Below, piece after piece: positions 1-51,366 of a DNA stretch of 51,366 nucleotides. The stretch's first letter is position 1. Each line of letters starts with the position of its first letter. Made by a program: the position numbers and the translations under genes. The DNA is from Aquificaceae bacterium (lineage in GTDB: Bacteria; Aquificota; Aquificia; Aquificales; Aquificaceae): the NCBI GenBank assembly GCA_027014155.1, contig JALWEG010000010.1, positions 1-51,366 on the forward strand. The letters run 5' to 3'. The notes under the pieces are model-generated. The model searched no databases. It was not told the DNA's origin and was given only the letters and a program-made list of their open reading frames with translations.

Positions 1-208
1 CGCCGTACTTCCTCATCATGTCCAAGTGTCCGAAGGCGTGTCCCGTCTCACCCTCGGCGGTCTCCCTGAAGATGTTGGCTATGTCGGGATAGCCCTGTAT
101 GTCCGCCTCTCTGGCAAAGTAGAGATACCTCCTGTTAGCCTGAGACTCTCCGGCAAAAGCGCCCTTGAGGTTCTCCAAAGTCTTGGTTCCGCTTAGGCTC
201 TTGCTCAT
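1..208 (-). CDS. Rubrerythrin, N-terminal part (runs off the window)
   Basis: The visible 69 codons begin MSKSLSGTKTLENLKGAFAG and continue with GESQANRRYLYFA, the typical first helix of rubrerythrin with its di-iron ligand Glu in the AGESQANRRY motif; a second ligand region, ETAEGETGHAFGHL, follows. Rubrerythrins reduce hydrogen peroxide in the cytoplasm using a di-iron centre and usually a rubredoxin-like C-terminal domain, which would lie outside this window. The start at 208 is well fixed by a strong GAGGAGGT ribosome site about 7 nt upstream. The gene has its own promoter (243-270) after the upstream Trbp111 gene. The C-terminus cannot be checked, so a shorter ferritin-like relative without the rubredoxin domain remains possible. 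Confidence 0.88.
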   Translation of the reverse strand, partial: MSKSLSGTKTLENLKGAFAGESQANRRYLYFAREADIQGYPDIANIFRETAEGETGHAFGHLDMMRKYG

Positions 209-242
209 GGTGCCTACCTCCTCTATGGAATTTTAATAATTT

Positions 243-270
243 ATTATATGAAAATTTTTTGCAATTGCAA
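243..270 (-). promoter_or_regulatory. Promoter of the rubrerythrin gene with palindrome over -35
   Basis: On the minus strand TTGCAA (270-265), 16 nt, and TATAAT (248-243) form a near-consensus sigma-70 promoter about 35 nt before the rubrerythrin start. The -35 is one half of the perfect 12-bp palindrome TTGCAATTGCAA (259-270), which could be an operator, for example for a peroxide-responsive regulator; that role is inference. Confidence 0.6.
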
Positions 271-276
271 GCTCAA

Positions 277-612
277 TCAGCTCGCACGCACTCCCTCTTT
301 TACCTCCCTGTCCGGCACCACCAAAGAGAGATTTTCCCCGTCCGACAGAGCTAAAATCATTCCTTGAGACTCAACTCCGAAAATCTTTCTGGGTTTGAGG
401 TTCGCTACCATCAGTATCTTCTTGCCTTCCAGTTCCTCGGGTTGGTAAAACTGAGCTATACCGGCCATAACGGTCCTCTCCTCGTCCCCCAAAGAGAGTC
501 TGAGCTTTAAGAGCTTCTGTGAACCCTCTACTCTCTCGGCCGACAGAACCTTGGCCAGACGCAACTCCACCTTCAGAAAGTCCTCTATGGTTATCTCCCT
601 GCTTTCCTCCAT
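277..612 (-). CDS. Trbp111-type tRNA-binding protein / MetRS beta subunit
   Basis: This 111-residue protein is a single OB-fold tRNA-binding domain, of the kind fused to the C-terminus of many methionyl-tRNA synthetases and also found as CsaA. Visible family blocks are DFLKVELRLAKVLSAERVEG near residues 11-30, KLLKLRLSLGDEERTVMAGI, and NLKPRKIFGVESQGMILA near the C-terminus. The length equals that of Aquifex aeolicus Trbp111, a dimeric protein that binds the tRNA elbow and acts as, or with, the MetRS beta subunit. It lies 9 bp after the ankyrin gene. A TATAAT box (628-623) overlaps the upstream stop and sits 10 nt before the ATG, and there is no clear ribosome site, so it may be transcribed separately as a near-leaderless mRNA. 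Confidence 0.9.
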   Translation of the reverse strand: MEESREITIEDFLKVELRLAKVLSAERVEGSQKLLKLRLSLGDEERTVMAGIAQFYQPEELEGKKILMVANLKPRKIFGVESQGMILALSDGENLSLVVPDREVKEGVRAS

Positions 613-623
613 ATCAAGAAATA

Positions 624-1580
624 TTATAAACCCTTAAGCAAGGCAACGACCCCGCTGTTTCCCTGTATTATCGCTACGTTCAGAGGTGTGGAGCCGGCGG
701 GTATATTCTTCCAGTCCTTGGTGGTCTTTATGTCCCTTTTGGCTCCGTTCTCTATGAGAATCTTGGCCGCATCTGCGTTCCCCACGTAGGCCGCCACGTG
801 CAGAGGTGTCCAACCCCACCCGTTCTTTATGTCCACGTAGGCTCCTTCCTCTATTAGCAGCTTCAGTATGGAAATCTTTCCCTTCATAACGGCCATGTGC
901 AGGGGTGTCCAGCCCTCAAAATCCTTAACGTTTATGTCCGCTCCGCTATCCAGCAGGAGCTTGACTATGTCCCCGTAGCCGTTGACCGCGGCCACGTGCA
1001 GAGGGGTCGTTCCCTTGTTGCTCACGGAGTTGGGGTCTGCTCCCGCCTCTATGAGGAGCTTGGCTACCTCTCTCTTGCCCTCAAATAGCGCCAAGTGCAG
1101 GGGTGTCCAGCCCGTTGATATGGTCTTGGCGTTCAGGTCTGCCCCGGCGTCTATTAGCATCTTTACCACTTCCAAATGGCCCCAGTAAGAGGCAACGTGC
1201 AGGGGAGTGTCCCCGTTTTTGCTCTTGGCATTGACGTCCGCCCCCCACTTTATCAGAGTCTTCACCGCCTCCGGATTTCCACCGGCGCAGGCTAAGTGCA
1301 GAGGCGTAAGACCGCTCTCGCTTTTGGCGTTGACCTCGGCACCGGCTTCCAAGAGCAACTTAAGTATCCTGAGGTTCCCCTTATAGGCGGCCGTATGCAG
1401 AGGGGTGGCTCCGTTCTCGGCTCTGATGTTGGGGTTCGCCCCTTTGTCTAAGAAGGTCTTGACGAGAGCAGAGCTATCGTTCTTCACGGCCTCAAACAGC
1501 AGAGCGTCAACATTTCTGTGCTCTTTGGCCGCAGATAACCCTACCAAGATTAAAGTAAGGATTAGAAGTCTTCCAATCAT
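624..1580 (-). CDS. Secreted ankyrin-repeat protein
   Basis: The 318-residue protein opens with a signal peptide (MIGRLLILTLILVGLSAAKE, cleavage probably near residue 18). The rest is an ankyrin solenoid: one divergent N-terminal repeat (FEAVKNDSSALVKTFLDKGA) followed by eight repeats marked by TPLH or TPLN and the LL..GA.VN turn, each about 33 residues. Repeats 4 and 8 carry short insertions. No catalytic domain is present, so it is most likely a periplasmic protein-binding scaffold; its partner is unknown. In several Gram-negative bacteria periplasmic ankyrin proteins accompany catalase or other stress enzymes, and rubrerythrin is two genes away, but that link is weak. The ATG overlaps the GNAT stop by 4 bp (ATGA), indicating translational coupling. 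Confidence 0.85.
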   Translation of the reverse strand: MIGRLLILTLILVGLSAAKEHRNVDALLFEAVKNDSSALVKTFLDKGANPNIRAENGATPLHTAAYKGNLRILKLLLEAGAEVNAKSESGLTPLHLACAGGNPEAVKTLIKWGADVNAKSKNGDTPLHVASYWGHLEVVKMLIDAGADLNAKTISTGWTPLHLALFEGKREVAKLLIEAGADPNSVSNKGTTPLHVAAVNGYGDIVKLLLDSGADINVKDFEGWTPLHMAVMKGKISILKLLIEEGAYVDIKNGWGWTPLHVAAYVGNADAAKILIENGAKRDIKTTKDWKNIPAGSTPLNVAIIQGNSGVVALLKGL

Positions 1581-2050
1581 AGCTCTTTGGTCATCCTCAC
1601 CCAGTAATTGTATCTTCCCTCCTCCTTAAAGCCAAGCCTCTCGTAGAACCTTCTGGCCACGAGGTTCTCGTCCCCCACCCACAGCTCTGCCTTCTTCAAT
1701 CCCTTGCCCCTGAAGTATTCAAGTATCCTTTCCATTAGGGCGCTCCCTATACCCCTGTTTCTGTAGTCTTTATGAACCACAAGCTCGTGCACCGCACCTA
1801 CCCTGTCTCTCTCCCTCTTACTGAACCAGTTGGCATCTCCGGCTATGAAGCCCACGAGCTTGTCCCCCTCAAAGGCGAGCAGTATTCCCTCCCTATCCCT
1901 ATTTTTCAACCAATTTATGTAAGATTTGGTGTCCTCCTCACCCTTATAGGCGTAAACCTCCAAACCTTCATAGGCCTCAAGGTAGAGCTTAACCATATCC
2001 TCTATGTATCTGTCCTCAAAGCTCCTGAAGCTGATGGTGCCGGCTTGCAT
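1577..2050 (-). CDS. GNAT family N-acetyltransferase
   Basis: The product (157 residues from the ATG at 2050) has the GCN5-type fold: VHELVVHKDYRNRGIGSALM carries the V and R/Q-x-x-G-x-G/A acetyl-CoA pyrophosphate loop (RNRGIGSAL), followed by KKAELWVGDENLVARRFYE and RLGFKEEGRYNYWVRM, the usual C-terminal strand pair. Substrate cannot be told from sequence; RimI-like protein or small-molecule acetylation are both possible. An upstream in-frame ATG exists, but the start at 2050 is chosen because it forms a TGATG junction with the stop of the HerA gene, leaving normal coupling. It is part of the pncB-herA-GNAT-ankyrin operon. Confidence 0.85.
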   Translation of the reverse strand: MQAGTISFRSFEDRYIEDMVKLYLEAYEGLEVYAYKGEEDTKSYINWLKNRDREGILLAFEGDKLVGFIAGDANWFSKRERDRVGAVHELVVHKDYRNRGIGSALMERILEYFRGKGLKKAELWVGDENLVARRFYERLGFKEEGRYNYWVRMTKEL

Positions 2051-3993
2051 CACTCTATCTCCGCCATCAGGGGGAAAGGAACACCCGTGCCGCTCAGAAG
2101 ACATACGCCCGTCCGAAGCGAAGGTAGCAGGCCGAGAGTCTCATCTTCGGAGAACTCCACGTAAGAGGATATCGCGTCAAGGTCTGCCCTGTTCATGGTC
2201 TTGAACATGGCTTGGGTATTCATCTGGGATAGAACGTACTTGCTTACCTGAGCTGGCCTCTGGGTTATGGTAATCAGTCCCAAGTTGAACTTTCTACCCT
2301 CGGCAGCTATCTTCCTGGCCATAACCAGCGCCAGGTTGTCCCTGCCCGCGGATACGTCCCCATAGCTGACCTCCGGTGCGAAGTTGTGGGCCTCCTCAAG
2401 GAGCAAAGCCCGTCTCAGTCCGTCTGACTTGCTTCTATTGAATACCTCCTGCATTATCAAGCCCGCCAAGTTAACGCGGGAGGCAGCATCGTTGAGCGCT
2501 TTGAAGTCAAAAATTACCACCTTCTCTTCGCCTTCAAGGGCATCTCTTAGGGATTTCATCACCGAGGGCTGGTTGGTCAGAGGCTCGGAACCGAATACCT
2601 CCTCTAAGGTCTCCGTTAGCTCTTGTATGTCCACTCCTCTCAGTTGGCTCAATACCTCAAGGAGGTTGAATTCCCCAAAGGCGGACAGGTTCAAGGAAGG
2701 TTTTATAAGCTTACTCAGGAGGCTTACGTTCTGCTTAGCATCGCTTGAGTTGCCGCTGACCGCGGTGGAAAAGCCGTTGGCCTTGATTAGCTCCGCAAGC
2801 TCTGAGCCCCTTACAGGAAACAGGGTATCGGGCAGAGCGACGTGCCTTATGGCGTCCGGGCTCACACCCTTGGAAATCAAGTCTTTAAGGTACTCCCCGT
2901 GGGGGTCAAGGATTATAATCGTGAGATTTTCCAAACCCGTTAGCTTTTCCACCAGCCTACCCGCAAAGTAGCTCTTACCGGAACCGGTGGCTCCCAAAAT
3001 AAGCATGTGCTTCTTCAGCACTTGGGTCGCGTCTATGAAGGCTCCTGCACCCGAACCCCTAACCGTGCCGACCCTTAAAGGTTCCCCCATACCTCCTCCG
3101 GAAGATGTTTTCTTAAGCAGAGCTCCGAGGGACTCTTCGGATACCCTATAGACCATAGAGCCTACGGGGAAAGGGGATTCTGGAATATCAAGCCTGTCCT
3201 CCCTGAGCAGGCCTACCACCTTGGCCGTGGCAAGCTTTACACCACCCCTGCTCTTGTTGGTGTAGGCAAAAAGGGCGGACTTTATCCACTCGGCACTCCT
3301 ATCACCGCCGGAGAATATCTTCCTGAAGTCCTCCACCGGAGCAAAGATCCCGGATTCCGGAGCGGTAAAGGGGTTTGCAAAGAAGCCCATGTCGTAGAAG
3401 TAGATGCTGGTAATCTTGGCCAGAACCTTATCACCCCCTCTCAGCCTGACCTCAACGTAGGACTGTTCGGGCACATCTTCCAGAAGCAGGAACTCAAAGC
3501 TCAGGGTCTTTACCGGATTTACCACAAAGCCCAGTATCTCGGGATCAAGCTTCTGGGAAAGTTCCTTGATTTTCTCAAAGTAGGCCTCCAGCTCCCTTAT
3601 CTGGCCCTCGTCGTCGGTAAGGTCGTAGAACACGCCCGCCTCAATGTTGCCCTTGGAGAGGTCAGAGAGGCCCGGTTCTGTGAAATTTGCGGAACCTACC
3701 ACCGCCTTTGAAGAGTCGGCCACTATGAACTTGGCATGGAGCCTGTCGCTCAGATATACGCTTCCGCCCACCTCCTTTATCTTTCTAAACACTCTGTCGT
3801 CGGTTATGATGAGGTCTTGAAGCTCGGAAGCCCTCAGAATCACCTCAAGCTTGACCTCCCGTCCTTTCAGCTCAAGCAGCTCCTCTATAGTCCGTCCTTT
3901 GAGCCATGCTGAGGCCAGCTTTATCTCCCTCTCGGCACCCTTTACGATTTCCTCTATCTTTGCGTATATCTCGTCGCTGGTTAAAGCCTTCAT
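2050..3993 (-). CDS. PLD-like nuclease domain fused to HerA-type ATPase
   Basis: This 647-residue protein joins two modules. Residues 1-170 form a phospholipase-D-like domain with one H-x-K-x4-D motif (H86, K88, D93) and the downstream GSANF. A beta-barrel-like section follows, then a HerA/FtsK-family P-loop ATPase: Walker A GATGSGKS near residue 340, DPHGEY shortly after, and Walker B LLLEEAHNF near 530, ending with an ITQRPA sensor-type motif. HerA proteins are hexameric DNA-translocating ATPases that work with nucleases such as NurA; association with PLD-family nucleases is known for the superfamily. Here the nuclease is in cis, so the protein could be a self-contained DNA-processing or phage-defence machine. 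It follows pncB by 5 bp, with no nurA nearby. A single HKD motif means a dimer would be needed for PLD catalysis. Confidence 0.85.
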   Translation of the reverse strand: MKALTSDEIYAKIEEIVKGAEREIKLASAWLKGRTIEELLELKGREVKLEVILRASELQDLIITDDRVFRKIKEVGGSVYLSDRLHAKFIVADSSKAVVGSANFTEPGLSDLSKGNIEAGVFYDLTDDEGQIRELEAYFEKIKELSQKLDPEILGFVVNPVKTLSFEFLLLEDVPEQSYVEVRLRGGDKVLAKITSIYFYDMGFFANPFTAPESGIFAPVEDFRKIFSGGDRSAEWIKSALFAYTNKSRGGVKLATAKVVGLLREDRLDIPESPFPVGSMVYRVSEESLGALLKKTSSGGGMGEPLRVGTVRGSGAGAFIDATQVLKKHMLILGATGSGKSYFAGRLVEKLTGLENLTIIILDPHGEYLKDLISKGVSPDAIRHVALPDTLFPVRGSELAELIKANGFSTAVSGNSSDAKQNVSLLSKLIKPSLNLSAFGEFNLLEVLSQLRGVDIQELTETLEEVFGSEPLTNQPSVMKSLRDALEGEEKVVIFDFKALNDAASRVNLAGLIMQEVFNRSKSDGLRRALLLEEAHNFAPEVSYGDVSAGRDNLALVMARKIAAEGRKFNLGLITITQRPAQVSKYVLSQMNTQAMFKTMNRADLDAISSYVEFSEDETLGLLPSLRTGVCLLSGTGVPFPLMAEIE

Positions 3994-3998
3994 CTTCC

Positions 3999-5267
3999 TT
4001 ACCTCACGAGCACCCTATACTCCCTCCCGTCGGTTATGGATTTTAACCCTTCGGGTAGGTCTTCCAACTCCCGCCGCAGGGTTTCCCTTATCCGCTCCAG
4101 CGAGGGCAGGCTCTTGAGCCGCTTCCCCTTCTCAACCACAAGCTCTATAAGTCCCTCCCGTACCTCTCCATAGGGAACCACCTCATCGTAATCCATCTTT
4201 GCGTCCTTGTAATGTCTGATTATCTGCCTCTTATAGGGAAAGGTTTCCTTGCCGGGACTCTTCTTTACCTTGGGTTTACCCTCATACTCCACCAGCTTGT
4301 AAGCCATGTCCAAATAGGGAGCGTCGGAGGAGGTTATGAACTTGGTCCCTACGCCGAAGGCGTCAATGGGTGCACCTCTGCCGAGCCAGTCCCGAATCCT
4401 CTCCTCCTCTACACCTCCGCTGACGAAGATTTTCGTTTCCTTAAGCCCTCCTTCGTCCAAGATTTCCCTCACCCTCTTGGAGAGTTCCACCATGTCTCCG
4501 CTATCAAGCCTCACACCTACGGCTTTTATTCCCTTCTTAGCTAACTCCACCACCTTTCGGGCGGCCTCTATGGTGTCGTAGGTATCCAGCAGGAACACCG
4601 TTCTGTCCGGAAAGCTCTCGGCAAAGGCTTCAAAGGCTTCCTCTTCGCTACCGAAGACCATTATGAAGGAGTGGGCCATGGTTCCCAAAACGGGCAGTCC
4701 GAACCGGCGTCCCGCCTCAAGGTTTGAGGTTCCCCCAAAGCCGGCCACGTAAGAGGCTCTCGCCGCATAGAGTCCCGCCTCAAGTCCGTGAGCGCGTCTA
4801 AACCCAAAGTCTATTAAGACTCTATCCCCTGCGGCTATGACACTTCTGACCGCCTTGGAAGCGACGACCACCTGAAGGTGCATCGTGTTTATAACTAAGG
4901 TCTCTAAAAGCTGCACCTGAGGGAGTTCCCCCTCTATCTGAATCAGAGGTTCGTTCTGGAAGAAGACCCTGCCCTCGGGCAGAGCGTATATGTTGCCGCT
5001 GAACTTGTAGCTCCTCAAATAATCCAAAAAATCCTCCGAAAAGAGCCTCAGTCCCCTGAGATACTCTATCTCCTCCTCAGAAAACCTGAAGCGCTCTATC
5101 CTCTCTAAGAGGGTTTCCAGTCCGCAGGATACGAGAAAGTTCCTGTTGGGTGGCAGCTTTCTAACGAACAGGCTGAAGACGGCCCTGCCCCTCTTGCCGT
5201 GCTCCAAGTAGCTCTGAGCCATCGTCAGCTCGTAGAGGTCTGTATTCAGGCCGAGGGACTTTTCCAT
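3999..5267 (-). CDS. pncB: Nicotinate phosphoribosyltransferase
   Basis: The 422-residue product starts MEKSLGLNTDLYELTMAQSY, the signature N-terminus of bacterial NAPRTase, and keeps FSLFVRKLPPNRNFLVSCGL, FGFRRAHG, GTMAHSF and VGVRLDSGDMVELSK, which together build the phosphoribosyl and nicotinate site. It converts nicotinate and PRPP to nicotinate mononucleotide in the cytoplasm (Preiss-Handler NAD salvage). It is the first gene of the minus-strand operon that continues with the PLD-HerA protein. There is no Shine-Dalgarno sequence; a TAAAAT box (5281-5276) stands 8 nt before the ATG, one of several near-leaderless starts in this window. Confidence 0.94.
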   Translation of the reverse strand: MEKSLGLNTDLYELTMAQSYLEHGKRGRAVFSLFVRKLPPNRNFLVSCGLETLLERIERFRFSEEEIEYLRGLRLFSEDFLDYLRSYKFSGNIYALPEGRVFFQNEPLIQIEGELPQVQLLETLVINTMHLQVVVASKAVRSVIAAGDRVLIDFGFRRAHGLEAGLYAARASYVAGFGGTSNLEAGRRFGLPVLGTMAHSFIMVFGSEEEAFEAFAESFPDRTVFLLDTYDTIEAARKVVELAKKGIKAVGVRLDSGDMVELSKRVREILDEGGLKETKIFVSGGVEEERIRDWLGRGAPIDAFGVGTKFITSSDAPYLDMAYKLVEYEGKPKVKKSPGKETFPYKRQIIRHYKDAKMDYDEVVPYGEVREGLIELVVEKGKRLKSLPSLERIRETLRRELEDLPEGLKSITDGREYRVLVR

Positions 5268-5282
5268 AGAAGGAAATTTTAA

Positions 5283-5498
5283 CTAAACCGTTCCATCTAT
5301 CCATATCCACAATCGTGAAAATCTGTCCAAGTGAGCAATCTCTATCAGTCTCATAGCAGATACTTCTACCACGTTGCTGTATGCCTTTAGCTTGCTAAAA
5401 CGAATGACAGAAAGCAGGCTCCTCCAATTGGCAAGCCACTGACGGAACGGAACTCTGGCAGGATTATCCCTTGAGCCTTGCTCATTCGCACCTGAAGC
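5283..5498 (-). other. Unassigned open frame, possible gene relic
   Basis: The stretch between pncB and the CRISPR array is open for 71 codons on the minus strand, without a good start codon, and encodes a W- and R-rich sequence (for example RQWLANWRSLLSVIRFSKLK, then RLWIWIDGTV and a stop). I do not recognise it. It begins at the degenerate last CRISPR repeat, so the array may have grown into, or beside, the tail of an older gene such as a transposase. It may equally be a chance frame. Confidence 0.25.
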
Positions 5499-5499
5499 T

Positions 5500-5992
5500 C
5501 AACCTATCCCTTTCTTTCCAGGGATAACTTCAACAGTATATGCTCTCTTTTGGGTACCATGAAATATCCCAGTCGCAATCCCTTTCTTTGCAGGGATAAC
5601 TGTAACAATTTGGCAGGTCGAAAGACCTGCCGAGGATATTTTAGTTGTAGTGTCGCAATCCCTTTCTTTCCAAGGATAACTGCAACTTTGTCTATATATG
5701 CAGAATCAAGCCCTTGCTCTTTGACAAAAACGTCGCAATCCCTTTCTTTGCAGGGATAACTGCAAACTACGGTGGTGGTTGAGGGAAAACTCAGCCAGAT
5801 TCCGCCCCGTCGCAATCCCTTTCTTTGCAGGGATAACTGCAACTAAACTCTCAAAACGTATATGGCTTACGAAGAAATTGTCGCAATCCCTTTCTTTGCA
5901 GGGATAACTGCAACTCGACATAATAAGTTTACCTGCGGACTGGCTGGAAAAAACCGAGTCGCAATCCCTTTCTTTGCAGGGATAACTGCAAC
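5500..5992 (-). CRISPR. CRISPR array, seven repeats and six spacers, no cas genes
   Basis: A 35-bp repeat recurs at 5500, 5572, 5652, 5732, 5809, 5880 and 5958. In crRNA sense (minus strand) it begins GTTGCAGTTATCCC and ends GGGATTGCGAC; ATCCCT and AGGGAT form a 6-bp hairpin stem around an 8-nt loop. Spacers are 37, 45, 45, 42, 36 and 43 bp. The 5500 copy is degenerate (first six bases and one near the end differ), the 5652 copy has two changes and the 5572 and 5732 copies one each, while the three right-hand copies are identical. Decay at the left end points to a leader on the right and minus-strand transcription. No cas gene occurs in the window, so effector proteins must act in trans. Confidence 0.95.
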
Positions 5993-6060
5993 CCTTCTTC
6001 TGAGCATATTGAGGCACAAGGGTTTTAGAAGGCGGGAAGGCGATTTTTTACCATAAAGTT
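5993..6060 (-). promoter_or_regulatory. Presumed CRISPR leader
   Basis: The sequence next to the intact end of the array contains runs such as TTTATGGTAAAAAATCG on the minus strand and no open frame of note. Its position next to the identical repeats makes it the likely leader. The exact promoter for the pre-crRNA is not clear; it could be here or be the strong promoter at 6185-6211. Confidence 0.5.
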
Positions 6061-6180
6061 CAGATTTTAACGCTTTATGAGCGAGTTCCTTCCCGAGTGC
6101 ATGGCTCTAAGCTCAGAGCCGTTTTTAGCCTTATTCAGTTGCCAAGGTAGCTGGGCACTCCTGCGTCGCCCCTTACTGGC
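6060..6180 (-). ncRNA. Candidate structured small RNA beside the CRISPR leader
   Basis: On the minus strand a near-consensus promoter (6185-6211) precedes about 115 nt that lack a convincing reading frame but contain nested complementary segments: GACGC (6167-6163) with GCGTT (6073-6069), GAGTGC (6160-6155) with GCACTC (6100-6095), CCTT (6147-6144) with AAGG (6132-6129), and GGCTCT (6120-6115) with AGAGCC (6108-6103). This gives a two-hairpin multiloop closed by two stems. I could not match it to tmRNA, 6S, SRP RNA, RNase P RNA or a known riboswitch. It could be a stand-alone small RNA or a structured part of the CRISPR leader transcript. Confidence 0.4.
6103..6126 (+). terminator. Terminator-like hairpin, plus strand
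   Basis: GGCTCT, a six-base loop and AGAGCC are followed by GTTTTT on the plus strand, which has the form of an intrinsic terminator. It could stop antisense transcription across the array. The same hairpin is part of the candidate RNA on the other strand, so the terminator reading is not certain. Confidence 0.4.
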
Positions 6181-6184
6181 TCTT

Positions 6185-6211
6185 ATTATACACACATTTC
6201 CCGAAATTCAA
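6185..6211 (-). promoter_or_regulatory. Promoter toward the candidate RNA and CRISPR array
   Basis: On the minus strand TTGAAT (6211-6206) is followed after 15 nt by a perfect TATAAT (6190-6185). Transcription would begin near 6178 and read into the structured segment and then the array. Confidence 0.55.
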
Positions 6212-6236
6212 ATTATGATATTCCTCAGGGTAAAAT

Positions 6237-6265
6237 TTGAGAAACCTACAGGCTTACTGTAAAGT
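6237..6265 (+). promoter_or_regulatory. Promoter for the secreted protein and sppA
   Basis: TTGAGA (6237-6242), 17 nt and TAAAGT (6260-6265) precede the gene at 6299. The predicted start of transcription near 6272 leaves a leader holding the ribosome site GAGGTAGGG (6280-6288). Confidence 0.5.
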
Positions 6266-6298
6266 TTTAAGGAAAGAGCGAGGTAGGGAAATATACCG

Positions 6299-6754
6299 GT
6301 GTCTGTAAGGGTTTTCTTCTTTGCTTTTCTTGCGGTGGGTCTGGCGTTGATGACCGCGGACGAGCTTTATAAAAGGCTGAACAAGGATAAATTCCTGCGC
6401 ATGGATATAACTATAAGCCTGAACGGCTACACAACGGGAAGTGTGAAGGACGAGGAAGAGATAAACCGGATAAGGGAGCTATTCCGTTCCTTTGCCACTC
6501 CTTCAAACGCCGTGTGGTTCGGGGTTCCGGATACCTCCTCCTGTCCGGTAAGCGTATGGGACAACTGGGAGGAGAGCTTTTATTGGCTGTGCAGGGGTAG
6601 GAGGGGGGAGTGGTATGTAGGTATTCCGGGAAGCTATAGAGGTGGAGACACTACGAACTACTATCGGCTGGAGGAAAAACAAGCCGTAGAGATAATTGAA
6701 CGACTAAAAGGGTTGATAAACCAGGGGCTTGATTTGAACGGGAGCCTGGAGTAA
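6299..6754 (+). CDS. Small secreted protein of unknown function
   Basis: The 151-residue product begins with a hydrophobic signal peptide (about residues 1-20, ending near LALMTADEL) and then a soluble domain of some 130 residues rich in W, G and R, including FGVPDTSSCPVSVWDNWEES and YWLCRGRRGEWYVG. The two cysteines could form a disulfide in the periplasm. I do not recognise the family. A GTG start is chosen because it follows the ribosome site GAGGTAGGG with 10 nt spacing and gives a complete signal peptide. The gene is 11 bp upstream of sppA and probably shares its transcript, but nothing in the sequence shows a functional link. Confidence 0.75.
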   Translation: MSVRVFFFAFLAVGLALMTADELYKRLNKDKFLRMDITISLNGYTTGSVKDEEEINRIRELFRSFATPSNAVWFGVPDTSSCPVSVWDNWEESFYWLCRGRRGEWYVGIPGSYRGGDTTNYYRLEEKQAVEIIERLKGLINQGLDLNGSLE

Positions 6755-6765
6755 ATTGCTCAGAT

Positions 6766-7611
6766 ATGAAGAAGTGCGTACTGATAACGGCGATTTTACT
6801 TATAATTGCTCTCGTGGTAGCCTCAAGTCTGATTGCCAACATTCCGGTAGGAGACAGGGTAGCCATAGTCCGCGTATCGGGAGTTATAGTTAACCCGCTC
6901 CCCTTCGTAAACAAGTTGGAGAGGGTTGCTTCGGATAAAAGCGTTAAGGCGGTGGTCATCAGGGTGGACAGTCCCGGAGGCTCCGTAGGTGCCTCTCAAG
7001 AGATGTATAGAGCCATAGAGAGGCTGAAGGAGAAGGGAAAACCCGTGGTGGTTTCTATGGGAAACGTGGCCGCCTCAGGAGGATACTACATCTCCGCTCC
7101 CGCAGACTACATCTACGCCAACCCGGGAACCATAACGGGGAGCATAGGCGTGATAATACAGCACGTAGCCTATAAGGAGCTTATGGCCAAGATAGGTATA
7201 AAGGCCAAGTCCATAAAGACGGGCAAGTTCAAGGATACCTTGACACCCTTCAGAGAACTCACCCCGGAAGAGGAGAGATACCTGCAAGACACGATAAACG
7301 AGGCCTACGAGCAGTTTCTTAAGGCCATTCTCAAGTACAGGGGTAAGAAGATATCCGAAGAGGAGCTAAGGAAGGTGGCCGACGGCCGCGTGATTACCGG
7401 TCAGAGGGCAAAGGAGCTGGGGTTGGTGGACGAGCTGGGAGGCCTAAAGGACGCCGTTGAGAAGGCCAAGGAGCTGTCCGGGTATCCCAAAGCGAGGGAG
7501 TTCTTTGTTCCCGAGGAAAAGAGCCTGCTGAAGAGAATCCTCGGTGGCGAGATAGAGGAACTGAAGATACTCAACTCCTACAGCCCCCTGTTTTATCTGA
7601 TGAGCTTCTGA
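6766..7611 (+). CDS. sppA: Signal peptide peptidase SppA (single-domain form)
   Basis: This 281-residue protein has one N-terminal membrane helix (residues 3-24) and a peptidase S49 domain facing the periplasm. VDSPGGSVGAS (68-77) is the oxyanion loop, the nucleophile is Ser104 in AASGGYYIS, and the general base is Lys156 in TGKFKD. It corresponds to the short, Bacillus-type SppA rather than the double-length E. coli enzyme, and would form an octameric bowl. It cleaves leftover signal peptides in the membrane. It is co-directional with the small secreted protein just upstream. Confidence 0.94.
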   Translation: MKKCVLITAILLIIALVVASSLIANIPVGDRVAIVRVSGVIVNPLPFVNKLERVASDKSVKAVVIRVDSPGGSVGASQEMYRAIERLKEKGKPVVVSMGNVAASGGYYISAPADYIYANPGTITGSIGVIIQHVAYKELMAKIGIKAKSIKTGKFKDTLTPFRELTPEEERYLQDTINEAYEQFLKAILKYRGKKISEEELRKVADGRVITGQRAKELGLVDELGGLKDAVEKAKELSGYPKAREFFVPEEKSLLKRILGGEIEELKILNSYSPLFYLMSF

Positions 7612-7724
7612 AAAAGATTTTCCCTTATGAAGGCGTTATAAAAAAAACAGCATCTACAATGACTTAGGTTATATAAAAACACCTCGTAAAACCCTTAAAA
7701 TGCTTCTCTAAGGAGGGCAAGGTC

Positions 7725-10034
7725 ATGGAAGTTATAAAGAGAGGCGGCAAAAGGGAGAAGTTAGACATAAACAAGATAAGGATAGCTCTCAACTTCGCCT
7801 GTGAAGGTTTGAGGGTTGACCCCCTTGAGCTTGAGGTTGACGCTCAGATACAGTTCAAGGACGGCATAACCACCGAGGAGATTCAGAGCATTCTCATAAG
7901 GACGGCGGCGGACAAGGTATCCCCTGAGGCTCCCGACTGGCAGTACGTAGCCGCACGGCTCCTGCTGTACGACCTCTACAAAAAGGTGGGACATATAAGG
8001 GGATACACGGTAAACGACAAGCTCAACGGCAGATACAGGCCTTACAACCCCAAGAACTTCTATCCCTTCGTAAAGGACTTGGTAGATAGAGGAATTTACG
8101 GAGAGTATCTGTTGAACAACTACTCGGAGGAGGAGTTCCAGGAGCTAGCCAAATACATAAAGCCCAAGAGAGACCTGCTCTTTAACTACACAGGCATAAA
8201 GATTCTATCCGACAGATACCTGATAAGGGACGAGGAAGGGAGGATAGTTGAGCTGCCCCAAGAGATGTACATGCTCATAGCCATGACCTTGGCCGTTCCG
8301 GAAAGCCAAGAGGATAGGGTTAAGTGGGCTAAGAAGTTCTACGACCTTCTCTCGGAACACCTCATCACCGTGGCCACCCCCACCCTCATGAACGCAAGGA
8401 GACCTCACACCCAGCTCAGCAGCTGTTTTATCCTAACCGTTGACGACGACCTTTACGACATATTTGACAACGTTCAAAAGGCGGCGCAGATATCCAAGTT
8501 CGCCGGCGGACTGGGAATATATCTGGGCAAGATAAGGGCCACCGGCGCACCCATAAGGAAGTTCAAGGGCGCATCTTCGGGAGTGATTCCGGTGGTGAAG
8601 GTGATAAACGACGTGATGACCTACGTAGACCAGCTGGGAATGAGGAAGGGTTCCGCCTCAATAACGCTGGATATCTGGCACAAGGACATACTTGACTTCC
8701 TTGAGGTGAAGACCAACGCCGGAGATGAGAGGAAGAAGGCCCACGACATACACCCCGCCGTCTCCATACCCGACATATTCATGAGAAGGGTTCAGGAAGG
8801 GGGCAAGTGGACACTCTTTGACCCGTACTATACCAAGAACGTCAAAGATGGGAAAAACTTGGAAGACCTGTGGGGTGAGGAGTTTGAAGAGGCCTACCTA
8901 AGGTTAGAGAACGACGCGAGCCTACCAGCGGACGCCAAGAAGGAGGTATCCGCCTTTGAGCTTTGGAAGAGGCTCATAACGGTTGCCTTTGAGACGGGCG
9001 AGCCTTACGTATTCTTCAGGGACCACGCCAACAGGGTGAATCCAAATAAGCACTGCGGAATGATATACTCAAGCAACCTATGCTTTGAGATAACCCAAAA
9101 CATGTCCCCGACGAAACATTTAGGCAGAACTATAGATTTGGAGACCGGGGAGATAACCTACAAAAAGCAGGCGGGGGACACGGTGGTGTGCAACTTGGGC
9201 TCCATAAACTTAGGCAAGGTGCATACGGAGGACACCATAAAGAGGGTGGTGCCCACCCTGGTCAGGATGCTGGACAACGTGATAGAGATGAACTTCTACG
9301 CCATACCCGAGGCCGAATACACCAATAAGAAATACAGAGCCATAGGTGTAGGTGTTTCCAATTACCACTACTGCCTGGTGAAGAACGGAATAAAGTGGGA
9401 GAGCGAGGAACACCTTAAGTTCGCGGACAAGCTCTTTGAGCAGATAGCCTTCTACACCATCAAGGGTTCGGTCTCCCTCGCCAAGGAGAGGGGAAAGTAC
9501 AGAATGTTTGAAGGTTCCGAGTGGAGCAGGGGATTCTTCTTCGGAAGGCCTTTACAGGAAATCCTTGAGGACAGCAAACAGAACCAGAACAATCTACCTT
9601 GGGACAAGCTTTACTCGGAGATGAAACAGTACGGAATGAGAAACGCATACCTGCTAGCCTTCATGCCCACAGGTTCCACGTCCCTTATACTGGGAGCCAC
9701 ACCTTCAACGGACCCCATATTCGCCAAGTTTTACAAAGAAGAGAACATGAGCGGGATACTGCCTCAGGTTCCCCCGGAGATAGATAAGTACTTCTGGCAC
9801 TACAAGACGGCCTACACCATAAACCAGGAATGGGTCATAAGGGCTGCGGCCGTTCGCCAGAAGTGGATAGACCAATCCCAGAGCTTGAACCTCTTCGTTG
9901 ACCCCGAGAACGTGGACGGACCTCGGCTCTCAAGGATATACCAGTTGGCGTGGGAGCTGGGTATAAAGACCATATACTATCTGCGCTCCCGTTCGGTGGT
10001 TGACATAGAGGAGTGCGAGAGCTGCGCCGCCTAA
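7725..10034 (+). CDS. nrdA: Ribonucleoside-diphosphate reductase, alpha subunit (class I)
   Basis: The 769-residue protein starts with an ATP-cone regulatory domain ([20 protein letters not shown], residues 3-22) and continues with the ten-stranded reductase barrel. Catalytic residues are visible: the redox pair C234 (SSCFIL) and C489 (VVCNLGS), the thiyl-radical C453 and E455 in NLCFEI, and the C-terminal shuttle cysteines C764 and C767 in ECESC. The gene is uninterrupted, with no intein or intron. The ribosome site AAGGAGG lies 9 nt before the ATG. The 113 bp upstream are A/T-rich, but I saw no clear NrdR box. nrdB follows after a terminator-like hairpin. Confidence 0.96.
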
Positions 10035-10050
10035 GCCGGCGGGATTTTTC
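10027..10050 (+). terminator. Terminator-like hairpin at the end of nrdA
   Basis: CCGCC (10027-10031) and GGCGG (10038-10042) form a G+C-rich stem with a 6-nt loop, followed by ATTTTTC. The stem includes the nrdA stop codon. It probably lowers transcription into nrdB, so nrdB may have its own promoter in 10051-10179; I could not fix one. Confidence 0.55.
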
Positions 10051-10179
10051 CATATACGAACTATTTAAGGAGCAACCGTCCAAGCCCTTGCACTTCCTTG
10101 TTCTAAATCTCTTTCCGCGACCGTGCTTCGGGTGTAAACTAAGTATTCCTACCCTCTTTTTTTGAGTCTGGAGGTAAAG

Positions 10180-11208
10180 ATGAAAAGGAAGCTGATATTT
10201 AATCCTCAAGGGGAAAGAGAGGCGCACAAGAGAAGGGCGGTGTTCGGAAACCCTACCAACATAATAGAGCTGAATGAAATCAAGTACGGGTGGGGGCTGG
10301 AGCTTTACAAGACCATGGGTTTTTCCAACTTCTGGATTCCCGAAGAGATACCCATGTTAGAGGACAAAAAGCAGTACGAGAGCGTGCTTTCCGAATACGA
10401 GAGGAAGGCTTACGAGCTGGTGCTGTCCTTTTTGATAGCTCTGGACTCCTTTCAGGTGGACATGCTCAAGGAGTTTGCCAGATACCTGACCGCTCCGGAG
10501 CTGGAGATGGCGATAACCGCTCAAGAGTTCCAGGAGAGCGTTCACGCATACTCTTACCAATACATACTTGAGTCGGTGGTTGACCCCATAAAGGCGGACG
10601 AGGTCTATAACTATTGGAGAGAGGACGAAAAGTTGAGGGAGAGAAACCAGGTGGTAGCCGAGGTATACAACGACTTTATCAACAACCCCACCGAGGAGAA
10701 CTTTCTCAAGGCGGTTATAGGCAATTACATACTTGAGTCCCTATACTTTTACTCCGGTTTTGCCTTCTTCTACACCCTCGGAAGGCAGGGCAAGATGACC
10801 AACACGGTTCAGCAGATAAAGTACATAAACAGGGACGAGCTGACCCACGTCACCCTATTTAGGAACCTGATTCAAACCCTGCAAAAGGAGTCTCCCGAGC
10901 TCTTCACCCCCGAGATGGAAAGATGGATAAGGGAATACTTTAAGTTTGCGATTGATAAGGAGATAGAGTGGGGCAAGTACGTGACCCAGAACCAGATTTT
11001 GGGAATAACCGACCAGCTGATTGACAGATACATCAAGTATCTGGGCAACCTGAGAATGTCCCAGATAGGGTTTGAGCCCCTTTATCCGGAAATTACCTCC
11101 AACCCTATGAAGTGGATAGACGAGTTCAGGAAGATTAACAACACCAAGACCGACTTCTTCCAGAGAAAGCCCCAGACGTATGCGAAAGCAAACGAACTCA
11201 AATGGTAA
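10180..11208 (+). CDS. nrdB: Ribonucleoside-diphosphate reductase, beta subunit
   Basis: The 342-residue protein is the radical-generating partner of NrdA. Metal ligands are seen in FLIALDSFQVD (Asp), AQEFQESVHAYSYQYI (Glu, His and the likely radical Tyr), NYILESLYFYSG (Glu) and RDELTHVTLF (Glu, His), the order expected of class I R2. The ATG at 10180 is preferred over an upstream TTG because the strong site GGAGGT lies 6 nt before it. With NrdA it makes deoxyribonucleotides aerobically. Whether the cofactor is diferric-tyrosyl or manganese-based cannot be decided here. Confidence 0.95.
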   Translation: MKRKLIFNPQGEREAHKRRAVFGNPTNIIELNEIKYGWGLELYKTMGFSNFWIPEEIPMLEDKKQYESVLSEYERKAYELVLSFLIALDSFQVDMLKEFARYLTAPELEMAITAQEFQESVHAYSYQYILESVVDPIKADEVYNYWREDEKLRERNQVVAEVYNDFINNPTEENFLKAVIGNYILESLYFYSGFAFFYTLGRQGKMTNTVQQIKYINRDELTHVTLFRNLIQTLQKESPELFTPEMERWIREYFKFAIDKEIEWGKYVTQNQILGITDQLIDRYIKYLGNLRMSQIGFEPLYPEITSNPMKWIDEFRKINNTKTDFFQRKPQTYAKANELKW

Positions 11209-11210
11209 TT

Positions 11211-11516
11211 TTACCTCTTCCTCTCTTTAATCAAAGCCGCCGGATGCTTTATGCCCGGTGTCTCGGCCAGCTTTCTCAACGCCGGGTTGTTCATAGCTAA
11301 GAAGGTATAGGTCAAAGAGAGCGCGAATATGCTTATCAGAAATATTATCAGCGCCCTTTCCTTCCCCGAGAGGGTCTTTACCGTTATCAGAGCCACAATC
11401 AGGGCAACTATGAATACCACCGGAGCGTAAAGAACCGTCGCCAAGATAGCGGCCGATACAAAAACCACCGCAAAGGTGAGCGTCCCCAAGAGAACCTCTT
11501 TAGTTTTACCGCTCAT
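11211..11516 (-). CDS. Small integral membrane protein, unknown
   Basis: About 101 residues with three predicted membrane helices (EVLLGTLTFAVVFVSAAILA, VFIVALIVALITV and LIIFLISIFALSLTYTFLAM) and a basic tail ending ALIKERKR. I do not recognise the family. The start at 11516 leaves one base between it and the stop of the JAMM gene (TGA T ATG), so the two are translationally coupled. The longer reading upstream would overlap that gene. Confidence 0.7.
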   Translation of the reverse strand: MSGKTKEVLLGTLTFAVVFVSAAILATVLYAPVVFIVALIVALITVKTLSGKERALIIFLISIFALSLTYTFLAMNNPALRKLAETPGIKHPAALIKERKR

Positions 11517-11517
11517 A

Positions 11518-11937
11518 TCAGAACCCGAACACCAAAACCTCTTCCTCCTTAAACTTGTCTCCTTCAAGCTCCCAGCTTCTGTAGGAGACCGCCTTGCCCT
11601 TCTGAACGGACACTATAATGTAGGACATGTCGGGGAAGGCTCTCTCCTCATCAAACCGAGAGGGTCTGTCCGGGTGGTCGGGGTGGGAGTGATACACGCC
11701 CACTATCTCAAGACCGAACTCCCTCGCCTTATCCTCCGCCCTCATGTAGTCCTTGGGGTCTATCTCGTACCTGTCGTTCTTCCTATCGGGGTTGACGTTT
11801 GGGGTCTCGTAGATTCCGAAGGCGGTTCTGACGTCTCCCTGGGACTTTCCCAAAAGCAGGCCGCAGGTCTCGTAAGGGTAATCCCTCTCCGCCTGAGCCA
11901 GAAGCTTGTCCAGAGCGCTCTTCTTTATCCTGAGCAT
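11518..11937 (-). CDS. JAMM/MPN+ zinc metallopeptidase (M67 family)
   Basis: The 139-residue protein is a minimal JAB1/MPN+ domain. The catalytic Glu is in PYETCGLLLG, and the zinc ligands are in HSHPDHPDRPSRFD, matching H-x-H-x7-S-x2-D. Prokaryotic members often release sulfur-carrier or ubiquitin-like proteins (ThiS/MoaD type) from conjugates or from C-terminal extensions, and some serve cysteine synthesis. No such substrate gene is next to it. A TATACT box (11950-11945) lies 7 nt before the ATG and there is no ribosome site, so a leaderless start is possible. A small membrane protein follows. Confidence 0.85.
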   Translation of the reverse strand: MLRIKKSALDKLLAQAERDYPYETCGLLLGKSQGDVRTAFGIYETPNVNPDRKNDRYEIDPKDYMRAEDKAREFGLEIVGVYHSHPDHPDRPSRFDEERAFPDMSYIIVSVQKGKAVSYRSWELEGDKFKEEEVLVFGF

Positions 11938-11950
11938 GGCAAATAGTATA

Positions 11951-13237
11951 TCAGCTTAGGGAAGCCCTTATCCTCTCCCCCCATCTCTTGGCTATGTAGA
12001 GCACCTCCTCCTCGTCAAGGGTCCTTAGCTCCCTCTTCTCCATAACAACCCTACCCTTGCATATTACCGTGTCTATGTCGCTTGACCTTGCCGAGTAAAC
12101 CACCTGAGCTATCGGGTCGTAGAGGGGCTGAAGGTGAGGTACCTCCGTGTCTAAGAGAATTAGGTCAGCCTCGTATCCCTCCTCTATCCGGCCGGCCCTT
12201 ACTCCCGCTATGGCGAACCCGTTCTCCGTTGCTATTTTAAACGCCGTCCGGGCGTCTATAGCCTTGGCGCTGAGGTTCGCTCCCTTGTGCAGCTTGGCCA
12301 TGGTTGAGAGTTCCTCCAGCATATCAAGGTTGTCGTTGGAAGCGGCTCCGTCGGTTCCCAAACCCACGAGGATACCTTTACTGATGTAGGTGGGCACGGG
12401 CGCAACCCCGGAAGCCAGCTTCAGGTTGCTCTCCGGACAGTGGGCTACCTTCACACCCTTTTCCTTAACTATCTCAATCTCCTCCTCGTCAAGCCAAACC
12501 ATGTGGGCGCACAGAACGTTGGAATCCAAAAATCCTACCCTCTCAAGGTGCCTGACCGGCGTGTTCCCGTATTGGGACCTTACCTGCTCAACCTCGCTCT
12601 GGGTCTCGGCCACGTGTATGTGCAAAAGCAAGCCTTCACCGTCCGCCAGCTCTTTGGCCATAGCAAGGGTTTTGGGGGAACAGGTGTAGGCGGCGTGGGG
12701 ACATATTACCGGGAACACCGTATCCTCTCCCTTAAACTCCTCCACGAAGCGCTTTGCTCTCTCTATATACTCCCGGGGGGTGCCGGCCACCTTTGTCGGG
12801 AAGTCAAGGATTCCAAAACCCAGTCCCGCTCTGATTCCGGCCTCTTTAACCACCTTTGCTACCGATTCCTCAAAGAAGTACATGTCCATGAAGAGGGTGG
12901 TGCCCGACCTTATCATCTCCGCTACGCTCAGAAGGGCCCCGTCCCTTACGAACTCCGGAGATACAAACTTCCCCTCCAAAGGCCATATAACCTTCTGGAG
13001 CCAGTCCATAAGGGGAAGGTCTGCACCTATGCCCCGGAGAAGGGTCATGGAAGCATGGGTGTGGACGTTGGCAAAGGAAGGGAGAGCCAGCTTTCCCCCT
13101 CCCTGTAAAACCTGGGAAGAGGGAGATTCTATACCGGCCTCTATCCTGGCTATCTTTCCTTCCTTTACGGCTATGTCCAGACCTTCACCCCTGCCGGGGA
13201 TAACTACATTCTTTATGAGCAGGTCAAACCCTTCCAT
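11951..13237 (-). CDS. mtaD: 5-methylthioadenosine/S-adenosylhomocysteine deaminase
   Basis: This 428-residue amidohydrolase has the metal ligands H59 and H61 (NVHTHASM), His in LLLHIHVAETQSE, His in CAHMVWLDEEE and Asp in VGLGTDGAASNDNLDMLEE, plus the C-terminal ADLILLD segment. The family deaminates methylthioadenosine and S-adenosylhomocysteine to inosyl products, recycling SAM by-products where MtnN is lacking. Length and motifs agree with MtaD of thermophiles, although related chlorohydrolase-type deaminases cannot be excluded. The start codon lies immediately after an inverted repeat (13238-13255) that also contains a TAGAAT box. Confidence 0.85.
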   Translation of the reverse strand: MEGFDLLIKNVVIPGRGEGLDIAVKEGKIARIEAGIESPSSQVLQGGGKLALPSFANVHTHASMTLLRGIGADLPLMDWLQKVIWPLEGKFVSPEFVRDGALLSVAEMIRSGTTLFMDMYFFEESVAKVVKEAGIRAGLGFGILDFPTKVAGTPREYIERAKRFVEEFKGEDTVFPVICPHAAYTCSPKTLAMAKELADGEGLLLHIHVAETQSEVEQVRSQYGNTPVRHLERVGFLDSNVLCAHMVWLDEEEIEIVKEKGVKVAHCPESNLKLASGVAPVPTYISKGILVGLGTDGAASNDNLDMLEELSTMAKLHKGANLSAKAIDARTAFKIATENGFAIAGVRAGRIEEGYEADLILLDTEVPHLQPLYDPIAQVVYSARSSDIDTVICKGRVVMEKRELRTLDEEEVLYIAKRWGERIRASLS

Positions 13238-13255
13238 GGGTAGATTATTCTACCC
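13238..13255. promoter_or_regulatory. Perfect inverted repeat directly before mtaD
   Basis: GGGTAGA (13238-13244), four bases and TCTACCC (13249-13255) form a 7-bp perfect stem that touches the mtaD start codon and overlaps the lolA stop. On the minus strand it contains TAGAAT (13252-13247), 9 nt before the ATG. It may be an operator over the -10 box or, in a read-through mRNA, a hairpin limiting mtaD translation. Confidence 0.4.
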
Positions 13256-13873
13256 GACTCTTCTTACCTTCACGTTTCGGGGAATGGGTTCGGTAAAGAG
13301 CTCCGGGGACGGGGTGAAGTTCTGCATCACATCTATGAACTCTATAACGGTCTCGGTCTCGTCCTTGTCGTAAATCCTTAGCCTCTGTATGTCCAAATCG
13401 GGCGACAGCTCCACATAGACCTCCTTTATGTTTTCGTCCCTGTAAAGGGGCCTGAGCACTATCGTTTTCTTCAGTCCCCTGTCTATCTCACCCACCGGCC
13501 TGAAGACCTCCGAAAGGGGCCTTGAGAAGAAGAAGAGGGACTCTATCACCGCGGAGCGGTTGTTTCCTAAATTATCTATAATGACCTCTCCTTGGTCCTT
13601 GTTGTATATCACCACCTCTTCGCCCCTTGAGAATATAACCACCCTGTCTGGATAGGTGTACTCTATCTTGAAGCGTCCGTCTCTGGCAGCGTAGAAGTAC
13701 CCCTTGGACACGTCCGCCTTGGGATACCAAGAGTATTTAACCTTCTGAACGAAGCTTACCTTGACAGTTCTAACCTGGGCCAGCTTCTTTTGCAGAAGCT
13801 CAAAGTAGGAAGCCCAAAGGCTCTGGCTAAGTAAAAGCAGAAGAAGGATAAGAACCCGCACATAAGCTATCAT
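13250..13873 (-). CDS. lolA: LolA-family outer-membrane lipoprotein carrier
   Basis: The 207-residue product has a signal peptide (residues 1-22, LILLLLLLSQSLWA) and the LolA beta-barrel half-shell: FVQKVKYSWYPK, SKGYFYAARDGRFKIEYTYP, RVVIFSRGEEVVIYN and a late VYVELSPDLDIQRLRIYD segment. LolA accepts lipoproteins from LolCDE and carries them through the periplasm. Sequence conservation is low in this family, so a LolA-like protein of another role is possible. It overlaps the M28 peptidase by 4 bp (ATGA) and reads into mtaD. Confidence 0.8.
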   Translation of the reverse strand: MIAYVRVLILLLLLLSQSLWASYFELLQKKLAQVRTVKVSFVQKVKYSWYPKADVSKGYFYAARDGRFKIEYTYPDRVVIFSRGEEVVIYNKDQGEVIIDNLGNNRSAVIESLFFFSRPLSEVFRPVGEIDRGLKKTIVLRPLYRDENIKEVYVELSPDLDIQRLRIYDKDETETVIEFIDVMQNFTPSPELFTEPIPRNVKVRRVG

Positions 13874-14988
13874 AGCCTATAGAGAATCTTCACAAAGGTT
13901 GAAATTACCTCGTACCACATCTGAACTATGTCCCAGTTCACGGACTCGTAGTTGTCCAGCGGCGTGTGTCTGATGGTAAAGGGGTTTGAGCTGAGGAATA
14001 GGGTTTCCTTCCCAACCTCCTTAAAGGGTATGTGGTCGCTCCTTCCCGTTCTGCTGGCCTTAAAGGGTATATCCACGTTCAGCTCCTTTAGGTGCTCCTC
14101 AAACTTGGCCATTATCTTCTTCCCGTTCATGCCAGCGGCATCTCTGTATATGATTGCAGGATTGAACCAGCCTACGGAATCTACATTTATGACGTTTTCC
14201 ACATACTTGAGGTCGTTGTTCTTTACGTGGAACCTGGAACCCTCAAGTCCCAATTCCTCGCAGTCGGTTATTAGGAACCTGACCCTGTTTCTAAGGTGGG
14301 CATGCTTTAGCTCCTTGGCCAGCATCAGCAAGAGGGCTACCCCTACAGCGTTGTCTATCGCCCCCTCAACGAAGGGCTTGGAGTCTATATGGGCTATCAG
14401 GTATATATACGCGCCCTTGCCTATATCAAAGTATATGTTTGAGCCCTTTATCCTCTGCCTGCGGGTTCTGCACTCTACGCGAACCACCTCTCCGTTGAGT
14501 CTTAGAGCGTCCGACCTCCTTACGTTCACCGCCAAGAAGCTCTCTTCGTTCAGCGTTCCGGAGAAGGTGGTATCTATCTCCTCAAGGTAGGTTATCATTC
14601 CCGCAGCTCCAAGCTCCTTCAATCTCTTCGCCTTCACCTCCTCCCTAACTCCGCCGATTTTGGTTATGGCCAGCTTCCCTTTAATATCCTCACCGCACTC
14701 AAACACGTCCTCTACCAGAATCGCCTCCGTTTCCACGCTTCCCCAAGCGCTCCCAATCAAGGGCAAAGCCTTTATTTCCTTCTTTTCCTCCTCAAGGTAA
14801 ACCTTGGCTCTTACGGGCATAACCTTTTCGGTGAAGAAGAACTCCTCCGCATAGCCCAGGCCGTTGTGTCTGAGGAAGGTCTTTACGAGCCTTTTGGCTT
14901 TGCCCAATTCCCTTGAGCCGGATACCCTCTCGTAGGAAGTCAACCCCTCCACAAGCCCTTGAAGTTCTATTAGGTCTTCACTTTTCAT
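13870..14988 (-). CDS. M28-family zinc aminopeptidase with PA-type insert
   Basis: The 372-residue protein has no signal peptide and so is probably cytoplasmic. Metal ligands of the M28 family are visible: His and Asp in YLIAHIDSKP, Asp in GAIDNAVGVALL, paired Glu in TDCEELGLEGS, Asp in NVDSVGW and His in TIRHTPLDN. A protease-associated-type segment (LVEDVFECGEDIKGKLAI to GAAGMITYLEE) precedes the catalytic core. It should cleave N-terminal residues from peptides; the specificity is unknown. It overlaps ilvE by 11 bp and lolA by 4 bp. Confidence 0.85.
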   Translation of the reverse strand: MKSEDLIELQGLVEGLTSYERVSGSRELGKAKRLVKTFLRHNGLGYAEEFFFTEKVMPVRAKVYLEEEKKEIKALPLIGSAWGSVETEAILVEDVFECGEDIKGKLAITKIGGVREEVKAKRLKELGAAGMITYLEEIDTTFSGTLNEESFLAVNVRRSDALRLNGEVVRVECRTRRQRIKGSNIYFDIGKGAYIYLIAHIDSKPFVEGAIDNAVGVALLLMLAKELKHAHLRNRVRFLITDCEELGLEGSRFHVKNNDLKYVENVINVDSVGWFNPAIIYRDAAGMNGKKIMAKFEEHLKELNVDIPFKASRTGRSDHIPFKEVGKETLFLSSNPFTIRHTPLDNYESVNWDIVQMWYEVISTFVKILYRL

Positions 14989-15895
14989 AAACCGGGGTAA
15001 GCCAACTCTTGTATCTATCTATGTAGCCTCTTACGGCTTTGAAGTATATGTCCTGAAGCTTTGAGGTTATATCTCCCGCACTTCCGTCCCCTATCTTTCT
15101 GTTATCAACCTCCACCACGGGCGTTATCTCCGCCGCCGTCCCTGTCATGAATATCTCGTCGGCCAAGTAAAGCTCGCTTCTGGCCACGCTCCTTTCCTCA
15201 ACCTCAAGTATGAGTTCCTTGTTTATGAGGTTTATGACCGCCTTCCTCGTGATGCCCTCAAGTATGTGCTGAGACATGGAAGGCGTTATCACTTTACCGT
15301 TTCTGACGAGGAAGATGTTCTCCCCAGAGCCCTCAGATACGAAGCCGTCGCCGTTCAGCAGAACCGCCTCGTCGTATCCGGCCATTATGGCCTCCGTCTT
15401 GGCCAGGGCGCTGTTGATGTAAGCTCCCGCCACCTTCCACCGGGAAGGTATGGAGTTATCGTCGTTCCTCCTCCAAGAGGATACCTTTACCCTAATACCC
15501 TTTGATGTGTTCAGGTACCTGCCGAACTTGTAGGTGTATATGGCTATCTCGGGAGTGTAGTCTATCAGCTTGGGCGTGAGCTTTAGGTCTTTGAAGTAAG
15601 CTATTGGTCTTATGTACACGTCTTCTTTTATTTCGCAGGTTCTCAGAAGCTCAAGGGTTATGTCCACAAGCTCCTGCACGGAGTATTTAAGCTCCATGAA
15701 CAGAGCTTTTGCGTTCTGAAGGAGCCTCTCGTAGTGCTGCCGAGCGAAGAGAAGGTATAGCTGCCCGTGCTCCTCGTTCCAGTAGGCCCTTATTCCCTCA
15801 AATATGGCGGTGCCGTAATGGAAGGAGTTGGTCATTATGCTTATCTTTGCCTCTTCTATGGGAACTATCTTCCCCTCAAAGAACGCGTATTCCAT
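14978..15895 (-). CDS. ilvE: Branched-chain amino acid aminotransferase
   Basis: This 305-residue fold-type IV PLP enzyme has SFHYGTAIFEGIRAYWN near the N-terminus, the PLP lysine in RWKVAGAYINSALAKTEA, and GSGENIFLVRNGKVITP and SRSELYLADEIFMTGTAAEI-like blocks at the phosphate and substrate sites. It makes leucine, isoleucine and valine from their keto acids with glutamate. It follows gltB on the same strand, which supplies glutamate. It has no ribosome site; a TAAAAT box (15910-15905) stands 9 nt before the ATG, so a separate leaderless transcript is possible. Confidence 0.95.
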   Translation of the reverse strand: MEYAFFEGKIVPIEEAKISIMTNSFHYGTAIFEGIRAYWNEEHGQLYLLFARQHYERLLQNAKALFMELKYSVQELVDITLELLRTCEIKEDVYIRPIAYFKDLKLTPKLIDYTPEIAIYTYKFGRYLNTSKGIRVKVSSWRRNDDNSIPSRWKVAGAYINSALAKTEAIMAGYDEAVLLNGDGFVSEGSGENIFLVRNGKVITPSMSQHILEGITRKAVINLINKELILEVEERSVARSELYLADEIFMTGTAAEITPVVEVDNRKIGDGSAGDITSKLQDIYFKAVRGYIDRYKSWLTPVYEK

Positions 15896-15928
15896 AGGTT
15901 CAGAATTTTATCATAAAGTTAGCTTTAA

Positions 15929-18900
15929 CTACTTCCTTAAGCTTTCCGTGCCTTCGCAGTAATCCGTCTCTCCCATGGGGTCTCTCTTGCATTGCTCAAG
16001 GGGGATTACCTTCCAGAAGAGCTTGAGGTACCTATCAAAGTTATCCAGAATCTCCTTAGCTCTGGGGCTGGAGGTCTCCCTGTAGTGCTCCTCTACGAGG
16101 GCCCTGAGATGGGAAGCCTCTTCCTCCTTCAGCCTTCTTGCCATGACGTAGGAGTAATTCAGCTTGTGCTCAAGGGAAGAGTCCTCGTCCAGCACGTAGG
16201 CAACACCTCCCGTCATGCCCGCACCCACGTTGTAGCCTATATCACCGAGAACCACCACCACTCCGCCGGTCATATACTCACAGCAGTGGTGCCCCGCACC
16301 TTCTACCACGGCCACAGCTCCGCTGTTTCTTATGGCGAACCTTTCCCCCGCTCTACCTGCGGCGAAGAATCTGCCCCCTATGGCTCCGTAAAGGCACGTG
16401 TTGCCCATTATCACGTTTTCGTGGGTAGCCTCCACATCGCCCGGTACGAGCACTATCTTGCCCCCGAACATACCCTTACCTACGTAGTCGTTGGCATCAC
16501 CTATCAATCTCAGGGAAAGGCCGTTGTGGTTGAAGGCTCCGAAGCTCTGCCCGGCCGTCCCCCTGAAGGTGAGCTTTATGGTATTTTCGGGAAGACCGGT
16601 GTCCTTATACTTGAGAGCTATGTAGTAGTTGAGCTTGGTGGGTATAGTCCTGTGGACGTTCCTTATTTCGTATTCCCTCTCAACCGGTTGGGCCTTCTCT
16701 ATATAGGGAAGCAGGTCTTTGAGTATGTCATCGTTGAAGTTGTAAGCGGGGTTATCGTTCCTGTCCACCAAACACCTGCGAGGCTTGCCCTTGGGATACT
16801 CGGAAATCAGGTCTTCTACCTTTATCCTGTAGGAACCGGGAAACTCGTCGTACCTAACCACCTTCAGCAGGTCAATCCTGCCTACTATCTCATCAAGGCT
16901 CTTGTAGCCCATGCTCGCCAGTATCTCCCTCACCTCCTGAGCCACCGCCCTGAAGTAGGCCATCACCTTCTCCACCTTACCCTTGAACTTGGCTCTGTAT
17001 TTGGGGTCTTGGGTGGCAACGCCCGTGGGACAGGTGTTCAGGTGGCAAGCTCTGGCCATCACGCAGCCCTCGGCAATCATCGCGGCGGTGCCAAAGCCGA
17101 ACTCCTCCGCTCCCATGAGGGCGGCTATAACCACGTCCTTGCCAGTCCTCATACCTCCGTCAACCCTGACCCTTATCTTGTCTCTGAGGCCGTTCTCCAT
17201 GAGAACCCTCTGGGTCTCTATAAGTCCTATCTCCCAGTAATTACCCGCATTCTTTATGGAAGAGTAGGGAGATGCTCCGGTTCCTCCCTCCGCGCCGCTG
17301 ACCTGAACCACATCGGCGTAAGCTTTGGCCACTCCGGCGGCCACCGTTCCCACTCCGGTCTCCGAAACCAGCTTCACGCACACCCTCGCCTCCGGGTTGG
17401 CCTGCTTGAGGTCGTGAATCAGCTGTGCCAAGTCCTCTATGGAGTATATGTCGTGATGGGGCGGCGGAGATATCAGGGTGACCCCGGGCTGGGAGTGTCT
17501 GAGCTTGGCTATATACTCGTTTACCTTATGGCCGGGAAGCTGTCCACCTTCGCCCGGCTTAGCTCCCTGAGCTATCTTTATCTCTATATCCTTGGCGGTA
17601 GCTAAGTATGTAGGAGTAACGCCGAACCTTCCGCTGGCCACCTGCTTTATGGCGGAATTTTTTATGGTCCAATACCTCTTCGGGTCCTCTCCCCCTTCAC
17701 CGGAATTGGAACGCATGCCCAGACGGTTGCAGGCTTCGGCAATAACCTCGTGGGCTTCAGGCGACAGCGCTCCCAAAGACATACCCCCCGTAACGAACCT
17801 GCGGAGTATGCTTTCCACCGGCTCCACCTGCTCAAGGGGAATAGGTTCGTCGGCTTCCTTGTAAGAGAGAAGATGCCTTATAAAAGTAGGGTGTTGGGAG
17901 TTGGCCAACCGGGAGAACTCTCTGTAGTCCTCATAGTCGTTAGTGTCCAGGAACTTGTGGAAGGCCCTGACCACATGGGGGCTCCAGGCGTGGAACTCTC
18001 CGCCCTTGCGGAACTTCATATCTCCACCAAACTCCAGCTTAGGTTCCTCCTCCACCTCGTAGGCGGCGTCGTGGCGCGCTAAGGTAGCCCACTCTATCTC
18101 CTTGATTCCGTCGGCCTCTAAGGTGACCGGGGTTCCCGTAAAGAACTCCTCTACGAAATCCTTATTGAGGCATACCGTATCAAATATCTGGGCACCGTGG
18201 TAGGAGTTGAGGGTGGATATGCCCATCTTGGACATTATCTTGAGCAGCCCCTGTTCAAGGGCGTGCTTGTAGTTCAGAATCGCCTCCTCGTAGCTCTTGT
18301 CTATGCCACCTTTCTCACAAAGCTCCTTTATGGTTTCGTAGGCGAGATAGGGATATACAGCGCTGGCTCCGTAGCCTATTAGACAGGCCATCTGATGGGT
18401 GTCGCGTGCCTCGCCCGTCTCAACCACTATGGATACCTTCTGCGATAGTCCCTTTCTGGCGAGGTGCTTTACCACGGCGGAAACGGCCAAGAGGCTGGGC
18501 AAAGCCACCCTGTGCTTGGACATGTGCCTGTCGGTGAGAATGAGAATCTCTGCGCCGTTCCTAACCGCCTCCTCGGCCCTGCGCTGAATGGTCTCTATGC
18601 CGATTCTGAAGTCCACTATCTCTATATCCTCATAGAGGGCGTCCATTATCATCTCGGAGATTCTCCTCTCCCCGGCCATATCTTGAAGCTCAACTATGTT
18701 GTAGCTTCTCTCTTTGGGAAAGGTGAAGGGAACGAGCGCTACCTTAAACTCCTTTTGCCTGAGTATGGCCTCAAACTGGTGGTGAAGTAGCACCGGAGAG
18801 TCTATCTGCAACCTCTTGGCGTGCTGAGGGGTTTCCTTTAGGAAGTTTCTCTTGTGGCCCAAGTTCATCTTCAGGGACATCACCAACCTCTCCCTTATGG

Positions 18901-20422
18901 GGTCTATGGGTGGGTTGGTCACCTGGGCGAACCTCTGCTTGAAGTACCTAAAGAGAAGCTTGGGTTTCTCGGAAAGGGGCGGAAGGGGGGTATCGTCCCC
19001 CATGGAGAAGGTAGGCTCCTTACCGGTATCCGCCATATACCCGATTACGTTCTTGACCTCCTCCTGGGTGTATCCGAAGGCCACCTGCCTCCTGACCCTG
19101 TCGGTGCACTCCTTGGGCGTGCAACCTACGTGCTCCTTCTCTATGTCCTCAAGTCTGAGCAGGTGTTTATCTATCCACTCCTTGTAAGGCTTTGCCGATG
19201 CAAGCTCTTCAAGTATCTCCTTAGTCTTCTTAACCTTCCCGCTTCCGAGCTTCACGCTTATGGTATCTCCGGGTCCGAGCCTGCCCTTCTCCACCACCTT
19301 TCTGCCCTCTAAGTCCACCATTCCCACCTCGGAACCCAAAACGAGTATTCCGTCCTCCGTGAGGATATACCTCGCCGGCCTCAGGCCGTTTCTGTCCAGA
19401 TGGGCACCTATGGTTATCCCGTCCGTGAAGGCTATGGCGGCCGGACCGTCCCAGGGCTTCATTAAGAGGGACTCGTACTCAAAGAAGGCCTTAACCTCGT
19501 CCGACAGCTCAGGAACGTGCTCCCATGCGGGCGGTATTAGCATGTTTATGGCGTGCTCGGGTGAGAAACCCGAAAGACAAAGAAGCTCAAACACCCTGTC
19601 CAAGGAGGCGGAATCGCTCTCCTCGTGGGATACCAGAGGTTGAACCTTCTCTATCTCCTCTCCGAACGCCTCGTGTTCAAGCTCCCTCTGTATTACCAGC
19701 ATCCAGTTTCTATTTCCCTGAATGGTGTTTATCTCTCCGTTGTGGGCGGACATTCTGAGGGGTTGAGCGAGCATCCAGTTGGGGAAGGTGTTGGTTGAGT
19801 ATCTCTGGTGGAACAGGGCAAAGGAAGACTCGTAATCGGGGTCCTTCAGGTCAGGGTAGAAGGTATCCAACTGGGGTGCCACCAGCATCCCCTTATACAC
19901 AATCGTCCTTGAAGAAAGAGAGGGTACGTAAACCTTGTTTCCGAACTTACCCTCTATCTCTTTGCGAATCAGAAAGAGCACCAGCTCCCTTCTCTCTTCC
20001 TCAACATCTCCGGCGTCCAGAAGAAGGTGCTTTATGGCCGGCATCACCTTCAGTGCCGACTCTCCGGCGGCGTCTCGGTTTACGGGAACCTCTCTCCAGC
20101 CCACGGGCTTTATGCCCCTCTTTGAGAACAGGGACTCTATGGAGTCCTCAAGGCCCTCTTCGTACAGGAAGAAGACACCTACGGCCAGGTTATCTATGTC
20201 CGAAAGGGAGAAACCCAACCTGTCTATCTCTTTGGAAAAGAATTTCTTGGGCACCGCGGTTAAAACTCCCGCTCCGTCCCCCGTCTTACCATCTCCGCCG
20301 ATGGCTCCCCTGTGGGTGAGGTTCTTAACCGCGTCTATACCCCACTCCACTATCCTGTGGCTTTCTCTGCCCTTTATATCGCATACGAAGCCTACTCCGC
20401 AGGAGTCCTGTTCTTTATACAT
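15929..20422 (-). CDS. gltB: Glutamate synthase, large subunit
   Basis: From the ATG at 20422 the protein has 1497 residues. Domains in order are an N-terminal class II glutamine amidotransferase, with Cys8 of DSCGVGF exposed after removal of a short propeptide; a central domain; an FMN-binding synthase domain (GEGGQLPGHKV, SGAEGGTGASPYSS); a 3Fe-4S site with the cysteines of GCVMARACHLNTCPTG; and a C-terminal GXGXG helix. The upstream TTG gives a longer frame but lacks a ribosome site, while AGAGGTG stands before the chosen ATG. It transfers glutamine amide nitrogen to 2-oxoglutarate. No gltD small subunit is adjacent, so the electron donor is encoded elsewhere or is ferredoxin. Confidence 0.96.
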   Translation of the reverse strand: MYKEQDSCGVGFVCDIKGRESHRIVEWGIDAVKNLTHRGAIGGDGKTGDGAGVLTAVPKKFFSKEIDRLGFSLSDIDNLAVGVFFLYEEGLEDSIESLFSKRGIKPVGWREVPVNRDAAGESALKVMPAIKHLLLDAGDVEEERRELVLFLIRKEIEGKFGNKVYVPSLSSRTIVYKGMLVAPQLDTFYPDLKDPDYESSFALFHQRYSTNTFPNWMLAQPLRMSAHNGEINTIQGNRNWMLVIQRELEHEAFGEEIEKVQPLVSHEESDSASLDRVFELLCLSGFSPEHAINMLIPPAWEHVPELSDEVKAFFEYESLLMKPWDGPAAIAFTDGITIGAHLDRNGLRPARYILTEDGILVLGSEVGMVDLEGRKVVEKGRLGPGDTISVKLGSGKVKKTKEILEELASAKPYKEWIDKHLLRLEDIEKEHVGCTPKECTDRVRRQVAFGYTQEEVKNVIGYMADTGKEPTFSMGDDTPLPPLSEKPKLLFRYFKQRFAQVTNPPIDPIRERLVMSLKMNLGHKRNFLKETPQHAKRLQIDSPVLLHHQFEAILRQKEFKVALVPFTFPKERSYNIVELQDMAGERRISEMIMDALYEDIEIVDFRIGIETIQRRAEEAVRNGAEILILTDRHMSKHRVALPSLLAVSAVVKHLARKGLSQKVSIVVETGEARDTHQMACLIGYGASAVYPYLAYETIKELCEKGGIDKSYEEAILNYKHALEQGLLKIMSKMGISTLNSYHGAQIFDTVCLNKDFVEEFFTGTPVTLEADGIKEIEWATLARHDAAYEVEEEPKLEFGGDMKFRKGGEFHAWSPHVVRAFHKFLDTNDYEDYREFSRLANSQHPTFIRHLLSYKEADEPIPLEQVEPVESILRRFVTGGMSLGALSPEAHEVIAEACNRLGMRSNSGEGGEDPKRYWTIKNSAIKQVASGRFGVTPTYLATAKDIEIKIAQGAKPGEGGQLPGHKVNEYIAKLRHSQPGVTLISPPPHHDIYSIEDLAQLIHDLKQANPEARVCVKLVSETGVGTVAAGVAKAYADVVQVSGAEGGTGASPYSSIKNAGNYWEIGLIETQRVLMENGLRDKIRVRVDGGMRTGKDVVIAALMGAEEFGFGTAAMIAEGCVMARACHLNTCPTGVATQDPKYRAKFKGKVEKVMAYFRAVAQEVREILASMGYKSLDEIVGRIDLLKVVRYDEFPGSYRIKVEDLISEYPKGKPRRCLVDRNDNPAYNFNDDILKDLLPYIEKAQPVEREYEIRNVHRTIPTKLNYYIALKYKDTGLPENTIKLTFRGTAGQSFGAFNHNGLSLRLIGDANDYVGKGMFGGKIVLVPGDVEATHENVIMGNTCLYGAIGGRFFAAGRAGERFAIRNSGAVAVVEGAGHHCCEYMTGGVVVVLGDIGYNVGAGMTGGVAYVLDEDSSLEHKLNYSYVMARRLKEEEASHLRALVEEHYRETSSPRAKEILDNFDRYLKLFWKVIPLEQCKRDPMGETDYCEGTESLRK

Positions 20423-20454
20423 ACTCGTGCACCTCTTCCGGGAAAAGTTCAAAA

Positions 20455-20469
20455 GTATATATAATATAC
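20455..20469. promoter_or_regulatory. A/T palindrome in the gltB / DUF59 divergent region
   Basis: GTATAT and ATATAC (20455-20469) form a perfect inverted repeat around three central bases, 33 bp before gltB. It contains -10-like hexamers in both directions and is a candidate promoter-operator. No regulator can be named. Confidence 0.35.
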
Positions 20470-20532
20470 TGCCTTTGAAGATGTGAATTTCTCATAACTT
20501 TTTACCAATTGAAGCTATATTTAATCTTTGCA

Positions 20533-20841
20533 ATGGAAAGGGAAATTCTTGAAGCATTAAAAGAGGTCAGAGACCCAGAAATACCCCTTGATATAGTAAA
20601 CCTGGGATTGATATACGGAGTCTATGTTAAGGACGACGTAGCCTATATAGACATGACTCTGACCGTTCAAGGCTGTCCCGCGAAGGGCTTTTTCGCCCAA
20701 AAGATAAGGGAGCACGTACTGGAGAAGTTTCCCCAGCTCAAGGACGTTATAGTTGAGTTCGTTTTTGAGCCGCCATGGAGTAAAGATAAAATATCAGAAG
20801 AGGGCAAAGAAATTCTGAGGAAACAGGGATGGCAAATATAA
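20533..20841 (+). CDS. DUF59 / MIP18-family protein (SufT/PaaD-like)
   Basis: The 102-residue protein reads EILEALKEVRDPEIPLDIVN, LGLIYGV and MTLTVQGCPAKGFFAQ, the hallmark of the DUF59 fold with its conserved DPE and T-x-x-G-C-P. Members take part in Fe-S cluster assembly or delivery (SufT, the MIP18 relatives) or in multicomponent oxygenase maturation (PaaD); the conserved cysteine is present. A TTG upstream would add 8 residues; the ATG at 20533 is preferred. A TATATT box (20516-20521) lies only about 11 nt before the ATG and there is no ribosome site. It overlaps the V4R gene by 13 bp. Confidence 0.85.
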   Translation: MEREILEALKEVRDPEIPLDIVNLGLIYGVYVKDDVAYIDMTLTVQGCPAKGFFAQKIREHVLEKFPQLKDVIVEFVFEPPWSKDKISEEGKEILRKQGWQI

Positions 20842-21314
20842 AGGACAACATAAAGGCGATAGCCGAAGCCATAACCCGCGAGTCGGTTCTGATACACAGG
20901 GACGCCCTCATAGAGGGCTACAGGGACGTTCACAGGCTCTCCAAGTTCGGGGTGGATAGGGTTCTCAAAAAGGCCGCCGAATACGGAGGTAAGAAGGGTG
21001 CCATCACCCTGACCGACAGGTACGGAGTCTCCACCGATAGACTTGACGAAGCTCTGGAGCTTCTGACGATAATAGCCGAGTCTTCCCGAATCATTCAGCT
21101 CTTTGATTTCAATATAGAGAAGGGGGAGATATACGTTGAAGGCTCTATACTCGTTGAGGCTATAGGTAGCAGCACAAAGCCCGTGTGCGGTCCCATGGAG
21201 GGCTTCTTCAGGGGCTTCTTGAGCCAGATGCTTGATAGAGAGTTCTCCGTCAAAGAGGTGATGTGTCAGGCTCAAGGTTATAACAGGTGCGTCTTTAGAG
21301 TCAAGAAGAAGTGA
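20829..21314 (+). CDS. V4R-domain protein
   Basis: The 161-residue protein has a helical N-terminus (about 60 residues) and a C-terminal V4R (4-vinyl reductase-like) domain recognised by LVEAIGSSTKPVCGPMEGFF and the closing CQAQGYNRCVFRV with its paired cysteines. V4R domains bind small hydrophobic molecules or metals and occur in BchJ, in XylR-type sensors and in archaeal hydrocarbon-binding proteins. Its partner here is unknown. It is translationally coupled to the DUF59 gene (13 bp overlap) and to bioD (TGATG), so a role connected with Fe-S assembly or biotin synthesis is conceivable but unproven. Confidence 0.75.
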   Translation: MANIKDNIKAIAEAITRESVLIHRDALIEGYRDVHRLSKFGVDRVLKKAAEYGGKKGAITLTDRYGVSTDRLDEALELLTIIAESSRIIQLFDFNIEKGEIYVEGSILVEAIGSSTKPVCGPMEGFFRGFLSQMLDREFSVKEVMCQAQGYNRCVFRVKKK

Positions 21315-21964
21315 TGCATCTGTTTATAACGGGCACGGATACGGGCGTAGGTAAGACTTTCATAACCTACAACTTGGCTATCGCTCTAAGGGAAAGGGGC
21401 GTAAGTGTGGCCTGCTACAAACCGGTGGAGACGGGAGTCCAAGATCTCCCTTCCGACGGCAGCCTACTGGCCAAGGCTACGGCTCAACCCTTAGAGGAGG
21501 TGGTTCCCATAACCTTTCGGCTCCCCCTGGCTCCCTACGCCGCCAGTATTGAGAAAGGTGTGCCGCTGGATATAAGCTCCATAAAGGAGTTCTTTTTTAG
21601 ATTGAAAAGAAAGTATGAGCTAATCCTCGTAGAGGGTGCGGGAGGTATAGCCGTTCCCATACTCAAGGACTACGATTACTCGGACTTAGCTAAGGACCTG
21701 GACCTGAAGGTGGTGATAGTGGCCAGAGCGGGTCTGGGCACCATAAATCACACCTACCTGACCTATAGGTACGCAAAATCCAAGGGTTTGCAGGTGGCAG
21801 GGATAGTTCTAAACGGCTTTAGGGGAGAAGATGTCTCCGAAAGGACAAATCCCAGAATCGTGGAAGAGCTTACGGGCATAAGGCCCGTTGAGATACCTTT
21901 CTCCCAAGGGGAAACGCTCGCGCAAGAATACCTTGATAGATTACTTTCTCTTGTCGGGCTTTAG
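21314..21964 (+). CDS. bioD: Dethiobiotin synthetase
   Basis: The 216-residue ATPase begins MHLFITGTDTGVGKTFITYN, which carries the P-loop GTDTGVGKT, and has KPVETGVQ, VEGAGGIAVPI and a later GIVLNGF block, all typical of BioD. It closes the ureido ring of dethiobiotin from diaminopelargonate, CO2 and ATP, the step before BioB. The ATG overlaps the V4R stop (TGATG). Its 3' end overlaps the convergent PBP gene by 24 bp. No other bio gene is in the window. Confidence 0.95.
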   Translation: MHLFITGTDTGVGKTFITYNLAIALRERGVSVACYKPVETGVQDLPSDGSLLAKATAQPLEEVVPITFRLPLAPYAASIEKGVPLDISSIKEFFFRLKRKYELILVEGAGGIAVPILKDYDYSDLAKDLDLKVVIVARAGLGTINHTYLTYRYAKSKGLQVAGIVLNGFRGEDVSERTNPRIVEELTGIRPVEIPFSQGETLAQEYLDRLLSLVGL

Positions 21965-23656
21965 ACCGGTGTAGAAGGCCGTTCTCTCCACCAGCTCTTT
22001 AAAGTAGGGTGCTGCCACGGTTCCCCCGTAAGCTCCCCTGCCTTGGGGTTCGTCCACAACTATGCCGGCCACGAATCTCGGTTCCGTTGCAGGGAAGAAT
22101 CCTACGAAGTAGGCAACCACCTTCTCCCTGGAGTACTTGCCCAGCTTGAAATCAAACTTCTGGGAGGTTCCCGTCTTGCCCGCTATGGTGAAGAACTTGG
22201 ACTTGGCCCTTATCCCCGTTCCCCTCTCTACCACCTGGGTGAGGGTTCTTCTTATCCACCTGAGGGTGTCCTCCGATAGAACCCTCTTTCTGAGAACCTC
22301 TGTGTAGGTGCTCTCCTCCTTGTTCTCTTCAACGGAGATTATCCTCTTGAGAATCCTCGGCTTTACCACATAGCCGGTCGCGAGGGCACCGAAGGCCACG
22401 GTTATGTGAAGGGTGTTAAAGGCTATCCCCTGTCCTATGGAAGAGTAAAGTATGTTCGCGGGATAGCCCATGTCGGGTATCTGGGGCTTAGCCTCTCCGG
22501 GCAGGACTCCGAAGGTCTCCTTTAGATGGAACCTATCCATCAGGTCTTCCACATCCCTCTTGCTTAGCCTCTTGGCCACCTCTATGGTTCCTATGTTGGA
22601 AGACTTCACCAGCACATCTCTGAGGGACAGCTTACCCAGAGGCTTGTAGTCTCTGACCCACCTACCGTAGAGCTTCATGCGTCCCTTGCCCGTATCCACC
22701 CAGGTTCTCGGAGATACCCTCCCCCTGTCAAGGGCGTAGGCTATAAAGAAGGGCTTCATCACCGAGCCTGGCTCAAAGAGGTCCGTGGCCACGTAGTTTC
22801 TCCTCCTGCTGGCGGGATACATACTAAACCTGTTGGGGTCGTAATAGGGATAGGTGGTCAGTCCCAGTATGTCCCCCCTCCTGAGGTCTATCAGGACTAT
22901 GGAGACCTTTTTGGGTTTCCACTTCCTAACTATCTTGTCCCTTATGTCCTCCAGTATGCTCTGAACTCCTATGTCTAAGGTAATCTCCACATCCTTTGGA
23001 GAGTTTTCCTTCTTCTTCTGAAAGGGACGCAGGGATATTATTCCCAGATTCTTGCTCTTATAGACGAGAACCTTGGACACACCGCCTCCCAGGAGGCGGT
23101 CAAAGCTGTACTCAAGTCCCTCAAGACCCCTTCCATCGTCTCCTACAAAACCCAGCAGGTTGGAAGCGAGGGTACCGTAGGTGTAAAGTCTGCTGTATCC
23201 CTCCTGTAGCCCTACAAACTCGCTGTTTTGGGTCTCCTTAATCAGGTCTATAAGCTCCCCCTTGAGGGATTTGTCCACCCTCTTGAGTATTACCGTATAT
23301 CCCTTGCCCGACAGGCGCCTGAGTATCTTAGATTCTCTCTTTCCCGTGAGCCGAGCAAGTCCCCGAGCCAGCCTTCGTTTATTCCTGACCTTCTCCGCCG
23401 GTTTCGCGAATACGGAGACCGAGGGCACACTGAGGGACAGCTCCCTACCCTCTCTGTCCCTTATGCTACCTCTATACTCAAATACGTATATCTCATCAAC
23501 GCGGGGAAACTTTGCCTTTAAAGCCTTGAGGAGGCCTTCTTCGGGAAACGTCTGGTACCTGAGAATCGTAAGTATGGGAAATAAAAACAGAAAGGAGAAG
23601 GAGAGGAGTATAAATAGGCTCCTACTCCTGAACTTTCTCTCTTTTCCCGACTCCAA
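21941..23656 (-). CDS. ftsI: Penicillin-binding protein 2 / FtsI-type transpeptidase
   Basis: The 571-residue class B PBP has a short cytoplasmic tail, one membrane helix (SLFILLSFSFLFLFPILTIL, about 13-32), a pedestal dimerisation domain beginning RGSIRDREG, and a transpeptidase domain with SVMK (active-site Ser in FEPGSVMKPF), SSN (VKSSNIG) and KTG (AGKTGTSQ). It cross-links septal or lateral peptidoglycan in the periplasm. The size and lack of a PASTA domain fit FtsI/PBP3 or PBP2; without the mur cluster beside it the choice is uncertain. It follows the LipS-like gene by 2 bp. Confidence 0.88.
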   Translation of the reverse strand: MESGKERKFRSRSLFILLSFSFLFLFPILTILRYQTFPEEGLLKALKAKFPRVDEIYVFEYRGSIRDREGRELSLSVPSVSVFAKPAEKVRNKRRLARGLARLTGKRESKILRRLSGKGYTVILKRVDKSLKGELIDLIKETQNSEFVGLQEGYSRLYTYGTLASNLLGFVGDDGRGLEGLEYSFDRLLGGGVSKVLVYKSKNLGIISLRPFQKKKENSPKDVEITLDIGVQSILEDIRDKIVRKWKPKKVSIVLIDLRRGDILGLTTYPYYDPNRFSMYPASRRRNYVATDLFEPGSVMKPFFIAYALDRGRVSPRTWVDTGKGRMKLYGRWVRDYKPLGKLSLRDVLVKSSNIGTIEVAKRLSKRDVEDLMDRFHLKETFGVLPGEAKPQIPDMGYPANILYSSIGQGIAFNTLHITVAFGALATGYVVKPRILKRIISVEENKEESTYTEVLRKRVLSEDTLRWIRRTLTQVVERGTGIRAKSKFFTIAGKTGTSQKFDFKLGKYSREKVVAYFVGFFPATEPRFVAGIVVDEPQGRGAYGGTVAAPYFKELVERTAFYTGLKPDKRK

Positions 23657-23658
23657 GC

Positions 23659-24774
23659 TTACTGGTATCTGCTGGTGCTGGGATTAAGTATGTCCGGGTA
23701 TCTGTAATCCATCTCGTAATCAAACATCTGTTTCCTTATCCTCTTGAGGTCGTTTCTGTTGGGCTGGAAGGGATAGCTCTTTATGTCGGATACGGAGCTG
23801 TCTCCGAAGGGACGGTTGCAGGCCACCTCCGTCGTCTTACCCCTGCAGCCTGCCGTCATGAACGGCTTTCCGGTGGCGAATACCTCCTCAAAGACCTCTT
23901 TGGACACACCCCAATCTATAACCTGTCCCTTTTCGTTGAACTTCATATCCTCATACCTGGCAAGTCCGTTGTCTATGAGGTATCTGGCCATCTGAACCCT
24001 CCTGTACTGGGGTGCGGGACAGGGCTCCTCCTTCTCCATAAGGGAACCTTCCTCGGGCCAGAAGGAGAACAGGTGCGTCCTTGCACCCAGGTCTCTTACC
24101 CTCTGAATCGTCTCTATCATCTCCTGTTCCGTCTCCCCGAGTCCCACTATCAGGTGGCAACCGGCGTAGCCATCTCCCATAACCTCGGCGCACCACTCTA
24201 AAACCTTCCAGTAGGTCTCCCACCTGTGGGGGCTGTTCATGGGCTTGCCCCTGGTCTTATCAAAAATCTCGGGCGTGGCCGCGTCAAGGGCCACCGTCAG
24301 GGTGTCCGCCCCTAACCTCTTGTAGTCCTCTATGTCCTCGTAAGTCTGTCCGGTGGCGTTCATGAGTATGGATACAAAAAGCTGGTCGCCCAGCTCGGAT
24401 ATTATCCTCTCCATAACGTACTTCGTATCCCGTATGGAACGGGGGTGGGTTATCTGGGATATGCACAGACGCTCCGCGTGTCCCACCTGCTTCGTTCTCT
24501 GGATTATGTCCTCCAGCTTAACCGTGGGCCACTCCACCCTTATGAAATTCTTCTTGGAGTAATCCATCTCCCTCGCCTTCTGTAGACCGCAGTAGGCACA
24601 GGTGGCATGGCAACCGGAGGGATACGTCAACAAGGTGTTTATGCAGCTGAGCTTGGTATCCCTGTAGAACTGACCGGGTATCAATCCCAGGGTCATGGCG
24701 GCAGCCCAGCTTATCTGAAGGTACTCGGGGCTTTCCTTCTGCTCCGTCAATTTATCAAGAACCAGCTTGTCCAT
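23659..24774 (-). CDS. Radical SAM protein, LipS-like lipoyl synthase family
   Basis: The 371-residue protein carries the radical SAM cluster motif C-x3-C-x2-C in YPSGCHATCAYCGL, preceded by INTLLT, then FIRVEWP. Its C-terminal part has GCRGKTTEVACNRPFGD, with two further cysteines that may bind an auxiliary cluster. This layout resembles the two-protein LipS1/LipS2 lipoyl synthases, which insert the two sulfurs in separate steps in archaea and in sulfur-oxidising bacteria, rather than LipA. I infer LipS1 or LipS2; only one is in the window. A biotin-synthase-like enzyme is the main alternative. It has a strong promoter and the ribosome site AAGGAGGG 7 nt before the ATG. Confidence 0.6.
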   Translation of the reverse strand: MDKLVLDKLTEQKESPEYLQISWAAAMTLGLIPGQFYRDTKLSCINTLLTYPSGCHATCAYCGLQKAREMDYSKKNFIRVEWPTVKLEDIIQRTKQVGHAERLCISQITHPRSIRDTKYVMERIISELGDQLFVSILMNATGQTYEDIEDYKRLGADTLTVALDAATPEIFDKTRGKPMNSPHRWETYWKVLEWCAEVMGDGYAGCHLIVGLGETEQEMIETIQRVRDLGARTHLFSFWPEEGSLMEKEEPCPAPQYRRVQMARYLIDNGLARYEDMKFNEKGQVIDWGVSKEVFEEVFATGKPFMTAGCRGKTTEVACNRPFGDSSVSDIKSYPFQPNRNDLKRIRKQMFDYEMDYRYPDILNPSTSRYQ

Positions 24775-24804
24775 AAACGAACCCTCCTTGAGGTTTTAAG
24801 AGAA

Positions 24805-24832
24805 ATTATAAGCCAAAGAGTGTGGTTGACAA
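24805..24832 (-). promoter_or_regulatory. Promoter of the LipS-like gene
   Basis: On the minus strand TTGTCA (24832-24827), 16 nt and TATAAT (24810-24805) lead to a predicted start about 24 nt before the ATG. The -35 hexamer overlaps an opposing TTGACA (24826-24831), which lies upstream of nrnA but has no good -10 partner. Confidence 0.6.
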
Positions 24833-24898
24833 ACTCCATACATGCGCACCCACTTTAGTATTAAATTGTTAATGAACGGCAAGCAAGGAGATGATGCC

Positions 24899-25882
24899 AT
24901 GAGGAAGGAGAGCGTTCCCATAGTTGACTTTCTTAAAGATGTCAAGGGTTCCATTCTCATCGCCACCCACGAGAATCCAGACGGAGATGCCCTCGGTAGC
25001 GGTATGGCACTTTACCTGTTTCTGAAAAAGAAGGGAAAGGAGGTTTACATAGGTTCCAAGGACGGAGTTCCCCACTTCTTGGACTTTCTTCCCCACGCGG
25101 AGGAAGTGCTCAAACTCCCCGATGACAGATTCTACGACGTGGGTATAGTGGTGGACTCTGCCGGCTTTTTCCGTGTGGGTGCGGATATAAAGGTGGGTGA
25201 GAAGGTCAGGATAGACCACCACGTCGGAGGAGACTTTTACGGCAGACACGATTTCATAGACCCCCACGCTCCGGCCACGGCGGCTCTGATATACGAGATC
25301 GTGAAGGCTTGGGACGAGAGCGCCATGGACGAAGAGATAGCCACCTGCATATACGTGGGATTGGCCACCGACACCGGCTTTTTCAAATACTCCAATACCG
25401 ACGAATACACCTTTGATTTGGCCAAGAGGCTGGTATCCTTCGGTGCAAACCCCAACTACGTTTACAGAATGTTCTCCGAACGCGAAAGCTTAGGGAAGAT
25501 GAAGCTGGTGTCCAAAGCGCTCAATACCATAAGACTCTACGAGGAGGGTAAAGTGGCAGGCATAACCGTCTTTGACAGATTCTTCAAGGAGACGGGAACC
25601 ACCTACGAGGACAGCGAAGGTTTGGTTAACTATCCGAGGGCAATAGAGGGAGTAGAGGTGGCCTTTTCCATAATAGAGAAACCCCAAGAGGGACTCTGGA
25701 AGGTGTCCCTGCGTAGCAAAGAGGGCGTGGACGTATCAAAGATAGCCGAGAGGCTGGGTGGAGGAGGCCACAGGTACGCCTCCGGTTGCAAGATAAAGAC
25801 CTCCTCCTACGAAGAGGCTCTGGATAGGCTCCTGTCCGCCATAAGAGAGCAGCTCAAAGTCCAAGAGCGGGTCGCCGTCTAA
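24899..25882 (+). CDS. nrnA: DHH/DHHA1 phosphoesterase, NrnA-type (nanoRNase / pAp phosphatase)
   Basis: The 327-residue protein shows the DHH family motifs: ATHENPDGDALGSG near residues 22-35, VVDSAG, the DHH triad in RIDHHVGG near 106, GLATDTGFF, and GGGGHRYASG near 288 in the DHHA1 domain. NrnA degrades 2-5 nt RNA oligomers and hydrolyses 3'-phosphoadenosine 5'-phosphate in the cytoplasm. The ATG at 24899 follows AAGGAG; a longer in-frame start upstream lacks a ribosome site. nfo begins inside its stop codon (TAATG). Confidence 0.9.
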   Translation: MRKESVPIVDFLKDVKGSILIATHENPDGDALGSGMALYLFLKKKGKEVYIGSKDGVPHFLDFLPHAEEVLKLPDDRFYDVGIVVDSAGFFRVGADIKVGEKVRIDHHVGGDFYGRHDFIDPHAPATAALIYEIVKAWDESAMDEEIATCIYVGLATDTGFFKYSNTDEYTFDLAKRLVSFGANPNYVYRMFSERESLGKMKLVSKALNTIRLYEEGKVAGITVFDRFFKETGTTYEDSEGLVNYPRAIEGVEVAFSIIEKPQEGLWKVSLRSKEGVDVSKIAERLGGGGHRYASGCKIKTSSYEEALDRLLSAIREQLKVQERVAV

Positions 25883-26724
25883 TGCCCTTGCTGGGAACCC
25901 ACGTATCCTCGGCCGGCTCCATACTCAAGACCTTCGGCAGAGCCAAGGAGGTGGGAGCCGAGGTATTCCAGTTCTTCCTGAGAAGTCCGAGGGTGTGGAG
26001 GTGGAAGGGTGTCAGCGACGAGGTGGCAGAGAGCTTCAGCAGGTCCGCAAGGGAGCTTGGCACGCCCATAATGGTTCACTCCCCCTACCTCATAAACTTA
26101 GCTTCCAAAGACGAAGAGCTTAGGAAACGCTCCATAGAGGTGTTCGTGGAGGAGTTGAAGTTCTGCGACGAGGTGGGAGTGGCCTTCTACAACTTCCACC
26201 CCGGAACCGCCAAGGGTATATCCGAGGAGGAAGCCATTCAAAGGATAATCCTCTCCCTTGAGGAGATTTTTAGCAGATATACACCCAAGAACACCTGGGT
26301 TTTATTAGAGAACACGGCGGGTGAGAGGGGAGACATAGGCAAGAACTTCCGGGAGCTGGAACGCGTAATCTCTCACTTCCGAGGAGCCAACATGGGGGTG
26401 TGTCTGGATACCTGCCACGCTTTCGCTTACGGCTACGAGATAAACAGCCGCAGGGGCTTTCTCAAGTTCAAGGAGGAGATAAGCTCAAGTGTGGGTCTCC
26501 ACAGGATAAAGGCTATCCACTGCAACGACTCAAAGACACCTTTGGGTTCCAGAAGGGACAGACACCAACACATAGGGCTGGGCTACATAGGGCTTGAGGG
26601 CTTTAGAAACCTTCTCAGAGACGAACACTTCGGAAAGCTTCCCTATTACCTTGAGACTCCCAAGGTGGAGGACTGGGACAGGGTAAATCTCAAGGTTCTC
26701 AGATGTTTGGTAGAAAATGGTTAG
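25882..26724 (+). CDS. nfo: Endonuclease IV (AP endonuclease)
   Basis: The 280-residue TIM-barrel protein contains family blocks with zinc ligands: THVSSAGSI at the N-terminus, MVHSPYLINLAS, YNFHPGTAKG, LLENTAGERGDIG, VCLDTCHAFAYGYEI, AIHCNDSKTPLGSRRDRHQH and GLGYIG. It cleaves DNA at abasic sites and removes 3' blocking groups, work that matters at high temperature where depurination is frequent. It is coupled to nrnA upstream (TAATG) and overlaps ktrB by 8 bp. Confidence 0.95.
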   Translation: MPLLGTHVSSAGSILKTFGRAKEVGAEVFQFFLRSPRVWRWKGVSDEVAESFSRSARELGTPIMVHSPYLINLASKDEELRKRSIEVFVEELKFCDEVGVAFYNFHPGTAKGISEEEAIQRIILSLEEIFSRYTPKNTWVLLENTAGERGDIGKNFRELERVISHFRGANMGVCLDTCHAFAYGYEINSRRGFLKFKEEISSSVGLHRIKAIHCNDSKTPLGSRRDRHQHIGLGYIGLEGFRNLLRDEHFGKLPYYLETPKVEDWDRVNLKVLRCLVENG

Positions 26725-28048
26725 ATTGAATCCCTCTCAAGGAATACTCCTATCCTACTTTCTGCTGATAGCCGTCGGAACCCTGCTTCTGTATCTGCCG
26801 GTATCCAACACCGCGGAGCTGAGCCTGGTGGACGCATTCTTTACCTCCACCTCCGCGGTGACGGTGACGGGACTGATAGTGGCCGACACGGGCAGGGACT
26901 TCACCCTCTTCGGTCAGGCGGTAATACTTCTGCTCATACAGGTGGGCGGGCTGGGATACATGACCTTAGCCACCTTTTTCCTGATAACCATAGGCAGGAG
27001 GATAGGGGTTAAGGAACGAATGATTCTATCCGAATCCCTGAACTATCCGGGACTTTACGGGCTGGTCAGGTTCCTAAGAAGGGTCATAGCCTTCGTGTTA
27101 GTCATAGAGTTTACGGGCTTTCTTCTTCTCTTTGCCAGATGGTATCACAGCTTTGATATAGGGAGTGCCCTGTGGCTGTCGGTATTTCATTCCGTCTCCG
27201 CCTTCAACAACGCAGGCTTTTCCCTCTTTTCGGACAATCTCGTAGGCTTCAGGGCGGACATATACATCAACGTGGTCGTATCCCTCCTGATATTCGTAGG
27301 GGGCCTGGGCTTCTTCGTTATGAACGAGCTTTTCCTCTTCCTACGGGGTGAGGTTAACCGCCTGTCCACCCACTCCAAGCTGGTTCTCTCCGTATCTACG
27401 CTCCTGATTGTCTCCGGGACGGCGGGCATACTCCTGACGGAGGCCTTTCACTACGAGGGACTTTGGTCTCTGGACTGGGGAGAGAGGTTGCTTTCTGCCT
27501 TCTTCTTGAGCGTTTCAAGCAGAACCGCGGGCTTTAACACCTTAGACATCTCCCTGCTTTCGGAATCAACCCTCTTTCTTTTAACCCTCCTGATGTTCGT
27601 AGGAGCATCGCCGGGCGGGACGGGAGGTGGTATAAAGACCACCACCTTTGCGGTAATATCTACCGCGGTTCTGTCCTTCGTAAGAGGTAAGCCGGAAGTG
27701 GTCATATTCAAGAGGAGGGTGTCCGACAACCAGATACGCAAGGCTATGGTTATACTCTCCTTGGCCGCCCTTTATATAGCCTCCGTAAATCTCTTGATAG
27801 ACAGGTTGGAAGAGAAGGACTTCTTGGCCACCTTTTTTGAGGTTATATCTGCCTTCTCCACGGTGGGACTCTCGGTGGGAAGCCCTCAGGGATTGAGCTT
27901 CTCGGCGGAGTTTTCCGACCTGAGCAAGGTTCTCATAGCCTTGAGTATGATAGTGGGAAGGGTGGGCGTGCTCAGCTTTACCATAGCTCTGGTAGGAAGA
28001 CAAGAGGGCAGCTCCTTAAGGCACGTTGAGGGTAAGATACTCCTATGA
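26717..28048 (+). CDS. ktrB: Potassium uptake membrane subunit KtrB/TrkH
   Basis: The 443-residue membrane protein has four pore-loop repeats, each with the filter glycine: TSTSAVTVTGL, SVSAFNNAGFSLF, SVSSRTAGFNTLDIS and VISAFSTVGLSVGS. Between them are the expected pairs of membrane helices, and the third repeat region has the GGTGGGIKTTT intramembrane-loop segment. The shorter N-terminus marks it as KtrB rather than full TrkH. It forms a dimeric channel-like K+ carrier gated by the ring of KtrA encoded next (ATGA overlap). Confidence 0.94.
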   Translation: MVRLNPSQGILLSYFLLIAVGTLLLYLPVSNTAELSLVDAFFTSTSAVTVTGLIVADTGRDFTLFGQAVILLLIQVGGLGYMTLATFFLITIGRRIGVKERMILSESLNYPGLYGLVRFLRRVIAFVLVIEFTGFLLLFARWYHSFDIGSALWLSVFHSVSAFNNAGFSLFSDNLVGFRADIYINVVVSLLIFVGGLGFFVMNELFLFLRGEVNRLSTHSKLVLSVSTLLIVSGTAGILLTEAFHYEGLWSLDWGERLLSAFFLSVSSRTAGFNTLDISLLSESTLFLLTLLMFVGASPGGTGGGIKTTTFAVISTAVLSFVRGKPEVVIFKRRVSDNQIRKAMVILSLAALYIASVNLLIDRLEEKDFLATFFEVISAFSTVGLSVGSPQGLSFSAEFSDLSKVLIALSMIVGRVGVLSFTIALVGRQEGSSLRHVEGKILL

Positions 28049-28698
28049 GAGCGAGGGTTTTCGGTGTTATAGGCTTGGGAAGGTTCGGCTTTTACGTGGC
28101 CAAAACTCTGGCCGAGGCGGGAGCCGAAGTCATAGCCATAGACAACAGGGAGGAGAGGGTCAGAGAACTGAGCGACACGGTGACCCAAGCCTACGTGGTT
28201 GATGCCCTTGACGAGAGGGGCCTTGAGGAGGCCGGCATATTCAACGCCGATTGCGTCATAGTCAGCATAGGCTCTAACGTGGAGGCCAGCATCCTCGCCG
28301 TGGTAATGCTCATGAACAAGGGAGTCAGGGAGGTGGTGGCCAAGGCCATAAACCCGCTTCACGGCAAGGTTCTGGAACGCTTGGGGGTCAAGAGGATAGT
28401 CTATCCGGAGATGGAAATGGGTATAAAGCTGGCCCGTTCTATGGTCATAAGCGGTCTCGTGGAGGAGATACCCTTCGCCGAGGGCTACAGCATAGTTGAG
28501 CTGGAGGTGCCCGGCCACCTGGTAGGCAAGAACCTCAGGGAGTCCGACCTGAGAAACCGCTTCGGAATCACCGTCTTGGCCGTGAAGAGAGGTGGAGAGG
28601 TCATAGTCAACCCCAAGGCGGGCGAGATGCTCAAGGAGGGAGATACGATACTCATACTCGGCAGGGAGGAGAGGATAATGCAACTGAGCGGTGGGTGA
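28045..28698 (+). CDS. ktrA: Potassium uptake regulatory subunit KtrA
   Basis: The 217-residue cytoplasmic protein begins with an RCK/TrkA-N Rossmann fold, FGVIGLGRFGFYVAKTLAEA, then AIDNREERV and the nucleotide-binding acid stretch, and ends with a TrkA-C ligand-binding domain (VELEVPGHLVGKNLRES to EGDTILILGREE). It forms an octameric ring that gates KtrB in response to ATP/ADP and probably c-di-AMP. It overlaps ktrB by 4 bp. Confidence 0.94.
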   Translation: MRARVFGVIGLGRFGFYVAKTLAEAGAEVIAIDNREERVRELSDTVTQAYVVDALDERGLEEAGIFNADCVIVSIGSNVEASILAVVMLMNKGVREVVAKAINPLHGKVLERLGVKRIVYPEMEMGIKLARSMVISGLVEEIPFAEGYSIVELEVPGHLVGKNLRESDLRNRFGITVLAVKRGGEVIVNPKAGEMLKEGDTILILGREERIMQLSGG

Positions 28699-29254
28699 GA
28701 AAGTGGAGAGGTTGATTGAGGAGATAATACGAGTAGGTGAACTTCTATTCAGGGAAGGCTTGGTGGACGCCGTGGCCGGCAACCTAAGCGTTAGGTTCAG
28801 AAACAGCATCTTCATAACCCGCAGGGGTAGGATAACCGGGAATTTGAAAAGGGCCGACGTGCTAAGGCTTAACCTTCTTAAAGACTTCTTAGACCCACGA
28901 GCCTCTTCCGAGCTGATAGCCCACAGGAGTATATACCTAAATACGGAGGCGAGGGCGGTGGTTCACGCTCACCCCACATACGCGGTTATACTTTCTTACA
29001 GGAACGGCCTCATAGAACCCATAGACTCCGAAGGGAGAGAAATCCTGGGTAGGGTTAAGGTGCTGTCCCTGCGCAAGCCCTCCGCGTCTAAAGAGTTGGC
29101 GCAGGCTTTGAGCTCGGAGCTGAAAAAAGAGCGGATAGTCCTCGTGAAGGGACACGGAGCCTTTGCGGTGGGCAACTCTCTAAAAGAGGCTTACAGATAC
29201 GTATCTTGCCTTGAGCGTTCCTGTAAAATATTATCCTTTCAGGGAAGGAGGTGA
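28691..29254 (+). CDS. Class II aldolase/adducin-family protein
   Basis: The 187-residue protein has the class II aldolase layout: AGNLSVRF, TRRGRITGNL, catalytic-acid region SSELIAHRSIY, zinc histidines in VVHAHPTYAVILSY, and VLVKGHGAFAVG with the third histidine. Relatives include fuculose-1-phosphate aldolase and methylthioribulose-1-phosphate dehydratase (MtnB); the substrate is not evident. The listed GTG overlaps ktrA by 8 bp; a GTG at 28703, 5 nt after a purine-rich stretch, is an alternative start. It is followed tightly by the PhnD-like gene. Confidence 0.85.
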   Translation: MGEKVERLIEEIIRVGELLFREGLVDAVAGNLSVRFRNSIFITRRGRITGNLKRADVLRLNLLKDFLDPRASSELIAHRSIYLNTEARAVVHAHPTYAVILSYRNGLIEPIDSEGREILGRVKVLSLRKPSASKELAQALSSELKKERIVLVKGHGAFAVGNSLKEAYRYVSCLERSCKILSFQGRR

Positions 29255-29259
29255 GTAAA

Positions 29260-29961
29260 TTGAGAGTAGCGGTCTGTCCCCACGATTCTTCAAAAAATAA
29301 GGCGGCTTGGCTTTACTTTATCACTTACCTGTCCAAGAAGACCGGCCTGGAGCTTACCATGGAGCAGTGCTTTGATTTCGGCTGTTATTACAAAATCCTC
29401 GCTCAGGCAGACCTGACCTACTCAAGTCCGTTGGACGCTCTAAGGGTTCACGAGGAGGGAGGCTTTATCCCGGTTGCCGGAAACGACAACTACGATGAGG
29501 TGGTGATAGTAGCTCACAAGGACGCCCAAGAGGACCTGGAGGCTTTGAAGGGAAAAGACGTTCTGGGTGTAGAGAACCAGTTCGCCACCTACTTGGGAGT
29601 AAAGGTGCTAAAAGACAGAGGTATAGAGTTCAACCTCATCACCAGAGACTCTTGGCAGGTGGTGGTGAGAGACGTAGCTAAGGGAAATTCTCCCTACGGA
29701 TTCGTATATAAAGATTACTGGGAGCAGCTCTCGTCCTTGTCAAAGACCGGCCTGAAGGTTCTTTACGAAAGCCAAGAACGGCTCAGCTCTCATCTGGTTA
29801 TGCTATCTCCCAAGCTTGAGGACAAAAGGGAAGATATACTTTCGGCACTGCTTAAGATGAAGGAGGACGAGGAGGGAGTTCAGGTTCTTGAGAAAATCAA
29901 CGTGGGAGAGTGGTATCCCGTTGAGTCCTTAGATTATCTTAAGGAGATTCTCAGGAGGTAA
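29260..29961 (+). CDS. Cytoplasmic PhnD-like substrate-binding-fold protein
   Basis: The product (about 233 residues) resembles phosphonate/phosphite-binding proteins (type 2 periplasmic binding fold): LRVAVCPHDSSKNKAAW, QADLTYSSPLDALRVHEEGG, VIVAHKDAQEDLEALKGKDV and a later DSWQVVVRDVAKGNSPYGFV. It has no signal peptide and no transporter genes nearby, so it probably binds its ligand in the cytoplasm. Extra cysteines occur in EQCFDFGCYYKI. The TTG at 29260 is chosen because GGAGG stands 8 nt before it; a GTG at 29251 would sit inside that site. The neighbouring GcvH/LbpA-like gene, 7 bp downstream, suggests a joint role. Confidence 0.7.
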   Translation: MRVAVCPHDSSKNKAAWLYFITYLSKKTGLELTMEQCFDFGCYYKILAQADLTYSSPLDALRVHEEGGFIPVAGNDNYDEVVIVAHKDAQEDLEALKGKDVLGVENQFATYLGVKVLKDRGIEFNLITRDSWQVVVRDVAKGNSPYGFVYKDYWEQLSSLSKTGLKVLYESQERLSSHLVMLSPKLEDKREDILSALLKMKEDEEGVQVLEKINVGEWYPVESLDYLKEILRR

Positions 29962-29968
29962 ACTTGCG

Positions 29969-30451
29969 ATGGCTGAAGAGTTTGTATATAGAGGGTGCGT
30001 AATACCCAAGGAGCTTTACTACGACATGGACAACCAAGTCTGGTTTCGGGTAAACGAGGACGGAACCGTCACGGTGGGAGCCACCGACGTAGGTCAGGCG
30101 AGGGCCGGAAAGATAATAAACATAAGGATAAAGAAGGTGGGTAAAAAGGTGCCCAAGGGCAAACCCGTGGCCTCTCTTGAAAGCGGCAAGTGGACGGGTC
30201 CCATACCGGCGGACATAGAGGGCGAAGTGGTGGAGAGGAACGAGGAGCTGTTTGACAACCCGGAACTCATCAACGACGACCCCTACGGCAGGGGCTGGAT
30301 AGCCAAGATAAAGCCTACGAACCTTGAGAGGGACCTGAAAGAGCTTCTTACGGGGGAAGATGCTGTGGAGGCTATGCGCCAATACATAGAGCGCGAGGAC
30401 GTCAACTGCGGAGAGGAAAGGGCCCAGATAAGCAAGAAGTTCTACAAGTGA
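29969..30451 (+). CDS. GcvH-like lipoate-binding protein (LbpA candidate)
   Basis: The 160-residue protein has the lipoyl-carrier hammerhead fold of glycine cleavage H protein: QVWFRVNEDGTVTVGATDVG, KVPKGKPVASLESGKW with the likely lipoylated Lys74, then EGEVVERNEEL, LINDDPYGRGWIAKIKP. The modified-lysine loop ESGKWTGP differs from the usual GcvH ESVKAAS, and the protein extends about 30 residues beyond a typical H protein. No gcvT or gcvP is adjacent. LbpA proteins, GcvH relatives in sulfur oxidisers, carry sulfur intermediates for the sHdr complex and are lipoylated by LipS1/LipS2, so an LbpA or other specialised role is attractive. The ribosome site AGGAGGT precedes the ATG. Confidence 0.75.
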   Translation: MAEEFVYRGCVIPKELYYDMDNQVWFRVNEDGTVTVGATDVGQARAGKIINIRIKKVGKKVPKGKPVASLESGKWTGPIPADIEGEVVERNEELFDNPELINDDPYGRGWIAKIKPTNLERDLKELLTGEDAVEAMRQYIEREDVNCGEERAQISKKFYK

Positions 30452-31347
30452 GATAGCAGGAAGTCCTCAAGTCCATTCACTTCCACACTCAGCTCAAGGG
30501 CATAAAGGTTGTCCGCCTTGGGCAGCTTCACCATGTCCTTGAGGGTGGTTATGTAGAGGCTATCTCCGTCCAGCTTGAAGTTCCTGTAATCGTGGTGGTC
30601 TCTGAAGGATATCTCTTTATCCACCCTTATACCCGCCATCTTCAGGCTTTTGAAGAACTGCCGGTTGTCTCCCAGACCCGCAAAGGCTATCACCCTCCTG
30701 CCCGAGAGAACCCGAGGACTTACCTTTTCAAGGTTTGCGTTCACCAAACCTACAAACCTGCGAAACATCTTAAAAATAGGCTTATCTCTGAAGGAGAAAT
30801 CAAAGGGCTCTACCTCTTGATAGCTAAGGACTATACAGCTCGCTCTCTTTAGAGAGTCCAAAGGTTCCCTGAGCCTGCCCAAGGGAAAAACCCTATCTTT
30901 TAAGTCCCTCTTCTTTAATAGGACCACATCCAGGTCCCTATAGAGCCTTCTGTGCTGGAAGCCGTCATCAAGGAGAATCAGTTGGGCACCCAGCTCTCCG
31001 CAGGCTACGAGTCCACCCTCGTACCTATCTTCGGAAACGACTACGCTCACTCCCTTGGAGCGTAGCAGCCGGGAAAGCATGTAAGCCTCGTCCCCCGCCT
31101 CGTCAACACCCAAGAGCAGCTCTCCAGCGTGGGAAACGACGCGCAGTCCCCTGCTGCGCCTCTTGTATCCCCTCATCACTATGGCCACGCGAAACCTCTC
31201 GGAAAGCCTGTCGGCCAGGTGCCTGACGAGACTCGTTTTGCCCGAGCCTCCCAAACTGAGGTTGCCCACGCATATTACGGGAACAGGGAGCCTTTTGGAC
31301 TTCAGTATGCCCCTGTCGTATAAGAGGTTTCTTAGCCTTATAACCAC
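30442..31347 (-). CDS. lpxK: Tetraacyldisaccharide 4'-kinase
   Basis: The 301-residue kinase shows the LpxK P-loop GNLSLGGSGKTSLVRHL (about 27-43), RGYKRRSRG, GDEAYMLSR, ILLDDGFQHRRLYRDLDVVL and the C-terminal FAGLGDNRQFFKSLK, ITTLKDMVKL. It phosphorylates the lipid A precursor at the 4' position on the inner face of the inner membrane. Its presence shows a lipid-A-bearing outer membrane. It overlaps transketolase by 10 bp and the convergent GcvH-like gene by 10 bp. Confidence 0.95.
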   Translation of the reverse strand: MVIRLRNLLYDRGILKSKRLPVPVICVGNLSLGGSGKTSLVRHLADRLSERFRVAIVMRGYKRRSRGLRVVSHAGELLLGVDEAGDEAYMLSRLLRSKGVSVVVSEDRYEGGLVACGELGAQLILLDDGFQHRRLYRDLDVVLLKKRDLKDRVFPLGRLREPLDSLKRASCIVLSYQEVEPFDFSFRDKPIFKMFRRFVGLVNANLEKVSPRVLSGRRVIAFAGLGDNRQFFKSLKMAGIRVDKEISFRDHHDYRNFKLDGDSLYITTLKDMVKLPKADNLYALELSVEVNGLEDFLLSHL

Positions 31348-33347
31348 CTGCTCTTTATCTTCTCAAACACCGCCTCGGGTGTGAAACCGAAGTGCTCAAA
31401 GAGTCTCTTACCGGGTGCAGATTTCCCAAAGCTCTCCATAGAGACCACAAGACCATCTTTGCCCACGTACTTGAACCAAAGGTCTCCCTTGGAGGCCTCT
31501 ATGGCCACCACCTTGTCCACGTTCGGTGGAAGGACCTGCCTCCTGTAATCCTCCCCCTGTCTATCAAAGAGGAAGGCCGATGGAAAGCTTACCACCCGGC
31601 TCCTTACACCCTCCCTCTCCTCCAGCAGTCGGGAGACGCCCAAGGCCACTTGAACCTCCGAACCGGACGCCAAGATTACGATTTGGGGTTCGCCCTCGCA
31701 ATCCTTGAGCACGTAAGCACCCTTTTCTAAGCCCTCCGCAGGGGAGAGGTTCTTCCTGTCCAACGTGGGAACGCTCTGCCTGGTAAGAACTATGGCGGTG
31801 GGGCCTTCCTTCCTCTCAAGGGCCACCTTCCACGCCACCTTTACCTCGTTGGCGTCGCAGGGCCTTATCACGCACAGGTTGGGTATGAGCCTGAGGGAGG
31901 GTAGCTGTTCCACCGGTTGGTGGGTGGGTCCGTCCTCTCCGAGCCCTATGGAGTCGTGGGTAAAGACGTATATCACCTGCAGACCGGCCATGGCGGCTAT
32001 GCGTACCGCCGGCCTCATGTAGTCGGAAAATATTAGAAAGGTTCCTCCGTAGGGAAGGACGCCCCCGTGATAGGCCATGCCGTTCATTATGGCGCCCATT
32101 GAGTGTTCCCTGACACCGTAGTGGATATTCCTACCCTGGGGAGTCTCCTTTTCCATAGGCGGGTAGTCCCAGAGCACCGTGTTGTTAGACTCCGACAGAT
32201 CTGCGGAACCGCCCAAGAGGGTGGGTATGTGCTTGGCCATTACGTTTAGAACCTTCCCCGAAGCCTTACGGGTCGCCATGTCCTCCTTGAACTGGGGAAG
32301 CTCCTCGTACCATTCGGTAGGCCATTCCTTCGCAAAGGCTCTCTCAAGCCTTTCGGCCAGCTCCGGATACTCTTTCCTATACTCCTCAAAGAGGGCGAGC
32401 CATTCCTTTTCCCTCTGCAAGCCCAGCTTCACGTGCCTACGGGTGTATTCCAAAGCCTCCTGCGGGACGTAGAACTCTTCCTCACTCCAGCCTGCCCTTC
32501 GCTTTGTCTCCTTAGCCTTTTCCTCACCCATGGGAGCACCGTGAACCTTGGCCGAGTCCTGCAGAGGACTCCCGTATCCTATGTGAGTCCTAACCGATAC
32601 GAAGGCAGGCCTGTCGCTCTCCTTTGCCTTCCTGAGCGTATCTTCCAAGAGACGCAAATCGTACCCGTTCTCCACTTCAAAGACGTCCCAGCCGGCCGCT
32701 CTAAACCTTCCCAGAACGTCCTCGCTCCACGCTAAGGAGGTGTCCCCGTCTATGGATATACGGTTGTTGTCCCACACTACCACGAGCTTGTTCAACCCCT
32801 GATGCCCCGCAAAGGCCGCAGCCTCGTAGGATATACCCTCCATCAGGTCTCCGTCGGAACACAGAACGTAGGTATAGTGGTCTATTACGGGAAAGCCCTC
32901 CCTGTTGAAGAGGGAAGCCAAATACCTCTCGGCCAAAGCCATTCCTACGCCGTTGGTTATGCCCTGTCCCAAGGGGCCCGTGGTGGCCTCCACACCGGGA
33001 GTGAGCCAGCTCTCGGGGTGGCCGGGAGTATTGCTTCCCAGCTGGCGGAAGTCTTTGAGGTCCTCCAGAGACAGGTCGTATCCGAACATGTAAAGGGTGG
33101 AGTAGAGCATGGCCGAGGCGTGGCCCGCGGAGAGGATAAACCTGTCTCTATCTATCCACTTGGGGTTCTTCGGGTTAAACTTCAAAAACCTGTCGTACAG
33201 GAGATAAAGTATATGGGAGGCTCCCAAGGGCATGCCCGGATGTCCGGACCTGGCCCTCTCAACCTGGTCTAAACTGAGGAACCTTATAGTGTTTATAACG
33301 AGGGTGTCTATATCCCTTTCCGATAAAAACTCTACGTTCATGGACAT
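31338..33347 (-). CDS. tkt: Transketolase
   Basis: The 669-residue protein has all three transketolase domains: RARSGHPGMPLGASHI and GPLGQGITNGVGMALAER, the thiamine-diphosphate motif CSDGDLMEGISYEA to VVVWDNN, then the pyrimidine domain GGSADLSESN, REHSMGAIMNGMAYHGG and DSIGLGEDGPTHQP, and the C-terminal domain. It moves two-carbon units among sugar phosphates in the pentose phosphate pathway, supplying pentoses and erythrose 4-phosphate. A second ATG two codons in is an equal candidate start; there is no strong ribosome site. Confidence 0.97.
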   Translation of the reverse strand: MSMNVEFLSERDIDTLVINTIRFLSLDQVERARSGHPGMPLGASHILYLLYDRFLKFNPKNPKWIDRDRFILSAGHASAMLYSTLYMFGYDLSLEDLKDFRQLGSNTPGHPESWLTPGVEATTGPLGQGITNGVGMALAERYLASLFNREGFPVIDHYTYVLCSDGDLMEGISYEAAAFAGHQGLNKLVVVWDNNRISIDGDTSLAWSEDVLGRFRAAGWDVFEVENGYDLRLLEDTLRKAKESDRPAFVSVRTHIGYGSPLQDSAKVHGAPMGEEKAKETKRRAGWSEEEFYVPQEALEYTRRHVKLGLQREKEWLALFEEYRKEYPELAERLERAFAKEWPTEWYEELPQFKEDMATRKASGKVLNVMAKHIPTLLGGSADLSESNNTVLWDYPPMEKETPQGRNIHYGVREHSMGAIMNGMAYHGGVLPYGGTFLIFSDYMRPAVRIAAMAGLQVIYVFTHDSIGLGEDGPTHQPVEQLPSLRLIPNLCVIRPCDANEVKVAWKVALERKEGPTAIVLTRQSVPTLDRKNLSPAEGLEKGAYVLKDCEGEPQIVILASGSEVQVALGVSRLLEEREGVRSRVVSFPSAFLFDRQGEDYRRQVLPPNVDKVVAIEASKGDLWFKYVGKDGLVVSMESFGKSAPGKRLFEHFGFTPEAVFEKIKSRWL

Positions 33348-33357
33348 CTATTTTACC

Positions 33358-33849
33358 CTAAGCTTTATACTCCGCCTTAGAGGTTGCCGTTTCCCAGAGA
33401 ACCACCTTCACCACCTTCACCTCTCCCAAGAGACCCTTCTCCCTTAACTTGTCCTCCAAAAAGTCGTAAAAGAACTTGGCAAGCGCTTCCGCAGTAGGGC
33501 AGAAATCCACGGCGAACACCTTAAGGGCTCCGAACCTGTGAGCAACCTCTTTTAGACTTTCAAACATGGGGTCCTTCTTGTCTATTATGAAGCTGTGGTC
33601 TATCTCGTCTATCAGGTCTTTTAGGGCATTCTTCACGTGGTAGAAGTCCATCACCATGTCTTGCTCGCTCAGGGTGTCTGAGCCTACCACCACCTCTAAA
33701 ACGTAGCTGTGGCCGTGGAGATTGACGCATTTGTTCTGGGGAACTCCCGCTCCCTTAGTAAACTCAGCACCCCGTCCGTAGGTAAGGTTCTGCTTCCAAA
33801 CCCTGTGTCCCGCTTCAAACCTGAAGGTCTTGGATATCTCCCACTTCAT
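33358..33849 (-). CDS. queD: 6-carboxy-5,6,7,8-tetrahydropterin synthase
   Basis: The 163-residue protein belongs to the PTPS/QueD family: FRFEAGHRV, catalytic Cys in NKCVNLHGHSYVLEV with the two zinc histidines of HGH, MVMDFYHVKNALKDLIDEI, DHSFI and the late PTAEALAKFF and VVLWETATSKAEY. It makes the pterin precursor of queuosine, the modified base at tRNA position 34. The slightly long N-terminus contains an extra loop. It stands between tusB and tkt; TusBC act on thiolation of the same tRNA position, which may explain the grouping. Confidence 0.92.
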   Translation of the reverse strand: MKWEISKTFRFEAGHRVWKQNLTYGRGAEFTKGAGVPQNKCVNLHGHSYVLEVVVGSDTLSEQDMVMDFYHVKNALKDLIDEIDHSFIIDKKDPMFESLKEVAHRFGALKVFAVDFCPTAEALAKFFYDFLEDKLREKGLLGEVKVVKVVLWETATSKAEYKA

Positions 33850-33862
33850 ACCACTGCCGCCT

Positions 33863-34105
33863 TTACCAAACTATCACCCGGTTTGCCAACTTCACCAGCT
33901 CAACTATCTGGGGATAGCTCTTCTTTATCTCCTCCGGAACGTTTACTCCCCTGGCCTCCGCATCCTCCTTGCAGACGTACCACCCCTTACGGGTAGGCCA
34001 GCGCAGAACCCCGTCCTGTATCAAAACCACCACGTCGTCGTCGGACAGAAGCTCAGAGGAGAAGTCTCCCAGCTTCCTTACCAGCCAGAGAGTATTGACT
34101 ACCAT
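33863..34105 (-). CDS. tusB: TusB/DsrH-family sulfur-relay protein
   Basis: The 80-residue protein starts MVVNTLWLVRKLGDFSSELL and has DDVVVLIQDGVLRW, matching the TusB/DsrH core (TLH, LLLLQDGV), then CKEDAEARGVNVPEEI and a C-terminal tryptophan. TusB, with TusC and TusD, passes persulfide sulfur toward 2-thiouridine in tRNA; the homologous DsrEFH serves sulfur oxidation. It overlaps tusC by 7 bp. No TusD/DsrE gene, which would carry the main active cysteine, is in the window. Confidence 0.8.
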   Translation of the reverse strand: MVVNTLWLVRKLGDFSSELLSDDDVVVLIQDGVLRWPTRKGWYVCKEDAEARGVNVPEEIKKSYPQIVELVKLANRVIVW

Positions 34106-34440
34106 ACGAACACCGCCTCCGATGAGTTGATTATACCCTCAATGTCCTCCGCGGAAGCGAGACGCACCTGGGTTATGAAGTCCTTCTCTTTTAACCCCCT
34201 CTCCTGGAGAGAGGCGTCTTCCACGATAACCTCAACGTTCACCATCTCAAAGGTCTCCACAAACTTCTCAAAGCTATTTATACCCAACTCTTCCTGATTC
34301 CAATCGGTTAGAGTGTAAACGCCGTCCCTGAGGAGTATAAGACTAAGTTCGTGGTTCATACCTACAGCTATCGCCTGCCTAAGAGCCTCGTGGGCCTTCC
34401 AAGAGAAGGGGTCTCCCTTTATCAAGAAGGCAACCTTCAT
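34099..34440 (-). CDS. tusC: TusC/DsrF-family sulfur-relay protein
   Basis: The 113-residue protein has the DsrE/DsrF fold: KVAFLIKGDPFSWKAHEALR, LSLILLRDGVYTL, VNVEVIVEDASLQERGLKEK and a closing SSEAVFVW strand, in line with TusC. It contains no cysteine, as expected of a structural TusC/DsrF partner rather than a sulfur carrier. It overlaps cimA by 4 bp and tusB by 7 bp, so the pair is translated together. The order cimA-tusC-tusB-queD puts sulfur relay beside tRNA base modification. Confidence 0.8.
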   Translation of the reverse strand: MKVAFLIKGDPFSWKAHEALRQAIAVGMNHELSLILLRDGVYTLTDWNQEELGINSFEKFVETFEMVNVEVIVEDASLQERGLKEKDFITQVRLASAEDIEGIINSSEAVFVW

Positions 34441-36023
34441 ATCTTTCCCTCCTCCGAATCCTTCATGAGCTTATAAATTATGCTGTCCACGAGAGCTATC
34501 CATGAGGCCTCTATCACGTTTTCAGACACGCCTACCGTTCCCCACTTCCTCTTGCCGTCGCCGGACTCTATCAGAACCCTTACTTTGGCCGAAGTCCCCT
34601 CCTGCTCGTTTATAATCCTAACCTTGTAGTCTATGAGCTGAACCTCTTTCAGAGAGGGATAGAAGTCCTCCAGCGCCTTCCTCAGAGCCCTGTCTATGGC
34701 GCTTACGGGGCCGTTGCCGGAAGCGGCCGTATGCTCTCTGACATCGTTGACGGAGAGCCTAACCGTTGCCTCGGATACGGGCACTTCATCGTCCCTGCGC
34801 TTGGCTATCAAAACCCTGTAGGCATCAAACTCAAAGAAGTCCCTGGCAATACCAAAGTGCCTCTTGCACAGCAGCTCCAAGGAAGCCTCCGCCGCCTCAA
34901 AGTGATATCCCTCCCCTTCCATAGCCTTCACCTTCCTTATCAAGCTCTCCAGCTCCGGGGAGTCCGCATCAACCTCTATTCCGAACTCTCTCAGTTTGTA
35001 TATGAGGTTGCTTTTGCCGGCCATATCGGAGACGGTAATCTTTCTCCTGTTGCCCACCGCCTCCGGCGGTATGTGTTCGTAAGTCCTTCTATTTCTTAAC
35101 ATCGCAGAGGCATGGACACCCGCCTTGTGAGCAAAGGCGCTGTCTCCTACATAGGGCATGTTTCTGGGAAGGGGCATGTTGGACAGCTCCGCCACAAAGA
35201 GGGCGAGTTCTCTGAGCTTCTTCAGGTTATCTTTGGGAATGGTCCTGTAGCCCAACTTAAGCTGCAGGTTTGGGATTATGGAACAGAGGTTGGCGTTGCC
35301 CGTCCTCTCACCTATACCGTTCACCGTGCCGTGCACCTGCCTCGCACCCGCAAGGACCGCCATAAGGGAGTTGGCCACCGCGGTGTCCGAATCGTTGTGG
35401 GCGTGTATGCCCAAGGGAACTCCCGGAAGCTCCTTTGCTACCTCCTTGGTTATCTCATATACCTCGTGGGGAAGCGTTCCTCCGTTGGTGTCGCACAGAA
35501 TCAGCCAGTCCACGCCCGCCTCGTGGGCCGCTCTTAGCACCTGCAGGGCGTAATCGGGGTTGTCCTTGTATCCGTCAAAGAAGTGCTCGGCGTCAAATAT
35601 GACCTCATCAACGCTATCTTTTAGAAACTTGATGCTCTCATAGACCATGTTCAGGTTCTCTTCCAGAGAGGTCCTCAGCGCTTCACGCACGTGCAAATCC
35701 CAGGACTTGCCGAATATGGTTATGGCGTCGGCGCCCGACTTTATCAAAGCCTCTACCTGAGGGTCCTCCTTAACCTTTTTGCCGGCCCTCCTCGTAGAGC
35801 CGAAGGCTACCAGCTTGGCGTTGCTCAATCCCTCCTGTTTTATCTTCTGAAAGAAGAGAGAATCCTTGGGGTTCGCGTAAGGCCACCCCCCCTCTATGTA
35901 ATGTATCCCGAACTCGTCCAGTTTAAGAGCAATCCTGACCTTGTCCTCAAGGGAGAAGTTCACACCCTCCGCCTGAGCGCCGTCTCTGAGGGTGGTGTCG
36001 TATATGTAAACCCTGTCTTCCAT
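34437..36023 (-). CDS. cimA: (R)-citramalate synthase
   Basis: The 528-residue protein is of the isopropylmalate/citramalate synthase family: YDTTLRDGAQAEGVNFSLED with the metal Asp and catalytic Arg, IEGGWPYANPKD, CDTNGGTLPHE, GIHAHNDSDTAVANS with the HxH ligands, GTVNGIGERTGNANL, and a C-terminal regulatory domain from about residue 400. The GWPYANPKD motif and lack of a leucine-pathway neighbour favour CimA, which condenses pyruvate and acetyl-CoA on a threonine-independent route to isoleucine. A TTGATT-16-TATTAT promoter (36059-36032) ends 8 nt before the ATG, with no ribosome site. Confidence 0.9.
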   Translation of the reverse strand: MEDRVYIYDTTLRDGAQAEGVNFSLEDKVRIALKLDEFGIHYIEGGWPYANPKDSLFFQKIKQEGLSNAKLVAFGSTRRAGKKVKEDPQVEALIKSGADAITIFGKSWDLHVREALRTSLEENLNMVYESIKFLKDSVDEVIFDAEHFFDGYKDNPDYALQVLRAAHEAGVDWLILCDTNGGTLPHEVYEITKEVAKELPGVPLGIHAHNDSDTAVANSLMAVLAGARQVHGTVNGIGERTGNANLCSIIPNLQLKLGYRTIPKDNLKKLRELALFVAELSNMPLPRNMPYVGDSAFAHKAGVHASAMLRNRRTYEHIPPEAVGNRRKITVSDMAGKSNLIYKLREFGIEVDADSPELESLIRKVKAMEGEGYHFEAAEASLELLCKRHFGIARDFFEFDAYRVLIAKRRDDEVPVSEATVRLSVNDVREHTAASGNGPVSAIDRALRKALEDFYPSLKEVQLIDYKVRIINEQEGTSAKVRVLIESGDGKRKWGTVGVSENVIEASWIALVDSIIYKLMKDSEEGKI

Positions 36024-36031
36024 AACTGATA

Positions 36032-36059
36032 ATAATAATCATAACCAAGTTTTAATCAA
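36032..36059 (-). promoter_or_regulatory. Promoter of cimA operon
   Basis: On the minus strand TTGATT (36059-36054), 16 nt and TATTAT (36037-36032) end 8 nt before the cimA ATG, so transcription would begin at or just before the start codon. Confidence 0.45.
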
Positions 36060-36085
36060 GCTCAGGACGGTGTAAGGGGTTAATT

Positions 36086-36091
36086 TATAAT
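36086..36091 (+). promoter_or_regulatory. -10 box of the BREX operon
   Basis: A perfect TATAAT ends 8 nt before the brxP ATG. No convincing -35 or ribosome site was found, so the operon may start with a leaderless mRNA. Confidence 0.45.
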
Positions 36092-36099
36092 GTCAAACC

Positions 36100-38424
36100 A
36101 TGTTTGGTCTAAAGTGGATAGGGACAAATCTTTTAGCTCTCTCACCCGAAGGAGATACGAGCGAGCTTTTTCCCGTATTCGCTGAGGAACTTACTACCTT
36201 AGGATTAGATAAATTCCTTAGGTTCCATAAAGATGCCAAAGCGCCCCTTCTGTGGGGAAGGGATATAAATCAGTTTGTTGAATACTACCAAGACGGCGAA
36301 CTCATAGCTAAAATAAGAAAAGGTGCTCTTTATAAAAACCACGAGATAGAGTATATCCGTGAAGGGATAGAGCTTACTCCTATAGATATCAACAAGCTAT
36401 GTGAAGTGAACTACAAATATATGAATGACCTTATCAATGAGGCTCTTGATTATATACACCTTGAGAGAAAGAGACTTGGCAAGGAAGGATACGCTCTCAC
36501 GGTCTCCTATAGTGGGGGTAAAGACTCTCAAGTGGTGCTTGATTTAGTCCTTCAGGTGATTCCTAACGAAGAGCTTTATGTTGTTTTCACGGATACGAAG
36601 ATGGAGCTTCCTGAGACCTATTACATGGTGGATTGGACGGAAGAGTATTACAAACAATTTTATCCTTCCTTCAAAATACACAGGGTTGGTTCGGTATTTG
36701 ATACCGCTGAACTTTGGAAACTTTTCGGACCTCCCAGCAGGATAAAGCGCTGGTGCTGCAGCGTTTATAAGATAGCTCCTCAAGTCAAATTCTTTGAGCG
36801 GATAGGCTCTAATAACTTTTATAAAACAATACTCGTTTTTGAAGGGACAAGAGCGGATGAAAGCACACGGCGAAGCTGTTATGAAAGAACCTCACCCAGA
36901 GAAAAGACCTTTAGGGAAATAAATCTGAAACCCATCTTCAGGTGGAATACTTTTGAAGTATTCCTGTATCACTTTTATAAAGGTCTTAAGATAAATCCGC
37001 TCTATAGGAAAGGTTTAAGAAGAGTTGGTTGTAGCGTATGTCCCTTTGCAAGCACATGGTCCGAATACATAATCCAGAAAGAGTATCCTGAGCACGCTAA
37101 GGAGTTCATTTCTGTCCTTAAAAATTACGCCAAGAGAATGGGAATATCCACAGAGAGCGAAATGAAGGACTACATATCCTCCGGAGCGTGGAAGGCAAGA
37201 GCAGGTGGGCTTGGACTTGAGAATGATGTGTGGGTTGAAGTAGTAAAGAATGGCTCCAAGATGAAGGCTGTTATAGACAACTGCAGGGAAAACATCACAG
37301 AGTGGATGAAAACTGTAGGTAACGTTCATATATTGAAAAATACAAACAATCATACCTCTGGTGAGCTAAGAGTAGGCTCTGCTGTTATTCACTTTGATAT
37401 AAAAAAGGAAAACAACAGACATATTGTACATTTTGGAAATGTTGACCCCCATCCTGCGATATACAAAAAACTGGAGAATGTCCTTTACAAAAGTGCATAC
37501 TGCCTACACTGTACCGGATGCGAGGTTGAGTGTCCATACCACGCGGTAATGACTTATCCCAAGGTAGTTGTCAATCCTGCAAGGTGCACCCATTGCGGTA
37601 ATTGCCTTGAGTTTATAGAGAGGGGGTGCTATGTGGCGGAGTCGTATAATATGTATTTACAACCTAAATTAAAGAAGGCAGAGAAAGTGAGGATGGATAG
37701 ATACAATACTTTTGGGCTCCGCAAGCCTTGGCTTGAAAGTTTCTTAGAAAGAGGCTCAGAGTGGTTTACAAACAATATACTTGGTCCAAAGCAAAAGGAG
37801 GCCATGAATAGATATCTGTTTGATATAGAACTTATAGATAGAAAGAAAAACTTAACTGAACTTTTTGAAATATTATCCAAGCTACTTTACAAGGATCTAA
37901 ACACCGTTTGGCAGGTAGTGTGGGTAAACCTATGTATAAACTCAGACCTCTTCAGATGGTATGTTCAAGAAATTCCTTGGAACAAGAGCTGGTCCAAGAG
38001 TGAGCTTGTATCTTTACTTGAGCAAAAAGGAATTGCGCATAGGACAGCACAGAACTCTATAAACGCCCTCGCAAACACCTTTCAAACATCTCCCCTCGGA
38101 AGTTGGTTCGGTAGAAAAGAAAATAAGAAGGTCTTTTACAAAGGGGGGACAAATGAGATTAGCCTTTGGGCTATTGGATATGCCCTTTACAAACTCAAAG
38201 AATTAAAAGGTTGGAAAGGAACGAGTATAAGGGAAATTTATAGTTTGGAAGACACGGGACCGTATGCTTGGTTCGGCATATCAAAGGATAGCTTTGTAAA
38301 GAAGCTCATATCTCTGAAAGACCGCAAACTCATATCCGCTGACATAGTAGCAGACCTTGATAACATTCACTTTTACGATATTGAATCACTTGATATACTG
38401 AAAGTTGCACTTAATGAGTTTTAG
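36100..38424 (+). CDS. brxP: BrxP: PAPS-reductase-like BREX protein with ferredoxin and DUF4007-like domains
   Basis: The 774-residue protein has four parts. Residues 1-125 are an N-terminal region of unknown role. A PP-loop ATP-pyrophosphatase domain follows, with SGGKDS at 138-143, VFTDTKMELPET, WCC at 218-220, FEGTRADES and a CSVC pair at 311/314 that may bind a cluster, as in DndC. A two-cluster ferredoxin domain carries C468, C471, C474, C478 and C496, C499, C502, C510. From about 536 to the end lies a DUF4007-like domain beginning FGLRKPWLES. By analogy with DndC, it would activate DNA for sulfur insertion, so phosphorothioation is the leading hypothesis. No cysteine desulfurase is adjacent. 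Assimilatory sulfate reduction is unlikely given the context. Confidence 0.9.
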   Translation: MFGLKWIGTNLLALSPEGDTSELFPVFAEELTTLGLDKFLRFHKDAKAPLLWGRDINQFVEYYQDGELIAKIRKGALYKNHEIEYIREGIELTPIDINKLCEVNYKYMNDLINEALDYIHLERKRLGKEGYALTVSYSGGKDSQVVLDLVLQVIPNEELYVVFTDTKMELPETYYMVDWTEEYYKQFYPSFKIHRVGSVFDTAELWKLFGPPSRIKRWCCSVYKIAPQVKFFERIGSNNFYKTILVFEGTRADESTRRSCYERTSPREKTFREINLKPIFRWNTFEVFLYHFYKGLKINPLYRKGLRRVGCSVCPFASTWSEYIIQKEYPEHAKEFISVLKNYAKRMGISTESEMKDYISSGAWKARAGGLGLENDVWVEVVKNGSKMKAVIDNCRENITEWMKTVGNVHILKNTNNHTSGELRVGSAVIHFDIKKENNRHIVHFGNVDPHPAIYKKLENVLYKSAYCLHCTGCEVECPYHAVMTYPKVVVNPARCTHCGNCLEFIERGCYVAESYNMYLQPKLKKAEKVRMDRYNTFGLRKPWLESFLERGSEWFTNNILGPKQKEAMNRYLFDIELIDRKKNLTELFEILSKLLYKDLNTVWQVVWVNLCINSDLFRWYVQEIPWNKSWSKSELVSLLEQKGIAHRTAQNSINALANTFQTSPLGSWFGRKENKKVFYKGGTNEISLWAIGYALYKLKELKGWKGTSIREIYSLEDTGPYAWFGISKDSFVKKLISLKDRKLISADIVADLDNIHFYDIESLDILKVALNEF

Positions 38425-39007
38425 CAGATACTTAACCTTCGGTCTACGCGACGTCTGGCTGGAAAGTTTCTTATATAGACCAGATGTCTGGCTTGAGGAA
38501 AACACACTTGGTCCTGAACAGATAAAGGCTTTTAAAAAGTATATGAAGGACGCGGAGCTAATTGATAGGAGAGGGAATTTAACTCCGTTGGCTTGGAAAA
38601 TGTCGGAGCTATATGCAGAAGACAAGGATGCGGTTTGGCAGATAGTTTGGCTTAACCTATCCCTGAATTCACCTCTTTTTAACTTTTACTGTTCTGAGGT
38701 TCCTTGGAAAAGTACATGGACTAAGGATAAACTCGTATCCCTGATAAAAGGGAAAGGCTATGCGGAGCGCACCGCAAGGAATGCTGTAAATGCCCTCGTT
38801 AATACTTTTGAAAACTCCCCCCTTGGAGAGTGGTTCGGCAAAAAGGTGGAAAAGAGTAAGTACTCTAAAGAGGCTCTTAGCAACCTGAGCCTATATGCTC
38901 TAAAGTATGCCCTTAACAAACTGGGAGAAAGAGCAGAAGCTTTTGAAAGGATATTCGGAATGGACAACCAGGACTTCCATTACAACCTGATGAAGCTTAA
39001 AATATAA
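38414..39007 (+). CDS. Stand-alone DUF4007-like protein, paralogue of the BrxP C-terminus
   Basis: The 197-residue protein aligns by eye along much of its length with the C-terminal third of BrxP: FGLRDVWLESF against FGLRKPWLESF, LGPEQIKAFKKYMKDAELID against LGPKQKEAMNRYLFDIELID, WQIVWLNLSLNSPLF against WQVVWVNLCINSDLF, and ENSPLGEWFGKK against QTSPLGSWFGRK. The pattern R/HRTA.N..NAL.NTF occurs in both, which suggests a winged-helix-like DNA-binding fold. The copies have diverged widely, so the duplication is old. The ATG at 38414 overlaps the brxP stop by 11 bp; the upstream TTG is less likely. I infer a role in target recognition or assembly with BrxP. Confidence 0.85.
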   Translation: MSFSRYLTFGLRDVWLESFLYRPDVWLEENTLGPEQIKAFKKYMKDAELIDRRGNLTPLAWKMSELYAEDKDAVWQIVWLNLSLNSPLFNFYCSEVPWKSTWTKDKLVSLIKGKGYAERTARNAVNALVNTFENSPLGEWFGKKVEKSKYSKEALSNLSLYALKYALNKLGERAEAFERIFGMDNQDFHYNLMKLKI

Positions 39008-39013
39008 TCTTAA

Positions 39014-42000
39014 ATGAAGCATAAGGATTTAATAGAGATAAGGAGGGATTACAGACCGGTTTTCACTCTTGGGCAAGAGGAGAGTGAGCTTCACTGGAAG
39101 TCTTTCATACCCCATACTAACTTCCTTGAGCTCCTGCAAAAGGTGATTAATATTGTAGATGGAAAAGACAAAAGAACCGCTCTATGGCTCCAGGGTTCTT
39201 ACGGTGTCGGAAAAAGCCATGCCTGTAGCGTGGTTGCTCACCTACTTTTTGACCCATTTGAAGAAATAAAAGACTACGTAGAAAAAGACATACAGAACCC
39301 CCAGGTAGTAGGACTTATTAAAAATCTGAGGAATAGAAAGAGGTTTATTCCCGTGTATCTGATAGGAACTGGAGATGTCCCGGATTTGGGGTATATGGGT
39401 TTCTATGTAAGGAACCATATAAAAAATAAACTCAGGCAATTGGGATTAGATACCCCCGTGCTACAAACGGAAGTAGAGCTACTGATAGAGCATGTTAAAA
39501 AAGAAGACGAGGACCAAATTCTTGAAAGAATTCCCAAATATAATTCAAAATCGGCTCTACTGGAAGACCTGAAAAGGAATCCACCCGATAGAGATGCTTT
39601 AAAAGGAGTTTACGATTACTTTGCGAGAAAAGGCATACATATATTCAAAGATATCAAAGAATGGCTGAAGGAAGTTAATGACACAATTAAAGAAGCAGGT
39701 TATGACGGGATATTGCTTATATGGGACGAATTTACACAGGTCTTGGATACAGGGCTAAATCACTTAGAGAAACTTCAAAATCTACTTGCTGAAAACCCTA
39801 ACCTTTACTTAATCGTAGTCAGCCATAGGATGGCTGATTTCTACAAAGAACAGTTTGGAGAACAAACTTATAGGAAGGTTGCCGACCGCTTTGTCCACCA
39901 TAAGCTTGAGCTTGCAGAAACTACAGTTTTCCAGATATTAAAGAGGGCTTTGGACAGAAAAGATAGATGGGCAGAGGTTTGCAGCTCAAGGTTTTCAAGT
40001 TTATCCTACTTGGTTAACCACATAACTAAGCTTTTTGAGGTTCAAAGACCAAAGGCGGAAGACATACGAAACCTTTACCCGTTGCATCCATACACCATAC
40101 TCCTTGCCACCCAAGTCGCTGAGAAGTTCCTTTCTGCAGGGAGAAGTATATTTGGTTACCTTTTTGAAGAAAATGGAGCATTGAACAAGCTCATGGAAAA
40201 GGATGTGGAGGAAGAACCTTTTCTCACAGTGGATACCCTGTGGGATTACTTCCTTGAGCAGATAGGAGAAAGAGATTATGGAGATTTTGCACGGGATATT
40301 GTAAACCATTACAGCAATCATAAAGATAGAGTTAGAGAGTTTGGGAAGGATTACGTTAAAGTGTTTAAAACCTTGATGATACTCAATCTACTTTACAAGT
40401 TTACAGACTATCCACAAAGTTATCTACATCCCACCCGGGAAAACGTTAAACTTGCCTACACAGGGACTCCTTTGGAAAGTAAGATAAACAGCATATTAGA
40501 AATTATACATAGGGAAGGTATTTTACAGAAAAACCCGGACGGTAAATATATGGTTCTTTCTTCTTACTTACCTGAAGAAGAACTAAAAGAGGAAGAATCA
40601 AGATTAAAAAGTGGATTTAAAGATGCTTATAAGGTCATCAATACTTATGTTAGAGAACAAGTGGAAGAGTCTTTGCTGAAGGATTTCTACAGAAAAGTAG
40701 AGGTTTTTATACTTCCCCCAGATGAATCATACAGATACAAAGTAAGATCTACTTATAGACTTCCGCTGGTGGTCGGTTTTCCTAAAACACCCGCAGAGAA
40801 AGAAGCGTATAAAGAAAAGTTCCAAAACGCTTCACAACAATTTCCCAACGCCATATTTATAATTTGGGGTGATGAGATTGGGGAAAGCAGATTATCTGAG
40901 TGGATAAAGTGGAAAGCAAGAGAAAAGGTGGCAGATAGCCATAGATTATATGAAGAGAAAAATTATGCCGCGAAGATGGCAAACAAAATCTTAGAAGATT
41001 ACCTAAATAGAGATGCTTATCTGACCTTATATTTTAGAGGAGTTGGAAATACAATATCAAAGAGAGACATACCTCGTTATCTAAAACAATATTCTGCAGA
41101 AATATTCAATAAAGGTCCTGAAGCATTAGGTATTGAAAACAGAAATCTTTGGGACAAATCAGGAAAGGGTTTATTATCTAAGCTAATAAAAAGTCAGAGA
41201 CTTGATGAGTTAAAAGGTCATATATCACGAGGACCAGAGAAAGATTTACAAGAAGCGCTTTACGATATAGATAGGAAAGAAATCTTTCTTGAAGATTTAT
41301 CCTTAAACCCCAAAGCCGATCCAAGTCATCCGATAGTAAGCTTGTCAGGGGAAATTGAAGAAAAGTTTAAAAACAAACAGAGATTAAGAGTGGAAGACCT
41401 GAAATTCTTACGGGAGCCACCTTACGGACTCTACAACAATAAAATAAGCGCCTTTATATTAGCAACAGCTTTAAAGCCTTTTCAAAATAGGTTATATAGA
41501 GTAGGAGTTGGTAGAGCTTCACTTACGGATTTAGAGAATTTCTCCCGGAGTATTTTGGAAGAAAAAAGAAGCGATATAGAACTCCGCTACGGAAGCGAAA
41601 GTGAGGATAAGCTTGAAGGTTTTCTAAAAGATATATTTGGGAACCTTGTACCCTTTAAGGAAGAAGACAATGACCTAATAAGGGTTAGAAACACAATACG
41701 AGATAAGATAAGGAGTTTAGGTTTTCCTATATGGTCATTGGCTCATCTTGAAGATAAAGAATTAGAAAATCTTCACCAAGATGTGGAATTTTTAAGGGGA
41801 ACCATCAGGGAACTATCAAAATTTATAGCAAGTTCCGATGCCGAATTTAAGGATAATTATATTCTACAGTTAAGTAATAAAATTGAAAAACTCAAAAATA
41901 CTTTAAAGCGCTTATTAGACGAAGAGAACCTTACACAGGGTATGAGGTCTTTCATAGAAAGAAAGATAGGGAAAAGGCAAATAGACAAAAAAGGGTTAGG

Positions 42001-42331
42001 TAAAAAGCTTAAAGAAGAAATGTCTCAAAATGCAATCTTTTGGGATGAAAGTGAGGTTTCCAGTAAAGTGGATAAAATAATAGAAGATATGGAAAGAACA
42101 ATTTCAGAACAGCCAAAATCCGTTATCGAAAAACCTTATACTAAAGCAGAATTGCCAAGAGTAGAACCTATTATGGTCTCGCCCGCAGAATACAAAGAGC
42201 CGGACTTAAAGGAACATTTGCAAAGCCTGAACCATTCACAATTGGTAAATTTAATACTTAATATCTTAGATGAGTATCCTGAGATAAAGAATTCAATTAA
42301 AAAATGGCTAAAGTTAATGGATCATGCATAA
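39014..42331 (+). CDS. brxC: BrxC: large BREX P-loop ATPase
   Basis: The 1105-residue protein has an AAA-type ATPase domain near the N-terminus: Walker A GSYGVGKS at 61-68 and Walker B ILLIWDE near 233-239, then VVSHRM sensor-type residues and a long helical remainder with charged coiled-coil segments toward the C-terminus (about 920-1010). Size, motif placement and operon context match BrxC/PglY. In BREX the ATPase is needed for both modification and phage exclusion, probably as a DNA-associated motor or assembly platform. It starts 6 bp after the DUF4007-like gene and overlaps pglZ by 8 bp. Confidence 0.9.
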   Translation: MKHKDLIEIRRDYRPVFTLGQEESELHWKSFIPHTNFLELLQKVINIVDGKDKRTALWLQGSYGVGKSHACSVVAHLLFDPFEEIKDYVEKDIQNPQVVGLIKNLRNRKRFIPVYLIGTGDVPDLGYMGFYVRNHIKNKLRQLGLDTPVLQTEVELLIEHVKKEDEDQILERIPKYNSKSALLEDLKRNPPDRDALKGVYDYFARKGIHIFKDIKEWLKEVNDTIKEAGYDGILLIWDEFTQVLDTGLNHLEKLQNLLAENPNLYLIVVSHRMADFYKEQFGEQTYRKVADRFVHHKLELAETTVFQILKRALDRKDRWAEVCSSRFSSLSYLVNHITKLFEVQRPKAEDIRNLYPLHPYTILLATQVAEKFLSAGRSIFGYLFEENGALNKLMEKDVEEEPFLTVDTLWDYFLEQIGERDYGDFARDIVNHYSNHKDRVREFGKDYVKVFKTLMILNLLYKFTDYPQSYLHPTRENVKLAYTGTPLESKINSILEIIHREGILQKNPDGKYMVLSSYLPEEELKEEESRLKSGFKDAYKVINTYVREQVEESLLKDFYRKVEVFILPPDESYRYKVRSTYRLPLVVGFPKTPAEKEAYKEKFQNASQQFPNAIFIIWGDEIGESRLSEWIKWKAREKVADSHRLYEEKNYAAKMANKILEDYLNRDAYLTLYFRGVGNTISKRDIPRYLKQYSAEIFNKGPEALGIENRNLWDKSGKGLLSKLIKSQRLDELKGHISRGPEKDLQEALYDIDRKEIFLEDLSLNPKADPSHPIVSLSGEIEEKFKNKQRLRVEDLKFLREPPYGLYNNKISAFILATALKPFQNRLYRVGVGRASLTDLENFSRSILEEKRSDIELRYGSESEDKLEGFLKDIFGNLVPFKEEDNDLIRVRNTIRDKIRSLGFPIWSLAHLEDKELENLHQDVEFLRGTIRELSKFIASSDAEFKDNYILQLSNKIEKLKNTLKRLLDEENLTQGMRSFIERKIGKRQIDKKGLGKKLKEEMSQNAIFWDESEVSSKVDKIIEDMERTISEQPKSVIEKPYTKAELPRVEPIMVSPAEYKEPDLKEHLQSLNHSQLVNLILNILDEYPEIKNSIKKWLKLMDHA

Positions 42332-44513
42332 AACTATAGATAATCTAAACGATTTTCAAGCTAAATTTTGGAGCGAATTAAGCAATCCATATAGTAGAAC
42401 CTTAGGAGTTAGAATAATATTAGTTGACAGCTTTGAAGTTCTTAGAAGTATAGAGAAAGAGCTTTTACATCTACGTAGAAAAACGAAGTATTTGGAAGAC
42501 TATATTCCAGAGGGGAAAAATTGGCTATCCATAAACGACATAAAGAATTTAATAGAGGATTTTATAAAAAAGAACGACATAGTTTATCTATTTTCATTGG
42601 ACAATTTACTCCGATTTTACAGCACTGATGAGCTAAACAGCCTGCTCCCAAACATTTTGAGAATAAGAACAAACAAAGGTTATGCGATTTTACCTTTGGC
42701 AGGCTTAAAAGAAAGGATAAAGGATATAAAGGGTATAAGAGAATTTTATAAAGACTTGATTTACGAAGTGACAGCTACGGGGAAAAAGGTTAAGATGTTC
42801 GTATTAAATCCGAAGATAAACATTAAACTTAAATGTGTAGAAGATTTCAGAGAGTTCTTAGGTTGTTGGAGATTGCAAAATACCGAAATCTATGTAAAGA
42901 ACAGAGTAATTTACTCAAGCTACAAAAACGCTTACCCTGATACAGCGGTTGATGTTGTTGGGATTGAAAACTATAAGGACGTTTTGAGAAAAGTTGTAGG
43001 TTTTAAAGACAAAATATATTTCACCGATAAGAACTATGAAAAAGGATTGGCAGAAGAAGTTTTAGAAAAAAACTTGCATTCCTTCAAGGATATGTTCCCT
43101 TCCATTAAAGATTTTGCAGATTTTGTAAAACATTTTTTGAAGGAAAGGAATGAACTTAAGCGTAAGTCTCTATTAAATTTGGCTTACAACTATATGTCAG
43201 GCTATAAGAGCATTCTTAAAGAGGATAAAGTAGCTTTCTTAAAAAATATATATAGAGGAAATTTGGATCAAGGCGATAAATATAGATTTTTATCTATAGC
43301 TATAAAAGCAGACTCTTCATTTGAACGTTTACTTTGCGAAGAGCTGGATGAAAGTATAAAAAAAGAAAACATAATTGGAATTCTGGAATGTGAGAAAAAG
43401 AAAGCTTTGGAGCTTATTACGCAAGGGAAAATATCTTTAGAGGAATTACAGGCTCAGTTTGAAGACTTTGCGGCGTATCTTGATACTCCAAAACCGCCAA
43501 ACCTTGAGGAAAACCAAAAATGGGTATTGGATTATATGAATTTATACAAGGAAAGTAAATTACGGAATAAGGCATTAGCAGAGCTTGAAAGTTTACTTAA
43601 TAACATTAATAGAAGTGGAAATTTTTATAACTGGTATTACTCATTTAAATGGATATTGGATATAGCTACAGAGTGGAAGGACGAAGCTGAAAGAATTGTC
43701 TGGATAGACGCTCTCGGATTTGAATGGGCAGGCTTTGTTTTGAATTACTTAAAAAGTAAAGGGATTCCTGTTCACGCTTTCCACATATGCAGAGCTAACC
43801 TTCCTTCAATCACCGAGACAAACAAACCAAATTTTGAAGTTTTGGAAATGCGTGAATTTGATAATTTAATTCACCAAAGGTATAAGTTTCCAGATTCAAT
43901 TATTAAGGAAATGAACAAGCTTAAAGAAATCTTAGACAAAGAGATAAATGTGGAAAAGAGAACACTTATATTTTCAGACCATGGAAGTTCTGCTCTCGTA
44001 AGACTGCATCAACCCATTAAGCTTTCTACAGGCATTAAGTTTGAACATGGTGGCAGGTTTTTTAGAGGGCCTCTCGGGTATGAACCTAAAGAGGTTATAA
44101 AGCACACAGAAGGTGTTGAATATTTCTATGTTGCTACAACTCACAAGTCTATTGGGACTAAACCTCAAGGTGAAGCACATGGAGGAGCTACACCAGAAGA
44201 AATACTTACATTTGCTCTTATAGTAGGCGGACAGGAGGAGATTTCCTACAGTGTGGACCTTCCTGAGCGAGAAATTAGCAGAAGGAATAATAAGTTAGTG
44301 GTTTACATAAGACCTGTGCCAAAGGTTAATGTGGAGCTTGTTATAGATAAGAAACCTGTAGAGTATGCATTAGACAAAGAGCGTAGGTATGTAATAGATT
44401 TAGCCGGTATAAGGTCAGGCGATCATACTCTTGAAATAAAAATAGGGTCCAATATCTATAGGGAACCATTCCGTATAATCGGCGGCTTAGAGGAAGAGGA
44501 GTTCCTAATATGA
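42324..44513 (+). CDS. pglZ: PglZ: alkaline-phosphatase-superfamily BREX protein
   Basis: The 729-residue protein has an N-terminal helical region and a C-terminal PglZ domain of the alkaline phosphatase superfamily. Metal-site candidates are the Asp of IVWIDALGFEW near residue 460, the Asp and His of IFSDHGSSA near 550, and the His of GEAHGGATPEE near 617. A small beta-rich tail follows (VVYIRPVPKVNVELVIDKKP to the end). PglZ is the signature protein of all BREX types and is needed for defence and modification; it may act as a nuclease or phosphodiesterase. It overlaps brxC by 8 bp and brxL by 4 bp. Confidence 0.93.
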   Translation: MHKTIDNLNDFQAKFWSELSNPYSRTLGVRIILVDSFEVLRSIEKELLHLRRKTKYLEDYIPEGKNWLSINDIKNLIEDFIKKNDIVYLFSLDNLLRFYSTDELNSLLPNILRIRTNKGYAILPLAGLKERIKDIKGIREFYKDLIYEVTATGKKVKMFVLNPKINIKLKCVEDFREFLGCWRLQNTEIYVKNRVIYSSYKNAYPDTAVDVVGIENYKDVLRKVVGFKDKIYFTDKNYEKGLAEEVLEKNLHSFKDMFPSIKDFADFVKHFLKERNELKRKSLLNLAYNYMSGYKSILKEDKVAFLKNIYRGNLDQGDKYRFLSIAIKADSSFERLLCEELDESIKKENIIGILECEKKKALELITQGKISLEELQAQFEDFAAYLDTPKPPNLEENQKWVLDYMNLYKESKLRNKALAELESLLNNINRSGNFYNWYYSFKWILDIATEWKDEAERIVWIDALGFEWAGFVLNYLKSKGIPVHAFHICRANLPSITETNKPNFEVLEMREFDNLIHQRYKFPDSIIKEMNKLKEILDKEINVEKRTLIFSDHGSSALVRLHQPIKLSTGIKFEHGGRFFRGPLGYEPKEVIKHTEGVEYFYVATTHKSIGTKPQGEAHGGATPEEILTFALIVGGQEEISYSVDLPEREISRRNNKLVVYIRPVPKVNVELVIDKKPVEYALDKERRYVIDLAGIRSGDHTLEIKIGSNIYREPFRIIGGLEEEEFLI

Positions 44514-45931
44514 CACAACTGGACGAAAAGATAAAAGATATCTTTGTTGAGGAAAGTGTTTATAAAGATGATAGGGTGCGAGCCATCTTCTCCGGTTGGA
44601 ATATTCCTTCCTTTATAAAGGACTGGCTAATCAACAGATACACAGACAAAATGAGTGGGAAAATTGACAAAGAAGGAATACTGGAATTCTTAGAAAGATA
44701 TATGCCATGGAGAGGTTTAAAAGGAGAACTTGTTAATCACCCATATCGTTCTTATAAGGTATTAGCTCGTATAATTACCGAACCTGATGTGAAGAAAGGT
44801 ATCATAAGGTTTCATATTCCTGACTTGGGTATTAAACCTGAAGAGGGAATAGTATCTTCTAAACTTCTATCCAATCGAGAGGGTAAGCACCTTTCTATGG
44901 GAGAATTCTGGGGCGTTTGTGAACTTACTTATGTAAAAGAAGTTGATAAACCGGGTTATATAGAGCTTTCTAATTTTAAACCTTTTAAACCTTATAAAGT
45001 TAACCTGGATTACTATGTAGAAGCCAGAAAGGAATTTACCACACAAGAATGGATAGACGTGCTAATTAAGTCAATGGAATTTAATCCTAATGCGCTAAGC
45101 TTTGATGAAAAACTATTGCTGTTATGTAGATTAACAGTATTTGTGGAACCGAATTTGAACCTTATAGAGTTGGCTCCTAAAGGGACAGGTAAATCTTACG
45201 TGTTTTCAAACCTATCAAAGTATGGTTGGATTATGAGCGGAGGTTTCGTTTCAAGAGCCAAGTTGTTCTATGATCTTCAGAAAAAAGCTGAAGGAATCAT
45301 ATCAAGGTATGATTTCGTAGTTATAGATGAAGTTCAAACTGTTAAGTTTAATGATGAAAATGAAATACGAGGCATATTGAAGAGTTATCTTGAAAACGGA
45401 ACATACAATGTAGGCGACTTCAAGGGTGTTTCAGCAGCAGGATTTGTAATTTTGGGCAATATACAATTAACCGAGGAAAGGAAACCTAAGCAAAGGTGGT
45501 ACTTTGAAGAGCTTCCTAATGTTTTTCAAGAATCTGCACTAATAGACAGGTTCCATGGTTTTATAGAGGGTTGGAAACTGCCCAGGTTTAATGAGAGCTT
45601 GAAGGTTAAAGGGTATGCCCTTAACGTAGAGTTTTTCTCGGACATACTTCACATGCTTAGAGGGAAAGGGGAATATTCCACCTTTGTAGGAGATATCTTA
45701 GAAATCCCTGTCAAGGCAGATACACGAGATAAAAAAGCAATAGTTAAGCTAACCACAGCCTTACTTAAGCTTATATTTCCCAATATCCCTTTGCGAGATC
45801 ATGAAATAAAAGAGTTCAAAAACTTCTGCCTCGGCTTAGCGAAGGATTTAAGGAAGGTAGTAAAAGAGCAACTATATATCATGGATGCTGAATACAATAA
45901 GGAAATACCAGATATAAGAGTCGTAGCTTAA
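44510..45931 (+). CDS. brxL: BrxL: AAA+ BREX protein, short form
   Basis: The 473-residue protein begins with a DNA-binding-type N-terminal region (about 1-190), followed by an AAA+ ATPase domain with Walker A APKGTGKS near 222-229, Walker B FVVIDEVQ near 270 and FVILGNI as a sensor strand. It then stops about 80 residues after FHGFIEGWKLP. The Lon-like C-terminal domain known in the longer type 1 BrxL (about 680 residues) is not visible. BrxL forms DNA-encircling multimers and is required for phage exclusion. It overlaps pglZ by 4 bp and ends 3 bp from the convergent AEC gene. Confidence 0.88.
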   Translation: MTQLDEKIKDIFVEESVYKDDRVRAIFSGWNIPSFIKDWLINRYTDKMSGKIDKEGILEFLERYMPWRGLKGELVNHPYRSYKVLARIITEPDVKKGIIRFHIPDLGIKPEEGIVSSKLLSNREGKHLSMGEFWGVCELTYVKEVDKPGYIELSNFKPFKPYKVNLDYYVEARKEFTTQEWIDVLIKSMEFNPNALSFDEKLLLLCRLTVFVEPNLNLIELAPKGTGKSYVFSNLSKYGWIMSGGFVSRAKLFYDLQKKAEGIISRYDFVVIDEVQTVKFNDENEIRGILKSYLENGTYNVGDFKGVSAAGFVILGNIQLTEERKPKQRWYFEELPNVFQESALIDRFHGFIEGWKLPRFNESLKVKGYALNVEFFSDILHMLRGKGEYSTFVGDILEIPVKADTRDKKAIVKLTTALLKLIFPNIPLRDHEIKEFKNFCLGLAKDLRKVVKEQLYIMDAEYNKEIPDIRVVA

Positions 45932-45934
45932 GAC

Positions 45935-46816
45935 TTACACAATCCCCAATATCAGAGGGACCGTCAGAAAGCTGACGAATATACCCAGAGTGACCGCCGA
46001 GACGGCGAGCTTGGCGTCAAGGCCGTACTTTATCGCCAGCACCGCGGACATCACCATGGCGGGCATAGAGCTTTCAAGGAGCACTACCTTGTGATGCAAC
46101 TGGGAAAGACCTAAAACCTTCAACAGCAACGCAAGTACGAGGGGAACCGCCACCATCTTAAGACCTATAGACACGGTGCTCAGTCCTATGGACTCCTTTA
46201 TACCTCTGAGGTTCAGCTTCAGGCCCAGAGAAAAGAGAATCACCGGTATCAGGGAATCGGAAGCTACCTGAAGGAGCCTCTCGGCGTAAGGGGGCAGCTC
46301 CTTGCTCATGAGGACAAAGCCCAACACCAGCCCCCAGAAAGGCGGGAAGGAGAGAATCTCCCTCAGACTGAACCTGCCGGTGGCAACCAATAGCCCTAAG
46401 GTTATAACGGCCAGAAAGGAACCCAGCTGGTCGTAGAGTATCGCATACTTGAGTCCCTCCTCCCCGAACAGAGCGTAGGCGTAAGGGTATCCCAGAAAGG
46501 CGGTGTTTCCCAAGGTGGAAACCAGTATGAAGCTTCTGAAGGTTCTACCCTTAAGTCCGAGGAGCTTTCCCACCAAAAGGGCAAGGGCCGAAGAAAACAG
46601 CATCGTGCTCCACGCAAATCCGGCCACCTCAAGGGCCACCCTGCCGCTATCTAAACCCTTTATGCTGTCTACCACGGTAAGAGGTAAGGAAAAGTAGATA
46701 ACGAAGTCTATAAATACTTTTGCATCTTCTTCCTTAAACACCTTGGCCCTCTTTAGGGCGTAAGAGAAGAGAATTATCGCTACCAGAAAGAAGAGTCTCT
46801 CGTAAGTAGAAGCCAT
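45935..46816 (-). CDS. AEC (auxin efflux carrier) family transporter
   Basis: The 293-residue membrane protein has about ten predicted helices in two halves. Marks are LKRAKVFKEEDAKVFIDFV, STLGNTAFLGYPYAYALFGE with the helix-breaking NTAFLGYP, and the repeat-like VVLLESSMPAMVMSAVLA in the second half, all typical of the AEC family. Members export organic acids or amino acids such as malate; the substrate here is unknown. The ATG at 46816 follows AGGAAA with normal spacing; an upstream start would run into the divergent carB promoter. Confidence 0.87.
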   Translation of the reverse strand: MASTYERLFFLVAIILFSYALKRAKVFKEEDAKVFIDFVIYFSLPLTVVDSIKGLDSGRVALEVAGFAWSTMLFSSALALLVGKLLGLKGRTFRSFILVSTLGNTAFLGYPYAYALFGEEGLKYAILYDQLGSFLAVITLGLLVATGRFSLREILSFPPFWGLVLGFVLMSKELPPYAERLLQVASDSLIPVILFSLGLKLNLRGIKESIGLSTVSIGLKMVAVPLVLALLLKVLGLSQLHHKVVLLESSMPAMVMSAVLAIKYGLDAKLAVSAVTLGIFVSFLTVPLILGIV

Positions 46817-46828
46817 AGATGAATTTCC

Positions 46829-46835
46829 TATAATA
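46829..46835. promoter_or_regulatory. Shared, bidirectional -10 region between the AEC gene and carB
   Basis: TATAAT (46829-46834) reads toward carB, and TATTAT on the opposite strand (46835-46830) reads toward the AEC gene. The two starts are only 31 bp apart, so the promoters must overlap and may compete. Confidence 0.45.
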
Positions 46836-46847
46836 TCAAGGAACGAT

Positions 46848-48455
46848 ATGAAGAGAAAGGTTCTCATTCTCGGAAGCGGGCCAAACAGGATAGGGCAGGG
46901 AATAGAGTTTGATTACGCCTGCGTTCACGCCGTTTTTGCTCTTCAGGAGGAAGGCTACGAGGCCATAATGGTCAACTGCAACCCGGAAACGGTATCCACC
47001 GACTACGATACCGCCGATAAGCTCTACTTTGAGCCCATAGTATTTGAAAACGTTATGGCCATAGTGGAGAGGGAAAAACCCGAGGGGGTTCTGCTCCAGT
47101 TCGGCGGTCAAACTCCGCTTAAGCTGGCTCTGCCCTTGGAAGCCGCAGGCGTGAGAATCTTGGGAACTCAACCCGAGAGTATAGACAGGGCGGAAGACAG
47201 GGAACTCTTCAGAGAGGTGGTTATGGAGCTTAAGCTCCTCCAGCCCCCCAGCGGAACGGCCAAGAGTGTGTCGGAAGCTCTGAAGGTGGCGCAGAGCATA
47301 GGTTATCCGGTTCTCGTTAGGCCCTCCTACGTGCTGGGCGGTAGAGCCATGAGAATCGTTTACGACGAAAAGGAGCTGATGGACTACCTGCAAGAGGCGG
47401 TGGAGGTCAGCAACGAGAGGCCCGTGCTGGTGGACAAGTTCCTACAGGATAGCGTAGAGCTTGATGTGGACGCGGTTTGCGATGGGAAAGAGGTTCTCAT
47501 AGGTGCCGTCATGGAACACATAGAGGAGGCGGGGGTTCACTCGGGCGACAGCGCCGCCTCCATTCCCCCCTACTCCCTTGACGAAGAGACGGTGGAAGCG
47601 GTAAAGGAGATATCAAAAAGGATAGCCCTGCACCTCAAGGTCAAAGGCCTGATAAACTTCCAGTACGCGATTCACGAAGGTAAGATATACGTCCTTGAGG
47701 TAAACCCACGGGCCTCACGCACGGTGCCCTTCGTCAGCAAGACGATAGGCTACCCCCTCGCCAAGATAGCCACAAAGGTGGCCTTGGGCAGAACCTTAAG
47801 GGAGCTTCTTCCGGAGGTGTTTGATAGGTTAGAAAGGGGAGAGTCTCACCCGGCATCGGACTTCATGTCCTCCGGTCAGAAGATTTACGCCGTAAAGGAG
47901 GTGGTATTTCCCTTCAACCGCTTCCCCGAGGTTGACCCGCTGCTGGGCCCTGAGATGAAATCCACCGGCGAGGTGATGGGTGTAGATAAGGACTTCGGTA
48001 TGGCCTACTACAAAGCTCAGCTGGGTGCGGGCAACGACCTGCCCAAGGGGGGTAAGGTCTTCATCAGTGTGGCCGACAGGGATAAGGAGAAGGTGGTTCC
48101 CTTAGCCCGAGGCTTCTTAAAGCTGGGCTTTAAGGTGGTAGCCACCACGGGAACCCACAGGTTCCTGAGGGAGAGGGGTCTTGAGGTTGAGCACGTGCTT
48201 AAAATCTCCGAAGGTAGGCCCCACGTGGTTGACCTAATAATGAACCGACAGATACACCTGATAATAAACACCCCCTCCGGTAAAAGGGAAAGGAGCGACG
48301 CCTACTTCATAAGACGGGCGGCGGTTCAGTTTAAGGTGCCTTACACCACCACCCTCAGAGGCGGATACGCCATACTGACCGCCATAGAGTCTCTGAGGAG
48401 TTCAAAGGACATAGAAATCTTTGCCCTTCAGGATATAAACTCCCAAGCCCTGTAG
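46848..48455 (+). CDS. carB: Carbamoyl-phosphate synthase large subunit, C-terminal half (split carB)
   Basis: The 535-residue protein corresponds to the second half of ordinary CarB (about 1070 residues). It begins LILGSGPNRIGQGIEFDY, the start of the second synthetase unit, continues with the ATP-grasp domain (RPSYVLGGRAM, EVNPRASRTVPFVSK) and ends with the MGS-like allosteric domain (KVVATTGTHRFLRERG, TTLRGGYAIL). The half here would phosphorylate carbamate and bind the regulators UMP and ornithine. The N-terminal half must be a separate gene elsewhere, as in Aquifex aeolicus. The gene is intact, with its own start at 46848 preceded by AAGGA, so this is not a broken copy. Confidence 0.93.
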   Translation: MKRKVLILGSGPNRIGQGIEFDYACVHAVFALQEEGYEAIMVNCNPETVSTDYDTADKLYFEPIVFENVMAIVEREKPEGVLLQFGGQTPLKLALPLEAAGVRILGTQPESIDRAEDRELFREVVMELKLLQPPSGTAKSVSEALKVAQSIGYPVLVRPSYVLGGRAMRIVYDEKELMDYLQEAVEVSNERPVLVDKFLQDSVELDVDAVCDGKEVLIGAVMEHIEEAGVHSGDSAASIPPYSLDEETVEAVKEISKRIALHLKVKGLINFQYAIHEGKIYVLEVNPRASRTVPFVSKTIGYPLAKIATKVALGRTLRELLPEVFDRLERGESHPASDFMSSGQKIYAVKEVVFPFNRFPEVDPLLGPEMKSTGEVMGVDKDFGMAYYKAQLGAGNDLPKGGKVFISVADRDKEKVVPLARGFLKLGFKVVATTGTHRFLRERGLEVEHVLKISEGRPHVVDLIMNRQIHLIINTPSGKRERSDAYFIRRAAVQFKVPYTTTLRGGYAILTAIESLRSSKDIEIFALQDINSQAL

Positions 48456-49251
48456 GAACTTCTCACGTTGCTACCGCAGGCGACCTTTTTAAAACCCAGG
48501 CTTTTAGCCATCTCTTCCAGCTCGTAGAACTCCTCCCGTGAGTAATACCTGACCACGGGAAAGTGCCTTTTGGAAGGCTGGTAGTACTGACCCACCGTCA
48601 GATAGTCGCACCCGACCTCCCTCAGGTCTTCCATCACACGGATTATCTCCTCCTTCCTCTCTCCGAGTCCCAGTATGAGGGCGGACTTTGTAGGTATATG
48701 GGGCGCTATCTCCTTGCTCATCTTCAAAACCATCAGACTTCTACCGTACTTTGAACCTACCCTGACCTTAGGATATAACCTGGGCACCGTCTCTACATTG
48801 TGGTTCAGAACGACCGGCCCTTGCTTGAGAACCCTCTCCAAGGACGACCTATCTCCCCTGAAGTCCGGTATGAGAACCTCCACCTTTATTCCGGGGAGGT
48901 TATCCTTGAGAGTCTTTATGCACTTAGCAAAGTGAGAGGCTCCTCCGTCGGGTAGGTCGTCCCTCGCCACAGAGGTGATTACCACGTATCTCAGTCCGAG
49001 AGACTTAACTGCGCGGAGGAGTTTTTTATCTTCATTTATATCCACCGCCTTCGGCGGTTCTTTCATTACATTACAGAACCCGCACCTTCTCGTGCATCTG
49101 TCGCCCAGTATCATAAAGGTGGCCGTACCGGCTCCGAAGCACTCGGATATGTTGGGGCATCTTGCCTCCTCGCACACGGTAGTCAGTCCGCCCCTCCTGA
49201 GGATAGCCTTTACCCTGTGGGTCTGAGAGAAAACCAAAAGGGGTTTGTTCA

Positions 49252-49252
<1 letters not shown>
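48428..49252 (-). CDS. lipA: Lipoyl synthase (LipA)
   Basis: The 274-residue radical SAM protein has both LipA clusters: the auxiliary cysteines in CEEARCPNISEC and the radical SAM motif in DRCTRRCGFCNV, with SVARDDLPDGGA, LNHNVETVPRLYPKVR, the QYYQPS block and the C-terminal RSSY serine ligand. It inserts two sulfurs into octanoyl groups on carrier proteins. It starts inside the guaB stop (TGATG) and overlaps the convergent carB end by 28 bp. With the LipS-like protein, the genome appears to have two lipoyl-making routes. Confidence 0.96.
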
Positions 49253-50724
<1,472 letters not shown>

Positions 50725-50781
50725 TTAACGGCCTGACCGGCTTGCGACATGAGCTTTGAGAAACTTTCCTTTTCCAACTAA

Positions 50782-50925
50782 TTGACAATCTCCCAGCTCG
50801 GCAGGGAACAGACTTACAAGGAAATAGGCAAGCACTTTCTAACGATGGCTGTAATGTCTATGTTTGTTAGCTTCACATTTTAGGGTATCCTTTTCGTAGC
50901 AGGCGTATATTTGATAAATAGATGA
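50782..50925 (+). pseudogene. Possible broken small membrane-protein gene
   Basis: From a TTG at 50782 the frame reads SQLGREQTYKEIGKHF and then a hydrophobic stretch (LTMAVMSMFVSFTF), meets a TAG at 50881, and continues as GILFVAGVYLINR to a TGA at 50923. The hydrophobic helix spans the TAG, as if one base change (for example TGG to TAG) had cut a membrane protein. The next small frame begins directly after in the same phase. The 325 bp from 50716 to 51040 otherwise show no known feature. Confidence 0.3.
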
Positions 50926-51027
50926 GTGAATATACCGTTGGAATGCTCTTGGTGGGGAGTTGTAGCGGTAGCCCTGTTTTTCGTTTGGGTAGCTTACAAG
51001 GACAAACCTACAAAAACACCTACATGA
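50926..51027 (+). CDS. Small single-helix membrane protein (33 residues), tentative
   Basis: A GTG-started frame encodes about 33 residues with one membrane helix (CSWWGVVAVALFFVWVAYKD) and a short charged tail, KPTKTPT. It is the continuation, after a TGA, of the same phase as the possibly broken frame upstream, so it could be either a genuine micropeptide or the tail of a decayed gene. No strong ribosome site precedes it. Small proteins of this form often accompany cytochrome or transporter complexes, but there is no context here to prove it. Confidence 0.4.
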   Translation: MNIPLECSWWGVVAVALFFVWVAYKDKPTKTPT

Positions 51028-51040
51028 GAGGTGAACAGAG

Positions 51041-51366
51041 GTGCTAAACAGCTACATAACCGGTATTGACGCTTTACGCTATCACGGATACGACTGGCAC
51101 CTTGCAAAGGTTAGAGAGGATAGATATCCCCAAAACGTTAAAGAGTGGTCTGACTTCGGGATAGAGGGAAATATAGCCTCTCCCGTAAGAGCTTTCCTTG
51201 ACATCTTGTATCACTACATAGTTAATTTGAGCATTCTTCCGCCTGTAAGGCTTGAGGAATACACCTTTACGGAAAAAGAGGAGCAAGAGGTTATAGAAAA
51301 GGCAAATAGCCTGCTCAGGGAAGCTCTTACCGACAACGAAAAGTTAAAACTACTTGAGGAGTGGTT
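51041..51366 (+). CDS. Unknown protein, N-terminal part (runs off the window)
   Basis: The frame opens with GTG at 51041, after the ribosome site GAGAGGTG about 6 nt upstream and an in-frame TGA that fixes the start. The visible 108 residues (LNSYITGIDALRYHGYDWHL, later FLDILYHYIVNLSILPPVRL, then the acidic KEEQEVIEKANSLLREALTD) have no signal peptide and look soluble and mostly helical. I do not recognise the family. It follows the small membrane frame by 13 bp and may be in one operon with it. Confidence 0.6.
   Translation, partial: MLNSYITGIDALRYHGYDWHLAKVREDRYPQNVKEWSDFGIEGNIASPVRAFLDILYHYIVNLSILPPVRLEEYTFTEKEEQEVIEKANSLLREALTDNEKLKLLEEW

Follow-up and report, generated by a model that had tools for sequence, protein, structure and literature searches.

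The operon at positions 36100–45931 of the window (the whole 51,366-nucleotide stretch of DNA analysed here) is very probably an intact type 4 BREX system, and its sequence indicates that it carries the DUF4007 domain twice, once fused to BrxP and once as a free protein. The locus is mainly a further member of a described system, and represents a small recurrent variant of type 4 BREX. Our best guess, guided by a structural model, is that the free DUF4007 protein is an accessory SspB-like subunit with a putative role in site recognition or strand nicking.

Five plus-strand genes, all with intact open reading frames, fill this interval. The earlier note had proposed a complete type 4 BREX system with the gene order brxP-DUF4007-brxC-pglZ-brxL, and had named profile searches as the check; PADLOC, NCBIfam and Pfam matches far above chance bear this out, with the BrxP, BrxC, PglZ and BrxL models all matched. 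The first gene, brxP (36100–38424), matches the PADLOC BrxP model at 725 bits (positions 21–767 of 774), and the separate DUF4007 (SspB-like) gene (38414–39007) matches positions 521–703 of the BrxP model (150 bits). These are followed by brxC (39014–42331; PADLOC BrxC, full length, 352 bits), a BREX-4 type pglZ (42324–44513; NCBIfam BREX_PglZ_4, NF033445, 298 bits against a cut-off of 140) and brxL in its short type-4 form (44510–45931; 628 bits, with Pfam BrxL_N and BrxL_ATPase above cut-off). Adjacent genes overlap or sit at most 6 bases apart, which suggests that the five form a single transcription unit. On the upstream side lies cimA (34437–36023, minus strand), a divergently oriented citramalate-synthase-like gene, with a gap of 76 bases before brxP, and downstream a permease gene on the opposite strand ends 3 bases past brxL. 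Counts of promoters and terminators equalled those in shuffled sequence. The absence of a methyltransferase, also claimed earlier, holds: profile searches of 36100–45931 found no gene of such a family, and the only match, a weak PADLOC MTase_II hit (16 bits), falls on the PP-loop domain of BrxP.

The conserved-residue checks, which took in 47–66 relatives per protein, point to nothing indicating decay. The PP-loop, Walker and PglZ motifs listed in the earlier note are in place when compared with relatives, and with all frames open and catalytic residues kept, no destructive mutation was found in an essential gene. BrxP is a PAPS-reductase-like sulfurtransferase (Pfam PAPS_reduct, 103 bits) with a PP-loop (SGGKDS, residues 138–143) and cysteines C219, C220, C311 and C314; its further parts are an alpha+beta domain, a two-cluster ferredoxin-type cysteine region (468–510) and a C-terminal DUF4007/SspB-like domain (about 529–774). 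Among 47 BrxP relatives the PP-loop, C219/C220, C311/C314 and the eight cysteines of the ferredoxin-type region vary little or not at all, and BrxP here keeps every one. In fold searches the PP-loop domain of BrxP groups with PAPS reductases and with TtuA, an iron-sulfur thiolase; SspB is matched as well. BrxC is an SspC-related AAA+ ATPase of the ORC/Cdc6 type with intact Walker A (G61–K67) and Walker B (D238–E239) motifs. PglZ retains all residues that are at least 95% conserved among 53 sequences, including those of the alkaline-phosphatase fold (D462, T497, D513, H517, D552, H553 and H619). BrxL (473 aa; TIGR02688, 461 bits against a cut-off of 329) has intact Walker A (T226–S229) and D273–E274 residues, and is without a C-terminal Lon or HKD extension, a published type-4 feature.

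The separate DUF4007 gene encodes a 197-aa protein from an ATG at 38414, overlapping the brxP stop. The protein is a paralogue of BrxP residues 529–774 (51% identity across 173 residues); the earlier label of "DUF4007-like" was correct in its identification but had missed this kinship with the C-terminal domain of BrxP. The free copy retains the first HTH, the first winged HTH and, in the third unit, the helices; the last winged-helix strands, present in the BrxP-fused copy, are missing. An AlphaFold model (pLDDT 96; 187 of the 197 residues at ≥90) predicts a fold made up entirely of HTH and winged-HTH units. The only convincing PDB matches found by Foldseek were SspB chains (6lb9 and 6juf; probability 1.00, E about 1e-3), with a TM score of 0.69 on the query for 6lb9, and the predicted fold is that of SspB with an incomplete C-terminal winged helix. 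Sequence searches of the PDB returned no match for a small DUF4007 alignment, while a wider DUF4007 profile gave weak support for SspB (E 2e-4). PADLOC already has a model named BrxP, PDLC02511, that picks up separate proteins of this kind.

The same layout, with the same length and truncation, occurs in three other genera of the family (genomes G061, G007 and G046), i.e., four genera in all. To this we added 80 further loci, the best 80 hits in a pattern search of named genomes, so that the counts are a sample proportion rather than a census. Among the 68 readable type 4 loci (those with a fused BrxP and a readable BrxC), 10 have a separate gene besides the fused BrxP and the other 58 have the fused copy only; hence the separate gene is not the standard part that the earlier note took it to be. 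The 10 comprise four Aquificota, two Coprothermobacteraceae, and one each from Syntrophaceae, Cryosericum, a proteobacterial metagenome-assembled genome and a rumen bacterium. Candidatus Cryosericum hinesii (L050:12308-13944) apparently has two separate DUF4007 genes and the fused one, giving three copies in the operon.

A tree of 96 DUF4007 domains places the four Aquificota separate copies in a clade of their own (SH-aLRT 99) beside the Aquificota fused domains, and once long rows are taken out, every Aquificota copy, separate or fused, falls on one side of a branch (99). The rumen copy (L101) is sister to the fused domain of its own locus (100). In origin tests, from which three fast-evolving separate copies were excluded, a single clade of all tested separate copies was rejected (p-AU 2e-66), whereas one origin for all but the rumen copy was compatible with the data (p 0.42). 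The separate genes therefore appear to derive from at least two duplications, and we claim no more than this. We found no description of the fused-plus-separate layout in the open type 4 BREX literature, including the main text of a 2026 survey, and no relevant paper on BREX in Aquificota or Coprothermobacter turned up in a literature search. The layout is a modest recurrent variant.

Two papers (PMC11931770 and PMC12839542), each citing Yuan et al., describe type 4 BREX (brxPCZL) as making DNA phosphorothioates, and the type is stated to share SspB, SspC and SspD homologues. Both the protein families and the published work support the proposal in the earlier note of a sulfur rather than a methyl mark, which given that published work is not new; it was fair to describe type 4 as among the least studied, although the January 2026 survey counts 457 taxa (PMC12839542). 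By analogy with these systems, DNA phosphorothioation would be expected in the host organism. There is no cysteine desulfurase gene within the operon; this is an optional feature, reported in the survey for 56% of taxa and lacking in 44%. The host genome encodes an intact NifS/IscS-type desulfurase (active site SGSACVS) on contig C27, and such a housekeeping enzyme would supply the sulfur. Judging from its family and residues, BrxP would then activate a DNA backbone phosphate with ATP and insert sulfur, aided by its iron-sulfur clusters, with BrxC as a putative ATPase scaffold on the DNA and the SspB-like DUF4007 domains selecting or nicking the site. Unmarked phage DNA would putatively be blocked by the motor BrxL and by PglZ, whose type I BREX counterpart is a nuclease.

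SspB is reported as a nickase, was crystallised as a Mg-bound dimer and has dimer-interface residues that are vital (PMC9240713). Given this and the SspB-like fold, we propose that the free, shortened DUF4007 protein may form a heterodimer with its counterpart fused to BrxP, in place of a homodimer, which would make site recognition or nicking asymmetric. This reading is tentative, and we consider it somewhat less probable than its opposite. With similar reserve, the loci might constitute a recurrent type 4 BREX subtype with a duplicated recognition/nicking module working as an obligate asymmetric pair, one member tethered to the sulfurtransferase and one free. If true, such a pair could let the system read asymmetric sites or govern which strand receives the sulfur mark. 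The duplicated SspB-like module offers a clean genetic handle on site and strand choice in such systems, as a single small gene can be removed.

The faster divergence of the free copy (relative to BrxL) and its missing last strands would also fit a role in regulation or structure alone. The main rival to an accessory subunit is a compact tri-HTH regulator of the operon, of the sort that some BREX systems have, which would bind within the 76 bp that lie between cimA and brxP; the all-HTH/winged-HTH predicted fold would suit this, as would the lack, in the operon's gene list, of any other regulator gene, and the 2026 survey allows a regulatory role for BrxA-like proteins (PMC12839542). However, regulator genes normally lie upstream, whereas this one is inside the operon, overlaps brxP and derives from the modification enzyme's own domain, and we regard such a role as unlikely. 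That the gene is instead a functionless remnant of duplication is more doubtful still. Its shortened C-terminus and the lack of a separate gene in most type 4 loci (58 of 68 in the sample) are what a remnant might show, but identical length and truncation are kept in four genera, the predicted fold is well formed, the layout arose at least twice, and dN/dS against G061 is low, at 0.07 (NG86) to 0.20 (YN00) with synonymous sites near saturation. Retention in four genera under apparent purifying selection makes a dead remnant very unlikely.

An assignment of the whole locus to Ssp rather than BREX would draw on the matches of BrxC to SspC models, the weak match of BrxP to SspD and the membership of DUF4007 in the SspB family. 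It is nonetheless hardly credible given that PglZ and BrxL are present, that BREX models score far above Ssp models (352 against 100 bits for BrxC, 725 against 48 for BrxP) and that separate-only Ssp-like loci fall in another part of the DUF4007 tree. SspABCD shares with this operon the SspB fold (6lb9, 6juf), an SspC-like ATPase and an SspD-like sulfurtransferase, but is without PglZ or BrxL, and its SspB is separate and full length, neither fused nor duplicated. Closer in gene content is plasmid pNP174 of Methanosphaera sp. ISO3-F5 (NZ_CP118754), which has the same genes in the same order and a short BrxL (PMC12839542). Its BrxP likewise has PAPS-reductase, ferredoxin-type and DUF4007 parts and is about 36% identical to BrxP here, but like most loci it has no separate DUF4007 gene. 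The thermophile Coprothermobacter platensis DSM 11748 (L112) has the same fused-plus-separate layout. Its separate protein (PDLC02511, 361 bits) is full length (266 aa), unlike the shortened 197-aa copy here, and groups apart from the Aquificota copies, although a common origin is compatible with the data (p 0.42).

The operon lies on contig C10 of a 1.86-Mb draft genome (99.9% complete). A full-length reverse gyrase (1399 bits) makes the earlier designation of the host as a thermophile sound, and the LpxK encoded in the window is a close match to the tetraacyldisaccharide kinase structure 4ehx, a protein of Aquifex aeolicus, which points to an Aquificota host. No solved structural relatives of PglZ and BrxC were found by sequence, and for BrxP such matches cover sub-domains only. 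The thermophile's compact set would therefore be a practical source of stable proteins for a system that lacks structures.

GC content is 37.5% in the operon against 52% in both flanks, with sharp edges. The earlier note had called for comparison with related strains lacking the operon; in G063 (96% complete), the one further genome of the genus, BrxP is absent, and collinearity of G063 with this contig runs up to 36059 on the left and from 45957 on the right, which together with the GC shift delimits a foreign block at 36060–45956. The two flanking blocks are on separate contigs of G063, each beside other neighbours, which places the operon at a rearrangement point. No joined, clean empty site was found in G063, and direct repeats at the block edges were unconvincing (best match 10 bp). 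The nearest BrxP (83%) and BrxL (85%) both belong to genus g11 (G061), for which identities are 70% for citramalate synthase, 65% for transketolase and 77% for GuaB; genus g2 is closer for these housekeeping genes (78, 67 and 81%). Low GC, absence from G063 and this discordance in relatedness indicate that the operon was probably acquired horizontally, and its source probably lay within the phylum.

PglZ is only 60% identical between this genome and G061 (L122:6533-8701), against 83–85% for BrxP and BrxL, which suggests that it either evolves much faster or was exchanged on its own. The Pfam PglZ model PF08665 gives no match to 42324–44513, where NF033445 scores twice its cut-off; PF08665 alone yields a false negative here, and surveys relying on Pfam alone would undercount type 4 BREX. 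The gene after the type 4 BREX operon on Methanosphaera pNP174 (L038:20135-21847) is of the DUF262 (GmrSD-like) kind. Type 4 BREX was also found on two contigs from human faeces deposited as unverified "Bacteriophage sp." (L039 and L040; MT835511 and MT835963), which may be mislabelled bacterial contigs or represent phage-borne defence.

What the first reader, a model, noticed from the sequence alone, without database searches (positions are those of the whole stretch)
37705..39007. Tandem duplication of the DUF4007-like module in BREX
The C-terminal third of BrxP and the separate 197-residue protein share a run of matching motifs (FGLR..WLESF, LGP.Q..A, WQ.VW.NL, SPLG.WFG). A fused and a free copy side by side suggests either a heterodimer or a free subunit that swaps target specificity. 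I do not know of a description of this free copy in type 4 BREX.
Basis: partly seen in the sequence, partly recalled or inferred. Interest (0 to 1): 0.7.

Follow-up and report, generated by a model that had tools for sequence, protein, structure and literature searches.

The report
Duplicated DNA-binding module in BREX-4 operon
A phage-defence operon in a heat-loving bacterium carries the same predicted DNA-binding module twice, once fused to its sulfur-transfer enzyme and once as a small gene directly behind it; this extra copy occurs in a minority of such operons, seems to have arisen at least twice, and could be a second reader of target DNA, though nobody has tested that.

Summary
BrxP residues 530-718 and the next gene (197 aa, ATG at 38414) align at 47% identity (E=9e-57). 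The genes belong to a complete type 4 BREX operon (brxP-[free copy]-brxC-pglZ-brxL, 36100-45931) in an Aquificaceae genome. Both copies are predicted with high confidence (pLDDT 94.5, 96.5) to share the fold of SspB, the DNA-binding subunit of Ssp phosphorothioation systems (Z 21.2, 15.3). The free copy lacks the last wing and C-terminal helix. In this sample it is not a standard part of type 4 BREX: all 82 loci with a visible brxP-brxC junction have the fused module, 12 also a free copy (Aquificaceae 4 of 4). Trees plus lineage-specific indels favour at least two origins. The free gene is under purifying selection and overlaps brxP. PADLOC already lists one such protein as 'BrxP' (PDLC02511); I found no text describing the pair. 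Most likely it is a second SspB/BrxA-like DNA-reading subunit of the modification complex; heterodimerisation and specificity change are untested. In many Bacteroidales the same slot encodes a stand-alone phosphorothioate-reader (SBD) homologue. A modest new variant of a known system.

The parts
36100..37674 (+). brxP, N-terminal part: type 4 N-terminal domain, PAPS-reductase domain (residues 133-315) and ferredoxin-like 4Fe-4S region (residues 463-505)
   Evidence: PF01507 E=2.6e-29 and weak Fer4 matches; PDLC02510 BrxP 724.7 bits
37675..38424 (+). brxP, C-terminal fused SspB/DUF4007-like module (residues 526-774, HTH + two wHTH), ending at the stop codon
   Evidence: AlphaFold2 pLDDT 94.5, pTM 0.92; SspB 6juf Z=21.2 over 246 of 249 residues
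38414..39007 (+). free SspB/DUF4007-like gene, 197 aa from ATG (200 aa if TTG 38405 is the start); overlaps brxP by 11 nt
   Evidence: 47% identity to the fused module; pLDDT 96.5, SspB Z=15.3 over 196 of 197 residues; dN/dS 0.07 against L020
39014..42331 (+). brxC/pglY ATPase
   Evidence: PDLC02472 BrxC 351.6 bits, also similar to SspC models
42324..44513 (+). pglZ, BREX-4 type
   Evidence: NF033445 BREX_PglZ_4 297.9 bits, cut-off 140
44510..45931 (+). brxL, Lon-like ATPase/protease
   Evidence: PF13337 E=9.5e-114; TIGR02688 460.7 bits

Best explanation
The operon is a type 4 (phosphorothioation) BREX system in which the SspB/BrxA-like DNA-binding module of BrxP has been duplicated. Shown: the free copy is a homologous three-module HTH/wHTH protein, trimmed after the third recognition helix, kept by purifying selection and placed for translational coupling with brxP. 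Inferred: it joins BrxP and the BrxC ATPase on DNA as a second, enzyme-free DNA-contacting subunit. It most likely pairs with the fused module, as SspB was crystallised as a dimer whose interface is needed for function, so that one half carries the sulfur-transfer enzyme and the other only reads or holds DNA. That would extend or change the site that is sulfur-modified and guarded.
For: Homology and shared fold. SspB dimer, metal binding and need for interface residues as reported in PMC9240713. Overlapping genes in all four Aquificaceae loci. Purifying selection, dN/dS about 0.07, close to brxP at 0.05. Repeated origin: a 10-row free set held as one clade is rejected, p-AU 0.0026, and lineage-specific indels agree. 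All free copies lie in the slot between brxP and brxC. The same slot carries a PT-reader (SBD) homologue in 15 Bacteroidota loci, never together with a true free copy, which suggests a slot for auxiliary DNA readers.
Against: No interaction, binding or co-folding data. Most type 4 loci do without the free gene. Both window modules keep the same core: 47 positions identical in all eight Aquificaceae sequences and no fixed fused-versus-free difference, so no sequence sign of changed specificity. The SspB dimer interface was not mapped on these models.
Confidence: 0.45

Rival explanations
1. The free copy serves the restriction arm rather than the modification arm. Like the separate BrxA of type 1 BREX, it brings BrxC, PglZ and BrxL to DNA without the sulfur-transfer enzyme, separating sensing/restriction from modification.
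For: The free gene is next to brxC; the BrxA structure 7zge is the free model's third hit, Z=10.4; in other BREX types the BrxA-like unit is a separate gene (PMC12839542).
Against: Most type 4 loci have only the fused module and presumably restrict. The overlap with brxP suggests stoichiometric pairing with BrxP.
Confidence: 0.28
2. A modulator: the shortened free copy competes with BrxP's own module for DNA or BrxC and limits modification or restriction.
For: Aquificaceae free copies lack the last wing and C-terminal helix; co-production with brxP.
Against: Free copies outside Aquificota keep nearly the full module (255-267 aa in most), so truncation is not general.
Confidence: 0.12
3. A by-product of duplication without a distinct role.
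For: Only a minority of loci carry it; tandem duplication is a common event.
Against: Purifying selection, intact reading frames in all four Aquificaceae loci, probable repeated origin.
Confidence: 0.1
4. A single ancient free paralogue, with the Aquificota copy made to look like its fused neighbour by gene conversion (a rival about origin, compatible with any function).
For: Holding all 13 free copies as one clade is not rejected on the full tree, p-AU 0.216.
Against: None of 200 bootstrap trees of the full set makes the free copies one group; the reduced set rejects one clade, p=0.0026; Aquificota free and fused copies share a wing deletion, other free copies share a different one. Gene conversion itself was not tested.
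Confidence: 0.2

Closest known systems
BREX type 4 (brxPCZL)
   Same: All four core genes in the usual order; BrxP fused to a DUF4007/SspB-like module as in all sampled loci with a visible junction.
   Different: An additional free copy of the module between brxP and brxC, in 12 of 82 sampled junctions.
PADLOC model PDLC02511 ('BrxP', 265 aa)
   Same: Represents the free module: the free protein of locus L017 (G170) matches it end to end at 636 bits.
   Different: Named BrxP as if it were the reductase; the Aquificaceae free copies match it only weakly (72-74 bits) and are shorter.
SspB of SspABCD phosphorothioation systems (PDB 6juf, 6lb9)
   Same: Fold over nearly the whole length of both modules (Z 21.2 and 15.3); Ssp also has SspC and SspD homologues of BrxC and BrxP.
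   Different: SspB is a free protein; here the module is both fused and free. Sequence identity is 11-19% in the structural alignments. Nicking activity is untested.
BrxA of type 1 BREX (PDB 7zge, 3bhw)
   Same: Shared HTH/wHTH arrangement (Z about 10).
   Different: BrxA is reported as a monomer and is a single separate gene (PMC9240713).

Membership tests
BREX type 4 | BrxP with PAPS-reductase domain | tested here: met
   PF01507 E=2.6e-29; PDLC02510 724.7 bits
BREX type 4 | BREX-4 PglZ | tested here: met
   NF033445 297.9 bits against cut-off 140
BREX type 4 | BrxC/PglY ATPase and BrxL in the same operon | tested here: met
   PDLC02472 351.6 bits; PDLC02505 628.5 bits; TIGR02688 above cut-off
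BREX type 4 | DNA phosphorothioate modification | not testable with these tools
   Needs mass spectrometry or PT-seq
DUF4007 / SspB superfamily (both copies) | Match to Pfam PF13182 above its gathering score | tested here: not met
   No match at E<=1 for either window protein; the related free copy in L037 passes at 27.8 against 27 bits
DUF4007 / SspB superfamily (both copies) | Remote homology to a DUF4007 protein | tested here: met
   Profile A3 against a PF13182 member: 97.4% probability, E=1.5e-11, 247 columns. The small profile A4 of non-Aquificota free copies alone gave no significant match
DUF4007 / SspB superfamily (both copies) | SspB fold over the whole module | tested here: met
   Fused Z=21.2 over 246 of 249; free Z=15.3 over 196 of 197 residues
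SspB | DNA nicking activity and functional dimer | not testable with these tools
   Reported for SspB in PMC9240713; no multimer tool, no assay
PADLOC PDLC02511 free BrxP | Full-length match to the model | tested here: inconclusive
   Window free copy 71.8 bits over model positions 16-155 of 265, and 150 bits to PDLC02510; same superfamily, probably a separate duplication

The most novel reading that the evidence does not exclude
The position between brxP and brxC is a slot for interchangeable auxiliary DNA readers in type 4 BREX: a second SspB-like module (gained at least twice) in thermophilic and anaerobic lineages, and a stand-alone phosphorothioate-sulfur reader in Bacteroidales. In the window the fused and free modules form an asymmetric pair that sets a different modification/recognition site.
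Probability: 0.3. Interest if true: 0.6.

Novelty: new variant of a known kind. Interest (0 to 1): 0.4.

Why it matters
How type 4 BREX chooses sites and tells its own phosphorothioated DNA from phage DNA is not settled in what I could read. Loci with a free second module, and loci with a stand-alone PT reader in the same slot, are natural variants that allow this to be tested by deleting one small gene. It also warns that PADLOC's 'BrxP' label can fall on a protein with no reductase domain.

Tried and rejected
The free gene as a universal type 4 component: rejected in this sample, 12 of 82 junctions, although all six intact loci of the first small search had both copies, which was misleading. 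'Free' pieces in L057 and L078: these are broken parts of the fused module, not extra genes. Sequence search of the solved structures with the module profiles found no relative; only fold comparison found SspB. A profile of the eight non-Aquificota free copies gave no significant match to a DUF4007 protein and was too diverse to scan viral contigs. Fixed fused-versus-free differences among Aquificaceae: none. A cysteine desulfurase in the operon: none; Aminotran_5 family proteins (the fold family of cysteine desulfurases) exist elsewhere in the genome. An empty-site comparison with close relatives was inconclusive, because the flanking genes lie on different contigs in the same-genus genome. 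Goldfarb 2015 and Yuan 2024 are not held; paper supplements could not be read, so a mention of the pair there is possible.

Full report
Observation. The window holds five overlapping or nearly abutting + strand genes (36100-45931): brxP (774 aa), a free protein (197 aa from ATG 38414, 200 aa from TTG 38405), brxC (1105 aa), pglZ (729 aa), brxL (473 aa). PADLOC and NCBIfam identify a type 4 BREX operon. BrxP residues 530-718 and the free protein share 47% identity over 189 residues, E=9e-57. The free gene overlaps brxP by 11 nt; the other three Aquificaceae loci also show overlaps of 4-8 nt. The operon has 37.6% G+C against 52.1% for the rest of the window, as in an acquired island.

What the module is. 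AlphaFold2 models of the fused module (249 aa, pLDDT 94.5) and the free protein (197 aa, pLDDT 96.5) are confident. Both have SspB of the Ssp phosphorothioation system as best structural match, far above the rest: Z=21.2 over 246 residues and Z=15.3 over 196 residues; BrxA and FokI's DNA-binding region follow at Z 8-10. A profile of the module matches a Pfam DUF4007 protein at E=1.5e-11 over its whole length, although Pfam's own model misses the window copies. This agrees with PMC12839542, which describes DUF4007 in type 4 BREX as a BrxA-like HTH-wHTH-wHTH unit homologous to SspB. The free copy keeps the first two modules and the recognition helix of the third ('FG.....F...L..L'), but lacks the final wing and C-terminal helix.

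How common it is. I collected relatives by the N-terminal part of BrxP only, so that the fused or free module did not steer the choice. The 80 genome loci kept are those most similar to the window out of 164, so the sample is biased. Of 82 loci with a visible brxP-brxC junction (73 from genome contigs, 7 from viral contigs, the window and L017), all have the fused module, in two of them (L057, L078) broken; 12 also have a free copy, always directly between brxP and brxC. L052 (Cryosericum) appears to have two free copies. Aquificaceae: 4 of 4 type 4 loci. Coprothermobacterota: 4 of 9 genomes have matches; three clearly hold both forms (one with a stop codon inside one match) and one is fragmentary. 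Others are Thermodesulfobacteriota, Caldisericota and uncultured bacteria. The annotated Methanosphaera plasmid locus has the fused form only.

Origin. In a tree of 98 modules the four Aquificota free copies sit with the Aquificota fused modules (100/99), apart from the other free copies; the label needs two changes, and none of 200 bootstrap trees needs only one. The AU test did not reject one free clade on that full set (p=0.216), which contains very long branches. On a 38-row set without the long free rows it did (p=0.0026); that set was chosen after seeing the first tree. Indels agree: Aquificota fused and free copies share a shortened wing after SPLGxW that no other lineage shows, whereas the other free copies share a 2-3 residue deletion before the second recognition helix (clear in eight, the ninth, L052_free2, being unclear) that neither Aquificota free copies nor fused modules show, apart from a one-residue gap in L026 and L052. 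Two origins are therefore favoured, not proved; gene conversion between neighbours was not tested.

Is it kept? Between the window and L020, dN/dS is about 0.07 for the free gene and 0.05 for brxP, with dS near saturation so that ratios are rough. The free copy diverges no faster than brxC or pglZ. Reading frames are intact in all four Aquificaceae loci.

How it may work. Established for relatives: Ssp and type 4 BREX make phosphorothioates (PMC11931770); SspB was crystallised as a magnesium-bound dimer, has reported nickase activity and depends on interface residues (PMC9240713). Inferred: the fused module places BrxP's sulfur-transfer domains on DNA with BrxC; the free module is a second DNA-contacting subunit in the same complex, most simply as the partner of the fused module. 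Whether this changes specificity is unknown: no fixed fused-versus-free differences exist among the four Aquificaceae pairs. The main rival is that the free copy serves restriction in place of BrxA.

A related finding. In 15 loci, all from Bacteroidota, the same slot holds a protein of about 150 aa (broken in L088). Two tested members match SBDHga1 (PDB 8h0l), a sulfur-binding domain, at E=1e-11 and 7e-11. The lysine and the proline that correspond by motif to ScoMcrA R117 and P165, key residues for sulfur binding (PMC6224610), appear conserved, while the residue corresponding to H116 is alanine in most. No locus has both this gene and a true free SspB-like copy. I found no paper in the library that links an SBD to type 4 BREX.

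Comparison and verdict. The operon is type 4 BREX. The free module is an extra member of the SspB/DUF4007 superfamily. PADLOC includes one such protein as a 265-aa 'BrxP' (PDLC02511), matched end to end by L017's free protein. I found no text describing the fused and free pair, but supplements and two key papers could not be read. I judge it a new variant of a known kind, interest 0.4.

Noticed in passing
L065, L071, L074, L076, L078, L082, L083, L086, L088, L089, L090, L092, L093, L094, L096: ORF between brxP and brxC (e.g. L086:12358-12783 +): A stand-alone homologue of the phosphorothioate sulfur-binding domain (PDB 8h0l, E about 1e-11) inside type 4 BREX operons of Bacteroidota, in the slot where other lineages have the free SspB-like gene. 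Similar domains also occur within ORFs some distance downstream of brxL in L069, L070, L077, L084 and L099.
   Followed up: partly
L030:267-3860 +: In a Methanothermococcus MAG one open frame joins BrxP, its SspB-like module and a C-terminal piece of BrxC (1198 aa), the N-terminal ATPase part of BrxC being absent; a deletion fusion or an assembly error.
   Followed up: no
L052:12305-13941 +: Candidatus Cryosericum has two consecutive free, very divergent SspB-like genes behind brxP.
   Followed up: partly
L103, L104, L106-L112, L114, L116, L117, L120 (viral contigs): Viral contigs encode BrxP-like PAPS-reductase proteins without the SspB-like module, often two in tandem (L106-L110) and apparently three pieces in L120; role unknown.
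   Followed up: no
window 36100-45931: The operon has 37.6% G+C in surroundings of 52.1%, and in relative G012 the equivalent operon lies on a different contig from the gene that flanks it here, as expected for a mobile island.
   Followed up: partly
PADLOC PDLC02511: The PADLOC model named BrxP contains no reductase domain and matches only the SspB-like module, so it may lead to false calls of BrxP.
   Followed up: partly
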